In this document: one piece after another, positions 1 through 64,000 of the stretch | Layout of the letters: each line of letters starts with the position of its first letter | How positions within the stretch are numbered: the stretch's first letter is position 1 | Assembly: GCF_010681825.2 (NCBI RefSeq) | Contig: NZ_CP066776.1 | Span: 2,728,001-2,792,000 of the forward strand | From: Sulfuriroseicoccus oceanibius | GTDB lineage: Bacteria; Verrucomicrobiota; Verrucomicrobiia; Verrucomicrobiales; SLCJ01 | Reading direction: 5' to 3' | DNA: 64,000 nt | Position numbers and translations under genes: made by a program | Notes under the pieces: model-generated | Seen by the model: only the letters and a program-made list of their open reading frames with translations | The model's database searches: none | Told to the model about the DNA's origin: nothing

Positions 1-2
1 CG

Positions 3-209
3 CTGGATGCCCTCGTCGATCGCATCAAAACCATTCCGAATCACCTCCTGAATCAGAATCTCGGAATCCCAGAGCAATGTGGGAGCGATTCCGTAGTCCT
101 CGAAATTGAAGCTGACTATCTTCTGGAATCCGGGGACACCGCATCGGCATTCCTGCTTCACGGCAGCCACAACGTCGCTATTGAACTGGTCGGGTGTTAG
201 TGGCTCCAT
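3..209 (-). CDS. Cassette protein of unknown function, 3' end outside window
   Basis: An open frame starts with ATG at 207-209, seven bases after the attC core, and stays open to the window edge (69 codons, beginning MEPLTPDQFNSDVVAAVKQE). It has the spacing to the upstream attC seen for every other cassette gene here. It has two close cysteines (ECRCG) and acidic character. I do not recognise the family. By the rule seen in all other cassettes, its own attC beyond the edge should begin with the core AGCGAAC on the minus strand. Confidence 0.7.
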   Translation of the reverse strand, partial: MEPLTPDQFNSDVVAAVKQECRCGVPGFQKIVSFNFEDYGIAPTLLWDSEILIQEVIRNGFDAIDEGIQ

Positions 210-216
210 TTTCTTC

Positions 217-322
217 AGCGAACGTAAAAGGCCAGACAACCGCGCCTGGCAACGGCGATAGCCTACAGATCTTGTGAAGAACATTCAGCGTTATCGCGGT
301 TGGCTGCGCCGTCTTGTTAGCT
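217..322 (-). repeat. attC site, family A
   Basis: 106-bp attC. In cassette sense the R'' box is AGCTAAC and the R' box GTTCGCT, with the inner pair AACCGCG/CGCGGTT near each end. It holds the stop codon (TAA within R'') of the 317-799 cassette gene. Confidence 0.9.
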
Positions 323-799
323 TGTTGGGTTGGGGGTGTCGAGCCTAAGGCCTCCGACTTTCGGATAAACGTCTGGCGAAACGGCGGGGCCGCTGCGACC
401 AGAGAAATCTGATGGCTCGAGCGAGTCAAGATACTCAAGACATGCGGGCAAAAAGAGATCAATCACCTCTCCCAATTCGATGAATCTGCATCTCCAGAAC
501 AGAATCTTGCTTGATGAGGTATTGCTTTTTGAATCGACCGCTACGCAAAAAAGATCGAACGGATATTCATCAGCGAGATCTAATGGCATTAAGCTCCAAT
601 CTCCTTTGTGATCCATTTCGACGTCGATGATGAGCTTTCGGTCGTCCACGATTCCAGAGACGCTAGCATGGGCATGTCGTCCTCTATGTATCGGCTCCAT
701 CCCTCGCCTCTTTCCGAACGAATGAACCTTGTCTCGGTATGGCTGCATCTGAGCAAGATACCTTTGCTCCTTCTCTAAGATGCGATCTGGATCATCCAT
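317..799 (-). CDS. Cassette-encoded hypothetical protein (160 aa)
   Basis: Starts with ATG seven bases after the attC core and ends with a TAA that forms part of the R'' box of its own attC. The product is soluble and acidic, with no signal peptide. The N-terminus is charged and helical, the middle holds a basic patch (KRRGMEPIHRGRHAH) followed by alternating strand-like segments, and the C-terminus is proline/glycine rich. I do not recognise a family. The stop inside the recombination site shows how compactly these cassettes are built. Confidence 0.75.
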   Translation of the reverse strand: MDDPDRILEKEQRYLAQMQPYRDKVHSFGKRRGMEPIHRGRHAHASVSGIVDDRKLIIDVEMDHKGDWSLMPLDLADEYPFDLFCVAVDSKSNTSSSKILFWRCRFIELGEVIDLFLPACLEYLDSLEPSDFSGRSGPAVSPDVYPKVGGLRLDTPNPTS

Positions 800-805
800 T
801 TCTTG

Positions 806-911
806 AGCTAACGTTTAAGGCCAGACAACCGCGCCTGGCAACGATGAAAGCCTACAGATCTTGCGAACAACATCCAGCGTTATCGCGGTTGGCTGCGCCG
901 ACTTGTTCGGC
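806..911 (-). repeat. attC site, family A
   Basis: 106-bp attC with R'' GCCGAAC and R' GTTAGCT in cassette sense. R'' matches the 5' core of the cassette that holds the 922-1272 gene. The interior is nearly identical to the other family A sites. Confidence 0.9.
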
Positions 912-921
912 TTGTAAGTTT

Positions 922-1272
922 TCAGGTGTGGGTGCTGCCCACAAAGGCAACCTTGTCGCTAGCATCAAACGCCACCAACAGAAATTGTGGGCCAAATCCA
1001 TCAATGCAGTAAGCACGAATGCTGTGGCCCTTCATGACCTCCTCGGATAGCACCTCCGCAACCCAACCTGGCCGATCACTACCGGCGCTGAAATCATACA
1101 TTGGGAGACCTAGAATCGAGTCAACTTCATCGACCGGCATTCCTGGCTCAATTAGTCTCCACGATTCGATCAGCCGTTCTCGAGTAGTCTCGTAGGGGTT
1201 GAAGTGCCAACCTCCAATCCATCCCAATGCTACGCAACAAATTGCCAGTAGAAGGGGAAGGGTAAGTTTCAT
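922..1272 (-). CDS. Cassette-encoded membrane-anchored protein, BamE/SmpA-like motif
   Basis: The 116-residue product starts with a hydrophobic signal or anchor segment (residues 3-22, LTLPLLLAICCVALGWIGGW). The following part contains IEPGMPVDEVDSILGLP, which resembles the G-M-x-x-x-x-V-x-x-x-L-G-x-P signature of SmpA/OmlA/BamE-like small periplasmic domains. There is no lipobox cysteine at the expected place, so it is probably anchored or secreted rather than a lipoprotein. The family match is by motif only; the role is unknown. It fills a cassette between a family A and a family B attC. Confidence 0.7.
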   Translation of the reverse strand: MKLTLPLLLAICCVALGWIGGWHFNPYETTRERLIESWRLIEPGMPVDEVDSILGLPMYDFSAGSDRPGWVAEVLSEEVMKGHSIRAYCIDGFGPQFLLVAFDASDKVAFVGSTHT

Positions 1273-1277
1273 TTTTT

Positions 1278-1402
1278 GCCGAACGTCGAAGTCCTCTCAC
1301 ACCTGCACGAGGGCGAGGCTTCGACAGTGGGTTGATGGTTGAATGATCATGACGGATTGAACTCGCAGCGGGGCAGGTGTTGAGAGCGACGCCTTGTTCG
1401 AC
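1278..1402 (-). repeat. attC site, family B
   Basis: 125-bp attC of the second family. R'' is GTCGAAC and R' GTTCGGC; the inner arms are CTCAACACCTGC and GCAGGTGTGAG, which pair with one extrahelical base. Confidence 0.9.
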
Positions 1403-2272
1403 TTATTGATTCGTGTTCATCAGGCGGAACCGAATGGAAAACTCCTCGCAAAACGCCCACAGGCCTCTCTCATCAGCTTCCAGCACCAACTTCACCGTAG
1501 AGGTGCCATCATGCCCCTGTTCTTTCAGGGCAGTCAGAATCTCGCTCGGATTGCTCTTAATTGATCGCTCAAGATCCACTACGGTCTTCGCGTGCCAGTC
1601 TGCCTGCATCAGCACATCGGAGCCAGTGCCGTCCGACATCATCCCTCCGCCAATTGACATGTAGATTGCTCCATCATCCATTTTGAGGGACGTATTCACG
1701 TGGGCGTCTCTGAGTAACTTAACATCCTCGCTCGTCGGATTATGGGCGATGTCGATCACACCCTTGAGCCGGTAGCGCTCGATAGTGTCTGGCCAGTTCT
1801 TGTGAATAATCTCTACGACCTCTCGATTCGACCAGTTCCCGTGTGGATAAACCTGAATCTCGTAAAGACTAGAGGTCGTCACAAGGGCGAATAATACTGG
1901 TCCAGTCCGCTCTGCGAATCCATCGCCCTCAATGCTGGTCCCCAAGTGCAAATGATACACTCCCCAATCGTTGAGCATGTCATCCTGCTTGCCAGCTTTC
2001 TTCAGTCCGCGGCTAAGATGTGGAGTAAGGTCATCACCCCCAACTATCTTCGCCTCTAGGTCTTCGAGTCCCGCCTGGAGTTCTGAAGGACATGAAAACT
2101 CTGCGGAGCGATGAACCGTTCGAGGGGCTGGTTGAATGCGGCGGCGAAGCGCATTAAAGTAGAGAATGGAGATGTCTTCATGTGTGGAATTGGCAGGGAT
2201 CGTGTAGCCCAATTCCGCAAGGCGTCCGCGCAGGATCTCGATCCAGTCGTCATAGAAGTCCGCGTTTATCAT
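1403..2272 (-). CDS. Cassette-encoded hypothetical protein (289 aa)
   Basis: The ATG at 2270-2272 lies just after the attC core; an in-frame upstream extension would read through the recombination site and is rejected. It is the largest cassette gene here. The N-terminal 55 residues are helical and include an INADFYDDW start. The middle has the motif DDMLNDWGVYHLHLG with an H-x-H pair, followed by a strand-rich region with several tryptophans. There is no signal peptide or membrane segment. I cannot name the family. The H-x-H motif could be catalytic or metal-binding, but this is not established from sequence alone. Confidence 0.75.
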   Translation of the reverse strand: MINADFYDDWIEILRGRLAELGYTIPANSTHEDISILYFNALRRRIQPAPRTVHRSAEFSCPSELQAGLEDLEAKIVGGDDLTPHLSRGLKKAGKQDDMLNDWGVYHLHLGTSIEGDGFAERTGPVLFALVTTSSLYEIQVYPHGNWSNREVVEIIHKNWPDTIERYRLKGVIDIAHNPTSEDVKLLRDAHVNTSLKMDDGAIYMSIGGGMMSDGTGSDVLMQADWHAKTVVDLERSIKSNPSEILTALKEQGHDGTSTVKLVLEADERGLWAFCEEFSIRFRLMNTNQ

Positions 2273-2276
2273 TCTT

Positions 2277-2401
2277 GTCGAACGTCGAAGTCCTCTCACA
2301 CCTGCCCGAGGGCGCGGCTTCGACTGCGGGTTGAGGGTTGAATGGTCATGACGGTTTGAACTCGCGGCGGGGTAGGTGTTGAGAGCGACGCCTTGTTAGC
2401 C
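2277..2401 (-). repeat. attC site, family B
   Basis: 125-bp attC; R'' GGCTAAC, R' GTTCGAC. The stop codon of the barstar-like cassette gene (TAA, 2396-2398) lies inside R''. Confidence 0.9.
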
Positions 2402-2977
2402 CTTGTTTTTGCATCCGTGATCTATCGAGAGTTGTCGCCCCAACTCAAGTGAGTCTGTGAGCGAAGGCTTGCCGATCTCCGACCAGTAGCCATAGCGGGA
2501 TGGATAGGAAATCGGATCGTCATGATACTCCCAGCGCTCGATGCGAACTTCATAGTTTTGGTCATCGCGAAGGGCGATCACGCCTCTGCGAAGGAAATCG
2601 TCTGAGAAAAGAATATCCTTGGTGACCAGCGTGGTAAACGAGGGAGTGGAAATGGTATCTGGAAGCTCCACTCGGCGACCACCAGTCTCAATAAACAGGC
2701 TTGGACGAGCATCGCCTGGCATCTCATGAGTCCATTCGTTCAGGCATCGCAGCAATTTGGCGGCATCGTCAGTCAGGGAGGCAGGGAAACCGTCCCAGTC
2801 CGTTAGCGTCACCTCTGAAACGTCGTCGAATGCCAGCTCCGTAATGCAGTCCCAGAATGCGTCCCAGTTCCGGCCATAGTAATCCGGAAACGCTAGCGCG
2901 TGCGCTAAACGCTCGTGGAGCTCCTCTTTCGATGAAACACCTTCGAGCTGAATTTTGACTGCTCGGGACACGGGCAT
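2396..2977 (-). CDS. Barstar-family ribonuclease inhibitor in a cassette
   Basis: Residues 8-50 match the barstar fold signature: a strand (VKIQLEGV), a helix with SKEELHERLAHAL, then FPDYYGRNWDAFWDCI, where the Y-G-x-N-W-D-A-x-W-D element is the hallmark of the family. Barstar binds and blocks barnase-type RNases in the cytoplasm. The protein is 193 residues against about 90 for classic barstar, so it carries a C-terminal extension (about residues 95-193) of unknown role with many aromatic and charged residues. No barnase-like gene is in this or neighbouring cassettes, so it is an orphan inhibitor, as often seen among integron cassettes and polymorphic-toxin immunity genes. Confidence 0.85.
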   Translation of the reverse strand: MPVSRAVKIQLEGVSSKEELHERLAHALAFPDYYGRNWDAFWDCITELAFDDVSEVTLTDWDGFPASLTDDAAKLLRCLNEWTHEMPGDARPSLFIETGGRRVELPDTISTPSFTTLVTKDILFSDDFLRRGVIALRDDQNYEVRIERWEYHDDPISYPSRYGYWSEIGKPSLTDSLELGRQLSIDHGCKNKG

Positions 2978-2985
2978 TTTTCTTG

Positions 2986-3091
2986 GGCTAACGTAAAAGG
3001 CCAGACAACCGCGCCTAGCAATGATGGAAGCCTACAGATCTTGCGAACAACATCCAGCGTTATCGCGGTTGGCTGCGCCGACTTGTTCTGC
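2986..3091 (-). repeat. attC site, family A
   Basis: 106-bp attC; R'' GCAGAAC, R' GTTAGCC. The interior matches the other family A sites. Confidence 0.9.
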
Positions 3092-3271
3092 TCTTCGATT
3101 CTTGGGCGGGTCTTGGTGAAGAACTCCCGCGACCACCTGTCCCGCAAAAAGCGAGATGATAGAGACGGGGGGAACCGCGATAATTCGATCAACAAGCAAT
3201 AGCTCTATTCGAGTGAACGTCGCCCTGAGGATAATGGCTCTTAATCCATGCCCCAACCGGCGTGCGAGCAA
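3032..3271 (-). CDS. Possible second gene of cassette, doubtful
   Basis: An open frame with only a TTG start reads 79 codons. It has a hydrophobic stretch (IIAVPPVSIISLFAGQVVAG) and ends inside the attC with the tail GAANRDNAGCCSQDL that two other cassette genes also gain from the attC. It may be a small membrane protein, or a chance frame in the 200 bp left between the 58-residue gene and the attC. No start codon other than TTG is available. Confidence 0.25.
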   Translation of the reverse strand: MLARRLGHGLRAIILRATFTRIELLLVDRIIAVPPVSIISLFAGQVVAGVLHQDPPKNRRAEQVGAANRDNAGCCSQDL

Positions 3272-3306
3272 TTGGGGGGACTATTACGCAATTCCTCAAG
3301 ACTGCC

Positions 3307-3483
3307 TTATGTCGGGTCAATCCTCTTAGCCGCCTTTTGGCTATGTCGTTTCGCTCGCTCCTCGGACTTGTATTTGCGCTTTTTGGCGTACTCAACGAGG
3401 TCAGGATTAGTCGAGTCAGATAAATCGTTCTTTGAGTTGTCTCTTGAGATCTGTCTGATGGTTTTGTGAATGCTGCGACTCAT
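3307..3483 (-). CDS. Small basic cassette protein (58 aa)
   Basis: ATG at 3481-3483 sits seven bases from the attC core, the same place as other cassette starts, and the frame runs 58 codons to TAA at 3307-3309. The product is strongly basic and hydrophilic (MSRSIHKTIRQISRDNSKND... ending SQKAAKRIDPT). It looks like a helical nucleic-acid- or ribosome-associated peptide, but no family is recognised. A minimum-length filter of 60 codons would miss it. Confidence 0.6.
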   Translation of the reverse strand: MSRSIHKTIRQISRDNSKNDLSDSTNPDLVEYAKKRKYKSEERAKRHSQKAAKRIDPT

Positions 3484-3489
3484 TTTCTT

Positions 3490-3614
3490 GCAGAACGTCG
3501 AAGGCCTCCTACACCTGCCCGAGGGCGCGGCTTCGACTGTGGGTTGAGGGTTGAATGGCCATGGAAAATTGAACTCGCGGCGGGGCAGGTGTTAGGAGCG
3601 CCGCCTTGTTGTGC
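3490..3614 (-). repeat. attC site, family B
   Basis: 125-bp attC; R'' GCACAAC, R' GTTCTGC. Confidence 0.9.
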
Positions 3615-3622
3615 TTCTTGAT

Positions 3623-4144
3623 TTAGTAGGGAACGGCCTCGCCAGCAAGGAGTTCTCCGGTCTCAAAATCGAGTTCGAATGGTGTATCGGGGGTGACGTT
3701 CGACGTCAGCATCCAGGCTCGTCCCCGCAATCGACCGTCGATCAGTGAGTCAAACTCGATCCCATCCCATGAAATTCGTGGCGTCCGCCAAATCAGGTCA
3801 GCTCTCTCAAAACGGGCGACCCGCAGAGTGTCCGTCAAGGCATACGCACCACTCTCTCCAACGATCCACGAAACCGGAGCCCCCCAATTCTGAGGCAACT
3901 TCTCCTCGACGGCCTTCATCAAGGCATCTTGATCGATTCGAAGCTCGGGATACTCCGTCAAGACGATCTCAAGTAGCTTCCGTGCGTTATCTCCGTCGAT
4001 CACGTCCCGCGAAACGGCGAGGTCGTATCCATCGACCCATCGGCCGTGGTTGAGTTCATCATCAACCAATAGCTGGATCATCTGCGGGAACTTCGATCCG
4101 AAGAACGATTCGAGCTGAACGCTGATGATATCGCGCTTCGTCAT
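3623..4144 (-). CDS. Cassette-encoded hypothetical protein (173 aa)
   Basis: The start is ATG at 4142-4144, because an earlier GTG lies inside the attC core. The product is soluble and acidic. The N-terminal half is helical (VQLESFFGSKFPQMIQLLVD, then RKLLEIVLTEYPELRIDQD) and the C-terminal half strand-rich, ending in a loop with WMLTSNVTPDTPFELDFETG. I do not recognise a family. Its stop is eight bases from the attC, again leaving almost no spacer. Confidence 0.75.
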   Translation of the reverse strand: MTKRDIISVQLESFFGSKFPQMIQLLVDDELNHGRWVDGYDLAVSRDVIDGDNARKLLEIVLTEYPELRIDQDALMKAVEEKLPQNWGAPVSWIVGESGAYALTDTLRVARFERADLIWRTPRISWDGIEFDSLIDGRLRGRAWMLTSNVTPDTPFELDFETGELLAGEAVPY

Positions 4145-4149
4145 TTTCT

Positions 4150-4255
4150 GCACAACGTAAAAGGCCAGACAACCGCGCCTGGCAACTGTGAAAGCCTACA
4201 GATCTTGCGAACAACATCCAGCGTTATCGCGGTTGGCTGCGCCGACTTGTTCTGC
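4150..4255 (-). repeat. attC site, family A
   Basis: 106-bp attC; R'' GCAGAAC, R' GTTGTGC. It also encodes the last residues of the 4196-4639 gene. Confidence 0.9.
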
Positions 4256-4639
4256 CTTTAGGTTCCAACTAGGGTAGACAGTGCTGAGATCTTCTGGAAG
4301 CCAACCAGACTTGGAGAAAAGCTGCTTGCGGCCATCCCATGCGCCGTGCCAAATCCAGGTTTTGCCGTCCGAATCAAACTTCTCTCCGGTCTTTGCTCCC
4401 GTTCTGATCTTGCCGTTGATCACGAGCTCCCCATGAAGCCCTTCGGACCTAGTGCCTTTGGAGATATACCACATTCTCCATTCCCAAAGCTTGCCTGTGC
4501 TATGAAGGTGGGGAGTATTCCGGTCAATCACATGCTTGGATCCACCGTCGTAAGACTTGGGTGGATTGTCTCCATCTGCCGCCAATAGGCCGTATGGCGC
4601 AATCATCGCGAGAAGGATCAACTGAAGCAGCTTCTTCAT
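4196..4639 (-). CDS. Secreted cassette protein with attC-encoded C-terminus
   Basis: ATG at 4637-4639 follows the attC core and begins a clear signal peptide (KKLLQLILLAMIAPYGLLA, cleavage after LLA). The mature part of about 125 residues has two similar strand blocks, WEWRMWYISKGTRSEGLHGEL and WIWHGAWDGRKQLFSKSGW, that recall short W-x-W antiparallel repeats in secreted proteins. The frame has no stop before the attC, so the last 17 or so residues (ending GAANRDNAGCCSQDL) are read from the recombination site. The family is unknown. A longer version starting at 4771 would begin in the previous attC and is rejected. Confidence 0.7.
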   Translation of the reverse strand: MKKLLQLILLAMIAPYGLLAADGDNPPKSYDGGSKHVIDRNTPHLHSTGKLWEWRMWYISKGTRSEGLHGELVINGKIRTGAKTGEKFDSDGKTWIWHGAWDGRKQLFSKSGWLPEDLSTVYPSWNLKAEQVGAANRDNAGCCSQDL

Positions 4640-4644
4640 TTTCG

Positions 4645-4751
4645 GCAGAACGTAAAAGGCCAGACAACCGCGCCTGGCAATAGGGGAGAGCCTACAGATC
4701 TTGCGGACAACATCCAGCGTTATCACGGTTGGCTGCGCCGTCTTGTTGTGT
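4645..4751 (-). repeat. attC site, family A
   Basis: 107-bp attC; R'' ACACAAC, R' GTTCTGC. It carries small sequence differences (GATAACGCT reads GATAACGCT with a T in the inner arm) against its relatives. Confidence 0.85.
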
Positions 4752-4845
4752 AATTGAAGTTCCATTGCCATGTTCGACCAAACCCTGAAGAACGTGCTTC
4801 GACTTCTCGGTTCGATGTCAATGGTTGTTGCTGAGTGGGACCTGC

Positions 4846-5199
4846 CTACACAGTCTCGTTGTGCGACTTCCTCTCTCGTAGGCGATCGTATATTCGTTCA
4901 AGTCGCGGCAAGAACACGATCAAAACAACCGGGCCTATGAAGGCAAAGTTCACCCCTTCCGGAGCAGGGACAAGAGCGCGAACACTCCAGATCGACGCAC
5001 CCAGTAAAAGAAGGAACAGGGTCGTCTTAACCCAATCAAACTTCGATTGGTTGAACCAAGAGAAAACAAAAGCGGCTGGCATTAGGAATAGAGGGCTGAA
5101 GAGTGTTGGAGTAGCGAGCCACTGGGCTACTCCAAATCCTAAGGAAGCGCAAACCATCACGATGAAGGAGGCACCAATGAACTTCGCAAAAGATTTCAT
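4846..5199 (-). CDS. Cassette-encoded small integral membrane protein
   Basis: The 117-residue product is almost entirely hydrophobic, with about four membrane segments: FIGASFIVMVCASLGFGVA, LFSPLFLMPAAFVFSW, TTLFLLLLGASIW and FIGPVVLIVFL. It ends in a basic, cytoplasmic-looking tail (RLERIYDRLRERK). I do not recognise a family. About 95 bp of non-coding cassette DNA lie between its stop and the attC, more than in the neighbouring cassettes. Confidence 0.75.
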   Translation of the reverse strand: MKSFAKFIGASFIVMVCASLGFGVAQWLATPTLFSPLFLMPAAFVFSWFNQSKFDWVKTTLFLLLLGASIWSVRALVPAPEGVNFAFIGPVVLIVFLPRLERIYDRLRERKSHNETV

Positions 5200-5204
5200 T
5201 TTCT

Positions 5205-5329
5205 ACACAACGTCGAAGTCCACCTACGCCTGATCGAGGGCGCGGCTTCGACTGTGGGTTGATGGTTGAATGGTCATGACGGTTTGAACTCGCGGCGGGT
5301 CAGGCGTTAGGTGCGACGCCTTGTTAGCC
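5205..5329 (-). repeat. attC site, family B
   Basis: 125-bp attC; R'' GGCTAAC, R' GTTGTGT. The stop of the TPR lipoprotein gene lies in R''. Confidence 0.9.
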
Positions 5330-5989
5330 CTTGTGGAGGTCGGCCATGTTTTTTGGTTGCGGTCTCACACCGGAGATAACGTCGTCTACAATGTTTCGGA
5401 CCGCTTGTGAGATCTGATCATTAGGTGCCATCTGGAGTGACCGATCGACGGCCTCCTTAGCTTCTACGTTCTTACCACTAATGAGCAATGCTAGTGCGAG
5501 GTTGGCATAGAGCCCAGCATCATCCGGCGTCAGCGTAATTGCATGCTCTGTGGCGCGAACTGCTTCTGCGCCAAGTCCCAGATCTAGACAGGTTGACGCA
5601 TACTCTCGCGCGACGTCTGGATTCTCCTTCTGAATGTCGAATGAGGCCTTGAACTCAGCGTTGGCGGCCTGAGGGTCGCCCAGAACTTGGTATCCCTTGC
5701 CCTTGATCCAGTAAGCTGCCCAGTTCCCTGGATTGTATGCTGTTACGGCATCCAAATCCGCAATGCCTCGTGTAACCTGCTCTATCAACTTCTTGGTAAC
5801 TTTCGGATCGCGGTTAAGGAGCTGCATATGAGGAGAGATCAACTGGCTTCCTCGTTCGTAAATTGCATTGTGATCATCGTCGTTAGTCACGACGACAGCA
5901 ACAGGCTCGGCGTGTTGCTCAGCGGCTTCCTCGTTCTTGCAGCCGAATAGTGTTGAGAAGAGTCCCATGATGATGAGTGCGCGGAGCAT
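5324..5989 (-). CDS. TPR-repeat lipoprotein in a cassette
   Basis: The signal sequence MLRALIIMGLFSTLFGC ends in a lipobox with the acylation cysteine at residue 17, so the product is an exported lipoprotein. A low-complexity acidic linker follows. From about residue 75 to 205 there are tandem tetratricopeptide-like helices, the clearest being NWAAYWIKGKGYQVLGDPQAA, AREYASTCLDLGLGAEA and AGLYANLALALLISGKNVEAK. TPRs bind partner proteins; the partner is not evident. The stop lies inside the R'' box of its attC. Confidence 0.8.
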   Translation of the reverse strand: MLRALIIMGLFSTLFGCKNEEAAEQHAEPVAVVVTNDDDHNAIYERGSQLISPHMQLLNRDPKVTKKLIEQVTRGIADLDAVTAYNPGNWAAYWIKGKGYQVLGDPQAANAEFKASFDIQKENPDVAREYASTCLDLGLGAEAVRATEHAITLTPDDAGLYANLALALLISGKNVEAKEAVDRSLQMAPNDQISQAVRNIVDDVISGVRPQPKNMADLHKG

Positions 5990-5997
5990 TTTTCTTG

Positions 5998-6104
5998 GGC
6001 TAACGTAAAAGGCCAGACAACCGCGCCTGGCAATAGGGGATAGCCTACAGGTCTTGCGAACAACATCCAGCGTTATCGCGGTTGGCTGCGCCGCCTTGTT
6101 GGGC
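5998..6104 (-). repeat. attC site, family A
   Basis: 107-bp attC; R'' GCCCAAC, R' GTTAGCC. It encodes the C-terminal tail of the 6045-6479 gene. Confidence 0.9.
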
Positions 6105-6479
6105 TTGTTTTTCCGGTGAACGGGAAACAGTCTGATTGTGATTCAGTAAGCCACTGCCTTCGAGTAGCTCATCTTCGAGTTCCGCTCTGCAACTCTCTGC
6201 TCGGTAATACATTATGACAGATAGGGCTAAGCCTGCGACGGAAGCTCCGAACATAATGGTATCCATCATTCTGCTCTCCATCACGTGTGGTAATGCGCTT
6301 GAGTGGCTTGCGTATAGGGTCGTGTACGCGTTTATGGCGAACATCAAGAAGCACGGCAGCAACAGAACTTTCTTCTTATGGTCGATTCGAACGATTTCGA
6401 GATCTGATTTATCTGCATGTCCAGCCAGTCGGTAAAGCCTCCGAACTCTCTTGAGGTATCGTGCGTTCTTCGGCTTCAT
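6045..6479 (-). CDS. Cassette-encoded two-helix membrane protein with attC-encoded tail
   Basis: The 144-residue product has a basic N-terminus (residues 1-37), two membrane segments (VLLLPCFLMFAINAYTTLYA and TIMFGASVAGLALSVIMYY) separated by a short loop, and a soluble C-terminal helix. The frame runs into the attC and stops there, giving the ending GAANRDNAGCCSQDL shared with the 4196-4639 product. The family is not recognised. Confidence 0.7.
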   Translation of the reverse strand: MKPKNARYLKRVRRLYRLAGHADKSDLEIVRIDHKKKVLLLPCFLMFAINAYTTLYASHSSALPHVMESRMMDTIMFGASVAGLALSVIMYYRAESCRAELEDELLEGSGLLNHNQTVSRSPEKQAQQGGAANRDNAGCCSQDL

Positions 6480-6487
6480 GGTTCTTT

Positions 6488-6593
6488 GCCCAACGTAAAA
6501 GGCCAGACAACCGCGCCTGGCAACGATGAAAGCCTACAGATCTTGCGAACAACATCCAGCGTTATCGCGGTTGGCTGCGCCGACTTGTTGTGC
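6488..6593 (-). repeat. attC site, family A (first of array)
   Basis: 106-bp attC; R'' GCACAAC, R' GTTGGGC. Its R'' pairs exactly with GTTGTGC at 7053-7059, which therefore marks the 5' edge of the first cassette. Confidence 0.9.
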
Positions 6594-6608
6594 TTGCTGA
6601 TTCCTGAC

Positions 6609-7043
6609 TTAGCTATCGAAGCTCTCGGGCATTGGGTGCCTGCTGCTAATAGGGGAATCATCATAAAAATCGATGATGATCGAGCGTCGCCCCGGAACTG
6701 TTTCCGAGGCTTCGATATTGATCGGATTCCGGTCGAGAGTAAACGAGATGCGCTCTGGAATGGACGTGTCTCCGTGCTTGCGAGGTCTGTCATACTGACG
6801 GGCGCGATCGAAGTAGCCAACCGCAACTTCAACGAACTCTTCTGTAAGGTTGCCAGCAGAGTCTTGAATGGTGAGGATGGCTTTGGCGGTGCTGTCTAGA
6901 TCGACTCGAATATTCCAGCGTTCGTGATCGACATCAGCTTCGATAGCTAGGAAGCCCGGTTGGTCGCTGACTCTGACTACAGGACATTCGGAGGTGGTAC
7001 CCAGCAACGCGTTGACCCTTGATCGTAGGACTCCTGAAGTCAT
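6609..7043 (-). CDS. First-cassette hypothetical protein (144 aa)
   Basis: The ATG at 7041-7043 is chosen; an upstream TTG lies inside the core site. The product is soluble with no signal peptide. It has strand-like segments (FLAIEADVDHERWNIRVDL, KAILTIQDSAGNLTEEFVEV) and a C-terminal RSIIIDFYDDSPI. No family is recognised. As the cassette next to the 5' end of the array, it would be the best expressed if a Pc promoter lies at 7060-7300, but no convincing promoter is visible. Confidence 0.75.
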   Translation of the reverse strand: MTSGVLRSRVNALLGTTSECPVVRVSDQPGFLAIEADVDHERWNIRVDLDSTAKAILTIQDSAGNLTEEFVEVAVGYFDRARQYDRPRKHGDTSIPERISFTLDRNPINIEASETVPGRRSIIIDFYDDSPISSRHPMPESFDS

Positions 7044-7052
7044 GGATATTTG

Positions 7053-7076
7053 GCACAACAGTATTAGTTTACGCCC
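7053..7076 (-). other. Putative attI-like junction at 5' end of array
   Basis: On the minus strand GTTGTGC (7059-7053) is the exact partner of the R'' box of the first attC, so the first cassette was inserted here. The sequence upstream (GGGCGTAAACTAATACT) is not attC-like. It resembles the L-box plus spacer arrangement of known attI sites, where a TAAAAC-type motif faces a GTT core. This assignment is by layout and weak similarity. Confidence 0.5.
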
Positions 7077-7619
7077 ACGGGCTCAATATCGGGTGAGCTT
7101 GGGGCGGGTGGTTCTTGGGAGGGAGTGTGGGCGGCAGGGCTGATGGAGTCAAGGGGTGTGGCGCGCTTGATGTCAATTTTCAAGTGTTAGAAAATACTTC
7201 ATATCGATTGACCATCCGGACAGGTATCGGATCTGATATCGCGGTGGAATGATGAAGGGGTTGAGCAACCACGCTTCAGGCGGGGTTTGACTCTAACCCT
7301 GAATTTGCTCACGCCCCCGCCTTCACTGTGGTGGGAAAATGAGTTTAACAAACCCGTCAAGGTTAATCAGGGCCAAGTGACGGCCCCAACAAGAGGTAAC
7401 CCGGGGCGTGAGTTCACCGGACTGGGAGTGGAGAGGTTCCCTCCTAAAGCAAAGCAAATCGCTGGGCGGCGATCCACTTGCCCCCCTCCCCCACGAGAAA
7501 GAAACAAAAGTGAGGAGAATAATCCGGCGGGCAGCGGCATCTGGGGGTGGGCGCGATCGGTTGACCTCGGCGCGGTCACCTCTACCTTGTGCCACGGCCA
7601 ACCCGCCTGATCCACCACC
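7060..7619. other. Gap of 560 bp: no integrase, possible structured RNA
   Basis: No frame in this gap looks like an integron integrase or any known protein. The left part is AT-richer than the rest. The right part holds nested inverted repeats: CTCACGCCCC (7308-7317) with GGGGCGTGAG (7403-7412), GGGTTTG (7284-7290) with CAAACCC (7347-7353), and GGGCC/GGCCC around 7370-7387. This could be a structured leader of the following gene set on the plus strand, or an unrelated RNA. It does not match tmRNA, RNase P, SRP or 6S RNA as far as I can see. Confidence 0.4.
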
Positions 7620-8207
7620 ATGAGCGAATCCAAAGACCAACCCACCCACAGCGAAGACCTGCCGCCCCTTCACGGCGGTATGACGATGACCGAGGTTTTG
7701 TCGGCGTTCCCCGGAGCACAGCGCGCGCTTTTTGCCGCGTTTCACATTGGCGGCTGCCAGGCCTGCGGGTTCCAGCCGGGTGAGACTTTGGCACAGGTGT
7801 GCGATCGCAATGAGGACGTGACGCTCGACGAGGCGATCAAAACCATCGTCGAGAACCATCAGAGCGATGTCTCGTTGTCGATTTCCCCTCAGGAACTTCA
7901 GACAGCGCTGGCCGGTGATGACGCTCCGTCGCTCGTCGACATCCGCACGCACGAGGAATTCGACGCCGTGAAGATCGAGGGCGCGCTTTTCTTTTCCGAG
8001 AACCTGCAGCAGGAGATTTTCGGAACATGGCCTAAAGAGTCGCCGATTGTAGTGTATGATCATACCGGCAACCGCGCACTGGACGCCGCAGCCTATTTCA
8101 TCGGCCACGGGTTTTCCAACACGCGGGCACTGACCGGCGGCATCGACGCCTGGGCCAAAGAGGTCGACAAGAACATCCCACGCTACAAGCTCGAGTTCGA
8201 CGCCTAA
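7620..8207 (+). CDS. Redox-disulfide (DUF1858-like) and rhodanese-like fusion protein
   Basis: Residues 21-80 match the short redox-disulfide domain that carries a C-x-x-C pair (GGCQACGF, C46 and C49). Residues 88-190 form a rhodanese-like domain, with LVDIRTHEEF and the final GGIDAW typical of the fold. In the rhodanese active loop the catalytic cysteine is replaced: IVVYDHTGNR has Asp147 where Cys is expected, so sulfurtransfer by this domain is unlikely. The next genes encode an NifU-like scaffold and SufT, which suggests a role in Fe-S assembly, perhaps sulfur or redox handling through C46/C49. That role is inferred from context. Confidence 0.85.
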   Translation: MSESKDQPTHSEDLPPLHGGMTMTEVLSAFPGAQRALFAAFHIGGCQACGFQPGETLAQVCDRNEDVTLDEAIKTIVENHQSDVSLSISPQELQTALAGDDAPSLVDIRTHEEFDAVKIEGALFFSENLQQEIFGTWPKESPIVVYDHTGNRALDAAAYFIGHGFSNTRALTGGIDAWAKEVDKNIPRYKLEFDA

Positions 8208-8239
8208 GCCCCCCACCCCACAATAATTTCAGATCAGAT

Positions 8240-8740
8240 ATGGACGAAAAGAAGCTCAACGACGCCATCGCCAACCCACAAAACCTGGGCGAGATGGCCG
8301 ATGCCGACAGTGTGGGCACCGTGGGATCGCCGGACTGCGGCGACATGGTGCGCATGTGGCTCAAGTTCAAAGAAGAAGACGGACGCAAGGTGATCGACCG
8401 CGCGTCGTTCCAGTCATTTGGCTGCCAGACGGCCATTGCTGTGGCCTCGATGGCGACTGAAATGCTCAAGGGAAAAACCGTCGATGAAGCACGCCAGCTC
8501 AAGGCCGAAGAAATGACCGGCGACATCGGAGCGCTGCCACCGATGAAAATTCACTGTGGCCAGCTGGTGGAAGGCGCATTGAAAAGCGCTCTCGACAACG
8601 ACGGCACCGAAGCCCCGGCACCAGCGCCGGAATCACCGGCCACCAACGCCCCCACACTGGCCGACAGCTTGCGCAGCCAACCCGCAACCGGAAAAGGCAA
8701 AATTCGCATTGTCAAACTGACCGACGACAACGATCAATAA
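8240..8740 (+). CDS. NifU/IscU-type Fe-S cluster assembly scaffold
   Basis: The first 120 residues match the NifU_N/IscU scaffold, on which [2Fe-2S] clusters are built before transfer to apoproteins. The three ligand cysteines are visible: C33 in GSPDCGD, with Asp35 of the usual C-G-D motif, C62 in SFGCQTA and C106 in IHCGQL. A proline/alanine-rich linker and a short basic tail (KGKIRIVKL) follow, making the protein longer (166 aa) than IscU (about 130). It lies 32 bp after the rhodanese-like gene and 46 bp before sufT, a likely operon. No cysteine desulfurase gene is nearby, so the sulfur donor is encoded elsewhere. Confidence 0.9.
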   Translation: MDEKKLNDAIANPQNLGEMADADSVGTVGSPDCGDMVRMWLKFKEEDGRKVIDRASFQSFGCQTAIAVASMATEMLKGKTVDEARQLKAEEMTGDIGALPPMKIHCGQLVEGALKSALDNDGTEAPAPAPESPATNAPTLADSLRSQPATGKGKIRIVKLTDDNDQ

Positions 8741-8786
8741 TCCAACTCAGGAGCCCGAAACTCCATCAATCCAACCAATTTACGCT

Positions 8787-9335
8787 ATGCAACACGGAGA
8801 AGTCGAAATCAGCCGCGAAGTCGAAGCTATTCAGATCCCAAGCGGTGAGCGCATCACGCTTCCTGCCGGATTGAACGTGATCATCACCCAGTCGCTCGGC
8901 GGCACCTACACCGTCGCCACCACGCAGGGACTCGCCCGCATTTCCGAAAAAGATGCCGATGCACTCGGGATCGACCCGAACGCCGCCAACGAAGCCGCGG
9001 AAGCCGCTGCAGACCTCGATCCTGACGATCTGGTCGGCCACGTCTGGGCCCAGCTCAAAAATGTCTACGACCCGGAAATCCCGGTCAACATCGTCGACCT
9101 CGGCTTGGTCTACGACTGCTTCATCGATGAAGAAGGCGACAAAAAGACCGCAATGGTCAAGATGACCCTAACCGCTCCGGGATGTGGCATGGGCCCGACC
9201 ATCGCTGCCGACGCACAGAGCCGCATCATGACCATCAACGGCATCGAAGACGCCCATGTCGACCTCGTTTGGGAGCCAGCCTGGAACCAGGACATGATCT
9301 CCGAAGAAGGAAAAATGAAGCTCGGCATGATCTAA
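8787..9335 (+). CDS. sufT: Fe-S assembly factor SufT (MIP18/DUF59 family)
   Basis: The C-terminal half (about residues 82-182) is a MIP18-family domain with DPEIPVNIVDLGLVY (D95-P99 being the conserved D-P-E-I-P), TAPGCGMG with the conserved C133, and the family ending WEPAW...DMISEEGKMKLGM. The N-terminal 70 residues are the extra domain seen in the long SufT form, with a glycine-rich strand. SufT helps mature Fe-S proteins, mainly under high Fe-S demand. It ends the Fe-S gene set begun at 7620. There is no clear Shine-Dalgarno sequence upstream. Confidence 0.92.
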   Translation: MQHGEVEISREVEAIQIPSGERITLPAGLNVIITQSLGGTYTVATTQGLARISEKDADALGIDPNAANEAAEAAADLDPDDLVGHVWAQLKNVYDPEIPVNIVDLGLVYDCFIDEEGDKKTAMVKMTLTAPGCGMGPTIAADAQSRIMTINGIEDAHVDLVWEPAWNQDMISEEGKMKLGMI

Positions 9336-9467
9336 GTGCCACTTGCAGAGGGGAATGATTCCGATCCGTGAAACATTCCCCTTGCAATCCACCAATTCCT
9401 CAATAACTTCCCCGCTCCCGTGCCGCTTAATTTCGGCACACCGACCAACCACACAAATTTTCCTGTC

Positions 9468-9623
9468 ATGTCCCAGCACCCAAGCCTCAAGTCGTCGAAA
9501 ACCGTCGGAGCCAAGCGCAACGTTCTCAAGCGTTTCGAGCGTATCAAGGTTCTCAAAGAGCGTGGCAAGTGGGAAGAAGGCAAAGGCCTCACCGGTCTGC
9601 CTAAGACCCAGCCAGAAGCCTAA
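9468..9623 (+). CDS. Small basic protein, Chlamydiae/Verrucomicrobia family
   Basis: The 51-residue protein (MSQHPSLKSSKTVGAKRNVL...GLPKTQPEA) matches the small basic protein family known only from Chlamydiae and Verrucomicrobia, with the characteristic HPSLKSS start, VLKRFERIKVLKERGKWEEG core and GLPK end. A ribosome-associated role has been suggested from its size and charge but is not shown here. It stands alone between sufT and the pseudouridine synthase gene. It is a useful taxonomic marker for this window. Confidence 0.9.
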   Translation: MSQHPSLKSSKTVGAKRNVLKRFERIKVLKERGKWEEGKGLTGLPKTQPEA

Positions 9624-9880
9624 CCCGGCTTTTCCCGACATTCTCTAGGCGACGAGTCTGGGTGATGAAAATTGAGCACATCGCGGCAATCAACACCGCC
9701 CGCTCATTCATCACCACGCTCGCCCCGTCGAAGAATCTCTGGCAGCCCCACACACAACGGGGCCGCCATCGACACCTCCTTCCTGCCGCGCGCGACGGGA
9801 AGGAATTTTTTTCTCTACGCCCAACGACCGCTTGAGCGAAGAGCCACCAGCGCACACCCGACCCTTTTCCACCCGCGACC

Positions 9881-10618
9881 ATGACCAACGAAGCAAAATC
9901 ATCCGACGGCACCCGCCTCAACCGATATTTGGCGTCGTGCGGACTGGGCTCCCGCCGCTCCTGTGAGGAACTCATCACCAGCGGCCGCGTGGCAATCAAC
10001 GACCTCCAGGTCAAAGGCCTCGGACAACGCGTCCTGCCAAGCGATACCGTCACCGTCGACGGCGCACTGGTCACCCCTGAGCGCGAGATGACCCTCGCCC
10101 TGCACAAGCCGACCAAGTGCGTCACCACCAGGAACGACCCACAACAGCGCCAAACCGTCTACGACCTGCTGCCAAAAGAGTACCGCAACCTCCACCACGT
10201 CGGTCGCCTCGACCGCGAATCGGAAGGCTTGCTCATCCTCACCAACAGCGGCGACCTGGCTCAAAAGCTGACCCACCCATCGACCAAGGTCGAGAAGGAG
10301 TACCTGGTGCAAACCGACCGCGTGTTCGACATGCGCGACCGCAGCGCCTTCATCAAGGGCATCGAGCTCGAAGAAGGCATCGGCAAAGCAGTCGCTGTCC
10401 AGGCATTGGCTCCGCGACTGGTCCGCGTGGTCCTGCAGCAGGGAATGAAGCGTCAGATCCGCCTGATGTTCGCCGCCAAAGGGTACGCCGTAAAACGACT
10501 GATCCGCACCCGCGTGGGATCCTACGAACTCGGCAACATCAAAGCCGGCAAATGGCGCCGCCTCACCGAGCAGGATATCCGCCAACTCCAGACCAACCCG
10601 ACCGGGCGCCCGGAGTAA
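9881..10618 (+). CDS. rluB: 16S/23S rRNA pseudouridine synthase, RsuA/RluB family
   Basis: Residues 11-65 form an S4 RNA-binding domain (RLNRYLASCGLGSRRSCEELI...GRVAIN). Residues 70-230 form the pseudouridine synthase domain with the catalytic motif GRLDRESEGLL, Asp111 being the catalytic residue, and KRQIRLMF near the C-terminus. The family converts single uridines to pseudouridine in rRNA helices (RsuA, RluB, RluE, RluF). The length of 245 residues fits RsuA or RluB; which target site is used cannot be told from sequence. A strong terminator follows 46 bp after the stop. Confidence 0.88.
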   Translation: MTNEAKSSDGTRLNRYLASCGLGSRRSCEELITSGRVAINDLQVKGLGQRVLPSDTVTVDGALVTPEREMTLALHKPTKCVTTRNDPQQRQTVYDLLPKEYRNLHHVGRLDRESEGLLILTNSGDLAQKLTHPSTKVEKEYLVQTDRVFDMRDRSAFIKGIELEEGIGKAVAVQALAPRLVRVVLQQGMKRQIRLMFAAKGYAVKRLIRTRVGSYELGNIKAGKWRRLTEQDIRQLQTNPTGRPE

Positions 10619-10663
10619 AGCGATCCCTCAGTTGGCGCCATCGACACCAAAGCTCATCTTTCC

Positions 10664-10696
10664 AATGCCCGCACCACCTTAGTGCGGGCATTTTTT
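10664..10696 (+). terminator. Rho-independent terminator after rluB
   Basis: Stem TGCCCGCAC (10666-10674) pairs with GTGCGGGCA (10682-10690), followed by six T. Confidence 0.9.
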
Positions 10697-10723
10697 GGAT
10701 ACGGCCGCACACCACGTCGCCCC

Positions 10724-10873
10724 GATCTTCTTTATCTTTATCCTCTTCCTTATCCAAATCCCCGCGGCCGATAAAGATCCCGATAAAGATCCCGATAAAG
10801 ATCCCGATAAAGATCCCGATAAAGATCCCGATAAAGATCCCGATAAAGATCCCGATAAGGATAAAGATAAGGA
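10724..10873. repeat. GAT-hexamer tandem repeat (12-bp unit, seven perfect copies)
   Basis: GATAAAGATCCC is repeated seven times without error at 10770-10853, followed by imperfect GATAAG and GATAAA units. The stretch before it (10724-10765) is made of the same kind of hexamers on the other strand (TTATCC, TTTATC, AAATCC). It lies in the spacer between rluB and the convergent phosphatase gene. There are no spacers between units, so it is not a CRISPR. Related arrays occur at 48661, 48814, 59940, 60437, 60728 and 60812. Confidence 0.9.
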
Positions 10874-10977
10874 CTCCCTCCCTCCTCGATTCGGAATGCG
10901 ATGGCGCCCCCCCACCAGGCACGCGCAGCGCTGGAGGGACGGCATTCCTGCCGTCGGTGCGGCTCCGCGGCTTCCTC

Positions 10978-12681
10978 CTAGGCTCCGCCCTGCATGTGAT
11001 CGGGCATTTCCTCCAACTCTTCGACCCTCAAGCCAACGAGGCAGACATCGTCATCGAATGCCCGGCCATTGGAGAAACGCCGAGCATCAGCCAACACGCC
11101 ATCGAGCAAATCACCGAGATCGGCATCCAGGTTCGACGACATCGACCGGCACAGATTCTCCTCGTCCCAGCAGTTACCTTCGTTGTCCTCGACTTCGATA
11201 ATTCCGTCAGTGAACACCAAACCGGTCCACCCATTGGTCAGCTTCACTGAGTTACGCGGATACTGGATTCCATTGATCAATCCCAGCGCAGGTCCAACGT
11301 TGGCGGTGCTATCGACCATATTGTCGACCTGACCATCCTCGTCATTGAGGTTGCCGGCAATCGGAGATGGATGCCCCGCGAGCGAAACCGCCATGCGCAT
11401 TTTGTTCAAATCGAGCACCATGTACGCCGCGGTAGCGAACATCGTCACCTCGGACTCACGCAAGATCGCGCCGAGCCCCTCGTTCATCGCGCGCAGGAAA
11501 CCACTGGCACTGCGGGCCTTGTTCCCCTGGCGCTCAAGCATGCCACGCAACATCGAAACCACCAGCGCCGAGCGCACCCCGTGCCCCATCACATCGCCGA
11601 CCACCACACCGATCACCCCTTTGTCGATCTCGATCACCTCGAAGAAATCCCCCGCCAATCCGAATGATGGCAGGTGGCGGTAATCAATGGTGAGGCGCAC
11701 ACAGCGACCATCTGCGGTCTCAATGCACATCACTTGGTTTTCCTTCGGCAGCAGTGCCGACTGAATCTCACGTGCCAGTTGGATCTCCTCCTCGATCAAG
11801 TTGTTCCGCGCCTGCAATGCCTTGGTCAGCCTCGCCGACTCCCGCTGCGCCAACACCATCTCCGTGACATCCGACGAAATCCCGAACGTCCCTTTGACGC
11901 CTCCCTTGATATCGATCCACGGCATTTTGGTGGTCATCACCCAGCGGGACTCGCCGTCGCCCATCTGGGCCTCTTCGATCAATCCTACCAATGGCTCGCG
12001 CGTTTCCATCACTCGCTGTTCATCAGCCACCCGACGATCGGCATCCGGCGCAGGCTCGTAGTCGTGATCCGACTTCCCCTGCATTTCCTGCGGGTCGGCC
12101 TCCTCGAACCAGCGCGCCATCGTCGCATTGACCATCTCAAACTTGGAGTCGCGGTCCTTGAAATAGATACTCAGCGGCAGGTTGTCGATCAATTGGCGGA
12201 ACAACAACCGCTCACTCTGCAATTTGGCCTCGGCATCCTTGCGCTTGGTGATGTCGATCATCGATCCCGCCATCCGCACAACGACCCCACCGGCGTCGCG
12301 CACAGGCACCCCGCGGATCCGCATCCAGCGCCACCCCACGCGATCGCCACACCAGAGGCGGCAGTTCACCGCAAATACATCCATCGAGTGGTCGTTCACC
12401 ACTTCATCGATCGCCGATTGGAACGCATCACGGTCCTCCGGGTGGATGTACTCACCTCCCTGCGAGAACAAATGCGGCAACGGATCACCCGGCGCTACTC
12501 CCAGGAACTGAAGGATACTATGGGAGTAATACACCTCGCCATCGGCGATGTCCCACTCCCAGATCCCCTCATTAGAGGCCTTCAATGCAAGGTCGATCAG
12601 GTCCGGAGACGGATGTCCCTCGGCGACATATACGCGTTTTTCGGGGGGGGTTAGCATGTAGGAAAATGGGCTTTCATTCAT
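10978..12681 (-). CDS. PAS-PAS-SpoIIE type serine phosphatase (RsbU-like)
   Basis: The 567-residue protein has two PAS domains (about residues 25-150, ending RMAGSMIDITKRKDAEAKL, and about 155-285, ending FGISSDVTEMVL). A coiled-coil linker (residues 285-325) leads to a PP2C-type phosphatase domain (about 330-560). The metal-binding motifs are present: GLAGDFFEV, VVGDVMGHGVRSAL, FTDGIIEVED and FDDDVCLVGL. Such proteins dephosphorylate anti-anti-sigma factors in partner-switching pathways, with the PAS domains as sensors. There are no membrane segments, so the signal is cytoplasmic. No anti-sigma partner gene is adjacent, though the SulP transporter nearby carries a STAS domain. Confidence 0.88.
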   Translation of the reverse strand: MNESPFSYMLTPPEKRVYVAEGHPSPDLIDLALKASNEGIWEWDIADGEVYYSHSILQFLGVAPGDPLPHLFSQGGEYIHPEDRDAFQSAIDEVVNDHSMDVFAVNCRLWCGDRVGWRWMRIRGVPVRDAGGVVVRMAGSMIDITKRKDAEAKLQSERLLFRQLIDNLPLSIYFKDRDSKFEMVNATMARWFEEADPQEMQGKSDHDYEPAPDADRRVADEQRVMETREPLVGLIEEAQMGDGESRWVMTTKMPWIDIKGGVKGTFGISSDVTEMVLAQRESARLTKALQARNNLIEEEIQLAREIQSALLPKENQVMCIETADGRCVRLTIDYRHLPSFGLAGDFFEVIEIDKGVIGVVVGDVMGHGVRSALVVSMLRGMLERQGNKARSASGFLRAMNEGLGAILRESEVTMFATAAYMVLDLNKMRMAVSLAGHPSPIAGNLNDEDGQVDNMVDSTANVGPALGLINGIQYPRNSVKLTNGWTGLVFTDGIIEVEDNEGNCWDEENLCRSMSSNLDADLGDLLDGVLADARRFSNGRAFDDDVCLVGLRVEELEEMPDHMQGGA

Positions 12682-12856
12682 AACGACAGCTCACGGGCTC
12701 TGTCACCCAAAAACTCGCGCAATTGACGCAATCGCCGCCACGCCTCCAAGTGCTGCCGATTTCGGTAAGCTACGCCTTGCACAGCTGCTCGAACTCGCTT
12801 AATCAATCAGCTGCAAACACCTCGATTCGTACGAATTTCCCGAACTCGACCAACGC

Positions 12857-13687
12857 ATGAGCACCCAGAACCAACTCCCATCCGACACACCGATCGGCTC
12901 GTCGCTCGACGAAATCGCCGCCCGCAAGCCAGCCGGTGACCAACATTCCCGCCGACTCATCACCGGAACCATCATCGCTTTGGTGTTCGGTATCGGCATC
13001 TCGGTGATCTTCGTGATCAAGAACCAAAAGGCAAAGGCCGCTGCGGAAGCCTTCGGTAGCGCATCCACCAACGAAGAACTTCAAGCAGTGGTGGACAACC
13101 ACCCGGGCTCGGCCGCCGCAGGCAGCGCGCTAATTGCTCTCGCCGCCAACCTGGCCGAGGACGGCAAACCAGCCGAAGCCATCTCGACGCTCGACACCTT
13201 CATCGCCGACTTCCAGACCCACGCTCTGGTGCCTCAGGCCCTGATCTCCAAAGCCACCATCCAGGCGGCTCAAAACGAGACCGACGCTGCGATCGCCACT
13301 CTCGATACATTCGACGCCAACCACGGCACCTCCGCTCTCGCCCCTCTCGCATCGCTCACACGTGGCGACATCCTCAAAGGCGCCGGCAAACTGGAAGAAG
13401 CAAAAGCAGTCTACGACCTCATCCCAAGCGACAGCCTGATCGCCGGCCAGCGCGACGAGCGCCTGCGCTTCCTTAACTTCACCCCACCGGTGGAAGTCGA
13501 GCCAGCCCCAGAGCCAGTCGAGGAAGAGGCCACTCCTGCGGTTGAAGCCACTCCTGCGTTTGAAGCCGCTCCTGCAACCGACGCCGCTCCTGCGGAAGAA
13601 GCTGCAGTGGAAGAGACCACCGAAGAAGTCGTCGAAGAAACCGCTGAGCCTGCGGCAGAAGAAGCTGCAGCCACACCTGTGGAATAA
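12857..13687 (+). CDS. Membrane-anchored TPR protein, YfgM-like
   Basis: A soluble N-terminus (residues 1-35) is followed by one membrane segment (TGTIIALVFGIGISVIFVI, about 37-55) and then TPR-like helices (about 60-205) with repeated alanine-rich pairs such as SALIALAANLAEDGKPAEAI and ATLDTFDANHG. This layout matches YfgM/TPR_21 proteins, which sit at the inner membrane near the Sec translocon. The last 60 residues are an extreme Glu/Ala/Pro low-complexity tail with the repeat TPAVEATPAFEAAPATDAA. A strong terminator follows. Confidence 0.75.
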   Translation: MSTQNQLPSDTPIGSSLDEIAARKPAGDQHSRRLITGTIIALVFGIGISVIFVIKNQKAKAAAEAFGSASTNEELQAVVDNHPGSAAAGSALIALAANLAEDGKPAEAISTLDTFIADFQTHALVPQALISKATIQAAQNETDAAIATLDTFDANHGTSALAPLASLTRGDILKGAGKLEEAKAVYDLIPSDSLIAGQRDERLRFLNFTPPVEVEPAPEPVEEEATPAVEATPAFEAAPATDAAPAEEAAVEETTEEVVEETAEPAAEEAAATPVE

Positions 13688-13709
13688 CGACACCATTCCT
13701 TTCCCTCTC

Positions 13710-13750
13710 ACGGCCGACGCTGGACACCCGTCCTCGTCGGCCGTTTTTTT
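13710..13750 (+). terminator. Rho-independent terminator
   Basis: A ten-base stem ACGGCCGACG (13710-13719) pairs with CGTCGGCCGT (13735-13744), followed by seven T. Confidence 0.9.
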
Positions 13751-13948
13751 GTAGCCGCCACAGATGGGGGAGGATCGTCACAAATGCATTTTGAATGCAC
13801 AATCCACCCTCGCCACTCCTAATCCAGGTGGAAGGAACCACAGCCAGCGCGCCCTGACCACGACGGTGGGGACACCGTCACTCCATGCCTCCGCCGCGCC
13901 GATCGATCACCAAGCCCACCTCGTCGCAGCCATACCCGTCGCAGCCTC

Positions 13949-14044
13949 CCCGTCGCGAAGCGACGCCTTACCAGCTAGCCGGAGGTTTCAACCTCCGGTG
14001 GAATCCCCCACATCAAATTCGTCCCGAAGGGACGGCTTACCGCC
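13949..14044 (+). repeat. Three-hairpin dispersed repeat, forward copy 1
   Basis: The order is GTCGCGAAGCGAC, then CTTACCAGCTAGCC, then CCGGAGGTTTCAACCTCCGG, then GTCCCGAAGGGAC and a final GGCTTACCG. The three palindromes can form successive hairpins. Confidence 0.85.
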
Positions 14045-14231
14045 ACAGATGGGAACTGATTCCCGCAGATGCGCTTGAGGACGACATTCATCTCGCACCT
14101 AAACACCAGCGCATCCCGCAATCTGTGGAACCAACCACGACCAGCGCCCTACTACGACGGTGGGGACACCGTCACTCCATGCCTCCGCCGCGAGCTCTAC
14201 ACGGAGCACGGCACCGAGGGTACCTACCTCA

Positions 14232-14326
14232 CCGTCGCGAAGCGACGCCTTACCAGCTAGCCGGAGGTTTCAACCTCTGGGAAATCCCCCCTCATCAGAT
14301 TCGTCCCGAAGGGACGGCCTACCGCC
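14232..14326 (+). repeat. Three-hairpin dispersed repeat, forward copy 2
   Basis: Same order of palindromes as the copy at 13949; the middle hairpin differs in one arm (CAACCTCTGG). Confidence 0.85.
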
Positions 14327-14336
14327 CCCTCCACAC

Positions 14337-16226
14337 CTAGCTCGGCTCGTTGCGCTCCTTGTTTCGGTCAACGTAAATCTGAATATCGGCCTCAGCCGTA
14401 CCGAGGAGCTCCTGGGCGCGCATCAGCGCATTTCGCGTCGAGATATTCGGGTTCTCCGGTGACATCAGGAAAATATTATCGCGCCCGACCACATCGATCA
14501 TCCCGGAGTTTTTCAACACCGCATAGATCGACTTGGTGATGCCACTGATGACTAGGTGGCGCTCACGCTTGTTCACCTCCCGCACCAGATCCGCCAGGGC
14601 CATGACGCTGGTCGCATCCAGATTACGCGCATTGCGCAGCCGCAGAATGATCACTTTCAGGTTCTCGTCGGCAAGCGTGCGTTGGATCTGACTGCGGAAC
14701 AAATCCGCCGCACCGAAAAACAAATCCCCTTCGACGTGAACAATCGAGATCGCTGGAATGTTGCGCTTGCTCGATTCGGCCAAATTCCCGTCGTCGGTGA
14801 AGCCATACTCCACCAAATCCGGACGGGCCGCCTTGCGCAGGTAAAGCATCACCGAAGTCGTCACGCCGACGAAGATCGCCACGTGCAACGGCATCACCAG
14901 CGTGGCGCCGAATGTCACAATCAACGACGTGGCGTCCGATTTGGTAGCCCCCAGACAGATGCGGATGTTTTTCCGGTTGATCAACGAAACCGCCACCGCG
15001 ATCACCAAGCCTGCCAACACGGCCTTCGGGATGTACGCGACCATCTGGGAAAGAGCCACAGCCCCCAGCAAGCACAACATTCCGCTGAACGCAGCGGACA
15101 ATGCTGTGCGGGCGCCACTTTCAAAGTTCAATGCCGAGCGGGTGAGCGATGCGGACGATGGCATGCCGCCACCAAGAGAGCAGGCAATATTTGCCACTCC
15201 GAGCCCATAGAGGTCCTGGTTGGCATCCACCCGGTCACCACTGCGACTGGCCATGCTCTTCGCCATCAAGCCCCCCTCGAGCGAGGCCAAGAACGCCACC
15301 GCCAAGGCCAATCCAAACAACGCCCCCATCTCCTGAAACACATCGCCAGAGGCAAAATGAAATGGCGAACTCGGAACCAAGTCCGCCGGAGTGAACGCCT
15401 CATAACGTGCCAACTCCGGACCAAAACCCAGTCCATCCACCGTCGCTAGGGCACTGGCACAGAGACAGCCCAACACCAAGGTAATCGCAAACACCGGCAA
15501 CCGCCGCCACTTCTGCTGCAGCAACAAGTAGACGATAATCGTTCCCACACCCAGCGACACCGCCGCCCACGACGCATTGGGCACCTGTTCAACCAAGCGC
15601 CAAACCATACCAAACAAAGAACGCGGCGTATCCGTGGCGGCATCCCCCCCTTCGGGCACCATCTGCACGCCGAGCACATGCTTCACCTGACCGACCATGA
15701 TCAGAATAGCAGCGCCGGAGAGATAGCCCACGATCACACTGCGGCTGATGTATTGACCGAGGTCAGCCGCACGTAAAAACGCCCCCAGAATCAGCACCAC
15801 CCCGATCATCAACGATAGCAACGGGATCAGCGAGTTGATCTGGTCGAGCTTCCCCGGATAGGTCACGAAGAAACTGTAGATCATGAACGCCGTCGCGTTG
15901 GACGGCCCGAGCATCGTAAAACGAGCGCTCGAGAAAAAGGTCCCAAAGACCGCGGCAATCGCCGTAGCCATGATCCCGAAAACGATATCCACTCCCGCCA
16001 CCGCCGCGTACGCCATTCCCTGAGGCAACCCCAACAACGCCACGTTAAGCCCGGCTCCAAAGTCTGCCTTCAAGGCGCCGCGCGAATACCCTTTGAACGC
16101 TCCTAGCGAGGGCCACATCCGGATCGTGCTCGATCCGAAAAACTCCTGCCAGGCGCGCTTGATCGTGCTGCGGACACCCTTGCTCAACATTCCTACCAGC
16201 TTGGATGAGCCCCTCGGTTCAATCAA
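14337..16226 (-). CDS. SulP-family anion transporter with STAS domain
   Basis: The 629-residue protein has the SulP fold. About eleven to fourteen membrane segments span residues 50-460, including the family motif GLPQGMAYAAVAGVDIVFG and the conserved GGMPSSASLTRSALNFESGARTALS. A cytoplasmic STAS domain follows (about residues 475-590, NIPAISIVHVEGDLFFGAADLF ... LDATSVMALADL). SulP proteins move sulfate, bicarbonate or other anions across the inner membrane; the substrate is not clear from sequence. The STAS domain has Asp-Ala-Thr-Ser (LDATS), close to the phospho-acceptor motif of anti-sigma antagonists. The gene ends next to a repeat-rich spacer. Confidence 0.9.
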   Translation of the reverse strand: MIEPRGSSKLVGMLSKGVRSTIKRAWQEFFGSSTIRMWPSLGAFKGYSRGALKADFGAGLNVALLGLPQGMAYAAVAGVDIVFGIMATAIAAVFGTFFSSARFTMLGPSNATAFMIYSFFVTYPGKLDQINSLIPLLSLMIGVVLILGAFLRAADLGQYISRSVIVGYLSGAAILIMVGQVKHVLGVQMVPEGGDAATDTPRSLFGMVWRLVEQVPNASWAAVSLGVGTIIVYLLLQQKWRRLPVFAITLVLGCLCASALATVDGLGFGPELARYEAFTPADLVPSSPFHFASGDVFQEMGALFGLALAVAFLASLEGGLMAKSMASRSGDRVDANQDLYGLGVANIACSLGGGMPSSASLTRSALNFESGARTALSAAFSGMLCLLGAVALSQMVAYIPKAVLAGLVIAVAVSLINRKNIRICLGATKSDATSLIVTFGATLVMPLHVAIFVGVTTSVMLYLRKAARPDLVEYGFTDDGNLAESSKRNIPAISIVHVEGDLFFGAADLFRSQIQRTLADENLKVIILRLRNARNLDATSVMALADLVREVNKRERHLVISGITKSIYAVLKNSGMIDVVGRDNIFLMSPENPNISTRNALMRAQELLGTAEADIQIYVDRNKERNEPS

Positions 16227-16245
16227 GCGGCGATTCCCACTCTAG

Positions 16246-16734
16246 TTATGGAAACTCGACACCGAAGAAGTCCTTCAGCACCGCACGGTAGACGCCGTGC
16301 TTGAACTCAGGCAGCCACTCGAGCTCGAAATCCCGTGGGTCGATCCACTGGAACGAGCGGAACTCAGGATGGCGCGTACGCAGGTTGATGTCGCGGTCAC
16401 TGCCGAGGAAACGGCAAAGGAAATAGGTTTGCTCCTGGCCGATATTCGAGCCAAAGCGGCGCATGCTCGCAGGAAACTCATAACGGTACCCCTCTTTGCG
16501 GTCCAGCACGTGCACCAGATGAGGTGGGGTCCCGATTTCTTCCCGCAGTTCACGGAACAACGCCTCGTCCGGCGTCTCCCCACGATCAATTCCGCCCTGT
16601 GGAAACTGCCAAGAATTCGCATGCCGAATGCGCTCGGCAATCAACACTTTGTCGTCGTTGTTCAGTAGCAGCGCAGCCACATTCGGGCGGTATTTCTTTT
16701 CCGTATTCACTTTATCCATGCTGCTTGCGCTCAT
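16246..16734 (-). CDS. rppH: RNA pyrophosphohydrolase (Nudix)
   Basis: The Nudix box is complete: GGIDRGETPDEALFRELREEIG, matching G-x5-E-x7-R-E-U-x-E-E-x-G-U. The surroundings (YRPNVAALLLNNDDKVLIAERI, SWQFPQGGID, and the end FELEWLPEFKHGVYRAVLKDF) match RppH, which removes pyrophosphate from triphosphorylated mRNA 5' ends and so starts RNase-driven decay. The ATG at 16732-16734 is taken as start; the ATG at 16719 (MDKVNTEKKYRPN) is an equally good choice, and an earlier TTG is unlikely. It lies 20 bp upstream of the SulP gene in the same direction. Confidence 0.88.
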   Translation of the reverse strand: MSASSMDKVNTEKKYRPNVAALLLNNDDKVLIAERIRHANSWQFPQGGIDRGETPDEALFRELREEIGTPPHLVHVLDRKEGYRYEFPASMRRFGSNIGQEQTYFLCRFLGSDRDINLRTRHPEFRSFQWIDPRDFELEWLPEFKHGVYRAVLKDFFGVEFP

Positions 16735-16878
16735 CTCCTCGGGGTCAAGGTCACGCAATCGACCTACCCCTTGCAACGAAAATCGCGAAGAAATCTCATC
16801 TCCCTAGCTGCGGCATACGTATGGGCATACCCTCCGCACACCATAACCCACTGAGCTTTAACCTCCAAACCACCACCA

Positions 16879-17697
16879 TTAACGCAACGGCACGTCGTTG
16901 GACTCCAGCCAATCGTGGAACAAGTCGGTCGCACTGCGCTCAAAATTGTCCAAATTGCGGAAGTACTCACGGCGCTGACGCCCAAGCACTGCGGGAATCT
17001 CGATTTCGCCCTCCCCTTCACGCAATACTTTGAGGACTACCTTGCGCCCTCCCCCACGTTTGAAAATGTGCCGGTAAAACGACAGATCACCGTGAAGCGT
17101 GTTGAGGTCCACATCATCGATCATCAAGATCCGATCCCCCACCTTTACTCCCGCGGCCTCCGCCGGCTCGTCCGAGACCACACGGTCCACCTGCACTGCA
17201 TAACGTGGCTTGCCCTCGGCAGATGGAAAAACCACCAGGCGGTGCTGCACTCCGAGAAACCCGTGGTTGGGGCCAAAATCTGAAAACCTCACCGCCCACA
17301 GCACTAGCAGCTCACGCGCACGCTCCCATTGTTCCGGATCATCCGACTCGGCATACGTTCGCAGCAACTCGGCAACCAGGGCTTCGCTGTCCTGTCCCTC
17401 GACAAACCGGCGCTCCACTTCCTCCTCCGCACCCAGGCGGATCGTGGCATTCTCTCCCCCCAACTCGGCTACCAGACGTTTGGCATCGAAGTCTTTCAGC
17501 GAGACCTCCGCCGCAGGGGCATCGTTCTCAACAACACCGGCATCCTCAGCCGGATCTGCTTGACTCTCTTCTACGGCGGCCGCATCCGCAGCGCCGGCAG
17601 CCCTCAGGGGAGCCGCATCCTCAGGAGCGGCTTGGGCAGTCACCAAACAACATCCCGCCGCCACCGCGTACGTGTGAAATTTCATCCATCTGATCAT
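16879..17697 (-). CDS. Exported PDZ-domain protein
   Basis: A short N-terminal signal peptide (FHTYAVAAGCCLVTAQAA) precedes an Ala/Glu-rich spacer (residues 25-65), a helical region (about 68-140) and a PDZ domain (about 145-240) with HGFLGVQHRLVV, VDRVVSDEPAEAAGVKVGDRILMIDDVDL and VVLKVLREGEGEIEI. No protease domain is attached, so it is probably a periplasmic adaptor or chaperone-like protein rather than an enzyme. The helical part resembles a HEAT-like fold (WERARELLVLWAVRF). Partner and substrate are unknown. Confidence 0.75.
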   Translation of the reverse strand: MIRWMKFHTYAVAAGCCLVTAQAAPEDAAPLRAAGAADAAAVEESQADPAEDAGVVENDAPAAEVSLKDFDAKRLVAELGGENATIRLGAEEEVERRFVEGQDSEALVAELLRTYAESDDPEQWERARELLVLWAVRFSDFGPNHGFLGVQHRLVVFPSAEGKPRYAVQVDRVVSDEPAEAAGVKVGDRILMIDDVDLNTLHGDLSFYRHIFKRGGGRKVVLKVLREGEGEIEIPAVLGRQRREYFRNLDNFERSATDLFHDWLESNDVPLR

Positions 17698-17751
17698 CGC
17701 GCGCAGTATGGTACCGAATCCGCCCCGCCCGCAAGTCTCAAGCCACAGTGA

Positions 17752-18513
17752 TCACTTCGATTCGATGCGCTCGAGCACATCCTGGCTCAGCCACAGGTCG
17801 TTCATCCGCGCGGGCTGCCACAGGCTATCGGAGGAAAAAACCACCCACCCGCTGCTGGTACGCAAGCGCCAGTCGGTCAGCCCACTAACCCGCAGCCAGC
17901 CATTCCACTCAAACTCAGGCGCCGCAATTTCTTCCCCCTCGTTGGTCGCCAGTTCATGCAACCCCTCGGGCGTCAGCATGGATCGCACCACCTTTTTCAC
18001 CAACCAGCGCCGTGACTTACGCGCTCCGGCCTTCACCCAGTCGGCCACATTGCTGGGCGGAACTGTCGAGCGCACCGCATCCATGCGCACAAAATGATCG
18101 TCCAACTGCGACTCCAGCGACTCCTTGAGTTGTGGAAATTCCACCATCCGCTCGATCCGCGATTCGTCGCCCGAAACCACCGCCGCACGCACCATCGCCA
18201 TCTGCACCGCCCACCACACAGGCAATACCAGCAAAACCACCAACGCCAATCCCCGCACCCAACGCCACGTACCCCGGCGCTTCTTCTCTACCGGAACGAC
18301 CACCATCCACAACAACAACGCCACAATCGCCGCCACTCCGCCGCGAACCCACATCGGACCATCCACCATCTCGCTCACCGCCATGCCCGCGCAAACCACC
18401 ACGATCCCCAACACCACGCTCACCAGCTTGGCGAGCCATTTGAGATCGGCAAACCAGCGCTGGCTCAAATGAGCCACGACGACCACGGAAAGAAACGCAA
18501 CAAGATCCATCAT
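17752..18513 (-). CDS. Membrane protein of unknown function, CvpA-like N-terminus
   Basis: The ATG at 18513 is chosen because GGAGG lies eight bases upstream; the TTG-initiated longer frame is unlikely. Four membrane segments lie in the first 105 residues (DLVAFLSVVVVAHLSQ, LVSVVLGIVVVCAGMAVSEM, GGVAAIVALLLWMVVVPV, GLALVVLLVLPVWWAVQMA), an arrangement like CvpA-type proteins. A soluble C-terminal region follows with SQLDDHFVRMDAVRSTVP and a final WQPARMNDLWLSQDVLERIE. No enzyme motif is seen. Confidence 0.7.
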   Translation of the reverse strand: MMDLVAFLSVVVVAHLSQRWFADLKWLAKLVSVVLGIVVVCAGMAVSEMVDGPMWVRGGVAAIVALLLWMVVVPVEKKRRGTWRWVRGLALVVLLVLPVWWAVQMAMVRAAVVSGDESRIERMVEFPQLKESLESQLDDHFVRMDAVRSTVPPSNVADWVKAGARKSRRWLVKKVVRSMLTPEGLHELATNEGEEIAAPEFEWNGWLRVSGLTDWRLRTSSGWVVFSSDSLWQPARMNDLWLSQDVLERIESK

Positions 18514-18626
18514 GCAGGGTTCCTCCATCTCACAGACCACGGGTAATGGAAACCACAAATATCATCACACCACCACGTCACGGATCCACTTGCATTGCCC
18601 GCTGAAATCCGATTCCCTACAGCACC

Positions 18627-19178
18627 ATGAAACCACGATTCCTTTCGCTTCGGTCATGCGCCTTGGGCGCTCTGACTCTGGCTACCACATTGGCCACACC
18701 ACTCCACGCCCAGGAAGCGGCGCCGGAAGAAACCGACCTCAAGAGCCGCATTTGGGGGTACACATCCCCTGCCGGCACCTACGAAGTACGAGTCGATCAC
18801 ATCTCGTCGATCTCCAAAACCGAGTACCTTATCGAAGGCAACATCATGGTCTACGAAGTCACTATCGATACCATCGGCCAAACCACCGCGCGCTTCTACT
18901 ACGGCGAGCCATGGACTCCGAAAACCAGCGTCGGCGCAGTGGAAAACGCCACCAACCGGGCCCGTGACATCGGAAACACTCTAAACCAGCGCGCCGGCCA
19001 GGTGAGCGGACAGGTCGACCGATTGGTGATCAAGAACTACGGCCCGCCTAACACCACCCACGCCAAAACCATCGAGTTCAAGGTCGCCAACCGCTCGGAG
19101 CTCAACCAAGTCTACCAAGCCGCCCGCAATTCCTGGATCAAAGGCCGCGGGCGCAATATGAGAGTGAAAGACGAATAA
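18627..19178 (+). CDS. Secreted protein of unknown function (183 aa)
   Basis: A clear signal peptide (SCALGALTLATTLATPLHA, cleavage before QEAAPEE) leads to a mature domain of about 155 residues with alternating strands (YTSPAGTYEVRVDHISSISKT, NIMVYEVTIDTIGQTTARFYY) and a C-terminal helical pair. The central segment RARDIGNTLNQRAGQVSGQV looks like an amphipathic helix. There are no cysteines after cleavage. No family is recognised. It has its own terminator at 19241. Confidence 0.7.
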   Translation: MKPRFLSLRSCALGALTLATTLATPLHAQEAAPEETDLKSRIWGYTSPAGTYEVRVDHISSISKTEYLIEGNIMVYEVTIDTIGQTTARFYYGEPWTPKTSVGAVENATNRARDIGNTLNQRAGQVSGQVDRLVIKNYGPPNTTHAKTIEFKVANRSELNQVYQAARNSWIKGRGRNMRVKDE

Positions 19179-19240
19179 CACCGTCAGCTCCTCACGGCAC
19201 ATGCGATCCTCCCTCGCCAGGATCCCGAATTCCCCCTCAA

Positions 19241-19282
19241 ACACCCTGCGGCAACCCACATTGCCGCAGGGTGTTTGTTTTT
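19241..19282 (+). terminator. Rho-independent terminator
   Basis: A fourteen-base stem ACACCCTGCGGCAA (19241-19254) pairs with TTGCCGCAGGGTGT (19261-19274), followed by a T-rich tract. Confidence 0.93.
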
Positions 19283-19371
19283 AGCACCTTACGAACCAGA
19301 CAAACGACCTCGACAACCCGACCGCGCCCCAACGCACGACATTTTTTGCATGATTTTACCAACTTTTACTT

Positions 19372-19390
19372 GATGATGAGATTCAGTCGC
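19372..19390 (+). promoter_or_regulatory. Possible Fur-like box upstream of the TonB receptor
   Basis: GATGATGAGATTCAGTCGC agrees with the Fur consensus at 13 of 19 positions by eye. It lies 80 bp before the receptor start, a reasonable place for an iron-responsive operator. It is degenerate in the right half, so the call is tentative. Confidence 0.35.
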
Positions 19391-19396
19391 ATTAGT

Positions 19397-19438
19397 GAAC
19401 CAAGGTCGGCGCCACGCTCGGTGACGCCGACTTGGTTC
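19397..19438 (+). promoter_or_regulatory. 5' UTR hairpin directly before the TonB receptor start
   Basis: GAACCAAG (19397-19404) and TCGGCG pair with CGCCGA and CTTGGTTC (19431-19438), a fourteen-base-pair stem with one bulge. It ends 14 bases before the ATG, where a ribosome site would normally be, and no Shine-Dalgarno sequence is present. There is no T tract, so it is not a terminator. Confidence 0.6.
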
Positions 19439-19452
19439 AAAAATCCATCGCT

Positions 19453-21810
19453 ATGAAACACACATCCAAAGTTGTCGCCTCCGCGACTATTGTTGGTTGC
19501 GTTGCACTGGCCTCCCAGATGAACGCACTCGCCCAGACCGGAGAAGTCACTCCTCCAGCGGAAGCTGTGCCTGTGAGTGAGTCCGTCATCAGCAGCGATG
19601 AAATGCTCAGCCCTCTGAGCGTGGTCGGAAGCGAGGATCAGATCTTTGAATTGGTAGGCTCGGCTGCTTACATCGCGGATCAAGTCTTCCGCTCGCAGAA
19701 CTACCAAAACGTAAACCGCATTCTGGCTCGTGTTCCTGGTGTCTACGTTCGCGAGGAAGACGGCTTCGGTAATTTCCCGAACATCTCGATGCGCGGAGCC
19801 AATGGCGAGCGCTCGGAAAAAGTCACGATGATGGAGGACGGCATCCTCACCGCACCGGCCCCCTACTCCGCACCGGCAGCCTACTACTCTCCACGAGCCG
19901 CACGCATGAGCGGAATCGAGATCCTCAAAGGCTCGAGCCAGGTGCGCTTCGGCCCACAAACCACCGGTGGTGTGATCAACTACCTCTCCACACCGATCCC
20001 CGACAACGGCCCGGACGCGGCACCGGCCACCACGACGGCTAAAGGCGGCAAAGCTGTCGCCGCCGCACCTCAAACAGATTCCGCCAACAGCGTACCAAAC
20101 TTCTACTGGCGCTCGACCTTCGGCACCGACAACACGTTCTTCAACCACGGCTATTTTGGCGATACCGCCTACACCGACGCAGGTGCCTTCGGCTACCTGC
20201 TCGAACTCCATCAGCACTCGACCGATGGCTTCCGCGACATCGACGGTGGCGGTGATTCCGGGTTCATGCTGATCGAACCGATGCTCAAGTTGAGCTGGAG
20301 CCCTAACACGGCGATGAATCAGCGCTTCGAGTTCAAGTACGGCTACTCCGACTTTGATGCCGACGAAACCTACCTCGGCCTGTCTGAGAAGGATGTGCGC
20401 GAAAACCCATACCGTCGTTACAGCGGCACCAAGTTCGACAACATCAAGTCGAAGCAACACCGCACCTACCTCAAGTACCAGTTTGAACCGACCGACAACA
20501 GCCGCTTCGAAGTGGCCGGATACTACAATCAGTTCAAGCGTAACTGGTACAAGATCCGCAAAGCCGATGGCGAAAGCATGGCCACCGTGCTCGCCAACCC
20601 AGCGCTCTACCCATCAAGCTTCGCCGCACTGACAGGTGAGGGCAGCGACGCACCGACCACACTCGGCATCCGCACGAACAACCGCACCTACAAGTCCTAC
20701 GGCGTGCAGGCCGCTGGTGATGTGGACTTCACCACCGGCGACGTCGCTCACACCCTGGGCTTCGGCGCCCGCTTGCACTACGATGAGATCAAACGCTTCC
20801 AGCGCGATGATGTCATCAACCGCAGCACGTCCGGTGCCTTCACCGGGATCGACCGCGGCGCGGATGGCTCCGGAGGCAACCGCGAACAGGATTCGACCGC
20901 GCTCGCTCTGTGGATCGAGGATTCCATCACCATCGGAAACCTCACGCTGCGTCCAGGTGTGCGCTACGAAACCATCGACCAAAGCTACACCGACTACGCC
21001 AGCGATTCATCGTTCACCAAGACCGATGGAGCCGACGGCAACATCCACTACTGGGCACCTGGCATTGGGTTCAACTACGCCCTCAGTGACAGCAACCGTC
21101 TCTTCGGTGGCGTCTACAAGGGCTACTCCACCCCGGGACCACGCGCCACGCTCAAGGGCGGTGTCGACTTCGAAGAGAGCCTCGGTTACGAGCTCGGCCT
21201 GCGCAACCGCGGCCAGACCGTGGCGGCTGAAATCGCCGGCTTCTACTCCGACTTCGACAACCTGATCGGATCGGACGCCGGACTCGGTGATTCCTCCGCC
21301 ACCAACGCAGGAGCAGCCGATGTCTACGGTATCGAAGCTCTCGTCTCCTACGATGCGCTCGGCAACAGCACATCGGGATACTCGCTGCCGCTCTACGCCT
21401 CGGCCACCTGGACCCAGACCGAGATGAAGAGCTCGCTTAACAGCGACAACGACCTCTACTCCGGTGCCTTCCCTGGCGCGGAAATCCCATACGTCCCCGA
21501 GTGGAAACTCGCCGGCGGCATCGGATTCTCCACTGGCCAGTGGGGCGTGAACCTCGACGCGAGCTTCGTCAGCGAGGCCTTCGGCACCGCGTCCAACCTC
21601 GACCGCCCGGACACCACGTCCCTCCAAGGCAAAATCGACGACGCACTCGTCTTCGACCTCTCGGCCCACTACCAGCTGACCGAGAACGTGCGCTTGCTCG
21701 CCGGTGTGCAGAACCTCTTCGACGAGACCTACATCGTCAGCCGTGCGCCCGAAGGCCCACGCAACGGTGCACCTCGCCAGCTCTACGGTGGCCTTGAGAT
21801 GACGTTCTAA
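19453..21810 (+). CDS. FecA-like TonB-dependent outer-membrane receptor
   Basis: The ATG at 19453 is used, since an upstream TTG lies inside a hairpin. The 785-residue product has a signal peptide (SKVVASATIVGCVALASQMNALA), a plug domain (about residues 45-165, with RVPGVYVREEDGFGNFPNISMRGAN and GIEILKGSSQVRFGPQTTGGVINYL) and a 22-strand barrel ending in the outer-membrane signature ...GGLEMTF with terminal Phe. The plug is closest to FecA-type ferric citrate receptors, but the ligand cannot be fixed. Energy would come from TonB-ExbB-ExbD, not encoded here. No FecR/FecI regulators adjoin it. A possible Fur box and a hairpin lie upstream. Confidence 0.9.
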   Translation: MKHTSKVVASATIVGCVALASQMNALAQTGEVTPPAEAVPVSESVISSDEMLSPLSVVGSEDQIFELVGSAAYIADQVFRSQNYQNVNRILARVPGVYVREEDGFGNFPNISMRGANGERSEKVTMMEDGILTAPAPYSAPAAYYSPRAARMSGIEILKGSSQVRFGPQTTGGVINYLSTPIPDNGPDAAPATTTAKGGKAVAAAPQTDSANSVPNFYWRSTFGTDNTFFNHGYFGDTAYTDAGAFGYLLELHQHSTDGFRDIDGGGDSGFMLIEPMLKLSWSPNTAMNQRFEFKYGYSDFDADETYLGLSEKDVRENPYRRYSGTKFDNIKSKQHRTYLKYQFEPTDNSRFEVAGYYNQFKRNWYKIRKADGESMATVLANPALYPSSFAALTGEGSDAPTTLGIRTNNRTYKSYGVQAAGDVDFTTGDVAHTLGFGARLHYDEIKRFQRDDVINRSTSGAFTGIDRGADGSGGNREQDSTALALWIEDSITIGNLTLRPGVRYETIDQSYTDYASDSSFTKTDGADGNIHYWAPGIGFNYALSDSNRLFGGVYKGYSTPGPRATLKGGVDFEESLGYELGLRNRGQTVAAEIAGFYSDFDNLIGSDAGLGDSSATNAGAADVYGIEALVSYDALGNSTSGYSLPLYASATWTQTEMKSSLNSDNDLYSGAFPGAEIPYVPEWKLAGGIGFSTGQWGVNLDASFVSEAFGTASNLDRPDTTSLQGKIDDALVFDLSAHYQLTENVRLLAGVQNLFDETYIVSRAPEGPRNGAPRQLYGGLEMTF

Positions 21811-21829
21811 GAACCTACTCAGACACCGT

Positions 21830-21866
21830 GGCCGGGTGGCGACCCGCACGAAACCGCCACCCGGCC
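21830..21866 (+). terminator. Hairpin after the TonB receptor gene
   Basis: GGCCGGGTGGCG (21830-21841) pairs perfectly with CGCCACCCGGCC (21855-21866), 19 bases after the stop, but without a T tract. It may protect the 3' end or aid the terminator that follows. Confidence 0.6.
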
Positions 21867-21923
21867 CATCACTTTCCATCTGGATAATGGGAGACGGACT
21901 TTCAGCCAGTCCGTCGGTTGCAG

Positions 21924-21968
21924 CATCCCTCGCAGTGGGTCTCCCCCACCGCGAGGGATGTTTTTTTT
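21924..21968 (+). terminator. Rho-independent terminator
   Basis: CATCCCTCGC (21924-21933) pairs with GCGAGGGATG (21951-21960), followed by eight T. It ends the receptor transcript. Confidence 0.92.
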
Positions 21969-22228
21969 GTATAGATCCTGCACTCTGGCTGCCTCCCATG
22001 CCGGTGGGGACACCGTCGCTCCGATACAACTAAGTAACGCCACGGCGGTTCGATCTCGCGGCCGAAGTACCGACTGCTACACCTGAGCTCAGCGCCCATC
22101 CCTCCCGCCATCCATAAAACTTAATCACCTAACCACCTAAAACCTTCCCCCAACCACCTTTTCTATTATCTGCCGCTTCCAATCAGTTGAATCCTGTCCA
22201 TTCTGTTCCAACCAGCCCCTCCTCCCCG

Positions 22229-23203
22229 ATGAAACCACGTCTCGCCTTCTTCCACTCCCAGATCACCGAATCGCCCGCTCTCTCCGATGACCTGGCGCAC
22301 CTCGAGTCGCTGTGCGACGTGACCTATCATCCATTCCTTGTCGGATCTCCGGAAAAGCTCGCCGAGCACGCGGCCGCGGCCGAAATCATTATCGCCAACG
22401 ACGTCGCCCTCACCGCCAGCGACCTGCCATCATTTCCCAAGCTCCAGCTCGTCTCGCTGCTCGGCTCCGGCTACGACATGATCTCTCTAGCAGACACCCG
22501 TGACCGCGGCATCACCGTCTGCAACGAACCGAGCTACGGCGCCACCAACGTCGCCCAACACGCGCTTGCACTCATCCTCGAGCTCTGCCACCGGGTCGGC
22601 GACCAAAACCAAGCACTCAAAGCCGACGGCTGGCGCACGCCTCGACGCCAAATCATCGCCGACCACCCAATCCTCGAACTCGACGGCCTCACTCTCGGAC
22701 TGATCGGCTTTGGCCGCATCGCCAAAAAACTCGCCACCGTCGCCGCCGCGCTCGGCATGCGCGTGATCGCAGCAAGCTCGCAATCCGAACAAACTCTGGC
22801 TGAATTCGGTGTCGGCAAAGTCACGCAGGACGAGCTCTTCGCCACCTCTGATTTTATCTCGCTCCATTGCCGTGCGTCGGAATCTACTCGAGGCCTGGTC
22901 AACGCCCGCCTGCTCGGATTGATGAAACCCACCGCATTTCTCATCAACACCGCCCGGGGCGAACTGATCGACGACCCCGCTCTCTTCGCCGCTTTGGACA
23001 ACGGTACCATCGCGGGCGCCGCCATCGACGTCCTCGCCCAGGAACCCCCAGCCGACGACCACCCACTCGTCGCCCATCCACGCTGCATCGTCACCCCACA
23101 CATAGCCTGGAACAGCCAACCCGCCCGCGAACGACTCGTCAAAGCCACCATTCACAACATCGAAGCGTTCCTCAACGGCTCGCCTGTGAACCAGGTGAAT
23201 TAG
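22229..23203 (+). CDS. D-2-hydroxyacid dehydrogenase, NAD(P)-dependent
   Basis: The ATG at 22229 (MKPRLAFF) is used; an upstream TTG frame extension has no coding character. The 324-residue protein has the two-domain D-isomer-specific dehydrogenase fold with the nucleotide-binding GLIGFGRIA motif (about residue 155) and the three catalytic elements: Arg in LHCRASESTRGLVN, Glu in the AAIDVLAQEPP region and His in TPHIAWNS. The family reduces 2-keto acids such as glyoxylate or hydroxypyruvate to D-2-hydroxyacids. The exact substrate is not decidable. It stands alone, followed by REP elements. Confidence 0.88.
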   Translation: MKPRLAFFHSQITESPALSDDLAHLESLCDVTYHPFLVGSPEKLAEHAAAAEIIIANDVALTASDLPSFPKLQLVSLLGSGYDMISLADTRDRGITVCNEPSYGATNVAQHALALILELCHRVGDQNQALKADGWRTPRRQIIADHPILELDGLTLGLIGFGRIAKKLATVAAALGMRVIAASSQSEQTLAEFGVGKVTQDELFATSDFISLHCRASESTRGLVNARLLGLMKPTAFLINTARGELIDDPALFAALDNGTIAGAAIDVLAQEPPADDHPLVAHPRCIVTPHIAWNSQPARERLVKATIHNIEAFLNGSPVNQVN

Positions 23204-23674
23204 GGCAAGGTTTTACGTAGTTAGGTGATTAGGTTTTAAATGCCGGGATCCGGCGGTTCTCGCATCACTTGATCGAGGAGCATCTCCTCGCGCTGGTGAC
23301 CCGGCTCCGCCTCCAATCGGAAGCGGCGACCCTCGCCGCACTCCAAGACCCACAAACTAACACAACAAGAACACCATTATAAAACACCACCGCCGCATGC
23401 CAGCTTTTGGGAGTGCAGTGAGAATCACTGCTTTGTATCGGCCTCAAACCAAACGTCGTACCATTCCCCTCCAGCATGACATTCCTCACCCGTCCTCAGG
23501 AATTGCCTGAGGGCCTACGTCTATCGTTTACCTCGGCGCCCCCACACCCGGCTACGCCCGCAATCGAAAGCGGCGATCCTCGCCGCACTCCCAAATAAAT
23601 CCTCCCCATCCACATCATCTGAGGATCACACCATCCTATCCATCTGCGGACTTCCCGCCCATCCGCAGAGCCCC
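23204..23674. other. Spacer with REP/REPIN elements, no gene
   Basis: This 470-bp gap contains a full 184-bp REPIN element (23409-23592), a further single REP (23318-23344) and the conserved tail ATCCACATCATCTG that also follows the copies at 29340 and 29678. No coding frame is supported. Confidence 0.75.
23409..23592. repeat. 184-bp REPIN element, copy 1
   Basis: The left REP GGGAGTGCAGTGAGAATCAC (from 23409) and the inverted right REP ending GCCGCACTCCC (23592) bound the element at exactly 184 bp. The interior shares TCCTCAGGAATTGCCTGAGG with the copies beside the RAYT gene. Confidence 0.88.
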
Positions 23675-26600
23675 TCACGCGCCGCCGGCATCGAGTGCCT
23701 TGCTGATGCGCTTGGACGACACTTTCCCCATCGCCGTGACCTTGGAGGAGAAGAGCGAAACCCGCCACTCCTGCAACTGCCAGCCGATCTCATCCCACAC
23801 CGGCGACGCCACATCCTCCATCACCTTGGCGAACCAGCGTTCGTGGTGCGGATAGAGTTGGTCCATCTTTTGCAGGTCTTTCATGATTGGCTGCGACTGC
23901 AATCGATCGATCCGCTCAGCCATGGCGGCAAAGTACGCCGGGTAACGCGCAAACCACTGCGCACCCGCCCGCTGGATGAATCGCGGACGCATCAACCACT
24001 CGAACTGCTCGGCCATGTCGTCGGCGACTTCGCCCAGGTGACGGTCGCCTCGGTGCTTCTGGATGAAATTGGCCACCACCTGGTAGTGTTCGGCCACGCC
24101 GTCCACCCACTTGGAAGTCATCTCCGCCGACGCATAAAGCCCCGCCCGCATCTTCTCGGCCGCCGCGGCAAATGCCTCCGCATCCCGCGGCAATGGAGTC
24201 CCCAACGCGTGTTCGATGGTCACGTCCATCAGGTCGTCCTGGTTGGTCTTGGGCGCGCTGCCCATCACCGGCAGCATCAGCTTCCCATTCATCGAGAACG
24301 GAAACTTCTTCCGCACCCACGCCACTTGATCCGGATGGGCGAAACTGGCCAACCGCACACAGCCGGCACGATGACTCGCCCCAGCTTCTCCGGCGGTAGC
24401 AAACACACGCACTCCGACAAACTTGCCCTCATCGACCAGCGCGGGATACGCCTGACCACTACCCACGGCAATCGCCGCCGGCAGCGCATCGCACTCCCAC
24501 TCCTTCATCCCGCTCACCTCCCAGCCGGAGTTGGCTTGTTCGTCGAAACGGTCGGCGAGCAAGTCGGCCAACTGCTCACGGATGGCACCCACATCGCTGC
24601 CCATGGCCAGCTCGTTGCCCTCGTCATCGCAGACCCAGATCTTGGTCACCAGCTCGTGCGGGATCCGTTTGAAATCAAATGCCGACGAATGGATCAACCG
24701 CCCGGTACGCTCACAAAGGAATGCCGCCAGCGCCGACTCGATCGCTCCGGTCTTTTCATAACCGAGCCACTGCGCAACAAACGCATCCACTGAATCTGCA
24801 ATCGGTTGGCAGGCGATGCGATCCGCCTTCGGCAGCGAGCGCACCAGAATCTCGACCCGCTCCGCAAGCGCCCCGTCCACACCCCAGCCCGGCAGCCAAT
24901 CAGGGAATCCGGACAATTGGTCAATGTGCACACCGAGTGTCACGCCGTCGTCATCCGCTCCCGGTTCGCAACGGTAATAAACCGCGTAACTCGTATCGCC
25001 ACAGCTGATTTCATCAGGGAACCACGACGCCTCATCCTCCGACACGCCGCCGAACACGCAATCCTCCAGCGTCACAAACAGACACTTGCGATCCTCCTTC
25101 GGCAGTCCCTTGCGCCAGCGATGGAATGCCTTGGCGGTGCACATCCCCTCGGGGATCACATTCTCGAAAAACTGCAGCACATAATCGTCGGACCACAGTT
25201 GCCCAGGTCGGCGCAGTTTGTGCTCAAGCGCGGCCACCTCGTCCTTCATGGCGTCGAGATGTTGCAGGAAATCCGGGCGCGACTTGAGGCCACCGCCCAG
25301 GATTCCGTCGCAAATGAAGATCTCACGTGCCTTGGCGGGATCGATCCGCCCGAAGTGCACCGGCCGCTCGTCGACGACAATCAACCCGCCGCTGACCACT
25401 CGTTCTTTGGCGTAAACCGCGCCCTGACCGACATCCCACGCCGCCGCGTAATACTGGCTGCGGCACAGGTGCGGCGCCACTTCCTCGATCCACGCCGGAT
25501 CCAGACTGGCGCACTGACGCGCCCACAGACGCGACGTTTCCACCAAGTCGAACCCAAGGATCCACTCGTGGCGCTTGTTTGTGTTGAACAACCCGGAGCC
25601 AGGGAAAATCGCGAAAAGCTTCCCGCCCGCGCCGCGGTAAGCGCGTTCGCCCTTGTCCCACCATCCGATCTGGCGCGGCACTCCGGTAAGCATCGCCTTG
25701 TGCACCGCATCGTATCCGGCCCCGCCCTCGCGCGATGGATCCACCGCGCCGACATGCCACTTGAACGCCTGACGGCAAACCGCCAGCAACTCGTGGTGCA
25801 GGTTCGCCCACTCCATCACCCGCCGGAAGTTGAGGAAATACTTGCCGCAGAACTTACGCAGCTGGTTCATCTTCCAGCGCCGCCCATCGCGGAACTGCAT
25901 CAGATCGCGCCACAAATGCACCAACGAGAGGAAGTCCGAGCGCTCGTCATTCCACTGGGCGTGCGCTTTGTCCGCTGCCTCCTTTTTCTCCCGTGGGCGC
26001 TCACGCGGGTCCATGATCGTCAGCCCCGCCACGATCACCGCCACCTCAGGCAGCGCACCATATCGCTCGGCGGCCAACAACATCCGCGAGAGCTGCGGGT
26101 CGGCAGGAATGCGCGCAAGCTTGCGCCCGATCTCGGTGAGTTCGTCGGTCTTCTTGTCCAACGCCCCGATATCGCACAGCGTCCGCCGCCCGTCGTTGAT
26201 CGCTTTGGGCGATGGCGGGTCGATGAACGGGTACTCGCGGATGTCCCCAAGGCGCAGCGACTTCATCTGCAAGATCACCCCCGCCAACGACGATCGACGG
26301 ATCTCCGGGTCGGTGAACTCAGGCCGCCCGAGAAAGTCCTCCTCGTCGAACAAGCGGACACAGATCCCTTCCATGATACGGCCACAACGCCCCATCCGTT
26401 GGCGCGCCGACGCCTGACTGATCGGCTCGACCTGCAGTTGCTGCACACCTTTGCCCGGTCGGAAGCGACTGATGCGAGCGACTCCGCTGTCGACCACATA
26501 GACAATGCGCGGAATGGTCAGCGAGGTCTCGGCCACGTTGGTTGCCAGCACAATGCGACGGCGACCCTTCGGCGGCGTGAAAATCATCCGCTGCTCGTTC

Positions 26601-27421
26601 ATCCCCATGCGGGCAAAAAGCGGTAGCACATCGGTGCGCGGCAGATTCCAACCCGCGATCAAATCGGCAGCTTCACGGATCTCGCGCTCGCCCGGCAGGA
26701 AAATCAAAATATCGCCGACCTTGTCGACGTCGTTGATCCAAGTAACCGCGCGCCCCACGTGCTGGGCCAGCGGCTCGCTGTCGCGGTTGGGCGGCAAATA
26801 ATGCACGTCTACCGGGAACGTGCGCCCTTCCACTTGGATAATAGGAGCAGCGATCTCGCGCTTGGCATCACCGAAGAACTCGGCAAAACCACCGGCATCG
26901 AGTGTGGCGGAACTGATCACCACCCGCAGATCTTTGCGGCGGGCGAGCAGTTGTTTGATATAGCCGAGCAGGAAATCAATATTGAGGCTGCGCTCGTGTG
27001 CCTCGTCGATAATCAGAACGCTATACTGATTGAGATTGCGGTCGCCCCGGGTCTCGGCGAGCAAAATCCCATCGGTCATGAACTTGACCCGAGTGTCCTT
27101 CGACGTCTGGTCACTGAAACGGACCTGGCAACCGACCAACCCACCAACCTCGGCACCAAGTTCATCCGCCACGCGACTCGCCACGCCGGTCGCCGCAATC
27201 CTTCGCGGCTGGGTACAACCGACCACGCCGTTGAGCCCGAGCTCCGCCGCCACCTCAAGCGCCATCTTCGGCAGCTGAGTCGTCTTGCCCGACCCCGTAT
27301 CCCCCACCACCACAACCACCTGGTGGTCGCGCATCGCCGCCATGATATCGGCACGCCGTAAACTCACCGGCAGATCCGGATAGACAATCTTTGGCAATGG
27401 CTTGGGCTGGGCGTCTGACAT
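23675..27421 (-). CDS. hrpA: ATP-dependent RNA helicase HrpA
   Basis: The 1248-residue length and layout fit HrpA (about 1300 in E. coli). The DEAH helicase core has Walker A GDTGSGKT (residues 40-47), TQPRRIAATGVASRVA, DEAH at 139-142 (IIDEAHERSLNIDF), SAT in ISSATLDAGG and the motif VI region QASARQRMGRCGR. The helicase-associated and OB-fold regions follow, then the long DUF3418 C-terminus ending with LDAGGA. HrpA acts on mRNA and on stalled or collided ribosomes in bacteria. It is a single-gene unit; long antisense frames over it are artefacts of its codon use. REPIN elements lie both upstream and downstream. Confidence 0.95.
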   Translation of the reverse strand: MSDAQPKPLPKIVYPDLPVSLRRADIMAAMRDHQVVVVVGDTGSGKTTQLPKMALEVAAELGLNGVVGCTQPRRIAATGVASRVADELGAEVGGLVGCQVRFSDQTSKDTRVKFMTDGILLAETRGDRNLNQYSVLIIDEAHERSLNIDFLLGYIKQLLARRKDLRVVISSATLDAGGFAEFFGDAKREIAAPIIQVEGRTFPVDVHYLPPNRDSEPLAQHVGRAVTWINDVDKVGDILIFLPGEREIREAADLIAGWNLPRTDVLPLFARMGMNEQRMIFTPPKGRRRIVLATNVAETSLTIPRIVYVVDSGVARISRFRPGKGVQQLQVEPISQASARQRMGRCGRIMEGICVRLFDEEDFLGRPEFTDPEIRRSSLAGVILQMKSLRLGDIREYPFIDPPSPKAINDGRRTLCDIGALDKKTDELTEIGRKLARIPADPQLSRMLLAAERYGALPEVAVIVAGLTIMDPRERPREKKEAADKAHAQWNDERSDFLSLVHLWRDLMQFRDGRRWKMNQLRKFCGKYFLNFRRVMEWANLHHELLAVCRQAFKWHVGAVDPSREGGAGYDAVHKAMLTGVPRQIGWWDKGERAYRGAGGKLFAIFPGSGLFNTNKRHEWILGFDLVETSRLWARQCASLDPAWIEEVAPHLCRSQYYAAAWDVGQGAVYAKERVVSGGLIVVDERPVHFGRIDPAKAREIFICDGILGGGLKSRPDFLQHLDAMKDEVAALEHKLRRPGQLWSDDYVLQFFENVIPEGMCTAKAFHRWRKGLPKEDRKCLFVTLEDCVFGGVSEDEASWFPDEISCGDTSYAVYYRCEPGADDDGVTLGVHIDQLSGFPDWLPGWGVDGALAERVEILVRSLPKADRIACQPIADSVDAFVAQWLGYEKTGAIESALAAFLCERTGRLIHSSAFDFKRIPHELVTKIWVCDDEGNELAMGSDVGAIREQLADLLADRFDEQANSGWEVSGMKEWECDALPAAIAVGSGQAYPALVDEGKFVGVRVFATAGEAGASHRAGCVRLASFAHPDQVAWVRKKFPFSMNGKLMLPVMGSAPKTNQDDLMDVTIEHALGTPLPRDAEAFAAAAEKMRAGLYASAEMTSKWVDGVAEHYQVVANFIQKHRGDRHLGEVADDMAEQFEWLMRPRFIQRAGAQWFARYPAYFAAMAERIDRLQSQPIMKDLQKMDQLYPHHERWFAKVMEDVASPVWDEIGWQLQEWRVSLFSSKVTAMGKVSSKRISKALDAGGA

Positions 27422-27874
27422 GAGCCGCCACTATTGCCGCCGCCGGCCGCCGGTTCAACCAGCAACACGTGTGTTGCTGGGCCGCCTATGGGGCATGTGG
27501 GAGTGCAGCGAGAATCGCTGCTTTGTCTCGACCTGAGCTCTTCCAACGCACCTTTCCCTTTCACCGTGCCATTCCTCCTCCGCAGAACGCCCAATCGCTG
27601 GTGGGTAGGTCCCGCGTCCGCGGGACCGACAAAGCCAACCGTACGGAGCGCAGCGACCAAATCTCCATCCTCCCGGCTCCGCCAGCAATCAAAAGCTGTG
27701 ATTCTCACAGCACTCCCCCCCCCACAAATCCGACAACCACCCTACCGCCGGCATGCGTATCCCATCGTTAAGGGAAGGCGATGTGTCTGCACATCTCGTC
27801 ACTCGCCGTGCCAATCGGTTCACGCACCCGAACTCCTGAAAACTGCCCACTAGGAACTAGCAAACTAATACGCC
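27422..27874. other. Spacer with a REPIN variant, no gene
   Basis: The gap upstream of hrpA contains a longer REPIN-like element (27499-27719) and unrelated sequence. It also holds the hairpin GGTCCCGCGTCCGCGGGACC near 27610. No coding frame is supported. Confidence 0.7.
27499..27719. repeat. REPIN element variant, 221 bp
   Basis: The left REP begins GGGAGTGCAGCGAGAATCGC at 27499 and the inverted right REP ends CAGCACTCCC at 27719. Compensating changes (AGCG...CGCT) keep the hairpin. The interior is 37 bp longer than in the 184-bp copies because of an extra hairpin-containing segment. Confidence 0.82.
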
Positions 27875-28321
27875 ATGACCCTCGACCGCCTACTCGCCAT
27901 CTGTGAAGGACTCGAAGATGAGTTCGACGGTAGCCTCGACGCCCTCGACAACCGCCTCCACCGCTTGGAGGAAGAGTTCGAAAACCGAGTCGCCGCTCTT
28001 CAGGACCGCTACCCTAGCGACCCAGACGTCGGCGCACTCCAGCATTTGGACACCGGCCTGCGCCGCACACTGCGACTCCTGCGCGGCAAACTCACCGCCA
28101 TCCAGGAAAACGGCGACAACCTGCTCGAAGAACTCGGCCCCGAAGTGCTCAAACACGCCCCCGCCATCCGCGAAAAACTCGCCAGTTGCTCGGACATCGA
28201 GCAAGCCGCCATCGAGATCCAAAAGGAAATCCACGACTCCAGCGCCAGCTTCCGCAGCTTCATCAAAGGAATGCTGATGTGGAAAGATTCCCCGGAAGAA
28301 CACCTCGAGAAAAAAGAGTGA
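27875..28321 (+). CDS. Coiled-coil protein of unknown function (148 aa)
   Basis: The product is almost wholly helical and acidic, with heptad-like patterns (RLLAICEGLEDEFDGSLDAL, RLHRLEEEFENRVAALQDRY, RRTLRLLRGKLTAIQENGDN). There is no signal peptide, membrane segment or cysteine cluster. I recognise no family. It lies between REPIN copies and starts 16 bp after a region without a Shine-Dalgarno sequence. The codon use matches neighbouring core genes, so it is likely real. Confidence 0.65.
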   Translation: MTLDRLLAICEGLEDEFDGSLDALDNRLHRLEEEFENRVAALQDRYPSDPDVGALQHLDTGLRRTLRLLRGKLTAIQENGDNLLEELGPEVLKHAPAIREKLASCSDIEQAAIEIQKEIHDSSASFRSFIKGMLMWKDSPEEHLEKKE

Positions 28322-28345
28322 CGCCAGCCCCGCATGCCAGCTTTT

Positions 28346-28529
28346 GGGAGTGCAGTGAGAATCACTGCTTTGTATCGGCCAGGGACCGCCGCCGCACCTT
28401 TCCACGTCATCGTGCCATTCCTCCCCCGTCCTCAGGAATTGCATGATGGTCTGCGTATACCATCTAGCACAACGCCCACCACTCCTGGCTCCGCCTCCAA
28501 TCGAAAGCGGTGATCCTCACCGCACTCCC
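28346..28529. repeat. 184-bp REPIN element, copy 2, beside RAYT
   Basis: It is exactly 184 bp between the outer ends of two inverted REPs (left GGGAGTGCAGTGAGAATCAC, right ending ACCGCACTCCC). It lies 14 bp from the 3' end of the RAYT gene. Confidence 0.9.
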
Positions 28530-28543
28530 AAAAGGTCGCTCAG

Positions 28544-29095
28544 TTAAAAGTCGTCGTAGTCTGCGATCCGATCAGTCTTGAACGTATCTACAACCCGCTG
28601 CAGCGCGGGCGGTGCCTCCTTGGCAAACCAACTGGCAGAACACCAAGGATACTCCGTCGCTACTTTCACCAGCCCATGCTTCACAGGGTTCCTCTGCACG
28701 TACGCCAAGCGCGCCAGATATGACCTCTCATAGGTCAGTCGCTTCTCCCAGTAGTTGTACCAAACCTTGCGGCCCTCTGCCCCATCCCATCGGTTTATCA
28801 TCACCGCCGACTGCCGGTGCACGTCCCCGATGAGTCTGCTCAGCGACGCGGCAGAGCCATCCGGCGAAGCCCCTACGAAGTGGTAGTGGTTGGAAAAGAC
28901 AGCCCACGCCTGAATCCGCCACCCCGCCTCATTCGCCCGATCCAACAGCAGGTTGCTCAACATCCGCAGTTGCTCCCGTGAGCGAAACACATGCTCTTTG
29001 CGGTAGGTCCCCGCCGTCACCATAAACACACCCGGCGAATTCAAATAATGCGGCGGATGGTGCGGCCAAACGATTTCATTCTCTTCTCGACCCAT
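28544..29095 (-). CDS. REP-associated tyrosine transposase (RAYT, Y1/HUH family)
   Basis: The 183-residue protein is a single Y1_Tnp domain: AWAVFSNHYHFVG holds the metal-binding H-x-H (H70, H72), and the family motif AYVQRNPVKHGL holds the likely nucleophile Tyr132. WCSASWF at the end is also typical. RAYTs cut and join single-stranded DNA at REP hairpins and are thought to spread REPs or REPINs without moving themselves. Here two 184-bp REPINs flank the gene at equal style and spacing (14 bp on the 3' side, 61 bp on the 5' side), strongly linking enzyme and repeats. The protein appears complete. Confidence 0.93.
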   Translation of the reverse strand: MGREENEIVWPHHPPHYLNSPGVFMVTAGTYRKEHVFRSREQLRMLSNLLLDRANEAGWRIQAWAVFSNHYHFVGASPDGSAASLSRLIGDVHRQSAVMINRWDGAEGRKVWYNYWEKRLTYERSYLARLAYVQRNPVKHGLVKVATEYPWCSASWFAKEAPPALQRVVDTFKTDRIADYDDF

Positions 29096-29156
29096 AATCC
29101 ACCAACTAACACCGAAAGCACACCATTAGAAAAACCACCGCCGCATGCCTGCTTTT

Positions 29157-29340
29157 GGGAGTGCAGTGAGAATCACTGCTTTGTATCGACCAAGAACCAC
29201 CGCCGCACCTTTCCTCTCCAACATGCTATTCGTCCCCCGTCCCTAGGAATTGCCTGAAGGTCTGCGTCCATCGGTTCGCACAACGTCCACCACTCCCGGC
29301 TCCGCCTGCAATCGAAAGCGGTGATCCTCACCGCACTCCC
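29157..29340. repeat. 184-bp REPIN element, copy 3, beside RAYT
   Basis: Same length and ends as the copy at 28346; left REP at 29157, inverted right REP ending at 29340. It lies 61 bp upstream of the RAYT start. Confidence 0.9.
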
Positions 29341-29471
29341 ACACCAATCCTCCCCATCCACATCATCTGCGGATAGTGCCATCCTGATTATCTGCGGACG
29401 CCCCCCGAACCCGGCGCGCCGATCACCAATGCCGATACTCCTCGGGACCTCTCCTGAAAGGAGAACGCAAA

Positions 29472-29517
29472 CCAGCCCAGGGTAAAAGGGAGCGCCAGCG
29501 ACCCATACCCTGGGTCC
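29472..29517. repeat. CCCAGGGT hairpin repeat, copy 1
   Basis: CAGCCCAGGGT is followed by a GGAGCG-type loop and ACCCTGGGT, which closes a long imperfect hairpin. Related copies lie at 60612 and 63267. Confidence 0.7.
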
Positions 29518-29651
29518 CCCGCCCCGCGGACAAAGGCCAAGCCTTGCCGCACGGATTCACCAAAGCTGGCAACCCGCAGGCCCTAGGATCCGCTCCGACA
29601 GTTCACGGCAGCCTATACCGAAAGACTCCACTCCCGGCTCCGCCTCCAAGC

Positions 29652-29678
29652 TAAAGCGGTGATCCTCACCGCACTCCC
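29652..29678. repeat. Single REP (unpaired)
   Basis: TAAAGCGGTGATCCTCACCG followed by CACTCCC, the right half of a REPIN without its left partner. The conserved downstream tail is kept. Confidence 0.85.
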
Positions 29679-29882
29679 AAACCAATCCTCCCCATCCACA
29701 TCATCTGCGGATAGTACCATCCTGATTATCTGCGGATAACGCCCTCCATTTCACCAGCGAAATCCATCACGCCCCCCTCCCCGCCCCCCATCTGAGGACT
29801 AGGCGGATTTGGCGGGCAAGGAGCTCTTGCCGATGCAGGGAATTGGGGCATGTTGCGTGGTCCGTTTAGTACTCACCACGTT

Positions 29883-32800
29883 ATGAATTTCAAAGGATCC
29901 TGCTCACTTGGGGCCAGCGCGATGCTGGCTCTTTTGTCACTGAACGTCGGCCAACTGGAAGCACTGGCAGCCGAAGCCAGCGCGGTTCAGGAAGCGGCCG
30001 AACTCGATTTGAAGGTGCTCGGCGCAAAGCAAATCAACCCGACCACCGTCGAGTTTGTGCTCACCAGCCAGCGCCGGATGACCATGGATTTCTACAGCGA
30101 CTCGATCTTCCGCTGGTTCCGTGACGATCAGGGCGGGATCCTGCGCGATCCTGTCGCCGAGCCACCAGCACAAATCCTCGTGGACCAGCCACGTGCCGAA
30201 GTCGGTGCACTGACCCTTGAGAACGAATCCGGTGTTTTCGCCGTCAGCACGTCCAAAGTGCGCGTCGAGGTGGACGCCGCGACCGCCCGCGTGAAGATGA
30301 CCCGCATCGCTGATGGTGCGGTTTTGTTTGAGGAAGTAACTCCCGTTGAGTTCGACCGCAAAGGGGTGAAAGTGACCCTCACCGAGCGCGACGACGAATA
30401 CTTCTACGGTGGTGGCGTCCAAAACGGCCGCTTCTCCCACAAGGGCAAGCTCATCGACATCGAAAACCAGAACAGCTGGACCGACGGCGGAGTCGCCTCC
30501 CCGAACCCATACTTCTGGTCGACCCGCGGCTACGCCATGATGTGGCACACGTTCAAGAAAGGTCAGTACGACTTCGGCTCGAATGACAGCGGTCAGGTGA
30601 AGCTCACCCACGAGACCGACTACCTCGATGTCTTCGTCATGGCTGGCGAGACTCCGGCCGATCTCTTGGACCGCTATTTCCAACTGACCGGCAAACCGGT
30701 GCTGCTGCCTAAGTTCGGCTTCTACCTCGGTCACCTCAACGCCTACAACCGCGACTTCTGGAAGGAAGTCGAAGAAGACGGCATCCTCTTCGAAGACGGC
30801 AAACTCTACAAAGAGGAACAGAAGGACAACGGCGGCGTGCAGGAGTCGCTCAACGGCGAGAAGGACAACTATCAGTTCTCCGCACGTGCTGCGGTCGAAC
30901 GTTACGAAGACCACGACATGCCGCTGGGATGGTTCCTTCCTAACGACGGCTACGGCGCGGGCTACGGCCAGACCGACACATTGGAAGGCAATATCGAAAA
31001 CCTCCGTGAGTTCGGCGAGTGGGCACGTGAGCGCGGCGTCGAGATCGGGCTTTGGACGCAGTCGGACCTGCACCCGAAAGCTGACATCAGCGCCCTCTTG
31101 CAGCGCGACCTGGTGCGCGAAGTGCGCGACGCCGGTGTGCGCGTGCTCAAAACCGACGTCGCCTGGGTCGGTGCCGGATACTCGTTCGGATTGAACGGTA
31201 TCGCCGATGCAGCCCAGCTGATGACCTACTACGGTAACAACGCCCGCCCATTCATCATCACGCTCGACGGATGGGCCGGCACCCAGCGCTACGGCGGCGT
31301 TTGGACCGGTGACCAGACCGGCGGCAAGTGGGAGTACATCCGCTTCCACATCCCGACCTACATCGGTGCCGGACTCTCCGGTATGTCCAACATCTGCTCG
31401 GACATGGACGGTATCTTCGGCGGCAAGGACCTCGTCGTGAACACCCGCGACTACCAGTGGAAAACGTTCACCAGCATGCAGCTGAACATGGATGGCTGGG
31501 GCTCGAACCCGAAATACCCACACATCCTCGGCGAACCGGCTACCTCGATCAACCGCTGGTACCTCAAGCTCAAAGCCGAGCTCATGCCCTACACCTACAG
31601 CATCGCCCGCGAAGCCGTGGACGGCCTGCCTATGGTGCGTGCCATGTTCCTCGACGAGGTGAACCCATACACCCTCGGCTCCGCCACCCGTTACCAGTTC
31701 CTCTACGGTGAGGACTTCCTCGTCGCCCCGATCTACCAGAACACCCGTGCGGATGACGAAGGCAACGACGAGCGCGATAACATCTACCTGCCTGAAGGCC
31801 AGTGGATCGACTTCTTCACCGGCGATGTCATTGCCGGCGGCCGCATCATCAACAACTTCGACAGCCCGCTCTGGAAGCTGCCGACCTTCGTTCGCCGTGG
31901 CGCGATCATTCCTAAGAACCGCCCACACAACGACCCGGCCGAGATCGACCTCACCGAGCGTATCTACGAGTTCTACCCATATGGCGAAAGCGCCTTCACC
32001 GAGTACGACGACGACGGATTGACCGAGCAATACAAAGCCGGTGCCTTCGCCGAAACCGAGATCACCTCGGTGCAGAACAAGGACCAGGTGAAGATCTCCA
32101 TCCAGCCAACCCGCGGTAGCTTCGATGGCTTCGTGAAGGAAAAGTCGACCGAACTTCAGGTAAACCTCACCGCAGAACCATCAGCAGTCACCGCCACGAT
32201 CGGCGGCCAGACCGTGACATTGCAGAAAGTCGACACAGCCGAGGCTCTCGCCTCCGGCTCGAATGTCTACTTCTACGATGCCGCTCCTGAACTCAACCGC
32301 TTCGCTACGCCGGACACCGAGTTTGCCAAAGTCAGTGTCATCAAGAATCCAGTGCTCCACGTCAAACTCGCCAAGACCGATACCAGCGTCAATGGCGTCG
32401 AAGTCCAGATCGACGGCTACCGCTACGATCTCGGGGATCCATTCCTCGCGTCCACCGGCGAACTGACCGCACCAGAACCGCAGATCACCGACGAAAACAC
32501 CAAGCCATACACCCTGGAACCAAGCTGGGAGCCGGTCGCTAATGCCGACTACTACGAGATCGAGTTCCAAGGCATGAACTACTCGACCATCCGCCACAAC
32601 AGCTTCCTCTTCGAGAACCTGAATGTGGAGACCGAGTACAGCTTCAAGATCCGCTCGGTCAACAGCGAGTCCACATCCGACTGGGTCGCCTTCACCGGCA
32701 CCACCAAGGCGGACCCATACGAGTTCGCCATCAACGGATTGGTCGCACGTTCCACCGCGGAAGATCAGGGTGGCTCGGGCATTGCCAAGCTCTTCGACCG

Positions 32801-33749
32801 CGACCAGCTCTCCGGCTGGCATACCAAGTGGGGCGAAAAAGCCGTACCATTCGAGTTCATCGTCGACCTTCGCTCGGTCAACCTGCTCGACAAACTCCAG
32901 TACATCCCGCGTGACGATGCCAGCAACGGCACGCTGTTGGAAGGAACCATCTTCCACAGCATGAACGGCCGCGACTGGACGGAAGCCGGTGCCTTCACCT
33001 GGGAGAAAACCGGCGACACCAAGGAGTTCGTCTTCTCCGAGCAGCCGAAAGCTGGTTACGTGAAGATCGCGGTGACCAAGGCCGTCGGCGACTTCGGCTC
33101 GGGCAACGAACTCTACATCTTCAAGGTGCCGGGCTCGGAAAGCTACATCCCGGGCGACATCAACGAAGATGGTGCCATCGACTTCAACGACCTGACCTCC
33201 TACGGTAATTACACCGGTCTGCGCCAGGGCGACTCCGACTTCGAAGGCTACATCAGCAAAGGCGATATCAATAAAAACGGCCTCATCGACGCCCTCGATA
33301 TCTCCTACGTCACCACCCGCCTCGAAGGGGGCGCCCAGCCACAAACCGATGACAAACCAGTCGCCGGCACCCTCGAAATCAACACCGACAAGGAGCAATA
33401 CCAGGCCGGCGACAAAGTCGAGATCGCCGTCAGCGGCAAGGACCTCGTCTCGGTCAACGCACTGAGCTTCGCCCTGCCATACGATGCCCAGAAGCTCACC
33501 TTCGAAAGCATCGAGCCTGTGGCCATGAAGCAGATGGAGGACTTCACCAAAGACCGTCTCCACGGCAATGGTCAGAAGGCCCTCTACCCGACCTTCCTCA
33601 ACCTGGGCAACCAGGAAGTCCTGGAAGGTAGCGAGACGCTCTTCGTGATCACCTTCACCGCCAAGGCCGCCATCGACGCAGCCCCACAGGCGAAGGACGG
33701 AATCCTCGTCGGCAAAGACCTCGATTCGACCAACCTCTGGGCTGAGTAA
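29883..33749 (+). CDS. Secreted GH31 glycoside hydrolase with FN3, discoidin, dockerin and cohesin-like modules
   Basis: The ATG at 29883 gives a good signal peptide; 29850 is an alternative. The GH31 catalytic domain covers about residues 45-720: YGGGVQNGRF, the nucleophile Asp425 in RVLKTDVAW, and the acid/base Asp477 in GVWTGDQTGG. Next come an FN3-like domain (about 840-905), a discoidin/CBM32-like domain (about 925-1055), two dockerin repeats (GDINEDGAIDFNDL, GDINKNGLIDALDI, about 1065-1120) and a cohesin-like domain (about 1145-1285). The active-site region recalls GH31 alpha-N-acetylgalactosaminidases, which suggests host or mucin-type glycans. The exact substrate is an inference. A terminator follows. 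Confidence 0.88.
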   Translation: MNFKGSCSLGASAMLALLSLNVGQLEALAAEASAVQEAAELDLKVLGAKQINPTTVEFVLTSQRRMTMDFYSDSIFRWFRDDQGGILRDPVAEPPAQILVDQPRAEVGALTLENESGVFAVSTSKVRVEVDAATARVKMTRIADGAVLFEEVTPVEFDRKGVKVTLTERDDEYFYGGGVQNGRFSHKGKLIDIENQNSWTDGGVASPNPYFWSTRGYAMMWHTFKKGQYDFGSNDSGQVKLTHETDYLDVFVMAGETPADLLDRYFQLTGKPVLLPKFGFYLGHLNAYNRDFWKEVEEDGILFEDGKLYKEEQKDNGGVQESLNGEKDNYQFSARAAVERYEDHDMPLGWFLPNDGYGAGYGQTDTLEGNIENLREFGEWARERGVEIGLWTQSDLHPKADISALLQRDLVREVRDAGVRVLKTDVAWVGAGYSFGLNGIADAAQLMTYYGNNARPFIITLDGWAGTQRYGGVWTGDQTGGKWEYIRFHIPTYIGAGLSGMSNICSDMDGIFGGKDLVVNTRDYQWKTFTSMQLNMDGWGSNPKYPHILGEPATSINRWYLKLKAELMPYTYSIAREAVDGLPMVRAMFLDEVNPYTLGSATRYQFLYGEDFLVAPIYQNTRADDEGNDERDNIYLPEGQWIDFFTGDVIAGGRIINNFDSPLWKLPTFVRRGAIIPKNRPHNDPAEIDLTERIYEFYPYGESAFTEYDDDGLTEQYKAGAFAETEITSVQNKDQVKISIQPTRGSFDGFVKEKSTELQVNLTAEPSAVTATIGGQTVTLQKVDTAEALASGSNVYFYDAAPELNRFATPDTEFAKVSVIKNPVLHVKLAKTDTSVNGVEVQIDGYRYDLGDPFLASTGELTAPEPQITDENTKPYTLEPSWEPVANADYYEIEFQGMNYSTIRHNSFLFENLNVETEYSFKIRSVNSESTSDWVAFTGTTKADPYEFAINGLVARSTAEDQGGSGIAKLFDRDQLSGWHTKWGEKAVPFEFIVDLRSVNLLDKLQYIPRDDASNGTLLEGTIFHSMNGRDWTEAGAFTWEKTGDTKEFVFSEQPKAGYVKIAVTKAVGDFGSGNELYIFKVPGSESYIPGDINEDGAIDFNDLTSYGNYTGLRQGDSDFEGYISKGDINKNGLIDALDISYVTTRLEGGAQPQTDDKPVAGTLEINTDKEQYQAGDKVEIAVSGKDLVSVNALSFALPYDAQKLTFESIEPVAMKQMEDFTKDRLHGNGQKALYPTFLNLGNQEVLEGSETLFVITFTAKAAIDAAPQAKDGILVGKDLDSTNLWAE

Positions 33750-33773
33750 CCCCTCATCCCATCCCGTTTCCCT

Positions 33774-33812
33774 AATGGGCGGTGACGCATCAGTCGTCAC
33801 CGCCCATTTTTT
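33774..33812 (+). terminator. Rho-independent terminator after GH31 gene
   Basis: A fourteen-base stem AATGGGCGGTGACG (33774-33787) pairs with CGTCACCGCCCATT (33795-33808), followed by a T tract. It may also serve the convergent antiporter operon. Confidence 0.93.
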
Positions 33813-34145
33813 GTGCCTGCTGCCGCCAAAGTTACAAAAATCCGATCCGCCGCCGTCGGTCCTGCGCACAGGAGCTTAGCAATATTGGTTGGGACGTCGG
33901 CATCCAGCACACAACATCACAACGGACGTTATTGATTGAGCTGGCAATCTGATATCATTTGAACGGTCAAATTGGTGGAGAGCTTTTCCGCGTGAGGCAA
34001 GACGCGAACCGCGATGCCTGCGGGCTACCCTAGCTGTGCGGAACACAGCATCACTCAAGAAGATCCCGCCACGATCACTTCCTTTGCTCAACATCCCTCT
34101 GATCCCACCCTCATCGATCATGCCAAGGTGACCGTTGAAATGGTA
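33813..34145. other. Spacer between convergent genes
   Basis: The gap is 333 bp and AT-richer than its surroundings. Frames on either strand have no recognisable product. Short inverted segments (CTGTGCGGAACACAG near 34037) are present, but I see no feature I can name. Confidence 0.5.
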
Positions 34146-35750
34146 TTAGTTCGCAGCAATCCCCTCTCGGTCGTTGGTTTCCAGCCACGCCATGAAGACA
34201 TCCGCAGCAGCATCGGCAGTGTGAATGGGAATTCCCCCAGCCCGCTCCACGCTCCGGAACTCTTGATCTTCAAAAACCCGCACCATGACCGGCACCCCGC
34301 TCACAACCCTCAGTACGGTGAGCGAATCTTGGACCCTACGCAGCGAGGAAACAACCAACCTTGCCCGCGAGGCTCCAGCACGATGCAGAACGCCCACGTC
34401 CGCAGCATCGCCGTGGATCACCTCAATCCCTCGTTGCTCCAGTTGCCGACAAACGATTGCATCATCGTCCACCACCACCACCCGATGGCCTGCGGCGATC
34501 AGCGGCTTTACCGTCCACATCCCCGAAGCTCCAAGCCCGAGAATCAACACGTGCCCCTCTGGTTCTGCGCATTGCGTCCCACGGGTGCGGAATGGGTGCA
34601 GAGGTAGCAGTGCCTGCGCCAACCGTGAGCGACCTAGGAATGGGGTCAGTGACATCGTCATCACAGCGGCCAAAGCCAGCACCTCAAATCCACTCTGAGA
34701 AACATGGCCCGCGCTTACCCCAGCAAGGCACAACAACAACGATAGTTCGCTGATCTGCGCCAGCATCAAACCACTCTCGATTGACGCACGGGCATTGAGC
34801 CCCCTCCACTCGGCCAGCACCGCAACCAACGGAGGAGTCACGATCAACACCACCAATGCCAGTTGGCCTGCCGTCAACCACTGCCCGGCCTCAGGCACTC
34901 CCAGCAAAGCTCCCAGCATTACAAAAAACAACGCTTGGAAGAACTCAGTAAGCGACGCCAGCTGTCCGCGGATCAGAGAGTTGAGGGGAAAGGATGAAAA
35001 CGTGAACCCTCCGAAAAATGCCCCCACAATTGGAGGCAATCCCAGCGCCATCGAAATCCACACAAACGAGAACATCACGGCAATCAACCACAGAAGAAGA
35101 CTCTCCTCATCGGGCTTGATCCGCCGCAACAACGCAGGGACCACGTGACGCTGGGCAAACCACGCCGCCACCCCTAGTAAAACAACTTCACCCAAGCCAA
35201 TGCTAATGCGCACCCAGCTTCCATCGACCCGCGCGAGCAACACCAAAGCCACAACAAGCAACCCATCCTGAACCAACAAAGAGCCAGTAACCACGCGGCC
35301 GAAGGGCTCGAACATCGCTTGGCGTAAACGCAAATTCCGAAGTACGACCACCGTCGAACTCACTGCCACACCAATTCCTAAATAGGTCGACTCCAGAGCA
35401 CCAAATCCCATTATCCAACTAGCCGCTGCGAAACCTGCGGCTGCAGAAGCCAGAAATTGCACACAGCCAATCCAAAGTACGGCGGAAAAATGTTTGGCAA
35501 AACGCCGCGGATTCAATTCCACCCCCGACGCAAAAACTAGGAATACCAACCCGAACTCAAGCACGCGGATGGCACCGCCACTTAGGTCCTCGCCACCCGC
35601 GCTACCGGGGACGAAGCCCGCAGGCAACCAGCCCATCAAGTTGACCGCCATCCCCGTCACTATCAATACAGGCAGCGCTGGCAGCCGCGCCATGTGCGCC
35701 ACCCCGTAGGCGATTGCCGCAGCAGCAAGCAAAAGTATAAATGTGTTCAT
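34146..35750 (-). CDS. Kef-type K+/H+ antiporter (CPA2) with NAD-binding domain, second of pair
   Basis: The 534-residue protein has 12 or so membrane segments over residues 1-385, including the CPA2 signatures FLVFASGVELNPRRF and LLVQDGLLVVALVLLARV. A cytoplasmic RCK/TrkA-N domain follows (about 400-520), with HVLILGLGASGMWTVKPL as Rossmann motif and VVVDDDAIVCRQLEQRG. Kef systems expel K+ in exchange for protons and are gated by glutathione adducts in E. coli. The start codon overlaps the stop of the upstream antiporter gene by four bases, so the two are translationally coupled paralogues. Confidence 0.88.
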   Translation of the reverse strand: MNTFILLLAAAAIAYGVAHMARLPALPVLIVTGMAVNLMGWLPAGFVPGSAGGEDLSGGAIRVLEFGLVFLVFASGVELNPRRFAKHFSAVLWIGCVQFLASAAAGFAAASWIMGFGALESTYLGIGVAVSSTVVVLRNLRLRQAMFEPFGRVVTGSLLVQDGLLVVALVLLARVDGSWVRISIGLGEVVLLGVAAWFAQRHVVPALLRRIKPDEESLLLWLIAVMFSFVWISMALGLPPIVGAFFGGFTFSSFPLNSLIRGQLASLTEFFQALFFVMLGALLGVPEAGQWLTAGQLALVVLIVTPPLVAVLAEWRGLNARASIESGLMLAQISELSLLLCLAGVSAGHVSQSGFEVLALAAVMTMSLTPFLGRSRLAQALLPLHPFRTRGTQCAEPEGHVLILGLGASGMWTVKPLIAAGHRVVVVDDDAIVCRQLEQRGIEVIHGDAADVGVLHRAGASRARLVVSSLRRVQDSLTVLRVVSGVPVMVRVFEDQEFRSVERAGGIPIHTADAAADVFMAWLETNDREGIAAN

Positions 35751-37390
35751 CTCCCGATCACCCCCATCTCTTCGAGTTTCGCCAATTGGGCTTTCAGCCC
35801 ATCGGCCCGAGAAATCATGAGGAAATCCACATCCAGCTCAAGGAGGCCCTCGACTACAGAAAGATCAGTCACGTGGATCGCGCTGGGCACCCCGAGGCCC
35901 TGACACCGATAAGCCAACAGTTGGTTCACCGCCTCAATCCGAAGCGCCGATACCAGCAACCGGGCCTTAGCCAGTTGGGCCTCATCGAGCACTGAGGCAT
36001 ACTCAACACTCCCGAGAAGGGTCTCGGCTGGCAGGTCGCTGAGCTTCTCTGGATCCGTATCGATCGCCAGAACTAGTTCGCCGCGTTGGTGAAGACGCCG
36101 CACTAGTTCGCGCCCCAAAGTGTTCATTCCCACCACGATGATATGCCCACTCAATTCGTGGTCATCGCCGTGCCCCCTCTCTGCATGCCCGGAGGTTCTG
36201 AATATCCGCCACCTCAGCAAGCCCAACTTGTCGACCCACGAGTAAAGTCGACGGTTATGGATAATCATGAAGGCGGAAATCGCTATGGTGAGTACTCCGA
36301 CCAACGCAGTGATTGAAAGAATTTCGCCCCCGATCAATCCGCTCGCCAACCCCATTCCGGCAAAAATGAACGAGAACTCGCTGATCTGCGCAACAGTGAC
36401 ACTCGTTAGAAACGATGTCTCCTGCCGATAGCCCATACGTGTGATGATTAGGATGAATATGAATGGATTTCCGATGAGAACAAACACGGTAAGCACCAGC
36501 GTTGGCCACCACTGATCGATCGCCCCCCCAAGATCCATCCGCACTCCCAAAGAGACAAAGAACACCGCAATGAATAGATTCATCAGCGGGTGCACTCGCC
36601 GCCGCAGATCGTCATTGTAAGGAAGTTGCGCGAGACTGATACCAGCTAGAAACGCCCCCACCTCGAGCGACAACCCAAAGGCGTGCGCCGCCCACACTAA
36701 TATAAAGCACCACGTCAGAGCCCAAACCAACAGCATCTCCGGCGAGCGCGACGCCCATCGGAACGGACGGGGCAACACGTAACGCGATGCAGCCAACGCA
36801 AAGACCAGCAGAAGAATCATCCCGCCGAACGCTTTGGCCAGCGCAATCATCACCCCGCCTGCATCCATTTCCTCGGCCCCTGAAATCCCAGCAAGAAAGG
36901 TGAGAATCACGATGACCACCAGATCCTGAACCAGGAAGATCCCGACCGCGATGCGTCCATAGAGACTGTTTAACTCCCCCTTCTCATCGAGCAGCTTTAC
37001 CACCACAACCGTGCTGCTGAAGGTCAACGCGATCGCCAAGAAGAGCGCCTCGACCAGAGGAAAACCCAGTGTCCAGCACAGGACATAGCCCCCTGCCGCC
37101 GTAAACACCACCTGGCCAATGCCCGCCATGATCGCGACCTTGCCGACATCCCTAATCTTGGCGAAGCTCAATTCCAACCCGACCAGAAAGAGCAGGAGAG
37201 CTATACCTTTCTCCGAAATAACTTTCAGCCCGTCGCTCATCTCAACCCAGCCGAACGCAGGGCCAATCATCAACCCGGCGAAGAGATAAACCACGATCGC
37301 AGGCATTCGGATCAGCCGACCAAGAACAACCAGCACAGCGGCAGCAACAACAATGGCTCCCAAGTCGTTGAAAAACTGCCCGTCTATCAT
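35747..37390 (-). CDS. Kef-type K+/H+ antiporter (CPA2) with NAD-binding domain, first of pair
   Basis: The 547-residue paralogue of the next gene has about 12 membrane segments (residues 5-395), the CPA2 motifs LLLFLVGLELSFAKIRDVG and GIFLVQDLVVIVIL, and a C-terminal TrkA-N domain beginning GHIIVVGMNTLGRELVRRL. The last part has paired acidic residues (DTDPEKLSDL). It is transcribed divergently from gshF, 368 bp away. Because KefB/KefC proteins are controlled by glutathione, the neighbouring glutathione synthesis gene supports a Kef-like role. Whether the two antiporters form a heteromer is unknown. Confidence 0.88.
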   Translation of the reverse strand: MIDGQFFNDLGAIVVAAAVLVVLGRLIRMPAIVVYLFAGLMIGPAFGWVEMSDGLKVISEKGIALLLFLVGLELSFAKIRDVGKVAIMAGIGQVVFTAAGGYVLCWTLGFPLVEALFLAIALTFSSTVVVVKLLDEKGELNSLYGRIAVGIFLVQDLVVIVILTFLAGISGAEEMDAGGVMIALAKAFGGMILLLVFALAASRYVLPRPFRWASRSPEMLLVWALTWCFILVWAAHAFGLSLEVGAFLAGISLAQLPYNDDLRRRVHPLMNLFIAVFFVSLGVRMDLGGAIDQWWPTLVLTVFVLIGNPFIFILIITRMGYRQETSFLTSVTVAQISEFSFIFAGMGLASGLIGGEILSITALVGVLTIAISAFMIIHNRRLYSWVDKLGLLRWRIFRTSGHAERGHGDDHELSGHIIVVGMNTLGRELVRRLHQRGELVLAIDTDPEKLSDLPAETLLGSVEYASVLDEAQLAKARLLVSALRIEAVNQLLAYRCQGLGVPSAIHVTDLSVVEGLLELDVDFLMISRADGLKAQLAKLEEMGVIGR

Positions 37391-37758
37391 CGGTGTAACT
37401 TTGGTGAGGCGCTAACTGCAAACCAACGTCGCAGGCGACATCCTGCGAGCCCGACCGTCACGAGCGCGTGAGAAGGGCGAAGCAAGAGACATTCCACCAC
37501 TGATTGGCACCAACTGTAAAGTCACTTCAGCTCCCCTCGTTCGCGACAGCCGCACTGTACTCTCAAAGCGACCGAGTACCGGAGCCCCTGTCCTGATGCC
37601 CATTTATCGCCTCCTTCAAAGACCTGAGGATGACAATCCGTGCCGTAGGTTCGCACCGTACTCTGTTTAGCCGATGCAGTCACAGCCCGGTTGAAGCTCG
37701 CCGATTAGCCCAGCTCTGCAACCAATTGAGCAAACCCTCAACACCCCTCACATTCACA
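37391..37758. promoter_or_regulatory. Divergent promoter region between Kef pair and gshF
   Basis: This is a 368-bp non-coding gap between divergently transcribed genes. It contains an inverted repeat around 37427-37448 (TCGCAGGCGA, CATCCTGCGA), but no clear promoter boxes or named riboswitch. A frame running into gshF from 37630 has no coding support before the ATG at 37759. Confidence 0.4.
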
Positions 37759-40068
37759 ATGAATATTGGCACCGCCATAACGAGTGAGAATTGCAGTCCC
37801 TGGCTCTTGGGCGGCAACTTTGGCATCGAAAAGGAGCACATCCGCGTGGATCGCCAGGGCAACCTGGCTCTCACTCCCCACCCCACCGCCTTCGGTGACA
37901 AGCTGGCGAACCCCTATGTAACCGTAGATTTCTCAGAGAGCCAGCTTGAGATGATCACACCACCAATGGGAAGCGCGCGCGAAGCCATAGGGTTCCTGGA
38001 AACGATCCATGACGTGGTCAGTGAATCTCTAGACGACGAATACCTGTGGCCACAAAGCATGCCACCCGAGCTACCGGAAGACGGCAGCAAAATCCCAATT
38101 GCCCAATTTTCCGACGACTTCAAAGCACTCAACGAATACCGCTATTTCCTCGCTCAAACCTACGGACGCAAACGCCAGCTAATCTCAGGAGTGCACATCA
38201 ACCTGAGCTTTGCACCTGAGCTGATTGCCTGCATGCGCACATCTCTGGGGCTCGAATCCGTCCCCCTCTCCGAGTTCAAATCTCAGATCTACATGAAGGC
38301 TCTGCGCAACATGATGCGCTTCCGGTGGATGCCACTGGCACTTCTAGGCAACAGCCCTGCCGTGCACAACAGCTACGCCGAAACATTCTGTGAAATGCAG
38401 GCACTCGGCCCCGACAGCCGCGGCAACCCACTCACCACCTCTATTCGAGCCAGCCAGTGCGGCTATCGTAACAAACTCGATTTCATTCTAGACTACTCAG
38501 ACTGGCCCCGCTTCCACCGGTCGCTACGTAATCTCGTCGAAAGTAAGCAACTCGTTCACGAGAAAGAACTCTACAACCCAATCCGGGTGAAAACCGATCT
38601 CACCAGCGGCGAGATCACCCATTTGGAAATTAGACTGGTCGACTTGGATCCGACAGTCAAAACCGGCGTCCGCCCCGAAAGCCTCCACCTCCTCCACCTC
38701 TTTATGCTGTGGGCCATCGCGATTGAGGAACCCGGCGAGTTCGATGAGGTGCAACAACTCATCGCCAGCAAGAACCAATACAACTGTGCTTGTTGCGGTT
38801 TGAAAAGCCGGCTCAAAACGATCGCCGGCGATGAGCTCACCGAGGAAGAAGCATCCAACCACGTGGACAGCTTCCTCACCGAACTCAGTGCACTGGTTCC
38901 CGCTTCCGCCTCCGAGGCGCAGGACTATCAGGCATCGATCGAAACACTGCGCACCGAACTCAAGACCCCCACCTCATCGCCACTCGAGATTGTACGCAAG
39001 GGAGTCATCGAGCAGGGGTTCATCCAGTACCACCTCACTCAGGCGCAGCACTTTGCCGAACTGAGCCAAGTCCGCGGATTCCGATTCAACGGTCTGGAAG
39101 ATTTGGAGCTCTCGACCCAACTCATGCTGCGTGAGGCCATTGTCAGAGGCGTGACATTCGAGCTTCTCGACCGCAGCGAAAACTTCGTCAAGTTCAGTCG
39201 CGACGGACACGATGAGTTCGTCCAGCAAGCCACCAAAACCTCGAAAGACCGCTACAGTGCGGTGCTGATGATGGAGAACAAATTGGTCACCAAAAAAGTG
39301 CTCGCCGCTGCCGGTCTCTCGGTACCGCCTGGCGGGCACTACACGGATCAAGATCAGGCGCGAGCCGAGTTCCCCCGCTACCAAGGCCGCCCCATTGTCA
39401 TCAAACCCAAGTCGACCAATTTCGGACTGGGGATCACCATCCTCAAAAGGAACGACGACCCACTCCACTTCGAGCGAGCGCTGGAGATGGCATTTTCCGC
39501 TGACAGCAGTGTGCTGGTAGAACCCTTCGCAGCCGGTCGTGAGTTCCGCTTTTTCCTCATCGGAGACCACGTGGAAGCCATCCTCCACCGGGTTCCAGCC
39601 AACGTTCGGGGCGACGGACATCACACCATCGCCGAACTCATCGAGCGCAAGAACCAATCGCCGCTGCGAGGCAAGGGCTATCGCACGCCACTTGAGCTCA
39701 TCGCCACCGGTCAGGCTGAGCAACTCTTCCTCGAAACGCAGGGGCTCAGCTTTGAATCGGTTCCCGATAGCGGCGAAACCATCTTCCTGCGCGAGAACTC
39801 TAACATCAGCACCGGTGGTGACAGCATCGACTTCACCGACGACGTGCACGCCAGCTACAAGGAGATCGCCGTACAGGCAGCACAGGCAATGGGTGTCGCG
39901 ATCACGGGACTCGATATGATCATCGCAGACATCACCACCCCTGCCACGGACGAAAACCACTCGATCATCGAGATGAACTTCAACCCGGCGATCCACATCC
40001 ATTGCTTCCCGTTCCAAGGCGAGAACCGTCACCTCAACGCGAAGCTGATGGACTTCCTCGGCTACTAG
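37759..40068 (+). CDS. gshF: Bifunctional glutamate-cysteine ligase / glutathione synthetase
   Basis: The ATG at 37759 (MNIGTAITS) gives 769 residues, the usual GshF length. Residues 1-470 form the gamma-glutamylcysteine ligase half, with NFGIEKEHIRVD, DFSESQLEMITPP and ISGVHINLSF. Residues 480-769 form an ATP-grasp domain that adds glycine, with GRPIVIKPKSTNFGLGI, EPFAAGREFRFFLIGD and IEMNFNPAIHIHCFPF. The fusion makes glutathione in one protein, as in Gram-positives and some Gram-negatives with GshAB. It is divergent from the Kef antiporter pair, whose gating ligand in other bacteria is glutathione. Confidence 0.93.
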   Translation: MNIGTAITSENCSPWLLGGNFGIEKEHIRVDRQGNLALTPHPTAFGDKLANPYVTVDFSESQLEMITPPMGSAREAIGFLETIHDVVSESLDDEYLWPQSMPPELPEDGSKIPIAQFSDDFKALNEYRYFLAQTYGRKRQLISGVHINLSFAPELIACMRTSLGLESVPLSEFKSQIYMKALRNMMRFRWMPLALLGNSPAVHNSYAETFCEMQALGPDSRGNPLTTSIRASQCGYRNKLDFILDYSDWPRFHRSLRNLVESKQLVHEKELYNPIRVKTDLTSGEITHLEIRLVDLDPTVKTGVRPESLHLLHLFMLWAIAIEEPGEFDEVQQLIASKNQYNCACCGLKSRLKTIAGDELTEEEASNHVDSFLTELSALVPASASEAQDYQASIETLRTELKTPTSSPLEIVRKGVIEQGFIQYHLTQAQHFAELSQVRGFRFNGLEDLELSTQLMLREAIVRGVTFELLDRSENFVKFSRDGHDEFVQQATKTSKDRYSAVLMMENKLVTKKVLAAAGLSVPPGGHYTDQDQARAEFPRYQGRPIVIKPKSTNFGLGITILKRNDDPLHFERALEMAFSADSSVLVEPFAAGREFRFFLIGDHVEAILHRVPANVRGDGHHTIAELIERKNQSPLRGKGYRTPLELIATGQAEQLFLETQGLSFESVPDSGETIFLRENSNISTGGDSIDFTDDVHASYKEIAVQAAQAMGVAITGLDMIIADITTPATDENHSIIEMNFNPAIHIHCFPFQGENRHLNAKLMDFLGY

Positions 40069-40125
40069 CGTGCAGCCGCTTCGCTGACGCCCTAGTGGTC
40101 TCACAGAGAGTCCTCTTGTTTGGCG

Positions 40126-40147
40126 TGGCGCAGGAATCACTGCTTTG
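40126..40147. repeat. Degenerate REP remnant
   Basis: GCAGGAATCACTGCTTTG matches the inner part of the REP but the left arm is decayed. Confidence 0.5.
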
Positions 40148-40280
40148 GCTCTCCAGAGCAGGCTGTGGCCGGACACGATTATCGGGATTTCGCAGTTTCT
40201 ATCGCCTGTCAGATTCTGTTATCTGATGACGATCAAAGCCCCCGCCCTCCATCTGCGGATCCTTTCCCCTCCCCTCCACC

Positions 40281-41513
40281 ATGGTTCTCAACTTCATCTT
40301 CGTCGGGTTCTTCCTGACCGCCTTCGTCTTCGCGTTCGTTCAGTGGACGTTCTACGGTAACCACGAGATCTTCCCCGCAATGCTCGACGCCACATTCTCG
40401 ATGTCGAAGACGGCATTTGAGATCGCGCTGGGGCTCACCGGCGGCATGTGCCTTTGGTTAGGCATTATGAAGGTCGGCGAGCGCGCCGGGGCGGTAAACA
40501 TTCTCGCCCGTTTGGTAAGGCCTCTGTTCCGCAGACTCTTCCCCGACCTGCCGCCCGACCACCCCGCCCACGGCAGCATGCTGATGAACATCAGCGCCAA
40601 CATGCTCGGCCTCGACAACGCCGCCACCCCGCTCGGGCTCAAGGCAATGCAAGAGCTGCAGTCGGTCAACGCCAGCAAGGAGACCGCGTCGAACAGCCAA
40701 ATCATGTTCCTGGTACTCAACACGTCCGGGCTCACATTGATCCCGATCTCAGTCATGATCTACCGGGCGCAAATGGGAGCCGCCAACCCGGCCGACGTCT
40801 TCCTCCCCATCCTGCTGGCCACTGCGATCTCCACACTCGTCGGACTGATTGCGGTCTCTTTGTTCCAGCGCATCAAGCTGTACAACCCAGTGGTGATCGC
40901 GTGGCTCCTGGGGATCATCGGCGTGCTCGGAACATCGCTTTGGTTTCTCACCCAACTCCCGCAAGACACCATCTCCGTGATCTCGCGCACGTGGTCTGCC
41001 TTTATTATCTTCTCGGTAATTTCAGGGTTCATCGGCCTTGGACTCGCCCGCAAGATCAACGTCTACGATGCCTTCATCGACGGAGCAAAAGATGGGTTTT
41101 CCGTCGCCACGCGCATCATTCCCTACCTCGTCGCCATCCTGGTAGCCATTGCTGTCTTCCGTGCAGCCGGGGTGATGGACCTACTGTTGGACGGCCTGCG
41201 CTACGCTGTCGCGTTCACCGGACTCCCCAACCAGTGGATCGACGCCATGCCCACTGCCCTGATGAAGCCACTGAGCGGCTCAGGCGCACGCGCCATGATG
41301 GTCGATGCCATGGACACCCACGGCGCCGATTCCTTCATCGGCCAACTCGTCAGCACCCTCCAAGGCAGCACCGACACCACCTTCTATGTGCTCGCGGTCT
41401 ACTTCGGCTCGGTCGGCATCAAAAACACACGCCACGCCGTCACCTGCGGCCTCCTCGCCGACGCCGCCGGCATCATCGCCGCCATCATCATCGCTTATAT
41501 GTTCTTTGGGTAA
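40281..41513 (+). CDS. SpmA-SpmB type fused nucleoside-recognition (Gate) membrane protein
   Basis: The 410-residue protein is a fusion of the two spore-maturation proteins SpmA (about residues 1-200) and SpmB (about 225-410), each a Gate-domain membrane protein. The typical motifs are MNISANMLGLDNAATPLGLKAM in the first half and PTALMKPLSGSGARAMMVDAM plus GSTDTTFYVLAVYFGSVG in the second. About ten membrane segments are present. This organism is not expected to form spores, and the family is widespread outside spore formers, so transport of a small molecule is more likely. The substrate is unknown. Confidence 0.87.
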   Translation: MVLNFIFVGFFLTAFVFAFVQWTFYGNHEIFPAMLDATFSMSKTAFEIALGLTGGMCLWLGIMKVGERAGAVNILARLVRPLFRRLFPDLPPDHPAHGSMLMNISANMLGLDNAATPLGLKAMQELQSVNASKETASNSQIMFLVLNTSGLTLIPISVMIYRAQMGAANPADVFLPILLATAISTLVGLIAVSLFQRIKLYNPVVIAWLLGIIGVLGTSLWFLTQLPQDTISVISRTWSAFIIFSVISGFIGLGLARKINVYDAFIDGAKDGFSVATRIIPYLVAILVAIAVFRAAGVMDLLLDGLRYAVAFTGLPNQWIDAMPTALMKPLSGSGARAMMVDAMDTHGADSFIGQLVSTLQGSTDTTFYVLAVYFGSVGIKNTRHAVTCGLLADAAGIIAAIIIAYMFFG

Positions 41514-41540
41514 CCCGCGATGTCGTCACTGCAGCTTCAA

Positions 41541-42698
41541 ATGAAACCACAACTTATACTGATCACACTTTTGAGTGTGATTCTCCTGAGTACAAGTCAG
41601 GCGAGCATTGTCTCAACGCCCGAACCGTTCATCATCACATCCCCAAACGGCCAAGCCACCCTGAAGTACATTCCCAATCCCAAAGCCTACAGATCACTCA
41701 CTGTCGCCCACCGGCTAACTCCGAAGGGCAAACTCAAGGAAGTTTGGAGAGCTTCCGGGCTGAATCTTGGGAAGAGATCAACCCACATCTCGAACTGCGG
41801 TCGATACTTGGCTGTACGCGGCAGCGCCAACTTCACCGCTGACTTTGACGTACAGAAAAAAACCAACTCTGAGACGCTCATTACATTTGTGAGGGACGGC
41901 CAATCCTTCAAAACGCACACCGCCGACACGCTCATCAAAGATTGGTCACTAGTCGAAGAACGGTTTGCCGGCACAGCTTACAACTTCCACCCATTCGAGC
42001 AAACCACACCCAATGGATTTTCGAATGAAACCTTCTTCATGACGCTCATCGACGGCACATGCTACCACTTCGACTACACTACCGGAGAGATTGTCGCCTC
42101 AGGCACCGATCGAGGTGCAAAAGGATATTGGGCTCAGGAAAAAGAGGGCATCAAAAGAGGGCTGCAAATCCTCCACACCAACAACAAAATCAAGCAGTTT
42201 GAGGAAGAGTTTGAGTTCTCCGGAACCAGAGCAACTAGCTCCTGCGATCGACCCACAAGCAGCCACATCGAACTTTGCAACGAGGGAGCGAACTGGCGCA
42301 CCGTGATGCTGCTCAAAGATAGCAAAGCTCCTGAGATCGTCGTTGTACACTCTTATATCCCGCTCACGAACGACCACAAAGCAATCCTGAATCTCACCCC
42401 GCAGGATCTACTCGCTGTGATCGACCTGGTAAAAGCCAACCAGCAAGTCAGAGCGAAGCTACAAGAACATGAAGCCTTTGGATTCGAGCTATTTATGCAG
42501 GGTGACCGCTTCCATTGGAATCAAATCGCGCTCAACCGAGCACTCCTCCAATCCGGAAAGGCCATCAGCGAAACAGATCTGACTGACTGGGTCGGCATCT
42601 ACGTGAACGACGATACCTACCGCGGAGAAAACGAACGAGAATACCTTTTCCTAAACCGCAAAACCGGAGAGCTACTCGAACTCGAAGACGACGAATAG
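41541..42698 (+). CDS. Exported protein of unknown function
   Basis: A signal peptide (QLILITLLSVILLSTSQA) starts at the ATG at 41541; the ATG at 41520 is a possible earlier start. The mature part of about 365 residues is strand-rich in its first two thirds (SPNGQATLKYIPNPKAYRSL, YHFDYTTGEIVASGTDRG) and helical at the end. Its three mature cysteines are NCGRY, TCYHF and SSCDR. The base composition is AT-richer than its neighbours, which may point to transfer. No family is recognised. It follows the SpmAB-like gene by 27 bp in the same direction. Confidence 0.65.
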   Translation: MKPQLILITLLSVILLSTSQASIVSTPEPFIITSPNGQATLKYIPNPKAYRSLTVAHRLTPKGKLKEVWRASGLNLGKRSTHISNCGRYLAVRGSANFTADFDVQKKTNSETLITFVRDGQSFKTHTADTLIKDWSLVEERFAGTAYNFHPFEQTTPNGFSNETFFMTLIDGTCYHFDYTTGEIVASGTDRGAKGYWAQEKEGIKRGLQILHTNNKIKQFEEEFEFSGTRATSSCDRPTSSHIELCNEGANWRTVMLLKDSKAPEIVVVHSYIPLTNDHKAILNLTPQDLLAVIDLVKANQQVRAKLQEHEAFGFELFMQGDRFHWNQIALNRALLQSGKAISETDLTDWVGIYVNDDTYRGENEREYLFLNRKTGELLELEDDE

Positions 42699-42972
42699 TC
42701 CCACTTCCCCATAGCGCTTGAAACCAGCGCTCTCCAAGGAGATCTTCCCGTAGCTTGAAAACGGCAGACCATTTCCATCCCTCACACTGACGGCGGGACG
42801 CCGTCACTCCCGAGACGAGTCTGGGCACTCGAACGCAGATCTCTGCGTCTCCGCGTCTCTGCGTGAGATCGCCCCTTATCCACTCCGCCCGCCAAATCCG
42901 CGCCTTTTGCTCTTTGACTCCCGCGCCAGGGCACTGAACACTAGCAAACCGAACACGAGCAAACTTCTACCC
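42699..42972. other. Spacer with small dispersed repeats
   Basis: It contains a GACGGCGGGACGCCGTC hairpin near 42789, related to those at 13863 and 14158, and the motif CTCTGCGTCTCCGCGTCTCT near 42841 that recurs near 48590 and 48903. No gene is seen. Confidence 0.6.
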
Positions 42973-43371
42973 ATGGAGACCTACGATCCTTACACCGCCC
43001 CGGACCCGCAAGAATGGCTCGCGCTGAGCGAACCGAACCGATTCGAGTTGGTCACTGAGTACCTGACCGAAAACGAACCACGGGTGGAAGGTGCGATGAT
43101 CCACGTGGCCATCCACGTGATGGTGGAAACCCAAGCCGCACTCGGCGACCAAACCAATGTCGCCTACACGCTGGAGCGCTTGCAGGACGAAGGCCTCGAC
43201 CGCCATGAAGCCATCCACGCCATCGGCCTCATCTTTGCCGAGTTGATGATGGAGTCGGGCGGAACTCAGTTCACCGCCGATGACTACACCGGCGCGCTCG
43301 ACCGCCTCAGCGCCAGCGCCTGGCTCGAGATGACTGAGGAGCGCAAAAACATGGACGAAGAGGAAATGTAA
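42973..43371 (+). CDS. DUF1841-family protein
   Basis: The ATG at 42973 (METYDPYT) gives 132 residues. The segment FELVTEYLTENEPRVEGAMI followed by HVAIHVMVETQAAL and TLERLQDEGLDRHEAIHAIG matches the DUF1841 family, with conserved histidines at HVAIHV and RHEAIHAIG. The function of the family is unknown; the paired histidines may bind metal. It is followed at 16 bp by a small membrane protein gene and then a metallo-hydrolase gene, a likely three-gene unit. Confidence 0.75.
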   Translation: METYDPYTAPDPQEWLALSEPNRFELVTEYLTENEPRVEGAMIHVAIHVMVETQAALGDQTNVAYTLERLQDEGLDRHEAIHAIGLIFAELMMESGGTQFTADDYTGALDRLSASAWLEMTEERKNMDEEEM

Positions 43372-43386
43372 CGGATCGACCACGCC

Positions 43387-43611
43387 ATGTCCCCACATTC
43401 CCCCAAACCAAAAATGAGCCCCATGGTGTTCCGCATCATCATGGCGGTGATCGTTTTGTCATCCATCGGCTTCCTGATGATGGTCCACCAGATCGGGTTA
43501 CCAGACATCGCCGGCATCCCGATGATCGTCCCGATCGCGATCTTTGAACTCGGCACCATCGCAATCGTCGGGTTCGTCCTCCATCGGTCAATGGTTGGTG
43601 GAAACCACTAA
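43387..43611 (+). CDS. Small two-helix membrane protein (74 aa)
   Basis: Two hydrophobic segments (FRIIMAVIVLSSIGFLMMVH and MIVPIAIFELGTIAIVGFVL) are separated by a short loop. There are no enzymatic motifs. It lies between the DUF1841 gene (16 bp) and the metallo-hydrolase gene (4 bp), so it is probably co-transcribed. The function is unknown. Confidence 0.65.
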   Translation: MSPHSPKPKMSPMVFRIIMAVIVLSSIGFLMMVHQIGLPDIAGIPMIVPIAIFELGTIAIVGFVLHRSMVGGNH

Positions 43612-43614
43612 GCC

Positions 43615-44295
43615 ATGGAGCCGTCCGACATCCTGCGCATCCGCGGAAGTGGCGTCCGCCACCACGTGATCCGCGATGCCTCGGAGCTCTATCTCATCGA
43701 TACCGGGTTCATCGGAGGAATCCGTCAGCTTGAACAGGCTCTCACTGCTCGCGGATGGCGCCATCTTCCCATTCGCGGGATCCTACTAACCCACGGTCAC
43801 CTCGACCATATCCTCAACGTCGCACGACTGGCGGCCCAATACGACGCGTGGATCGCCGCACCAGAGGCGGACCTCGCCCACTACGAGGGCAAAGCCCGCT
43901 ATCACGGAATGTCCCGGATAGCCGGCGCACTGGAAGCGGTTGGCAAACCATTACTCGGCTTCCACACATTCACTCCGAACCGCCTGATCAACGACGGAGA
44001 TCAAATTGAAATCGGCAGTGGGCTTCGCGTCGTCCAACTGCCCGGACACACCGCAGGGCATTGTGGATTCTTAAATGAGGCATCGGGCCTTCTCTTCTGC
44101 GGCGACCTGTTTGCCAGCTTCGACCGGTTCAGCCATCTTCCTCCGACCATCTTCAACCAGGACAACCATCAAGCCAGAGCAAGCCTGACCAAAGCGCTGG
44201 ATCTACCACTGACCGGCGTTCTACCCAACCACGGAGACATGGCACCATCAGGAGTACATCTGAAACGGATGCGAAAGCTGGCAGAGCGGCTGTGA
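43615..44295 (+). CDS. Metallo-beta-lactamase-fold hydrolase
   Basis: The zinc-binding motif T-H-G-H-L-D-H (residues 59-65) is intact. The later histidine in LPGHTAGHCGF, the aspartate in LFCGDLF and the last histidine in LPNHGD complete the binuclear site. The 226-residue size is that of glyoxalase II-like and general hydrolases, but the glyoxalase II C-terminal domain is missing. The substrate cannot be named. It starts 4 bp after the small membrane protein gene. Confidence 0.88.
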   Translation: MEPSDILRIRGSGVRHHVIRDASELYLIDTGFIGGIRQLEQALTARGWRHLPIRGILLTHGHLDHILNVARLAAQYDAWIAAPEADLAHYEGKARYHGMSRIAGALEAVGKPLLGFHTFTPNRLINDGDQIEIGSGLRVVQLPGHTAGHCGFLNEASGLLFCGDLFASFDRFSHLPPTIFNQDNHQARASLTKALDLPLTGVLPNHGDMAPSGVHLKRMRKLAERL

Positions 44296-44346
44296 TCTTT
44301 TTTTCAACTCGCGCCCCAAGCTGATTTGACGCTATAAATAGACGCG

Positions 44347-44556
44347 ATGATTCCCACTGACGTCTCAAAATTAGCTCCGCAAGAGAAGTTCCAGCTAATG
44401 GAAGCTTTGTGGGACGACATGCGTGAAATCGTCGATGGAGCCGATGTTCCAGATGAGCACAAGGAGCTCTTGGATGGCAGACGCAGTCAGGCAGAAGCAG
44501 ACCACGCCGAACTCATCCCTTGGGCCCAAGCCAAAGCCGATCTGATCAAGGGGTGA
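44347..44556 (+). CDS. Antitoxin of addiction module (PF09720 family)
   Basis: The 69-residue protein has the PF09720 pattern: KLAPQEKFQLMEALWDDM at the N-terminus and ELLDGRRSQAEADHAELIPW at the C-terminus. These unstable antitoxins neutralise RelE/ParE-type toxins and often repress their own operon. The stop overlaps the toxin start (GTGA, 44553-44556), giving tight coupling. It is not a cassette: no attC is nearby. Confidence 0.88.
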   Translation: MIPTDVSKLAPQEKFQLMEALWDDMREIVDGADVPDEHKELLDGRRSQAEADHAELIPWAQAKADLIKG

Positions 44557-44855
44557 AAGCTCTGGTCATCTCCAAAGGTGCCGTTCAAGACATTCGTGAC
44601 GGAAGCTCATTTTACGATGCTCTGGATCTGGGTCTTGGCGAGTATTTCACCTCAACGATGATCGCCGAGATCGAAGGGCTCCGGATCACCGGAGGAACCC
44701 ATCGGAAAGCCTACGCGGATTACCATCGACTACTCGTCCGAAAATTTCCGTACGCCGTCTACTACACGTCGGAAGATGACAGAATCATCGTTTGGGCCGT
44801 TGTCGACTGCCGCCGCAATCCAGACTGGATTCGCGACCACTTGAAGCAGCTGTAA
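44553..44855 (+). CDS. RelE/ParE-family toxin
   Basis: It starts with GTG at 44553, overlapping the antitoxin stop by four bases. The 100-residue product has the RelE/ParE fold pattern: AVQDIRDGSSFYDALDLGLG, then LVRKFPYAVYYTSEDDRIIV and VVDCRRNPDW. Toxins paired with PF09720 antitoxins act as RNases on mRNA or as gyrase poisons; the mode cannot be told here. The basic residues expected near the active site are partly present (H57 region, R and K in the VRKFP motif). Confidence 0.85.
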   Translation: MKALVISKGAVQDIRDGSSFYDALDLGLGEYFTSTMIAEIEGLRITGGTHRKAYADYHRLLVRKFPYAVYYTSEDDRIIVWAVVDCRRNPDWIRDHLKQL

Positions 44856-44996
44856 GCCGCCTCCAGCTAACCCGCCGCTCCCGACTGCCGCTCATTGTCC
44901 GATGACCTTTTTCATAAAACGTAAAACCTAACCACCCTAAAACCATCTCCATCGAACCGCGACAACTGAAAACTGCCAGCTGGCACACCCGCAAAC

Positions 44997-47900
44997 TTAC
45001 CCCAACAACTCCTTCAAATCCTTGTCATCGAGGCCACCCATCATCGGTGCACGGTCGTCGATTGCCAGGTCGATCACGCCCTGTTTGCGTCGCTGAAGGC
45101 GCAGCACTTTCTCCTCGATCGTTCCGCGGGTGATGAGCTTGTAGACGGTCACCGGACGGTCCTGTCCGATACGGTGGGCGCGGTCGGTGGCCTGGGCTTC
45201 GACCGCTGGGTTCCACCACGGATCAAAATGCACGACGGTATCGGCGGCGGTGAGGTTGAGGCCATAGCCGCCGGCCTTTAGGCTGATCAAGAACACAGGA
45301 GCCTTCCCCTTTTGGAAACGATCCACGACCTCGCGGCGGTTCTGGGTCTGGCCGTCGAGATAGCCATAATCCCACCCTTCCGCCTGCAGGTCCTCTTCGA
45401 TCAATCGCAGCATTTGAACGAACTGACTAAAGACCAAAACGCGGTGTCCCCCCTCAATTGACTCGCGCAATATCTCGCGCAAGAGCTCACGCTTGGCACT
45501 CAGATCGGCGTCTGAAACCTTCGCCAATGCCGCCTCATCGAGCCCCAAAAGACGCAAATCACAGCACGACTGACGTAGCCGCAGCAGTGCGGTGAGCATC
45601 GCCATCCGGCCTGCTCCGCCACCCTGTTTTGCCAGATCCTTGACCTTGCCACGTGCCTCGTTGACGAGCTTTCTGTACAGGGATGCCTGGGCTGCAGTGA
45701 GGTCGGCATAGGCAACTTGAACCAACTTTTCGGGCAACTCCGGAGCCACTTCCGACTTCGTCCGACGCAGGAAAAACGGCTCGACCCGACGTGCCAATCG
45801 CCGCCCGATCGACGTATCCGGAGCCCCTCCGGCGAGTGGTTTTTCATAGCGATCCTGGAACGTTTTGAAGCCTCCGAGATACCCCGGTTGGATGAATTCG
45901 AAGATCGACCACAGGTCGCGAACCGAGTTTTCCACAGGCGTTCCAGACAGTGCCACACGCGCTTTAGCCTGCAGTTCGCGCACTGCTTTCGCTGCCTGTG
46001 ATCGAGGGTTTCTTAACAAACTCGCCTCATCCAAAATCACCGCCGAAAACTCAAAATCTCGGTACAGCGAATCGAGGTCACGAGACACCAATCCATAGCT
46101 CGTGATGACAATATCCGAGGCATCCAACCCTGTGAATAACTTCTTACGCTGGGGGCCGTGGAGCGTCACCACCTGACGATCCGGCAACCACTTGGCCGCC
46201 TCCTGCTGCCAGTTCCCCAGCAGCGAGGTGGGAACCACAACCAGCGCCGGCGCCGACTTCTTTTCCCGCCGCTCCCCGCGCTTCAACCAATAGTCGATGA
46301 AGGTCAATGTCTGCAGCGTCTTGCCCAAGCCCATGTCATCGCCAAGCAATATGCCTCGTCCAGCCTCCGCCTGACGAATCATCCACTCAATTCCCTTCTT
46401 TTGGTAGTCGCGTAAGAAGCTCTCCAGATCAGCGATAGAGGACCAATTAACCGGCTTTTCCACAAGTCGCTGTGGTGGCTCGCTCCCCACCGCAGCCGAC
46501 AGGAAATCGGCCTGCACAGAGTCCACCTGGTAGCGCCCGGCGGCCGATTGACGCGGGTCGACATCGAGCAAAGTCTCGTGCATTTCCCGCACGGAATCGA
46601 GGTCGACTGCCACCGTCTGGCCACCAGCCTTGAAATGACTGCGGTTTGAGCGCAGCAAGTTATTCACATCCGCGCTGCTCAGACTGATCTCACGCCCCTG
46701 ATGAACGACCTTGTAGTCGATTTCTGCCATCAACCAGTCCTCCCCGGAGCCCTGCCAGGCAATTTGGGGCCGAACCACCGGTACATTGCCCGCGACGAAG
46801 GTAAACCGCTCGCCAAACTCGACGACCCACCCGTTTTCACGCCATCGTGGTGCTTTTTCTGCAATGAACTGAAAAATAGCGTCCGGTTGCTTATTCTTAA
46901 AGGATCCGTCAGCTTCCAAAATCCAGCCGTTCGACTCAATTTCGGCCAAAACCGCCTTCTCGAAGTCCCTGCGGCGCTGACGCATCATCGCCCGGCCATT
47001 TTCATCGATCGACCACACAACACTCGATTTTGCGTCGGGAGCGACCAAATTGGCACTTTTTACGCCCTCAGAGGAAGATCCTTTATTTACAGGGATGTAA
47101 GCGAATTTGACCGATCCTGCCAAATAGTTGGTCGACCCCTCGACTTCGAGCACAGGAACCGGCGGCGCATCGTCGAGTTGTACACATTGGGCCAGCTCAT
47201 TTTCCAACGCAGTCATCTCAAAGGTCTCGCGCAGATCGTCCAAATGGCCGACCAACCACTCAACTGAAACCGTCAGTGGCGCGACGGTGGCGTCGAGGGC
47301 CGCTGCCAGCCAACCTGCGAGCTCGCGCTGCTCGATCGGTGACCAGCCATCGCCAGGGCCAGCAACAGGAACCGCAGACCAACGACCCGACTGTGAATAA
47401 CTCAACCGCCAGCAATTTACGCCTCCAGCCCCTTTAAGAAGGACATCCGCAGACTTACTCTCAGACTTATTGATGCAGTTATTCGCATCATTATTCACAG
47501 TTATCGACACCTCCCAATCGCCCGGATCATCAGAGTCGCATGAGAATTCCGCAGTGAGCTGGGGTCGATGTTCCAAGCCATTCAGAGAGACCGCGTGATC
47601 GCCGACAAAGACAACCTCCCCTTCCCCTCTGCCCGTGGGGATCGATCCCTGGGCGGCTCTAAGCTGTGTGAATAACTCAAGCACCTGCGCAACCGGCACC
47701 GACAGCATGGCCGAAGTGCGCGGAGCACCAATCTTCTCCAACCACTGGTTGAGCACCATCTGCTCGACCGGTGAAGAGTTCGCATTCGAGGCATCGCCAC
47801 GCACCACTTTGAGCCCGGCATTTTTCGCACCGGCAGCTTTTCCAACCCATGCTTCGGAGAGCTCGACTGCGGTCGCCCATTCCGAATCGCTCAGAGGCTT

Positions 47901-48236
47901 CGCTTGAGAGTTATTCACAGCGGCCGGCTTAGGCTTCTTCGCGGTCGGCTTCGGTGTCGGTGCAACCGACTGCTCGATCCACGCCAACGCAACCGCTACC
48001 GAGTGACCGCACAGCGCCCCGGTTGATCGCGCTTCCGGACAGCTGCAAAAGTTTTTCACATCGTCACGCCCGAGCACGCGGAAGCCGGCAGCCATCGCGC
48101 GTCCACCGGCACGCACCGATCCACGCATCACCGGGTCCTGCCAATCGGCCGCGGTGACCGAGGCGACGAGTTCCTTGCCTTGTTTCATTGCCTTCCATCC
48201 GGCGACGTTGCCGAGCCATTGCGTGGTGAGTTCCAT
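44997..48236 (-). CDS. SWIM-domain SNF2 family helicase
   Basis: The 1079-residue protein starts with a SWIM zinc finger (C64, C66, C76, H78 in NFCSCPEARSTGALCGH). A long divergent middle region (about 85-560) leads to the Swi2/Snf2 ATPase. Walker A is DDMGLGKTLQ near residue 633, motif II is DEAS near 735 in place of the usual DEAH, and GTPVENSVRDLWSIF, LVFSQFVQMLRL and ATDRAHRIGQDRPV follow. It may move along DNA or remodel protein-DNA complexes. Some phage-defence systems (for example DISARM drmD) use SNF2 enzymes, but no such partner genes adjoin. It ends in a repeat-rich region. Confidence 0.88.
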   Translation of the reverse strand: MELTTQWLGNVAGWKAMKQGKELVASVTAADWQDPVMRGSVRAGGRAMAAGFRVLGRDDVKNFCSCPEARSTGALCGHSVAVALAWIEQSVAPTPKPTAKKPKPAAVNNSQAKPLSDSEWATAVELSEAWVGKAAGAKNAGLKVVRGDASNANSSPVEQMVLNQWLEKIGAPRTSAMLSVPVAQVLELFTQLRAAQGSIPTGRGEGEVVFVGDHAVSLNGLEHRPQLTAEFSCDSDDPGDWEVSITVNNDANNCINKSESKSADVLLKGAGGVNCWRLSYSQSGRWSAVPVAGPGDGWSPIEQRELAGWLAAALDATVAPLTVSVEWLVGHLDDLRETFEMTALENELAQCVQLDDAPPVPVLEVEGSTNYLAGSVKFAYIPVNKGSSSEGVKSANLVAPDAKSSVVWSIDENGRAMMRQRRRDFEKAVLAEIESNGWILEADGSFKNKQPDAIFQFIAEKAPRWRENGWVVEFGERFTFVAGNVPVVRPQIAWQGSGEDWLMAEIDYKVVHQGREISLSSADVNNLLRSNRSHFKAGGQTVAVDLDSVREMHETLLDVDPRQSAAGRYQVDSVQADFLSAAVGSEPPQRLVEKPVNWSSIADLESFLRDYQKKGIEWMIRQAEAGRGILLGDDMGLGKTLQTLTFIDYWLKRGERREKKSAPALVVVPTSLLGNWQQEAAKWLPDRQVVTLHGPQRKKLFTGLDASDIVITSYGLVSRDLDSLYRDFEFSAVILDEASLLRNPRSQAAKAVRELQAKARVALSGTPVENSVRDLWSIFEFIQPGYLGGFKTFQDRYEKPLAGGAPDTSIGRRLARRVEPFFLRRTKSEVAPELPEKLVQVAYADLTAAQASLYRKLVNEARGKVKDLAKQGGGAGRMAMLTALLRLRQSCCDLRLLGLDEAALAKVSDADLSAKRELLREILRESIEGGHRVLVFSQFVQMLRLIEEDLQAEGWDYGYLDGQTQNRREVVDRFQKGKAPVFLISLKAGGYGLNLTAADTVVHFDPWWNPAVEAQATDRAHRIGQDRPVTVYKLITRGTIEEKVLRLQRRKQGVIDLAIDDRAPMMGGLDDKDLKELLG

Positions 48237-48400
48237 GAAGATGATTGGGTAAAGGGAGCGAGCGCTTGTTCAACGCCGAGTCTGCGGGTGGATTCGACGA
48301 TACGCCATCCCGCATGATCACCCGTACCATGATTTCGCCGTGCGCAAAGACGTAGAAGCCCCGAGGCGTGAATCGCAGCGACCATCTTCGTCCCCCGCCC

Positions 48401-48491
48401 AGGTAAACCGCACCTTCGGCGCGTGGATCAATTGGCCAACCCACCTGCGGTTGAAACCGCAGGCTAACCAGTAAGCGATCGCTCCGCGATG
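48401..48491 (-). repeat. Three-hairpin dispersed repeat, reverse copy
   Basis: GGTAAACCGCACCTTCGGCG, then CCTGCGGTTGAAACCGCAGG, then GCTAACCAG and ATCGCTCCGCGAT. It is the reverse orientation of the 13949 element. Confidence 0.85.
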
Positions 48492-48629
48492 TCCCCGAGA
48501 TCCAACCAGCCCCTCCAAAGGCTACGAGCCCGACGCGGGCCTCGATGACGCCCGGCAACCAATCCCCACACCTCACCTCTCCTTCCTCTGCGTCTCTGCG
48601 TGAGCCCTCCCTGTCATTCTCCCTTTGGG

Positions 48630-48905
48630 TTCTTTGGGGCTTTGCGTGAGATTCCAAATCCCCTCCGCGACTCGATTGCGATATCGATGAGAATATCGAT
48701 GAGGATTCCGCCCCGACGCCCAATCCCCACTCCTCACCTTTGCGTGTCACCGGCTCCGCGTGAGCCCTCCCTTTTAAATTCCCCCTTTGGGTTCTTCGGG
48801 GCTTTGCGTGAGATTCCAAATCCACTCCGCGACCCGATTGCGATATCGACGAGAATATCGATGAGGATTCCGCCCCGACACCCAATCCCCACTCCTCACC
48901 TTTGC
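48630..48905. repeat. Tandem duplication of a ~157-bp block with GAT-hexamers
   Basis: Two near-identical blocks each carry TTTGGGTTCTT, GCTTTGCGTGAGATTCCAAA, CGATTGCGATATCGA and GAGGATTCCGCCCCGAC. The hexamer part is GATATC-GATGAG-AATATC-GATGAG in the first copy, with one change in the second. Confidence 0.85.
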
Positions 48906-49154
48906 GTCTCCGCGTCTCTGCGTGAGCCATCCCAATCGATCACCTCTCCTCGGTGCTCTGCGTGAGCCCCCCCACACACAAAAGGCGGTCGAATTTTCTG
49001 AAAGGTCACCTACCATCGCGGGATTTTACTTTCCCTTTTCCGAAGGCGGAGGATTATGCTTGCCGTCTTTGGTGAATCCATTCACTCATCCACCAGCACC
49101 GCCCGGATGCGCTCATCCCGGCGCGATCACCCTTCGCTCACTTCCGACTGCTTC

Positions 49155-49997
49155 ATGAAGATCATTGCCATTGCCAACCAGAAAGGGGGCGTGGGAAAAA
49201 CCACGACCTCGATCAACCTCTCCGTATGTCTTGCCGAGCTGGGCAAGCGGGTGTTGTTGATCGATCTGGATCCGCAGGCCAATGCAACCTCCGGACTCGG
49301 AGTCGAACTTCCCGACGATGACGAGGACGCCTCATTCAGTCTTTACCACCCGTTGATCGGTGACGTCCCCGCATTGGACAAAGTGATGCCGACCCGGATT
49401 GAGAACCTGTCGATCATTCCATCGGAGATGAACCTGGCGGGAACCGAGATCGAGCTCGCCCGCACCGACAACCATCTCACTCGATTGCAAGAGGTGCTCG
49501 CCCCATTGCGCGAGGCCGATCAATTCGATTACTGTTTCCTCGACACCCCGCCCTCGCTCGGTGTTCTGATGACCACCTCGCTGGCCGCGTCCGACGAAGT
49601 ACTCATTCCACTCCAGTGCGAATGGTTCGGCTTGGAAGGCTTGGCCAAGATTGTCGGCGTGATCGAGCAGATCCGCGATTCGGGTGCCAATCCTAATACC
49701 GGGGTGGAAGGCATCGTGATGACCATGTTCGACAGCCGCACCAATTTGGCACGTCAGGTCACCGACGAAGTACGCGCCCATTTTGAGGAACAGGTTTACA
49801 ACACAGTGATCCCACGCAGCATCCGTCTCGGAGAGTCCCCTAGCTTCGGCTTGCCGATCATCGAGCACGACCCACGAGGTCCGGGTGCCAATGCCTACCG
49901 CTCGCTGGCAAAAGAGTTTCTTGCACGTCACACGACCACATCCGATCCATCAACAGAGGAACACAGCGCGACGGATGCAGCCGCCGATGGCGCTTAA
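49155..49997 (+). CDS. parA: ParA-family chromosome-partition ATPase
   Basis: The ATG at 49155 gives MKIIAIANQKGGVGKTTTSI, with the deviant Walker A K-G-G-V-G-K-T-T at residues 10-17. The switch motifs DLDPQANAT and LDTPPSLGVL follow. The length of 280 residues fits chromosomal ParA/Soj. The last 25 residues are Ala/Thr/Asp rich. No parB or parS-like sequence follows; a terminator and secA come next, so parB is elsewhere or absent. A chromosomal role is likely but not proven. Confidence 0.9.
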   Translation: MKIIAIANQKGGVGKTTTSINLSVCLAELGKRVLLIDLDPQANATSGLGVELPDDDEDASFSLYHPLIGDVPALDKVMPTRIENLSIIPSEMNLAGTEIELARTDNHLTRLQEVLAPLREADQFDYCFLDTPPSLGVLMTTSLAASDEVLIPLQCEWFGLEGLAKIVGVIEQIRDSGANPNTGVEGIVMTMFDSRTNLARQVTDEVRAHFEEQVYNTVIPRSIRLGESPSFGLPIIEHDPRGPGANAYRSLAKEFLARHTTTSDPSTEEHSATDAAADGA

Positions 49998-50011
49998 TAC
50001 CCACACTCCTG

Positions 50012-50038
50012 AACCCGTGCCGACCGCACGGGTTTTTC
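50012..50038 (+). terminator. Rho-independent terminator after parA
   Basis: AACCCGTGC (50012-50020) pairs with GCACGGGTT (50026-50034), followed by T residues. Confidence 0.88.
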
Positions 50039-50146
50039 GTTCCCCGACAGGTGCGATGCAAGAAATCCGCCCTATATCACATATTTTCCTTCCATCATCC
50101 GGCGCAATGCCTTGACTTTGCCCCACAACTCGAAAGATTTCCCCAA

Positions 50147-53320
<3,174 letters not shown>

Positions 53321-53348
53321 GCGCGAGCTCTGGCAGTAGAAACTCATC

Positions 53349-53380
53349 AAGGAGCTTCGGGAAACCGGAGCTCCTTTTTT
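53349..53380 (+). terminator. Rho-independent terminator after secA
   Basis: A twelve-base stem AAGGAGCTTCGG (53349-53360) pairs with CCGGAGCTCCTT (53365-53376) through one wobble pair, with a GAAA loop and a T tract. Confidence 0.94.
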
Positions 53381-53564
53381 GTTTGAGTAGCAGGTAGCCA
53401 GTAGGGCGTAGGTTGGGCTTGTTCGGCGTCCCACGAGATCGCGGACGTCTACTGGAACGCGCCCCGGACCGCCGGATTGCACCCAGCCATCAAAAAACAA
53501 GCCGAGCGCAGCGAGCACTCTCGCCCGTCGCTTCCAGACACGTCTTCGCACGCGCCCCACCATC

Positions 53565-53658
53565 CCGTCGCAGCGCGACGACTTACCGGCTAGCCTGCGG
53601 TTTCAACCGCAGGAAATCCCCGTCCGCATAGATCTCGTCCCGCAAGGGACGGATTACC
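53565..53658 (+). repeat. Three-hairpin dispersed repeat, forward copy
   Basis: CGTCGCAGCGCGACG, CTTACCGGCTAGCC, CCTGCGGTTTCAACCGCAGG and GTCCCGCAAGGGAC in order. Confidence 0.85.
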
Positions 53659-53677
53659 ATCGCTGACCTTGTTGGCG

Positions 53678-53770
53678 GATAAACCGCACCTTCGGCGCGG
53701 GAACACATTCATTCCTCTCCCCAGAGGATAAATCCTCTGGCTAACCAGTAACCCATCGCTTCGCGATGCC
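53678..53770 (-). repeat. Three-hairpin dispersed repeat, reverse copy
   Basis: GATAAACCGCACCTTCGGCG, CCAGAGGATAAATCCTCTGG, CTAACCAG and ATCGCTTCGCGAT. It forms an inverted pair with the copy at 53565. Confidence 0.85.
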
Positions 53771-54150
53771 CATGGGACGAGCGCCAAGAGCGCCACAGAG
53801 ACAACATCCATGCGGATCCCATCGCAATCCCAACAAGAACGCGCCCATCGGACCGCCGGATTGCACCCGGCCATCGAAAGCCAACGCGAGCGCAGCGAGC
53901 ACTCTCCTCGTGCCTTGTTGTGCTTTTTCGTAGCTATCCCAGCGCCGCACGACACACACCGCATTTGATTGCAATATCGATCCGGCTCTGACGGGCTCTC
54001 TGTGAACCCCGCGTCCTCTGTGGTTGCTCCTCCCCCCCACCGCCGCGCAGCGCGCTGACTTCTACTGAAAACCGCCAATCTAAAAACGAGCAAACTATCG
54101 CCGCATTTCCCGCTTTTCAGAATGCCGAATCGGTCCTAGTCTGCGCGGCT

Positions 54151-55569
54151 GTGAGTTTGAGCCAACATATCTTTGACGACACCCCATCGTCGTTTTTCGC
54201 CGTGCTGACCTGGCGCTACGGACGCCAGTATATCGACGCGCTCGACCGCATGGAGGAAATGCAACGCCATCGCCATGGCGTGGGGCTGACGCGTGAGGAA
54301 TTGCTCGATGTGTGCGAGGACGTGATCTCCGCCAGCCGGGAAACACTCGACACCAACGGGGACGACGACGACACCAAACTCACCGCCCCAGGCATGCTGC
54401 GCCAGATGTTGGTTTCCAAATGGCTCGAAGAACCCAAGCGCAGCGACTACCAGCGCGTCTACTACTTGGACAACCGCGCAGAGATCCTGCTCGACTGCCT
54501 GCGCCGCATGGCCTACCCCGAGCAGGTCACGTTCACGGACAAACTGCACCTCGTCTGCGCCCGTATCCAGGACAAGACTGCGTTCACCGATCATCCGTTG
54601 TCGGACTTGGAAGCCTGTACCGACAACCTTCGCTACGGCTTGCAGGAACTGCGATCGCTGCAGCAAGGCATGGCACGCCTTACCCAGCGCCAGCTGCGCT
54701 CGGACTCGCTGAAGGAGAACCTGCAGGTGCTCTATGATGATTTCTCCGAGAACATTGGCCAGCGTTGTTACAAACAACTGATCGATCTCGATATCCCGGT
54801 GCGCCTCCCATTGGTGCGCGAGCAACTCGACGCCATCCGCCACGACCCGACCATCGTTGCCAAGATGGAGATCGAGCTGCAAAAGCGTCGCCCCGAGCTC
54901 AGCGATGACGAAATCTCGCTGCGCGTGGCACGCAGTATCCAGGATGCCGTGGACATGCTCGACAGCGTGGAGCCGCAAAGCGAGGCGGTTGACCGTCGTG
55001 CCGCGGACTTTGCCCGCCGATCGTTCGCACGCTTCCGTTACCTGCAGGAGGTTTCCAGCGGCCGCCGCTCCGAAATGCGTTCGCTCTTTGAACTGATCAA
55101 CGAACGTTACGCGGAGTGCAAACTGAGCAACCTCCCGGAGGACTTGCAATTGCCATCGCTGAACATTCCAGCAGTCGGCCTGCTCTCCGGCACGGATTCA
55201 CTCTTCCGCCCGCGCGGTCCGCGTGCCAAGGGCGTGAAAACGCGCATCCTCGAAGATCTCGACGACGGCGTGGATCTGGACCACGCGGTGGATGAGATGA
55301 CCGACAACATCAACAGCTCGCTGACAACGATGCGGGCCAACCGATTCTACCAAAGCCTAGGTGTTCCCAAGGACGGCCTCGCTTCACAACACCTCGAGCC
55401 CGCCGACGACGAATGGCTGCTCGAAGTGGTGGGCTTGCTGCTCCACGGAGAGACCACCGAAAGCGATTACCGCGTGCACTCACCGCGCGAAGACCACAAC
55501 GAACCGGAAACCAGCACGACCGGCGACTACGTGCTCGACCAATTTACGATCCATCCGAAAGCGCGATGA
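54151..55569 (+). CDS. jetA: JetA, kleisin-type subunit of Wadjet/MksF-like SMC complex
   Basis: It starts with GTG at 54151 (MSLSQHIFDDTPSSFFAVLT). The 472-residue protein matches the JetA (DUF3375/DUF5716-type) family, related to the kleisin MksF/MukF: a winged-helix N-terminus (about 1-150) with YGRQYIDALDRMEEMQ, long helices in the middle (150-330) and a C-terminal winged helix. The family bridges the two SMC heads. Its stop codon overlaps the jetB start by four bases (ATGA), so translation is coupled. Wadjet systems destroy plasmids; MksBEF relatives condense chromosomes. Confidence 0.85.
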   Translation: MSLSQHIFDDTPSSFFAVLTWRYGRQYIDALDRMEEMQRHRHGVGLTREELLDVCEDVISASRETLDTNGDDDDTKLTAPGMLRQMLVSKWLEEPKRSDYQRVYYLDNRAEILLDCLRRMAYPEQVTFTDKLHLVCARIQDKTAFTDHPLSDLEACTDNLRYGLQELRSLQQGMARLTQRQLRSDSLKENLQVLYDDFSENIGQRCYKQLIDLDIPVRLPLVREQLDAIRHDPTIVAKMEIELQKRRPELSDDEISLRVARSIQDAVDMLDSVEPQSEAVDRRAADFARRSFARFRYLQEVSSGRRSEMRSLFELINERYAECKLSNLPEDLQLPSLNIPAVGLLSGTDSLFRPRGPRAKGVKTRILEDLDDGVDLDHAVDEMTDNINSSLTTMRANRFYQSLGVPKDGLASQHLEPADDEWLLEVVGLLLHGETTESDYRVHSPREDHNEPETSTTGDYVLDQFTIHPKAR

Positions 55570-56270
55570 ACGAGATTCCCACACCCCAAGATGAAGCATC
55601 CCAGCAGTCCGCCGGGTTGTTTACTCCCAACCTGCAACCGCGGGACAAGCAGATGCTGCAAGACGTGGCGCACCGATTGCTGGCGCACGGATCGTTGCTA
55701 CGCGCCCGCGGATCGGAAAAAGCACTCTACGACTGGGCGATGGAGCACATGGGCTGGCTTGAGGACTGGGCGGAGGTCATTGGTCTCAAGATCATTGTCC
55801 AACGGGACGACCGCTTGATCATGGCGGTGCCTGAGGTGCCGAGCCTGACGCGCCGCCTGCGCCGGGACGAGACGCTCGTGGCGCTGGCCTTGTGGTACGA
55901 CTACGACGTCGAGGTGCGTGAAAATGGCGCGCACGATGTGTTCCTGACGGTGCGCGATTTCAACGAGCAGTTCTGCAGCAAGTTCCCATCGATGCAGCCG
56001 CTGTCGGCGTCGCGCTTGCGCGAGATCCTGCGAGGCTTTGCCAAGTTCAATTTGATCGAAACCGATTGGACCGACGACTTTTCCGACAGCGTGATCCAAG
56101 TGCTGCCGACCCTGCGCTTCGCCATTCCATTCCCGGACATCGAAGAGTGGCTCAAGGCTGCCAGTGCGTTCAACACAGAGGCCGAAAACCCGGCGGGTGA
56201 CGCAGCTGAAGAATCACCGGCAACCGAAGACGCCCCATCCAGCGACGAAACTGAAGACTCCGAGGCATGA
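55566..56270 (+). CDS. jetB: JetB, DUF4194/MksE-type subunit
   Basis: The ATG at 55566 overlaps jetA. The 234-residue product matches DUF4194/MksE: LTRRLRRDETLVALALWYDY, RDFNEQFCSKFPSMQPLSAS and RLREILRGFAKFNLIE, the usual pair of winged helices. MksE-type proteins bind the kleisin and control the SMC ring. The last 45 residues are an acidic Glu/Ala/Ser tail (SPATEDAPSSDETEDSEA). The stop overlaps the jetC start by four bases (ATGA). Confidence 0.87.
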   Translation: MNEIPTPQDEASQQSAGLFTPNLQPRDKQMLQDVAHRLLAHGSLLRARGSEKALYDWAMEHMGWLEDWAEVIGLKIIVQRDDRLIMAVPEVPSLTRRLRRDETLVALALWYDYDVEVRENGAHDVFLTVRDFNEQFCSKFPSMQPLSASRLREILRGFAKFNLIETDWTDDFSDSVIQVLPTLRFAIPFPDIEEWLKAASAFNTEAENPAGDAAEESPATEDAPSSDETEDSEA

Positions 56271-59200
56271 GCAAAAAGATCGAACTCACACGCATCCACG
56301 CGATCAACTGGTTTGGCTACCAGGATGTCTTCGACATCTCGGGCAACTTGCTGATCGCCGGCATCACGGGCTCCGGCAAGTCGATCCTGATGGACTTGAT
56401 GCAGCTGGTGCTCATCGGCGACCAGAAGTCGAAGTACAACCAGTCGGCCACCGGCAAGGCATCGTCGCGTACGTTGAAAAGCTACTGCCTCGGCGACACC
56501 AAGGACGAGATCGAGGGCGTGCCCCAGTACATGCGCAACGAAGGCGCCACGACTTACGTCGCGCTCGAGTTCACCTGGCCGGATGGACAACGCAAGGAAA
56601 CCTGGGGACTTCGCATTGAGTTCGACAGCGCGGCCCAGAACCAACCGTCACGCCGCCATGGGTTCTGGCTCCAGGGCGCGATGACCAAGGACGACTGGAT
56701 CGACGCCTTCGACTATCCATTGGACTACGCCGAGTTCCGCGACCTCACTCACGAGCGTGGGGGCCGTGTGTTCGACACCATGGAAGCCTACCGCCGTGAG
56801 ATGGCGCTGCCAGGGCACCTGAACTTCGACCGCGAAACGCTCGACTATTTGTTGCCGGCGGCAATGTCGTTCACCTTCCTCGACAACTTCAACCGCTTTT
56901 GCCGTAACTACGTACTGCCACCGGATGAAATCCGCATCCAGGAAGTCCGCGATAGTTACCACGCATTCCTCAGTCTTCGTCACGAGCTGGCCGCACTCAA
57001 CCAACAGCTCGATCTGTTGGAGCGGATCCACAAGGATTACCAAACCCATCACCAGTCGCAGATCGACCGCGACCTCTACGCCGACATCAGCCGGGAGCTC
57101 GCCGTCGAGGACCTGCGCGAACAAGTGCAGGAACTGGAAGAGGAAATCGAAGAACTCCAACAACAGGCCGAGGAGGAAACCCGACGCGAAAGCGAGCTCG
57201 AAGAACAACTCGGCGCCAACCGCGGCCGCCGCGATTTGCTGCGCGATGCCATCAACGCCACCGACGAAGGCCAACTCTACCGCCACCTCAAGGACGAAAG
57301 TCGCGAGCTGGTTCGCCGCATCGCCGAACTCTCGGAAGCCGGTCGCAATGTCTCGGAAGCCCGCGAGCTGCGCTGCCGCATGATTGAGAAGTGGATGAAC
57401 CAACTGGGCCAAGCCGGCATCAAGCTGCCCACCCCATTGGTCAAATCCGTGCAGAAGCAAATGAAGGCGGTGAATGGCGACGACCTCGACCAACTGCCAC
57501 AAAACCTCGAACTGCTCGCCGATGCCGTGCGCGACCTCCACGACGCCTCGAAAGACGCGGAAGTCCCACTGCGAGAGGACGCGGAGAAGAAGATCAACAA
57601 GATCAAGGCGCTGACCAACCGCCTCGAAGCACTGGAAAGCGGCAAGCTCAACCACCGCACCGCTCTGCTCGATGCGATCAACATGTCCCTCCCCCGCCGC
57701 CGCAATGGCGATCCCGCCGCGTTCGCGCTGCGCGAACTGTGCGAGGTGAAGGACGAACGCTGGCGCCCTGCGCTGGAGGTAGCGTTCACCCGTAAGTTCG
57801 CCGTCGTGACCGAGCCTGAGAACTACGGCTACGCCGAATCGATCTACCGCGAGATGAAGGCGGCGGCTCCAGGCGAGTCGTTGATCAACCCAATGCAAGC
57901 GCTGGAGCTCAACGCCACTCGCAGGAGCGGGTCGTTGGCGGAGAAGCTGGAGTGCGCGCACCCGGTCGCCCAATCGATTGTCGACCATTTGTTCGGCCGC
58001 ATCATCTGCGTGGAAGATGCCCGCGACCTGACGAAGCACGACGCAGCCATCCTGCCGGACGGGTTCTCGTACCGCAAACCATTCGCCGAGCGACGCGCCC
58101 ACTACGACAAGATCCCGTGCATCGGTGGTCGTGGATTGGAACAACAACGCGAAACCCTGACCAAGGAACGCACGCAGCTGCGCCGCGAACTCGAGCGCTT
58201 GCAACCGCTCGCCAACCTGCTCAACGAAGCGGAGCAGCTCTTCCGCAGCCAGCGCCTCGACTCGCCGAGCCTCGGTGCCCAATTGGCGGACTTACAAAAG
58301 CTGCACGAACTCGAACAACGCCGAGCCGCGGTGGTCGAGCAGTTGGGAACCATCGAGGTCGCGGACTTCGAAGCGAAGGATCAGGAGTTGCGCGAGATCG
58401 AGCTCCAGATCGATCAGGCGGAACAGGAACTCAAAGACCTGCGCAAGAGCGACCTCAAGATGCAGATTGGCGGGTGCCAACGCAGCCTCGACGACGCGAG
58501 CGAAAAGCTCGAACGCGCCGACACCGAGCTCAAGCGCTTCCGCGCCGAGGGGCCGAACCTGCGCGATCATCAAACGCGTCGCGCCGAGCTCTACAAAGAA
58601 CTCACCCACGAGTACCCGGTCACCGACGTGGCCTGCTCGCAGGCCGAGCGCTTCGAACGCAAGTGCGCCGAGCGCGCAATCACCGCACGCAGCGAATTGG
58701 TCGAAGCTCGCAAGGAACTCGCCCGCGACTTCCCCGCATACAATGAGTTCTCTCCGGAAGACCCAGGCAACGGACCGTGGGACGAACGCCTCACGCGCAT
58801 CGCCAACAGCGATATCCCAGCCTACGAAAACAAGGCCAAGCGCGAGGAAAAGAACTGGCAGGAAATCTTCCGCAAGCAGGTGTTGGTCAAATTGCGCAGC
58901 GCTCTGATGCGCGTCGATATGACCTTGAAGCTCCTCAACAAAGAGCTCAAGAAGCCTATCGGCCACCACGTCTATCAGATCCGCAAAAAGCGCAACCCGG
59001 ACTACGCCACCTACCAACAGTTGGTCGACAACTCGGCACTCGCCGATGAGGGGGGATTGTTCTTCGACACGATCGACAGCGAGACCAAGGACGAAGTGGA
59101 ACGCATCTTCAACCTGCTCGTCGACGACCCGAATAACACCGAAGCGCTCAACTTCCTCGATTACCGCAATTACTACGACTACGACATGTCGGTGGTCGAC

Positions 59201-59614
59201 ACCCGCGATCCGGATGCCCGCGAAACCTCAGTGGACAAACAAAGCGGAAAGTTCAGTGGCGGTGAGAACCAGAGCCCGTATTTCATTGCGATCCTGGCCT
59301 GCTACCTGCGCGCGTATCACCGCTACGAACGCGGGTCGAACAACCCAAGCATTGGACTGGTGCCAATCGATGAAGCCTTCTCGAAGCTCTCCGGCGAACG
59401 GATCCGCGACTGTATCGAAGCACTCAAATCACTTGAGCTGCAAGGCGCGTTCTCGATGTCGTCAGGCAACATTCCTTACGCCATCGACCTCTGCGACCAG
59501 ACCATGGTCGTCTCGAAACGCGAAACCACCAAGCAACGCAAGACATTCATCCGCAACATCGCAGTGTCGCTCACCCGCGCAGACGCCCGCAAGCGACTGA
59601 TGGGGGGAAGCTAA
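56267..59614 (+). CDS. jetC: JetC, SMC-like ATPase of Wadjet/MksB type
   Basis: The 1115-residue protein has an N-terminal ATPase half with Walker A GITGSGKS (residues 32-39). Two long coiled coils (about 230-480 and 640-860) flank a hinge-like region. The C-terminal half has the ABC signature SGGENQSPY (residues 997-1005) and Walker B LVPIDEAF (Asp1035, Glu1036). This is the MukB/MksB-type layout. The complex JetA-JetB-JetC extrudes DNA loops; in Wadjet it hands circular DNA to the nuclease JetD. No jetD gene follows: the next gene, 1.38 kb on, is pyrD. Confidence 0.9.
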   Translation: MSKKIELTRIHAINWFGYQDVFDISGNLLIAGITGSGKSILMDLMQLVLIGDQKSKYNQSATGKASSRTLKSYCLGDTKDEIEGVPQYMRNEGATTYVALEFTWPDGQRKETWGLRIEFDSAAQNQPSRRHGFWLQGAMTKDDWIDAFDYPLDYAEFRDLTHERGGRVFDTMEAYRREMALPGHLNFDRETLDYLLPAAMSFTFLDNFNRFCRNYVLPPDEIRIQEVRDSYHAFLSLRHELAALNQQLDLLERIHKDYQTHHQSQIDRDLYADISRELAVEDLREQVQELEEEIEELQQQAEEETRRESELEEQLGANRGRRDLLRDAINATDEGQLYRHLKDESRELVRRIAELSEAGRNVSEARELRCRMIEKWMNQLGQAGIKLPTPLVKSVQKQMKAVNGDDLDQLPQNLELLADAVRDLHDASKDAEVPLREDAEKKINKIKALTNRLEALESGKLNHRTALLDAINMSLPRRRNGDPAAFALRELCEVKDERWRPALEVAFTRKFAVVTEPENYGYAESIYREMKAAAPGESLINPMQALELNATRRSGSLAEKLECAHPVAQSIVDHLFGRIICVEDARDLTKHDAAILPDGFSYRKPFAERRAHYDKIPCIGGRGLEQQRETLTKERTQLRRELERLQPLANLLNEAEQLFRSQRLDSPSLGAQLADLQKLHELEQRRAAVVEQLGTIEVADFEAKDQELREIELQIDQAEQELKDLRKSDLKMQIGGCQRSLDDASEKLERADTELKRFRAEGPNLRDHQTRRAELYKELTHEYPVTDVACSQAERFERKCAERAITARSELVEARKELARDFPAYNEFSPEDPGNGPWDERLTRIANSDIPAYENKAKREEKNWQEIFRKQVLVKLRSALMRVDMTLKLLNKELKKPIGHHVYQIRKKRNPDYATYQQLVDNSALADEGGLFFDTIDSETKDEVERIFNLLVDDPNNTEALNFLDYRNYYDYDMSVVDTRDPDARETSVDKQSGKFSGGENQSPYFIAILACYLRAYHRYERGSNNPSIGLVPIDEAFSKLSGERIRDCIEALKSLELQGAFSMSSGNIPYAIDLCDQTMVVSKRETTKQRKTFIRNIAVSLTRADARKRLMGGS

Positions 59615-59721
59615 GTTTGCAGGGTTGCAGGGATCGTTCATCGAGACCGACCACGAAACGCACATCCCTCAATGCCCGGCCCCATCCTTTTTTCAGATGG
59701 GCCGGGACGCTGTTTCGCCGA

Positions 59722-59813
59722 CGGATAAACCGCACCTTCGGCGCGAATGTTGTTCTTGCTCCGGTCCAGAGGTTGAAACCTCTGGCTAACCGGTAATCCA
59801 TCGCTCCGCGATG
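59722..59813 (-). repeat. Three-hairpin dispersed repeat, reverse copy
   Basis: GATAAACCGCACCTTCGGCG, CCAGAGGTTGAAACCTCTGG, CTAACCGG and ATCGCTCCGCGAT. Confidence 0.85.
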
Positions 59814-59939
59814 CCGCCGGACCCACCGCCAAACGCGGATCCCTTCGGACCGCCGGATTGTACCCGGCCATCCAAACCACTCCGTGCGCAGCGAGCTGAC
59901 TTTCGCCTACCCTCAGCGCCCGGGCCTCCGGCTTCCCAC

Positions 59940-59993
59940 TTCGTTATCTTTATCCTTGTCCAAATCCTACTCGGAGCGAATGCGATAAAGAAT
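59940..59993. repeat. GAT-hexamer array
   Basis: GTTATCTTTATCCTTGTCCA followed by AATCCTACTCGGAGCGAATG and CGATAAAG. It is six-base periodic on the reverse strand (GATNNN units). Confidence 0.7.
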
Positions 59994-60106
59994 GGCGTCC
60001 GCTACACGAGAGAAATTCCGATACCGATAGCGAGACGGAGACCGTCGTACGCGCAATGACGCATCAACGCCGCGCTCAGCTCTCCGCCCACCATCAGCGT
60101 TCCCTA

Positions 60107-60200
60107 CCCGTCGCAGCGCGACGCTTTACCGGCTAGCCTGCGGTTTTAACCGCAGGTGGAATCCGTAAATCAAGGCATCGTCCCGCAAGGGACGGTTTAC
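60107..60200 (+). repeat. Three-hairpin dispersed repeat, forward copy
   Basis: GTCGCAGCGCGACG, TTTACCGGCTAGCC, CCTGCGGTTTTAACCGCAGG and GTCCCGCAAGGGAC in order. Confidence 0.85.
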
Positions 60201-60222
60201 CCTGTCAGCGACATCTCGCCAG

Positions 60223-60314
60223 CCGATAAACCGCACCTTCGGCGCGATCGCTCCTCGGTCCCCACTCCAGAGGTTAAAACCTCTGGCTAACCGGTAACCC
60301 ATCGCTCCGCGATG
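60223..60314 (-). repeat. Three-hairpin dispersed repeat, reverse copy
   Basis: GATAAACCGCACCTTCGGCG, CCAGAGGTTAAAACCTCTGG, CTAACCGG and ATCGCTCCGCGAT. It pairs with the forward copy at 60107 as an inverted repeat. Confidence 0.85.
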
Positions 60315-60436
60315 CAGCCGCGCGTACCGCACAATCTGGATCCCGCCGGATTGTACCCGGCCATCAAAACCACGCCGAGCGCAGCGAGCTGACTTTCATC
60401 TGCCCACAGCGCGCACGCTCCACGCCATCTGCCCTC

Positions 60437-60548
60437 CGCGTGCTCATTATCCAAATCCGAATCGGAACGAATGCGGTGTAGAAAGGCGTCCACCGCACGC
60501 GGAGGCATTTCGATACCGATATCGATGAGGATATCGATATCGAGCCGG
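60437..60548. repeat. GAT-hexamer array
   Basis: CATTATCCAAATCCGAATCG opens the array; ACCGATATCGATGAGGATAT and CGATATCGAG close it. The flanks resemble those of the 59940 array. Confidence 0.75.
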
Positions 60549-60611
60549 CATACAGACAATCACGCGTGACCCAAGCCCACGTGCCACCTCCGCAAACCGC
60601 TCCCTGCAAGG

Positions 60612-60662
60612 GAGCCGCAACACAGCCCAGGGTGAACGGAGCCTCCGGCGACGTCACCCTGG
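60612..60662. repeat. CCCAGGGT hairpin repeat, copy 2
   Basis: CAGCCCAGGGTGAACGGAGC, CTCCGGCGACG, CACCCTGGG form an imperfect hairpin. Confidence 0.7.
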
Positions 60663-60727
60663 GAATACCGGCCAGAGATACAATCGCATCCTGCAGGGGT
60701 GCTGGAGACCGCCGCTCTAGAGGGGCA

Positions 60728-60866
60728 ATGCGGATAAAGATAAAGAACCCGATAAGGACAAAGATCTCCGGCGGCCTGCAATGATCCTTCATTCGCAGCT
60801 GCCCGGAACCGCGCTCCTTATCGTTATCCTCATCCAAATCCTTATCGGAGCGGATGCGATCAGGAC
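60728..60866. repeat. Two opposed GAT-hexamer arrays before pyrD
   Basis: GATAAAGATAAAGAACCCGA (from about 60733) runs on the plus strand and CTTATCGTTATCCTCATCCA (from about 60817) on the minus strand. The right array ends in AATCCTTATCGGAGCGGATG, as in the related arrays. Confidence 0.75.
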
Positions 60867-60994
60867 GACCCCTCCTCACAATTGTGCGGCGTTCCATGGT
60901 TCCGGCGGGGCGAAGACGAGCACACGCGCAAACTTTACTAGCATCGTGCGGTCGCCCCGATACATTGACCGCAAGACCATACCCACGCACGATC

Positions 60995-62050
60995 ATGTCC
61001 GACCTTTCTTTTGGCGCCATTGCCGCACTTTCCGCCAAGCTCTACCCTTTTTCCCGCAAGCAGCTCTTCAAGATGGATGCGGAGGACGCGCACCATTTCT
61101 CGATGAAGATGCTCAGCTCCCTGCAAAGCGTCGGTCTGACGGGCAATGCCACGCCTCCCGGCAAACCGGTGAAGTGCATGGGTCTCACGTTCCCCAACGC
61201 GGTAGGTCTTGGCGCAGGTCTCGACAAAGACGGCGTAGCGATCGACGCACTCGGTGGGCTCGGCTTTGGCGCGATCGAAATCGGCACACTCACACCGAAG
61301 CCCCAGCCTGGTAATGACGCGCCGCGTTTGTTCCGCATCATCGAAGCGGAAGGCATCATCAACCGCATGGGCTTTAACAACGACGGCATCGACGCCGCGC
61401 TCCCACGCGCCCGCGCCCGCCGCTACAAGGGCATCCTCGGCATCAACATCGGCAAAAACAAAGTCACGCCGAACGAAAACGCCGTGGACGATTACCTCTA
61501 CTGCTTCCGCGCCGCTGCCGACACCGCGGACTACATCACGGTGAACTTCTCGTCGCCCAACACCCCGGGCCTGCGCGACCTCCAATCCGCCGAGGCATTG
61601 ACTTCGCTGCTCGCTCCACTCAAGGACGAGCAAAAGAAGATCGCCGACAAAACCGGCAAGTACACGCCGATTGCCGTCAAGATCGCTCCGGACCTGGACG
61701 ACGATCAACTCGCCTCGATGGCCAAGGTTTTCAAAGACGTCGACATCGACTGCGTGATCGCCACCAACACGACCATCTCCCGCGACACCGTCGAGGGCAT
61801 GCCGCACGCCAGCGAAACGGGCGGACTCTCCGGCGCCCCGGTGCGTGACCTCAGCACCGCGATCATCCGCAAGCTGCGCGACCGCCTGGACCCGGAAATC
61901 CCGATCATCGGCGTGGGTGGCATCACCCGTCCGGAAGACGCGGTAGAGAAGATCCAGGCAGGCGCTGCAATGGTTCAGATCTACAGCGGATTCATCTTCA
62001 AAGGGCCAAAGCTGATCCAGGACAGCGTCCGCGCACTGGCGAATCTGTAG
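60995..62050 (+). CDS. pyrD: Dihydroorotate dehydrogenase, quinone-dependent (class 2)
   Basis: The ATG at 60995 (MSDLSFGAIAALSAKLYPFS) gives 351 residues, the usual class 2 length. The N-terminal helical extension (residues 1-45) is the membrane- and quinone-binding part. The barrel carries NAVGLGAGLDKDG, RMGFNNDGIDAAL and VNFSSPNTPGLRDLQ with the catalytic-base serine of class 2 enzymes, then VKIAPDLDDD and IGVGGITRPEDA for FMN binding. It oxidises dihydroorotate to orotate in pyrimidine synthesis. An upstream frame extension from 60854 runs through a repeat and is rejected. Confidence 0.94.
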   Translation: MSDLSFGAIAALSAKLYPFSRKQLFKMDAEDAHHFSMKMLSSLQSVGLTGNATPPGKPVKCMGLTFPNAVGLGAGLDKDGVAIDALGGLGFGAIEIGTLTPKPQPGNDAPRLFRIIEAEGIINRMGFNNDGIDAALPRARARRYKGILGINIGKNKVTPNENAVDDYLYCFRAAADTADYITVNFSSPNTPGLRDLQSAEALTSLLAPLKDEQKKIADKTGKYTPIAVKIAPDLDDDQLASMAKVFKDVDIDCVIATNTTISRDTVEGMPHASETGGLSGAPVRDLSTAIIRKLRDRLDPEIPIIGVGGITRPEDAVEKIQAGAAMVQIYSGFIFKGPKLIQDSVRALANL

Positions 62051-62158
62051 CACGGAGACGGATCTGATTTTTAGACAGGATTCACAAGAGGGACGTGGTT
62101 AAATGTTCATCACGCCTGGGTCTGAAAACTTCAAACCAGTAAACCAGAACACTTCATC

Positions 62159-62812
62159 ATGAGCGAAATGGACCTTTCCGACTACCGCCGCGAGTACCTC
62201 AAAGGCGGACTACACGAAGACGAAATGCCTGCCGATCCATTCGAGCAGTTTGCGTTCTGGTTCAAGCAAGCGACCGACGCCGACTATCCGGAGCCGAACG
62301 CGATGTCACTGGCGACAGCGGACGCGAATGGCCGCCCGTCGTTGCGCACGGTCTTGCTGAAGTATTTCGACACCAACGGCTTTGTGTTTTTCACCAACTA
62401 CACCAGCCGCAAGGCAAAGGAGATCGAGCAGAACGCGCAGGTCTCGTTGCTTTTCCCATGGGTCACGCTGGAGCGCCAGGTCATCGTCGTCGGGCGTGCG
62501 GAAAAGATTTCCACCGCGGAATCGCTGAAGTACTTCTCGAGCCGGCCGCGCAGCAGCCAGTTGGGAGCGTGGGTATCGGCTCAGAGTCAGGCCATCCCGA
62601 CGCGGAAGTTCCTCGAAATGAAGCTGGCTGAGATCGGGCGTAAGTTCAAAGAAGGCAAAGTGCCGCTGCCCGACTTCTGGGGCGGCTACCGCGTGGTTCC
62701 GGAAGAGATCGAATTCTGGCAAGGCGGAGCGGCCCGCCTCCATGACCGCTTTCAATACACCCGCGAATCGACTGAGACCAACGACTGGTCAATCCAGCGC
62801 TTGTCGCCATGA
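62159..62812 (+). CDS. pdxH: Pyridoxamine 5'-phosphate oxidase
   Basis: The 217-residue protein matches PdxH over its full length: MSEMDLSDYRREYLKGGL, NAMSLATADANGRPSLRTVL, FVFFTNYTSRKAKEIEQN and the C-terminal FWGGYRVVPEEIEFWQGG with RLHDRF. It uses FMN and oxygen to make pyridoxal 5'-phosphate from the pyridoxine or pyridoxamine form. It lies 108 bp downstream of pyrD in the same direction; a shared transcript is possible. Confidence 0.95.
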   Translation: MSEMDLSDYRREYLKGGLHEDEMPADPFEQFAFWFKQATDADYPEPNAMSLATADANGRPSLRTVLLKYFDTNGFVFFTNYTSRKAKEIEQNAQVSLLFPWVTLERQVIVVGRAEKISTAESLKYFSSRPRSSQLGAWVSAQSQAIPTRKFLEMKLAEIGRKFKEGKVPLPDFWGGYRVVPEEIEFWQGGAARLHDRFQYTRESTETNDWSIQRLSP

Positions 62813-62857
62813 TCGGCACGATTGCCGCCCCTAGCACACCCAAGATTTCACAATCCC

Positions 62858-63208
62858 ATGAGTGACCAACAGAGCAACAATACCCCGGAACCGATGAAGT
62901 ACGGACTCCTCGGGGAAGACGACATGCCATTCGAAGAAAAAGTCGCAAAGTACACCGGCGAGGTCGATTGGAGCTACCTCGAGCCCCACTACAAAAACGA
63001 GGCGCTGTTATGGGTCGATCCATCCTTGGAACTCAAGGACGTAGCCAAGGCTCTGGGCGACGACGACACCGAAACCGTCGCCAACTGGCTCGGCAATGGC
63101 GATCTGGTGAAGATCGGTAGCCTCCATGCCATGCAGTGGGAAGGCACCGATGAAAAGTTCACCGCACTCGTGGTGACTCCCTTCGTTCTGATGCAGCAGA
63201 AGAGGTAA
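62858..63208 (+). CDS. DUF2288-family protein
   Basis: The ATG at 62858 (MSDQQSNNT) gives 116 residues. The segment EVDWSYLEPHYKNEALLWVD with SLELKDVAKALGDDDTETVA matches the DUF2288 family (conserved W-x-x-L-x-P-H and the V-D-P-S-L element). The family has no assigned function. It lies 45 bp after pdxH, so co-transcription with pdxH is likely. Confidence 0.78.
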   Translation: MSDQQSNNTPEPMKYGLLGEDDMPFEEKVAKYTGEVDWSYLEPHYKNEALLWVDPSLELKDVAKALGDDDTETVANWLGNGDLVKIGSLHAMQWEGTDEKFTALVVTPFVLMQQKR

Positions 63209-63266
63209 CGGGCACTGAATCAAGCGACAACGTCGCCACGATCTCGCTAAAAGCGAGTCTCATAAC

Positions 63267-63305
63267 AGCCTGGGGTCAGCGAGCCTCCGGCGAGCGCCAC
63301 CCCAG
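63267..63305. repeat. CCCAGGGT hairpin repeat, copy 3
   Basis: CAGCCTGGGGTCAGCGAGCC followed by TCCGGCGAGCGCCACCCCAG. The arms GGGGT/ACCCC pair, with changes on both sides relative to the other copies. Confidence 0.65.
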
Positions 63306-63423
63306 GGTACGCCCGCCCCCATTCTCTCGGCCGAGCGTGCGGTTCCGCCAAAGCGCAGCTCCCCGCCCGATGGCCGCTCTCAACACGGCAAGACACCATG
63401 ATGCAGTGCCATTCGAGACGAGC

Positions 63424-64000
63424 CTAATTCTCCTCGATCGCAATCGACTCCACCTCCACATCGTCATGCAGCAAGCGCGGGGCGAGCTCTTGCCAATGCG
63501 CCACATCGCCTGTGGTAAAAACGCGCAACCCGCCTCGGGACGGAGACACAACCAACAAGCCCTCGCCTTCCAGCCTGCGCTGAACCTGACGCGCCACGGC
63601 GGCTCCGGTGTCGATCACATCGGCCGCATCGCCGGCTGCAGCTTCAATCAACGGGCGCAAGAACGGATAGTGCGTGCAGCCAAGCACCAACACGTCCACC
63701 CCTTCCTCCAGCATCGGATCCACATACGAGCGCACCACGGTCACCGCGCGTTCGCCAACCAACTCGCCGGCTTCCACCAACTCGACAAACTCCGGACACG
63801 GCTTGGTGATCACCCGCACCTTGTCCGCGTGATGATCCAGCAATCGGTGAAACTTCTCCCCCCGGATCGACGCCTCGGTGGCAAACACACCGACCACCCC
63901 CGAACTCGTCCGCTCAACCGCCGGTCGCACGCCCGGCTCCATCCCGACAATCGGCAACGGATACGCCACACGCAATGCTTCCACTGCGGCAATCGTCGCC
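63424..64000 (-). CDS. murI: Glutamate racemase, C-terminal part (5' end outside window)
   Basis: The frame enters from the right edge and is open through ATIAAVEALR to the stop at 63424. It contains PIVGMEPGVRPA, VGVFATEASIRGEKF and the second catalytic cysteine in LVLGCTHYPFLRPLIE, all typical of MurI, which makes D-glutamate for peptidoglycan. The N-terminal part with the first cysteine lies beyond the window. The C-terminal 60 residues are longer than usual and end in an acidic tail. Confidence 0.92.
   Translation of the reverse strand, partial: ATIAAVEALRVAYPLPIVGMEPGVRPAVERTSSGVVGVFATEASIRGEKFHRLLDHHADKVRVITKPCPEFVELVEAGELVGERAVTVVRSYVDPMLEEGVDVLVLGCTHYPFLRPLIEAAAGDAADVIDTGAAVARQVQRRLEGEGLLVVSPSRGGLRVFTTGDVAHWQELAPRLLHDDVEVESIAIEEN

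Follow-up and report, generated by a model that had tools for sequence, protein, structure and literature searches.

An attI-led integron cassette array without its own integrase in Sulfuriroseicoccus oceanibius, probably served in trans

The cassette array at the left edge of the window (the whole stretch of 64,000 nucleotides analysed, C1:2728001-2792000, from a genome of one contig of 3,496,488 bases) is probably an integron platform that is led by an attI site, lacks an integrase of its own and is served in trans, most likely by IntI2 and perhaps by IntI1. IntI2 would be the likeliest server because the window attI is shared with I2, the complete integron that contains intI2. Judged from the sequence, service in trans would be the simplest account, and several gene-capture stations of this genome appear to share a single integrase.

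The cassette array and its attC sites

Eleven attC sites lie between window positions 217 and 6593 in a single orientation, with the cassette ORFs on the minus strand. Seven belong to family A (~106 nt) and four to family B (125 nt). A sequence-only reading of the window had reported eleven intact attC sites in one orientation, which is confirmed by the control of the custom attC finder (0.1 false matches per 20 kb of shuffled sequence), by covariation in family B and by the match between cassette boxes. The features are:

7059-7168, minus: attI, copy of the I2 attI, with the crossover at GTT 7059-7057; 93% to C1:2975688-2975808
7122-7154, minus: conserved block CCTTGACYCCATNNGCCCTN5CCACACTCC in the attI region, candidate Pc; three perfect genome matches
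6494-7058, minus: cassette 1, ORF 6609-7043, no family
6488-6593, minus: attC 1, family A
6004-6493, minus: cassette 2, ORF 6045-6479, no family
5998-6104, minus: attC 2, family A
5211-6003, minus: cassette 3, TPR lipoprotein-like ORF 5324-5989 (Pfam TPR)
5205-5329, minus: attC 3, family B
4651-5210, minus: cassette 4, membrane protein ORF 4846-5199; ~97% to cassette 39 of I1
4645-4751, minus: attC 4, family A
4156-4650, minus: cassette 5; ~97-98% to cassette 36 of I2
4150-4255, minus: attC 5, family A
3496-4155, minus: cassette 6, ORF 3623-4144, no family
3490-3614, minus: attC 6, family B
2992-3495, minus: cassette 7, ORF 3307-3483; 504/504 to cassette 6 of I2, crossover to crossover
2986-3091, minus: attC 7, family A
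2283-2991, minus: cassette 8, Barstar-family protein 2396-2977 (Pfam PF01337, E 2.9e-21)
2277-2401, minus: attC 8, family B
1284-2282, minus: cassette 9, PD-T4-7-like candidate anti-phage protein 1403-2272 (PADLOC, E 1.6e-41)
1278-1402, minus: attC 9, family B
812-1283, minus: cassette 10, ORF 922-1272; 95% to cassette 12 of I2, ~96% (blastn) to I1
806-911, minus: attC 10, family A
223-811, minus: cassette 11, ORF 317-799, no family
217-322, minus: attC 11, family A
1-222, minus: cassette 12, cut by the window edge; the array runs left to C1:2722998
7620-9335, plus: flanking housekeeping genes (rhodanese protein, NifU-like scaffold, SufT)

No Rfam family was matched in the window. The Barstar-family protein in cassette 8 has no obvious toxin partner.

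The window edge cuts the array. Followed leftwards, as the sequence-only reading had proposed, it gains five sites for a total of 16 attC, the leftmost at C1:2722998-2723056 (L009 14998-15056). Beyond this site lies a terminal membrane-protein cassette without detectable attC, and the whole array comprises 17 cassettes, 16 attC-bearing and one truncated. One cassette of 2.9 kb (L009 15004-17874), with an amidase and an OprB-type porin, is unusually large for this array.

The sites have the R''/R' boxes and the conserved folded stem with variable sequence that characterise attC, and in the family B stem compensatory changes occur at 20 of 27 pairs. AAC/GTT cores are retained in all 16 attC. Between the start of each cassette (GTTRRRY) and its own R'' (RYYYAAC), a mean of 3.94 of the 4 variable bases agree (16 cassettes; shuffled pairings, 2.05), and the pairing is perfect in 15 of the 16. 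The R' and R'' boxes that now face each other inside each attC agree at 2.12 of 4, which is chance (shuffles, 2.05). The match within the cassette, together with the chance match within the present attC, indicates that the cassettes moved as circles cut between the G and the TT of GTT.

The attI site at the 5' end

The sequence-only reading had described an integrase-less cluster with no intI between its 5' end and the Fe-S genes. Indeed, tblastn of the window and of the 40 kb on its left side gave no intI gene or remnant in either orientation (E>=0.16), the Fe-S genes starting at 7620. The 5' end itself is not bare, as that reading had implied, but carries an attI at 7059-7168. Neither of the observations that had been named as speaking against the cluster was made, be it an intI near the array in the reverse arrangement or a failed attC fold, the fold being backed by covariation.

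Window positions 7168-7046 (minus strand) align at ~93% over ~110-120 bp with C1:2975688-2975808, which sits between intI2 and the first cassette of I2. The two sites are identical over the final ~55 bases before the crossover GTT and diverge right after it, at the starts of the first cassettes, each of which pairs with its own R'' (GTTGTGC/GCACAAC in the window array; GTTCTCC/GGAGAAC at I2). These are the only two copies of the I2-type attI in the genome, and the differences between them form two clusters, too few to show selection. The array has an attI at its 5' end, as a complete integron does; the adjacent intI is missing, and the nearest integrases lie 240 kb and 459 kb away. The window attI may be what remains of a second I2-type integron that lost its intI, or it may have been produced by copying of the attI region.

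The three perfect genome matches of the conserved attI block are the window attI, I2 and an isolated site at 1717 kb, and the block was absent from 56 other genomes with up to three mismatches allowed. It may be the cassette promoter Pc, which is a guess from the sequence; no match to a sigma-70 consensus promoter was found. A DNA search of 56 relatives with the I2-type attI gave only one weak 34-bp match at chance level. When the attI core was aligned with IntI2 relatives and with the integrons of G001, a genome of the same genus, the scores were mostly at chance level, with two marginal partial alignments (L026, L032). The spacer at 7169-7619 is unique in the genome, with no second copy. When the array was sought at the Fe-S locus of G001 and G002, other upstream genes without attC were found there.

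Relation to known systems

IntegronFinder defines a CALIN as at least two attC in tandem with no intI nearby (PMC9024848), and it is stated that CALINs can be mobilised in trans (PMC12444791). The window array has tandem attC and no nearby integrase, but unlike a plain CALIN it is headed by an attI that duplicates the one of a resident integron. Since IntegronFinder detects attI for class 1 only (PMC9024848), such attI-led sites would be filed as plain CALINs. With complete sedentary chromosomal integrons (I1, I2 and Vibrio-type superintegrons), the array shares an attI, a large array, few attC families and mostly unknown cassette genes, but it has no intI within 240 kb. In the Xanthomonas ilvD integrons with broken intI, the attI-side platform likewise outlives the integrase; the integrase there is decayed, whereas here matching intact integrases occur elsewhere in the genome and cassettes are shared. 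The delta-attI cassettes of mobile integrons also place attI sequence away from intI (PMC12901181), but as fragments at cassette ends inside an array, whereas here whole attI regions lead separate loci. No description of duplicated, orphan or multiple attI sites was found in the literature searched, and this absence is no proof.

The usual view of attC clusters without an integrase is that they are integrons in decay or products of off-target insertion. The window cluster has its attI in common with I2, a resident integron that appears to work, and the two have exchanged an identical cassette. If it is served as proposed, attI platforms could multiply and be operated in trans, and surveys blind to attI outside class 1 would miss them, which raises the question of how often a CALIN is headed by a duplicate of some resident attI. 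The CALIN definition does not cover the copied attI, the shared cassette of identical sequence or the attI stations without intI that lie scattered over the genome (see below), and none of these was found described in the literature searched.

Integrases and their control

The genome encodes two intact integron integrases, IntI1 and IntI2. Both are full length, possess the extra domain of integron integrases, exceed the curated cut-off of TIGR02249 (363 and 327 bits; cut-off, 265) and align along their length to the VchIntIA structure 2a3v. The intI1 gene (C1:2267125-2268069, plus strand) runs in the same direction as its own array of 58 attC, and intI2 (C1:2974296-2975207, minus strand) is divergent from its array of 46 attC; both layouts coexist here and in G001. 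Covariance models of the attC families found sites in the I1, I2 and window arrays and in a few isolated places. The genome-wide search for intI and comparison of attC families called for by the sequence-only reading have thus yielded two integrase genes whose arrays use the same attC families. Its suggestion that an integrase elsewhere might serve the array in trans gains support from these two intact enzymes and from the shared cassettes, one of them identical over 504/504 bases.

The genome has just four perfect copies of the palindrome TGTTC-N4-GAACA, which precede an imuA/imuB-like operon (C1:2180105), intI1 (C1:2266692), lexA (C1:2893389) and intI2 (C1:2975522). We take it to be the LexA motif published for Verrucomicrobia (Erill et al., 2016). 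Both integrase genes look SOS-controlled.

The IntI1 and IntI2 frames (L011 6699-8072 and L012 9278-10528) have an N-terminal extension of ~100-140 residues with no Pfam match, and similarly long integrase frames occur in many, not all, relatives. Both intI genes and the 1595-kb site have copies of a dispersed repeat (GGACCGCCGGTTTCCCATCCGGCCACC..GGAGCGCAGCGACCAC) in their vicinity (L011 6100-6600, L012 8890-8960 and, in L073, upstream of its attI).

Cassettes shared between arrays

Exchange of cassettes across loci is strongly supported by sequence comparison. Cassette 7 (2992-3495) equals cassette 6 of I2 over 504/504 bases, within a 509-bp exact match with ACGTT at both ends. The neighbours of the two copies are unrelated, their flanks are ~52% alike, and the attC upstream is of family B for cassette 7 and of family A for the I2 cassette. 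Cassettes 4, 5 and 10 are common to I1 or I2 at about 95-98%, and I1 and I2 have seven cassette pairs in common. This pattern would be the expected trace of integrase-mediated movement across loci. Homologous recombination between attC repeats is disfavoured as the source of the identical cassette, as it needs homology on both sides, and here the upstream attC belong to different families and the flanks are only ~52% alike.

Further attI sites without intI

The I1 attI core (ACCCCYNNNNTAAKAAAACTGTT) has four genome matches within two mismatches, namely I1 itself and C1:1595372, 1717457 and 1981345, while a reversed control pattern has none. At each of the last three, one or two isolated cassettes follow directly; these cassettes were found independently through their attC, and no intI or remnant was found at these sites. 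The crossover cores of several attC there are decayed, reading GCT or ACT instead of GTT, so the three sites look old. At the 1717-kb site, the upstream block is of the I2 type and the core of the I1 type. Of two other isolated cassettes, that at C1:1281041 has no attI and that at C1:1443183 at most a remnant.

G001 has the attI core twice, beside intI on contig C35 and without intI on contig C81 (86495-86517). The C81 copy lies in ~170 homologous bases whose alignment starts ~20 bases inside the 3' end of intI, which favours loss of intI as its probable origin. No attC was found at the site by covariance model, though the start of the first ORF there, GTTAGCC, is complementary to its end, GGCTAAC. 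A transposase-looking candidate ORF lies ~1-2 kb beyond this attI.

A wider and more tentative reading, which we consider almost as likely as not, is that of a decentralised integron. Two SOS-controlled integrases would serve at least six attI-led stations (I1, I2, the window array and the 1595-, 1717- and 1981-kb sites), four of them without intI. Integrase-less stations would have arisen repeatedly in the genus, at G001 C81 as well, and captured genes would be spread over several expression sites.

Proposed mechanism and alternatives

Upon DNA damage, repression of intI1 and intI2 by LexA would be lifted. In each of the three arrays the bottom strands of attC would be folded and cut by the integrase, the excised circular cassettes would be inserted at any matching attI, the window attI included, and transcription of attI-proximal cassettes would start at a promoter within the conserved attI block. 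In this scheme we infer from sequence features IntI2 as the acting enzyme, the SOS timing, present-day insertion at the window attI and the promoter; attI identity alone is no proof of function. The shared cassettes show that attC of this array joined in exchange, but the array could be a donor only.

The main rival to service in trans builds on this last point. In it, a second I2-type integron lost its intI long ago, and its attI is inert; cassettes may still leave in trans, but none are captured. The terminal cassette without detectable attC would fit such a fossil, as would the decayed attC cores (GCT or ACT for GTT) of the intI1-type satellite sites. We nevertheless regard it as unlikely, given that the window array itself keeps AAC/GTT cores in 16 of 16 attC and perfect box matches in 15 of 16 cassettes, and that the identical 504-bp cassette points to recent exchange.

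The remaining alternatives have far less in their favour. Off-target insertion of cassettes at attG sites is documented in E. coli (discussed in PMC12444791), and the isolated cassette at C1:1281041, which has no attI-like start, fits such an event. An ordinary CALIN seeded in this way at a chromosomal attG-like site is already contradicted for the window array and can hardly be credited, as ~110 bp upstream of the crossover, far beyond an attG core, are 93% alike to a true attI. That misjoined repeats parted the array from its integrase during assembly is very improbable, although repeats such as attI and attC are a possible source of assembly error. The genome is a single contig, and it contains two distinguishable I2-type attI copies and one intI2 gene, so that no re-joining gives both attI an adjacent intI2.
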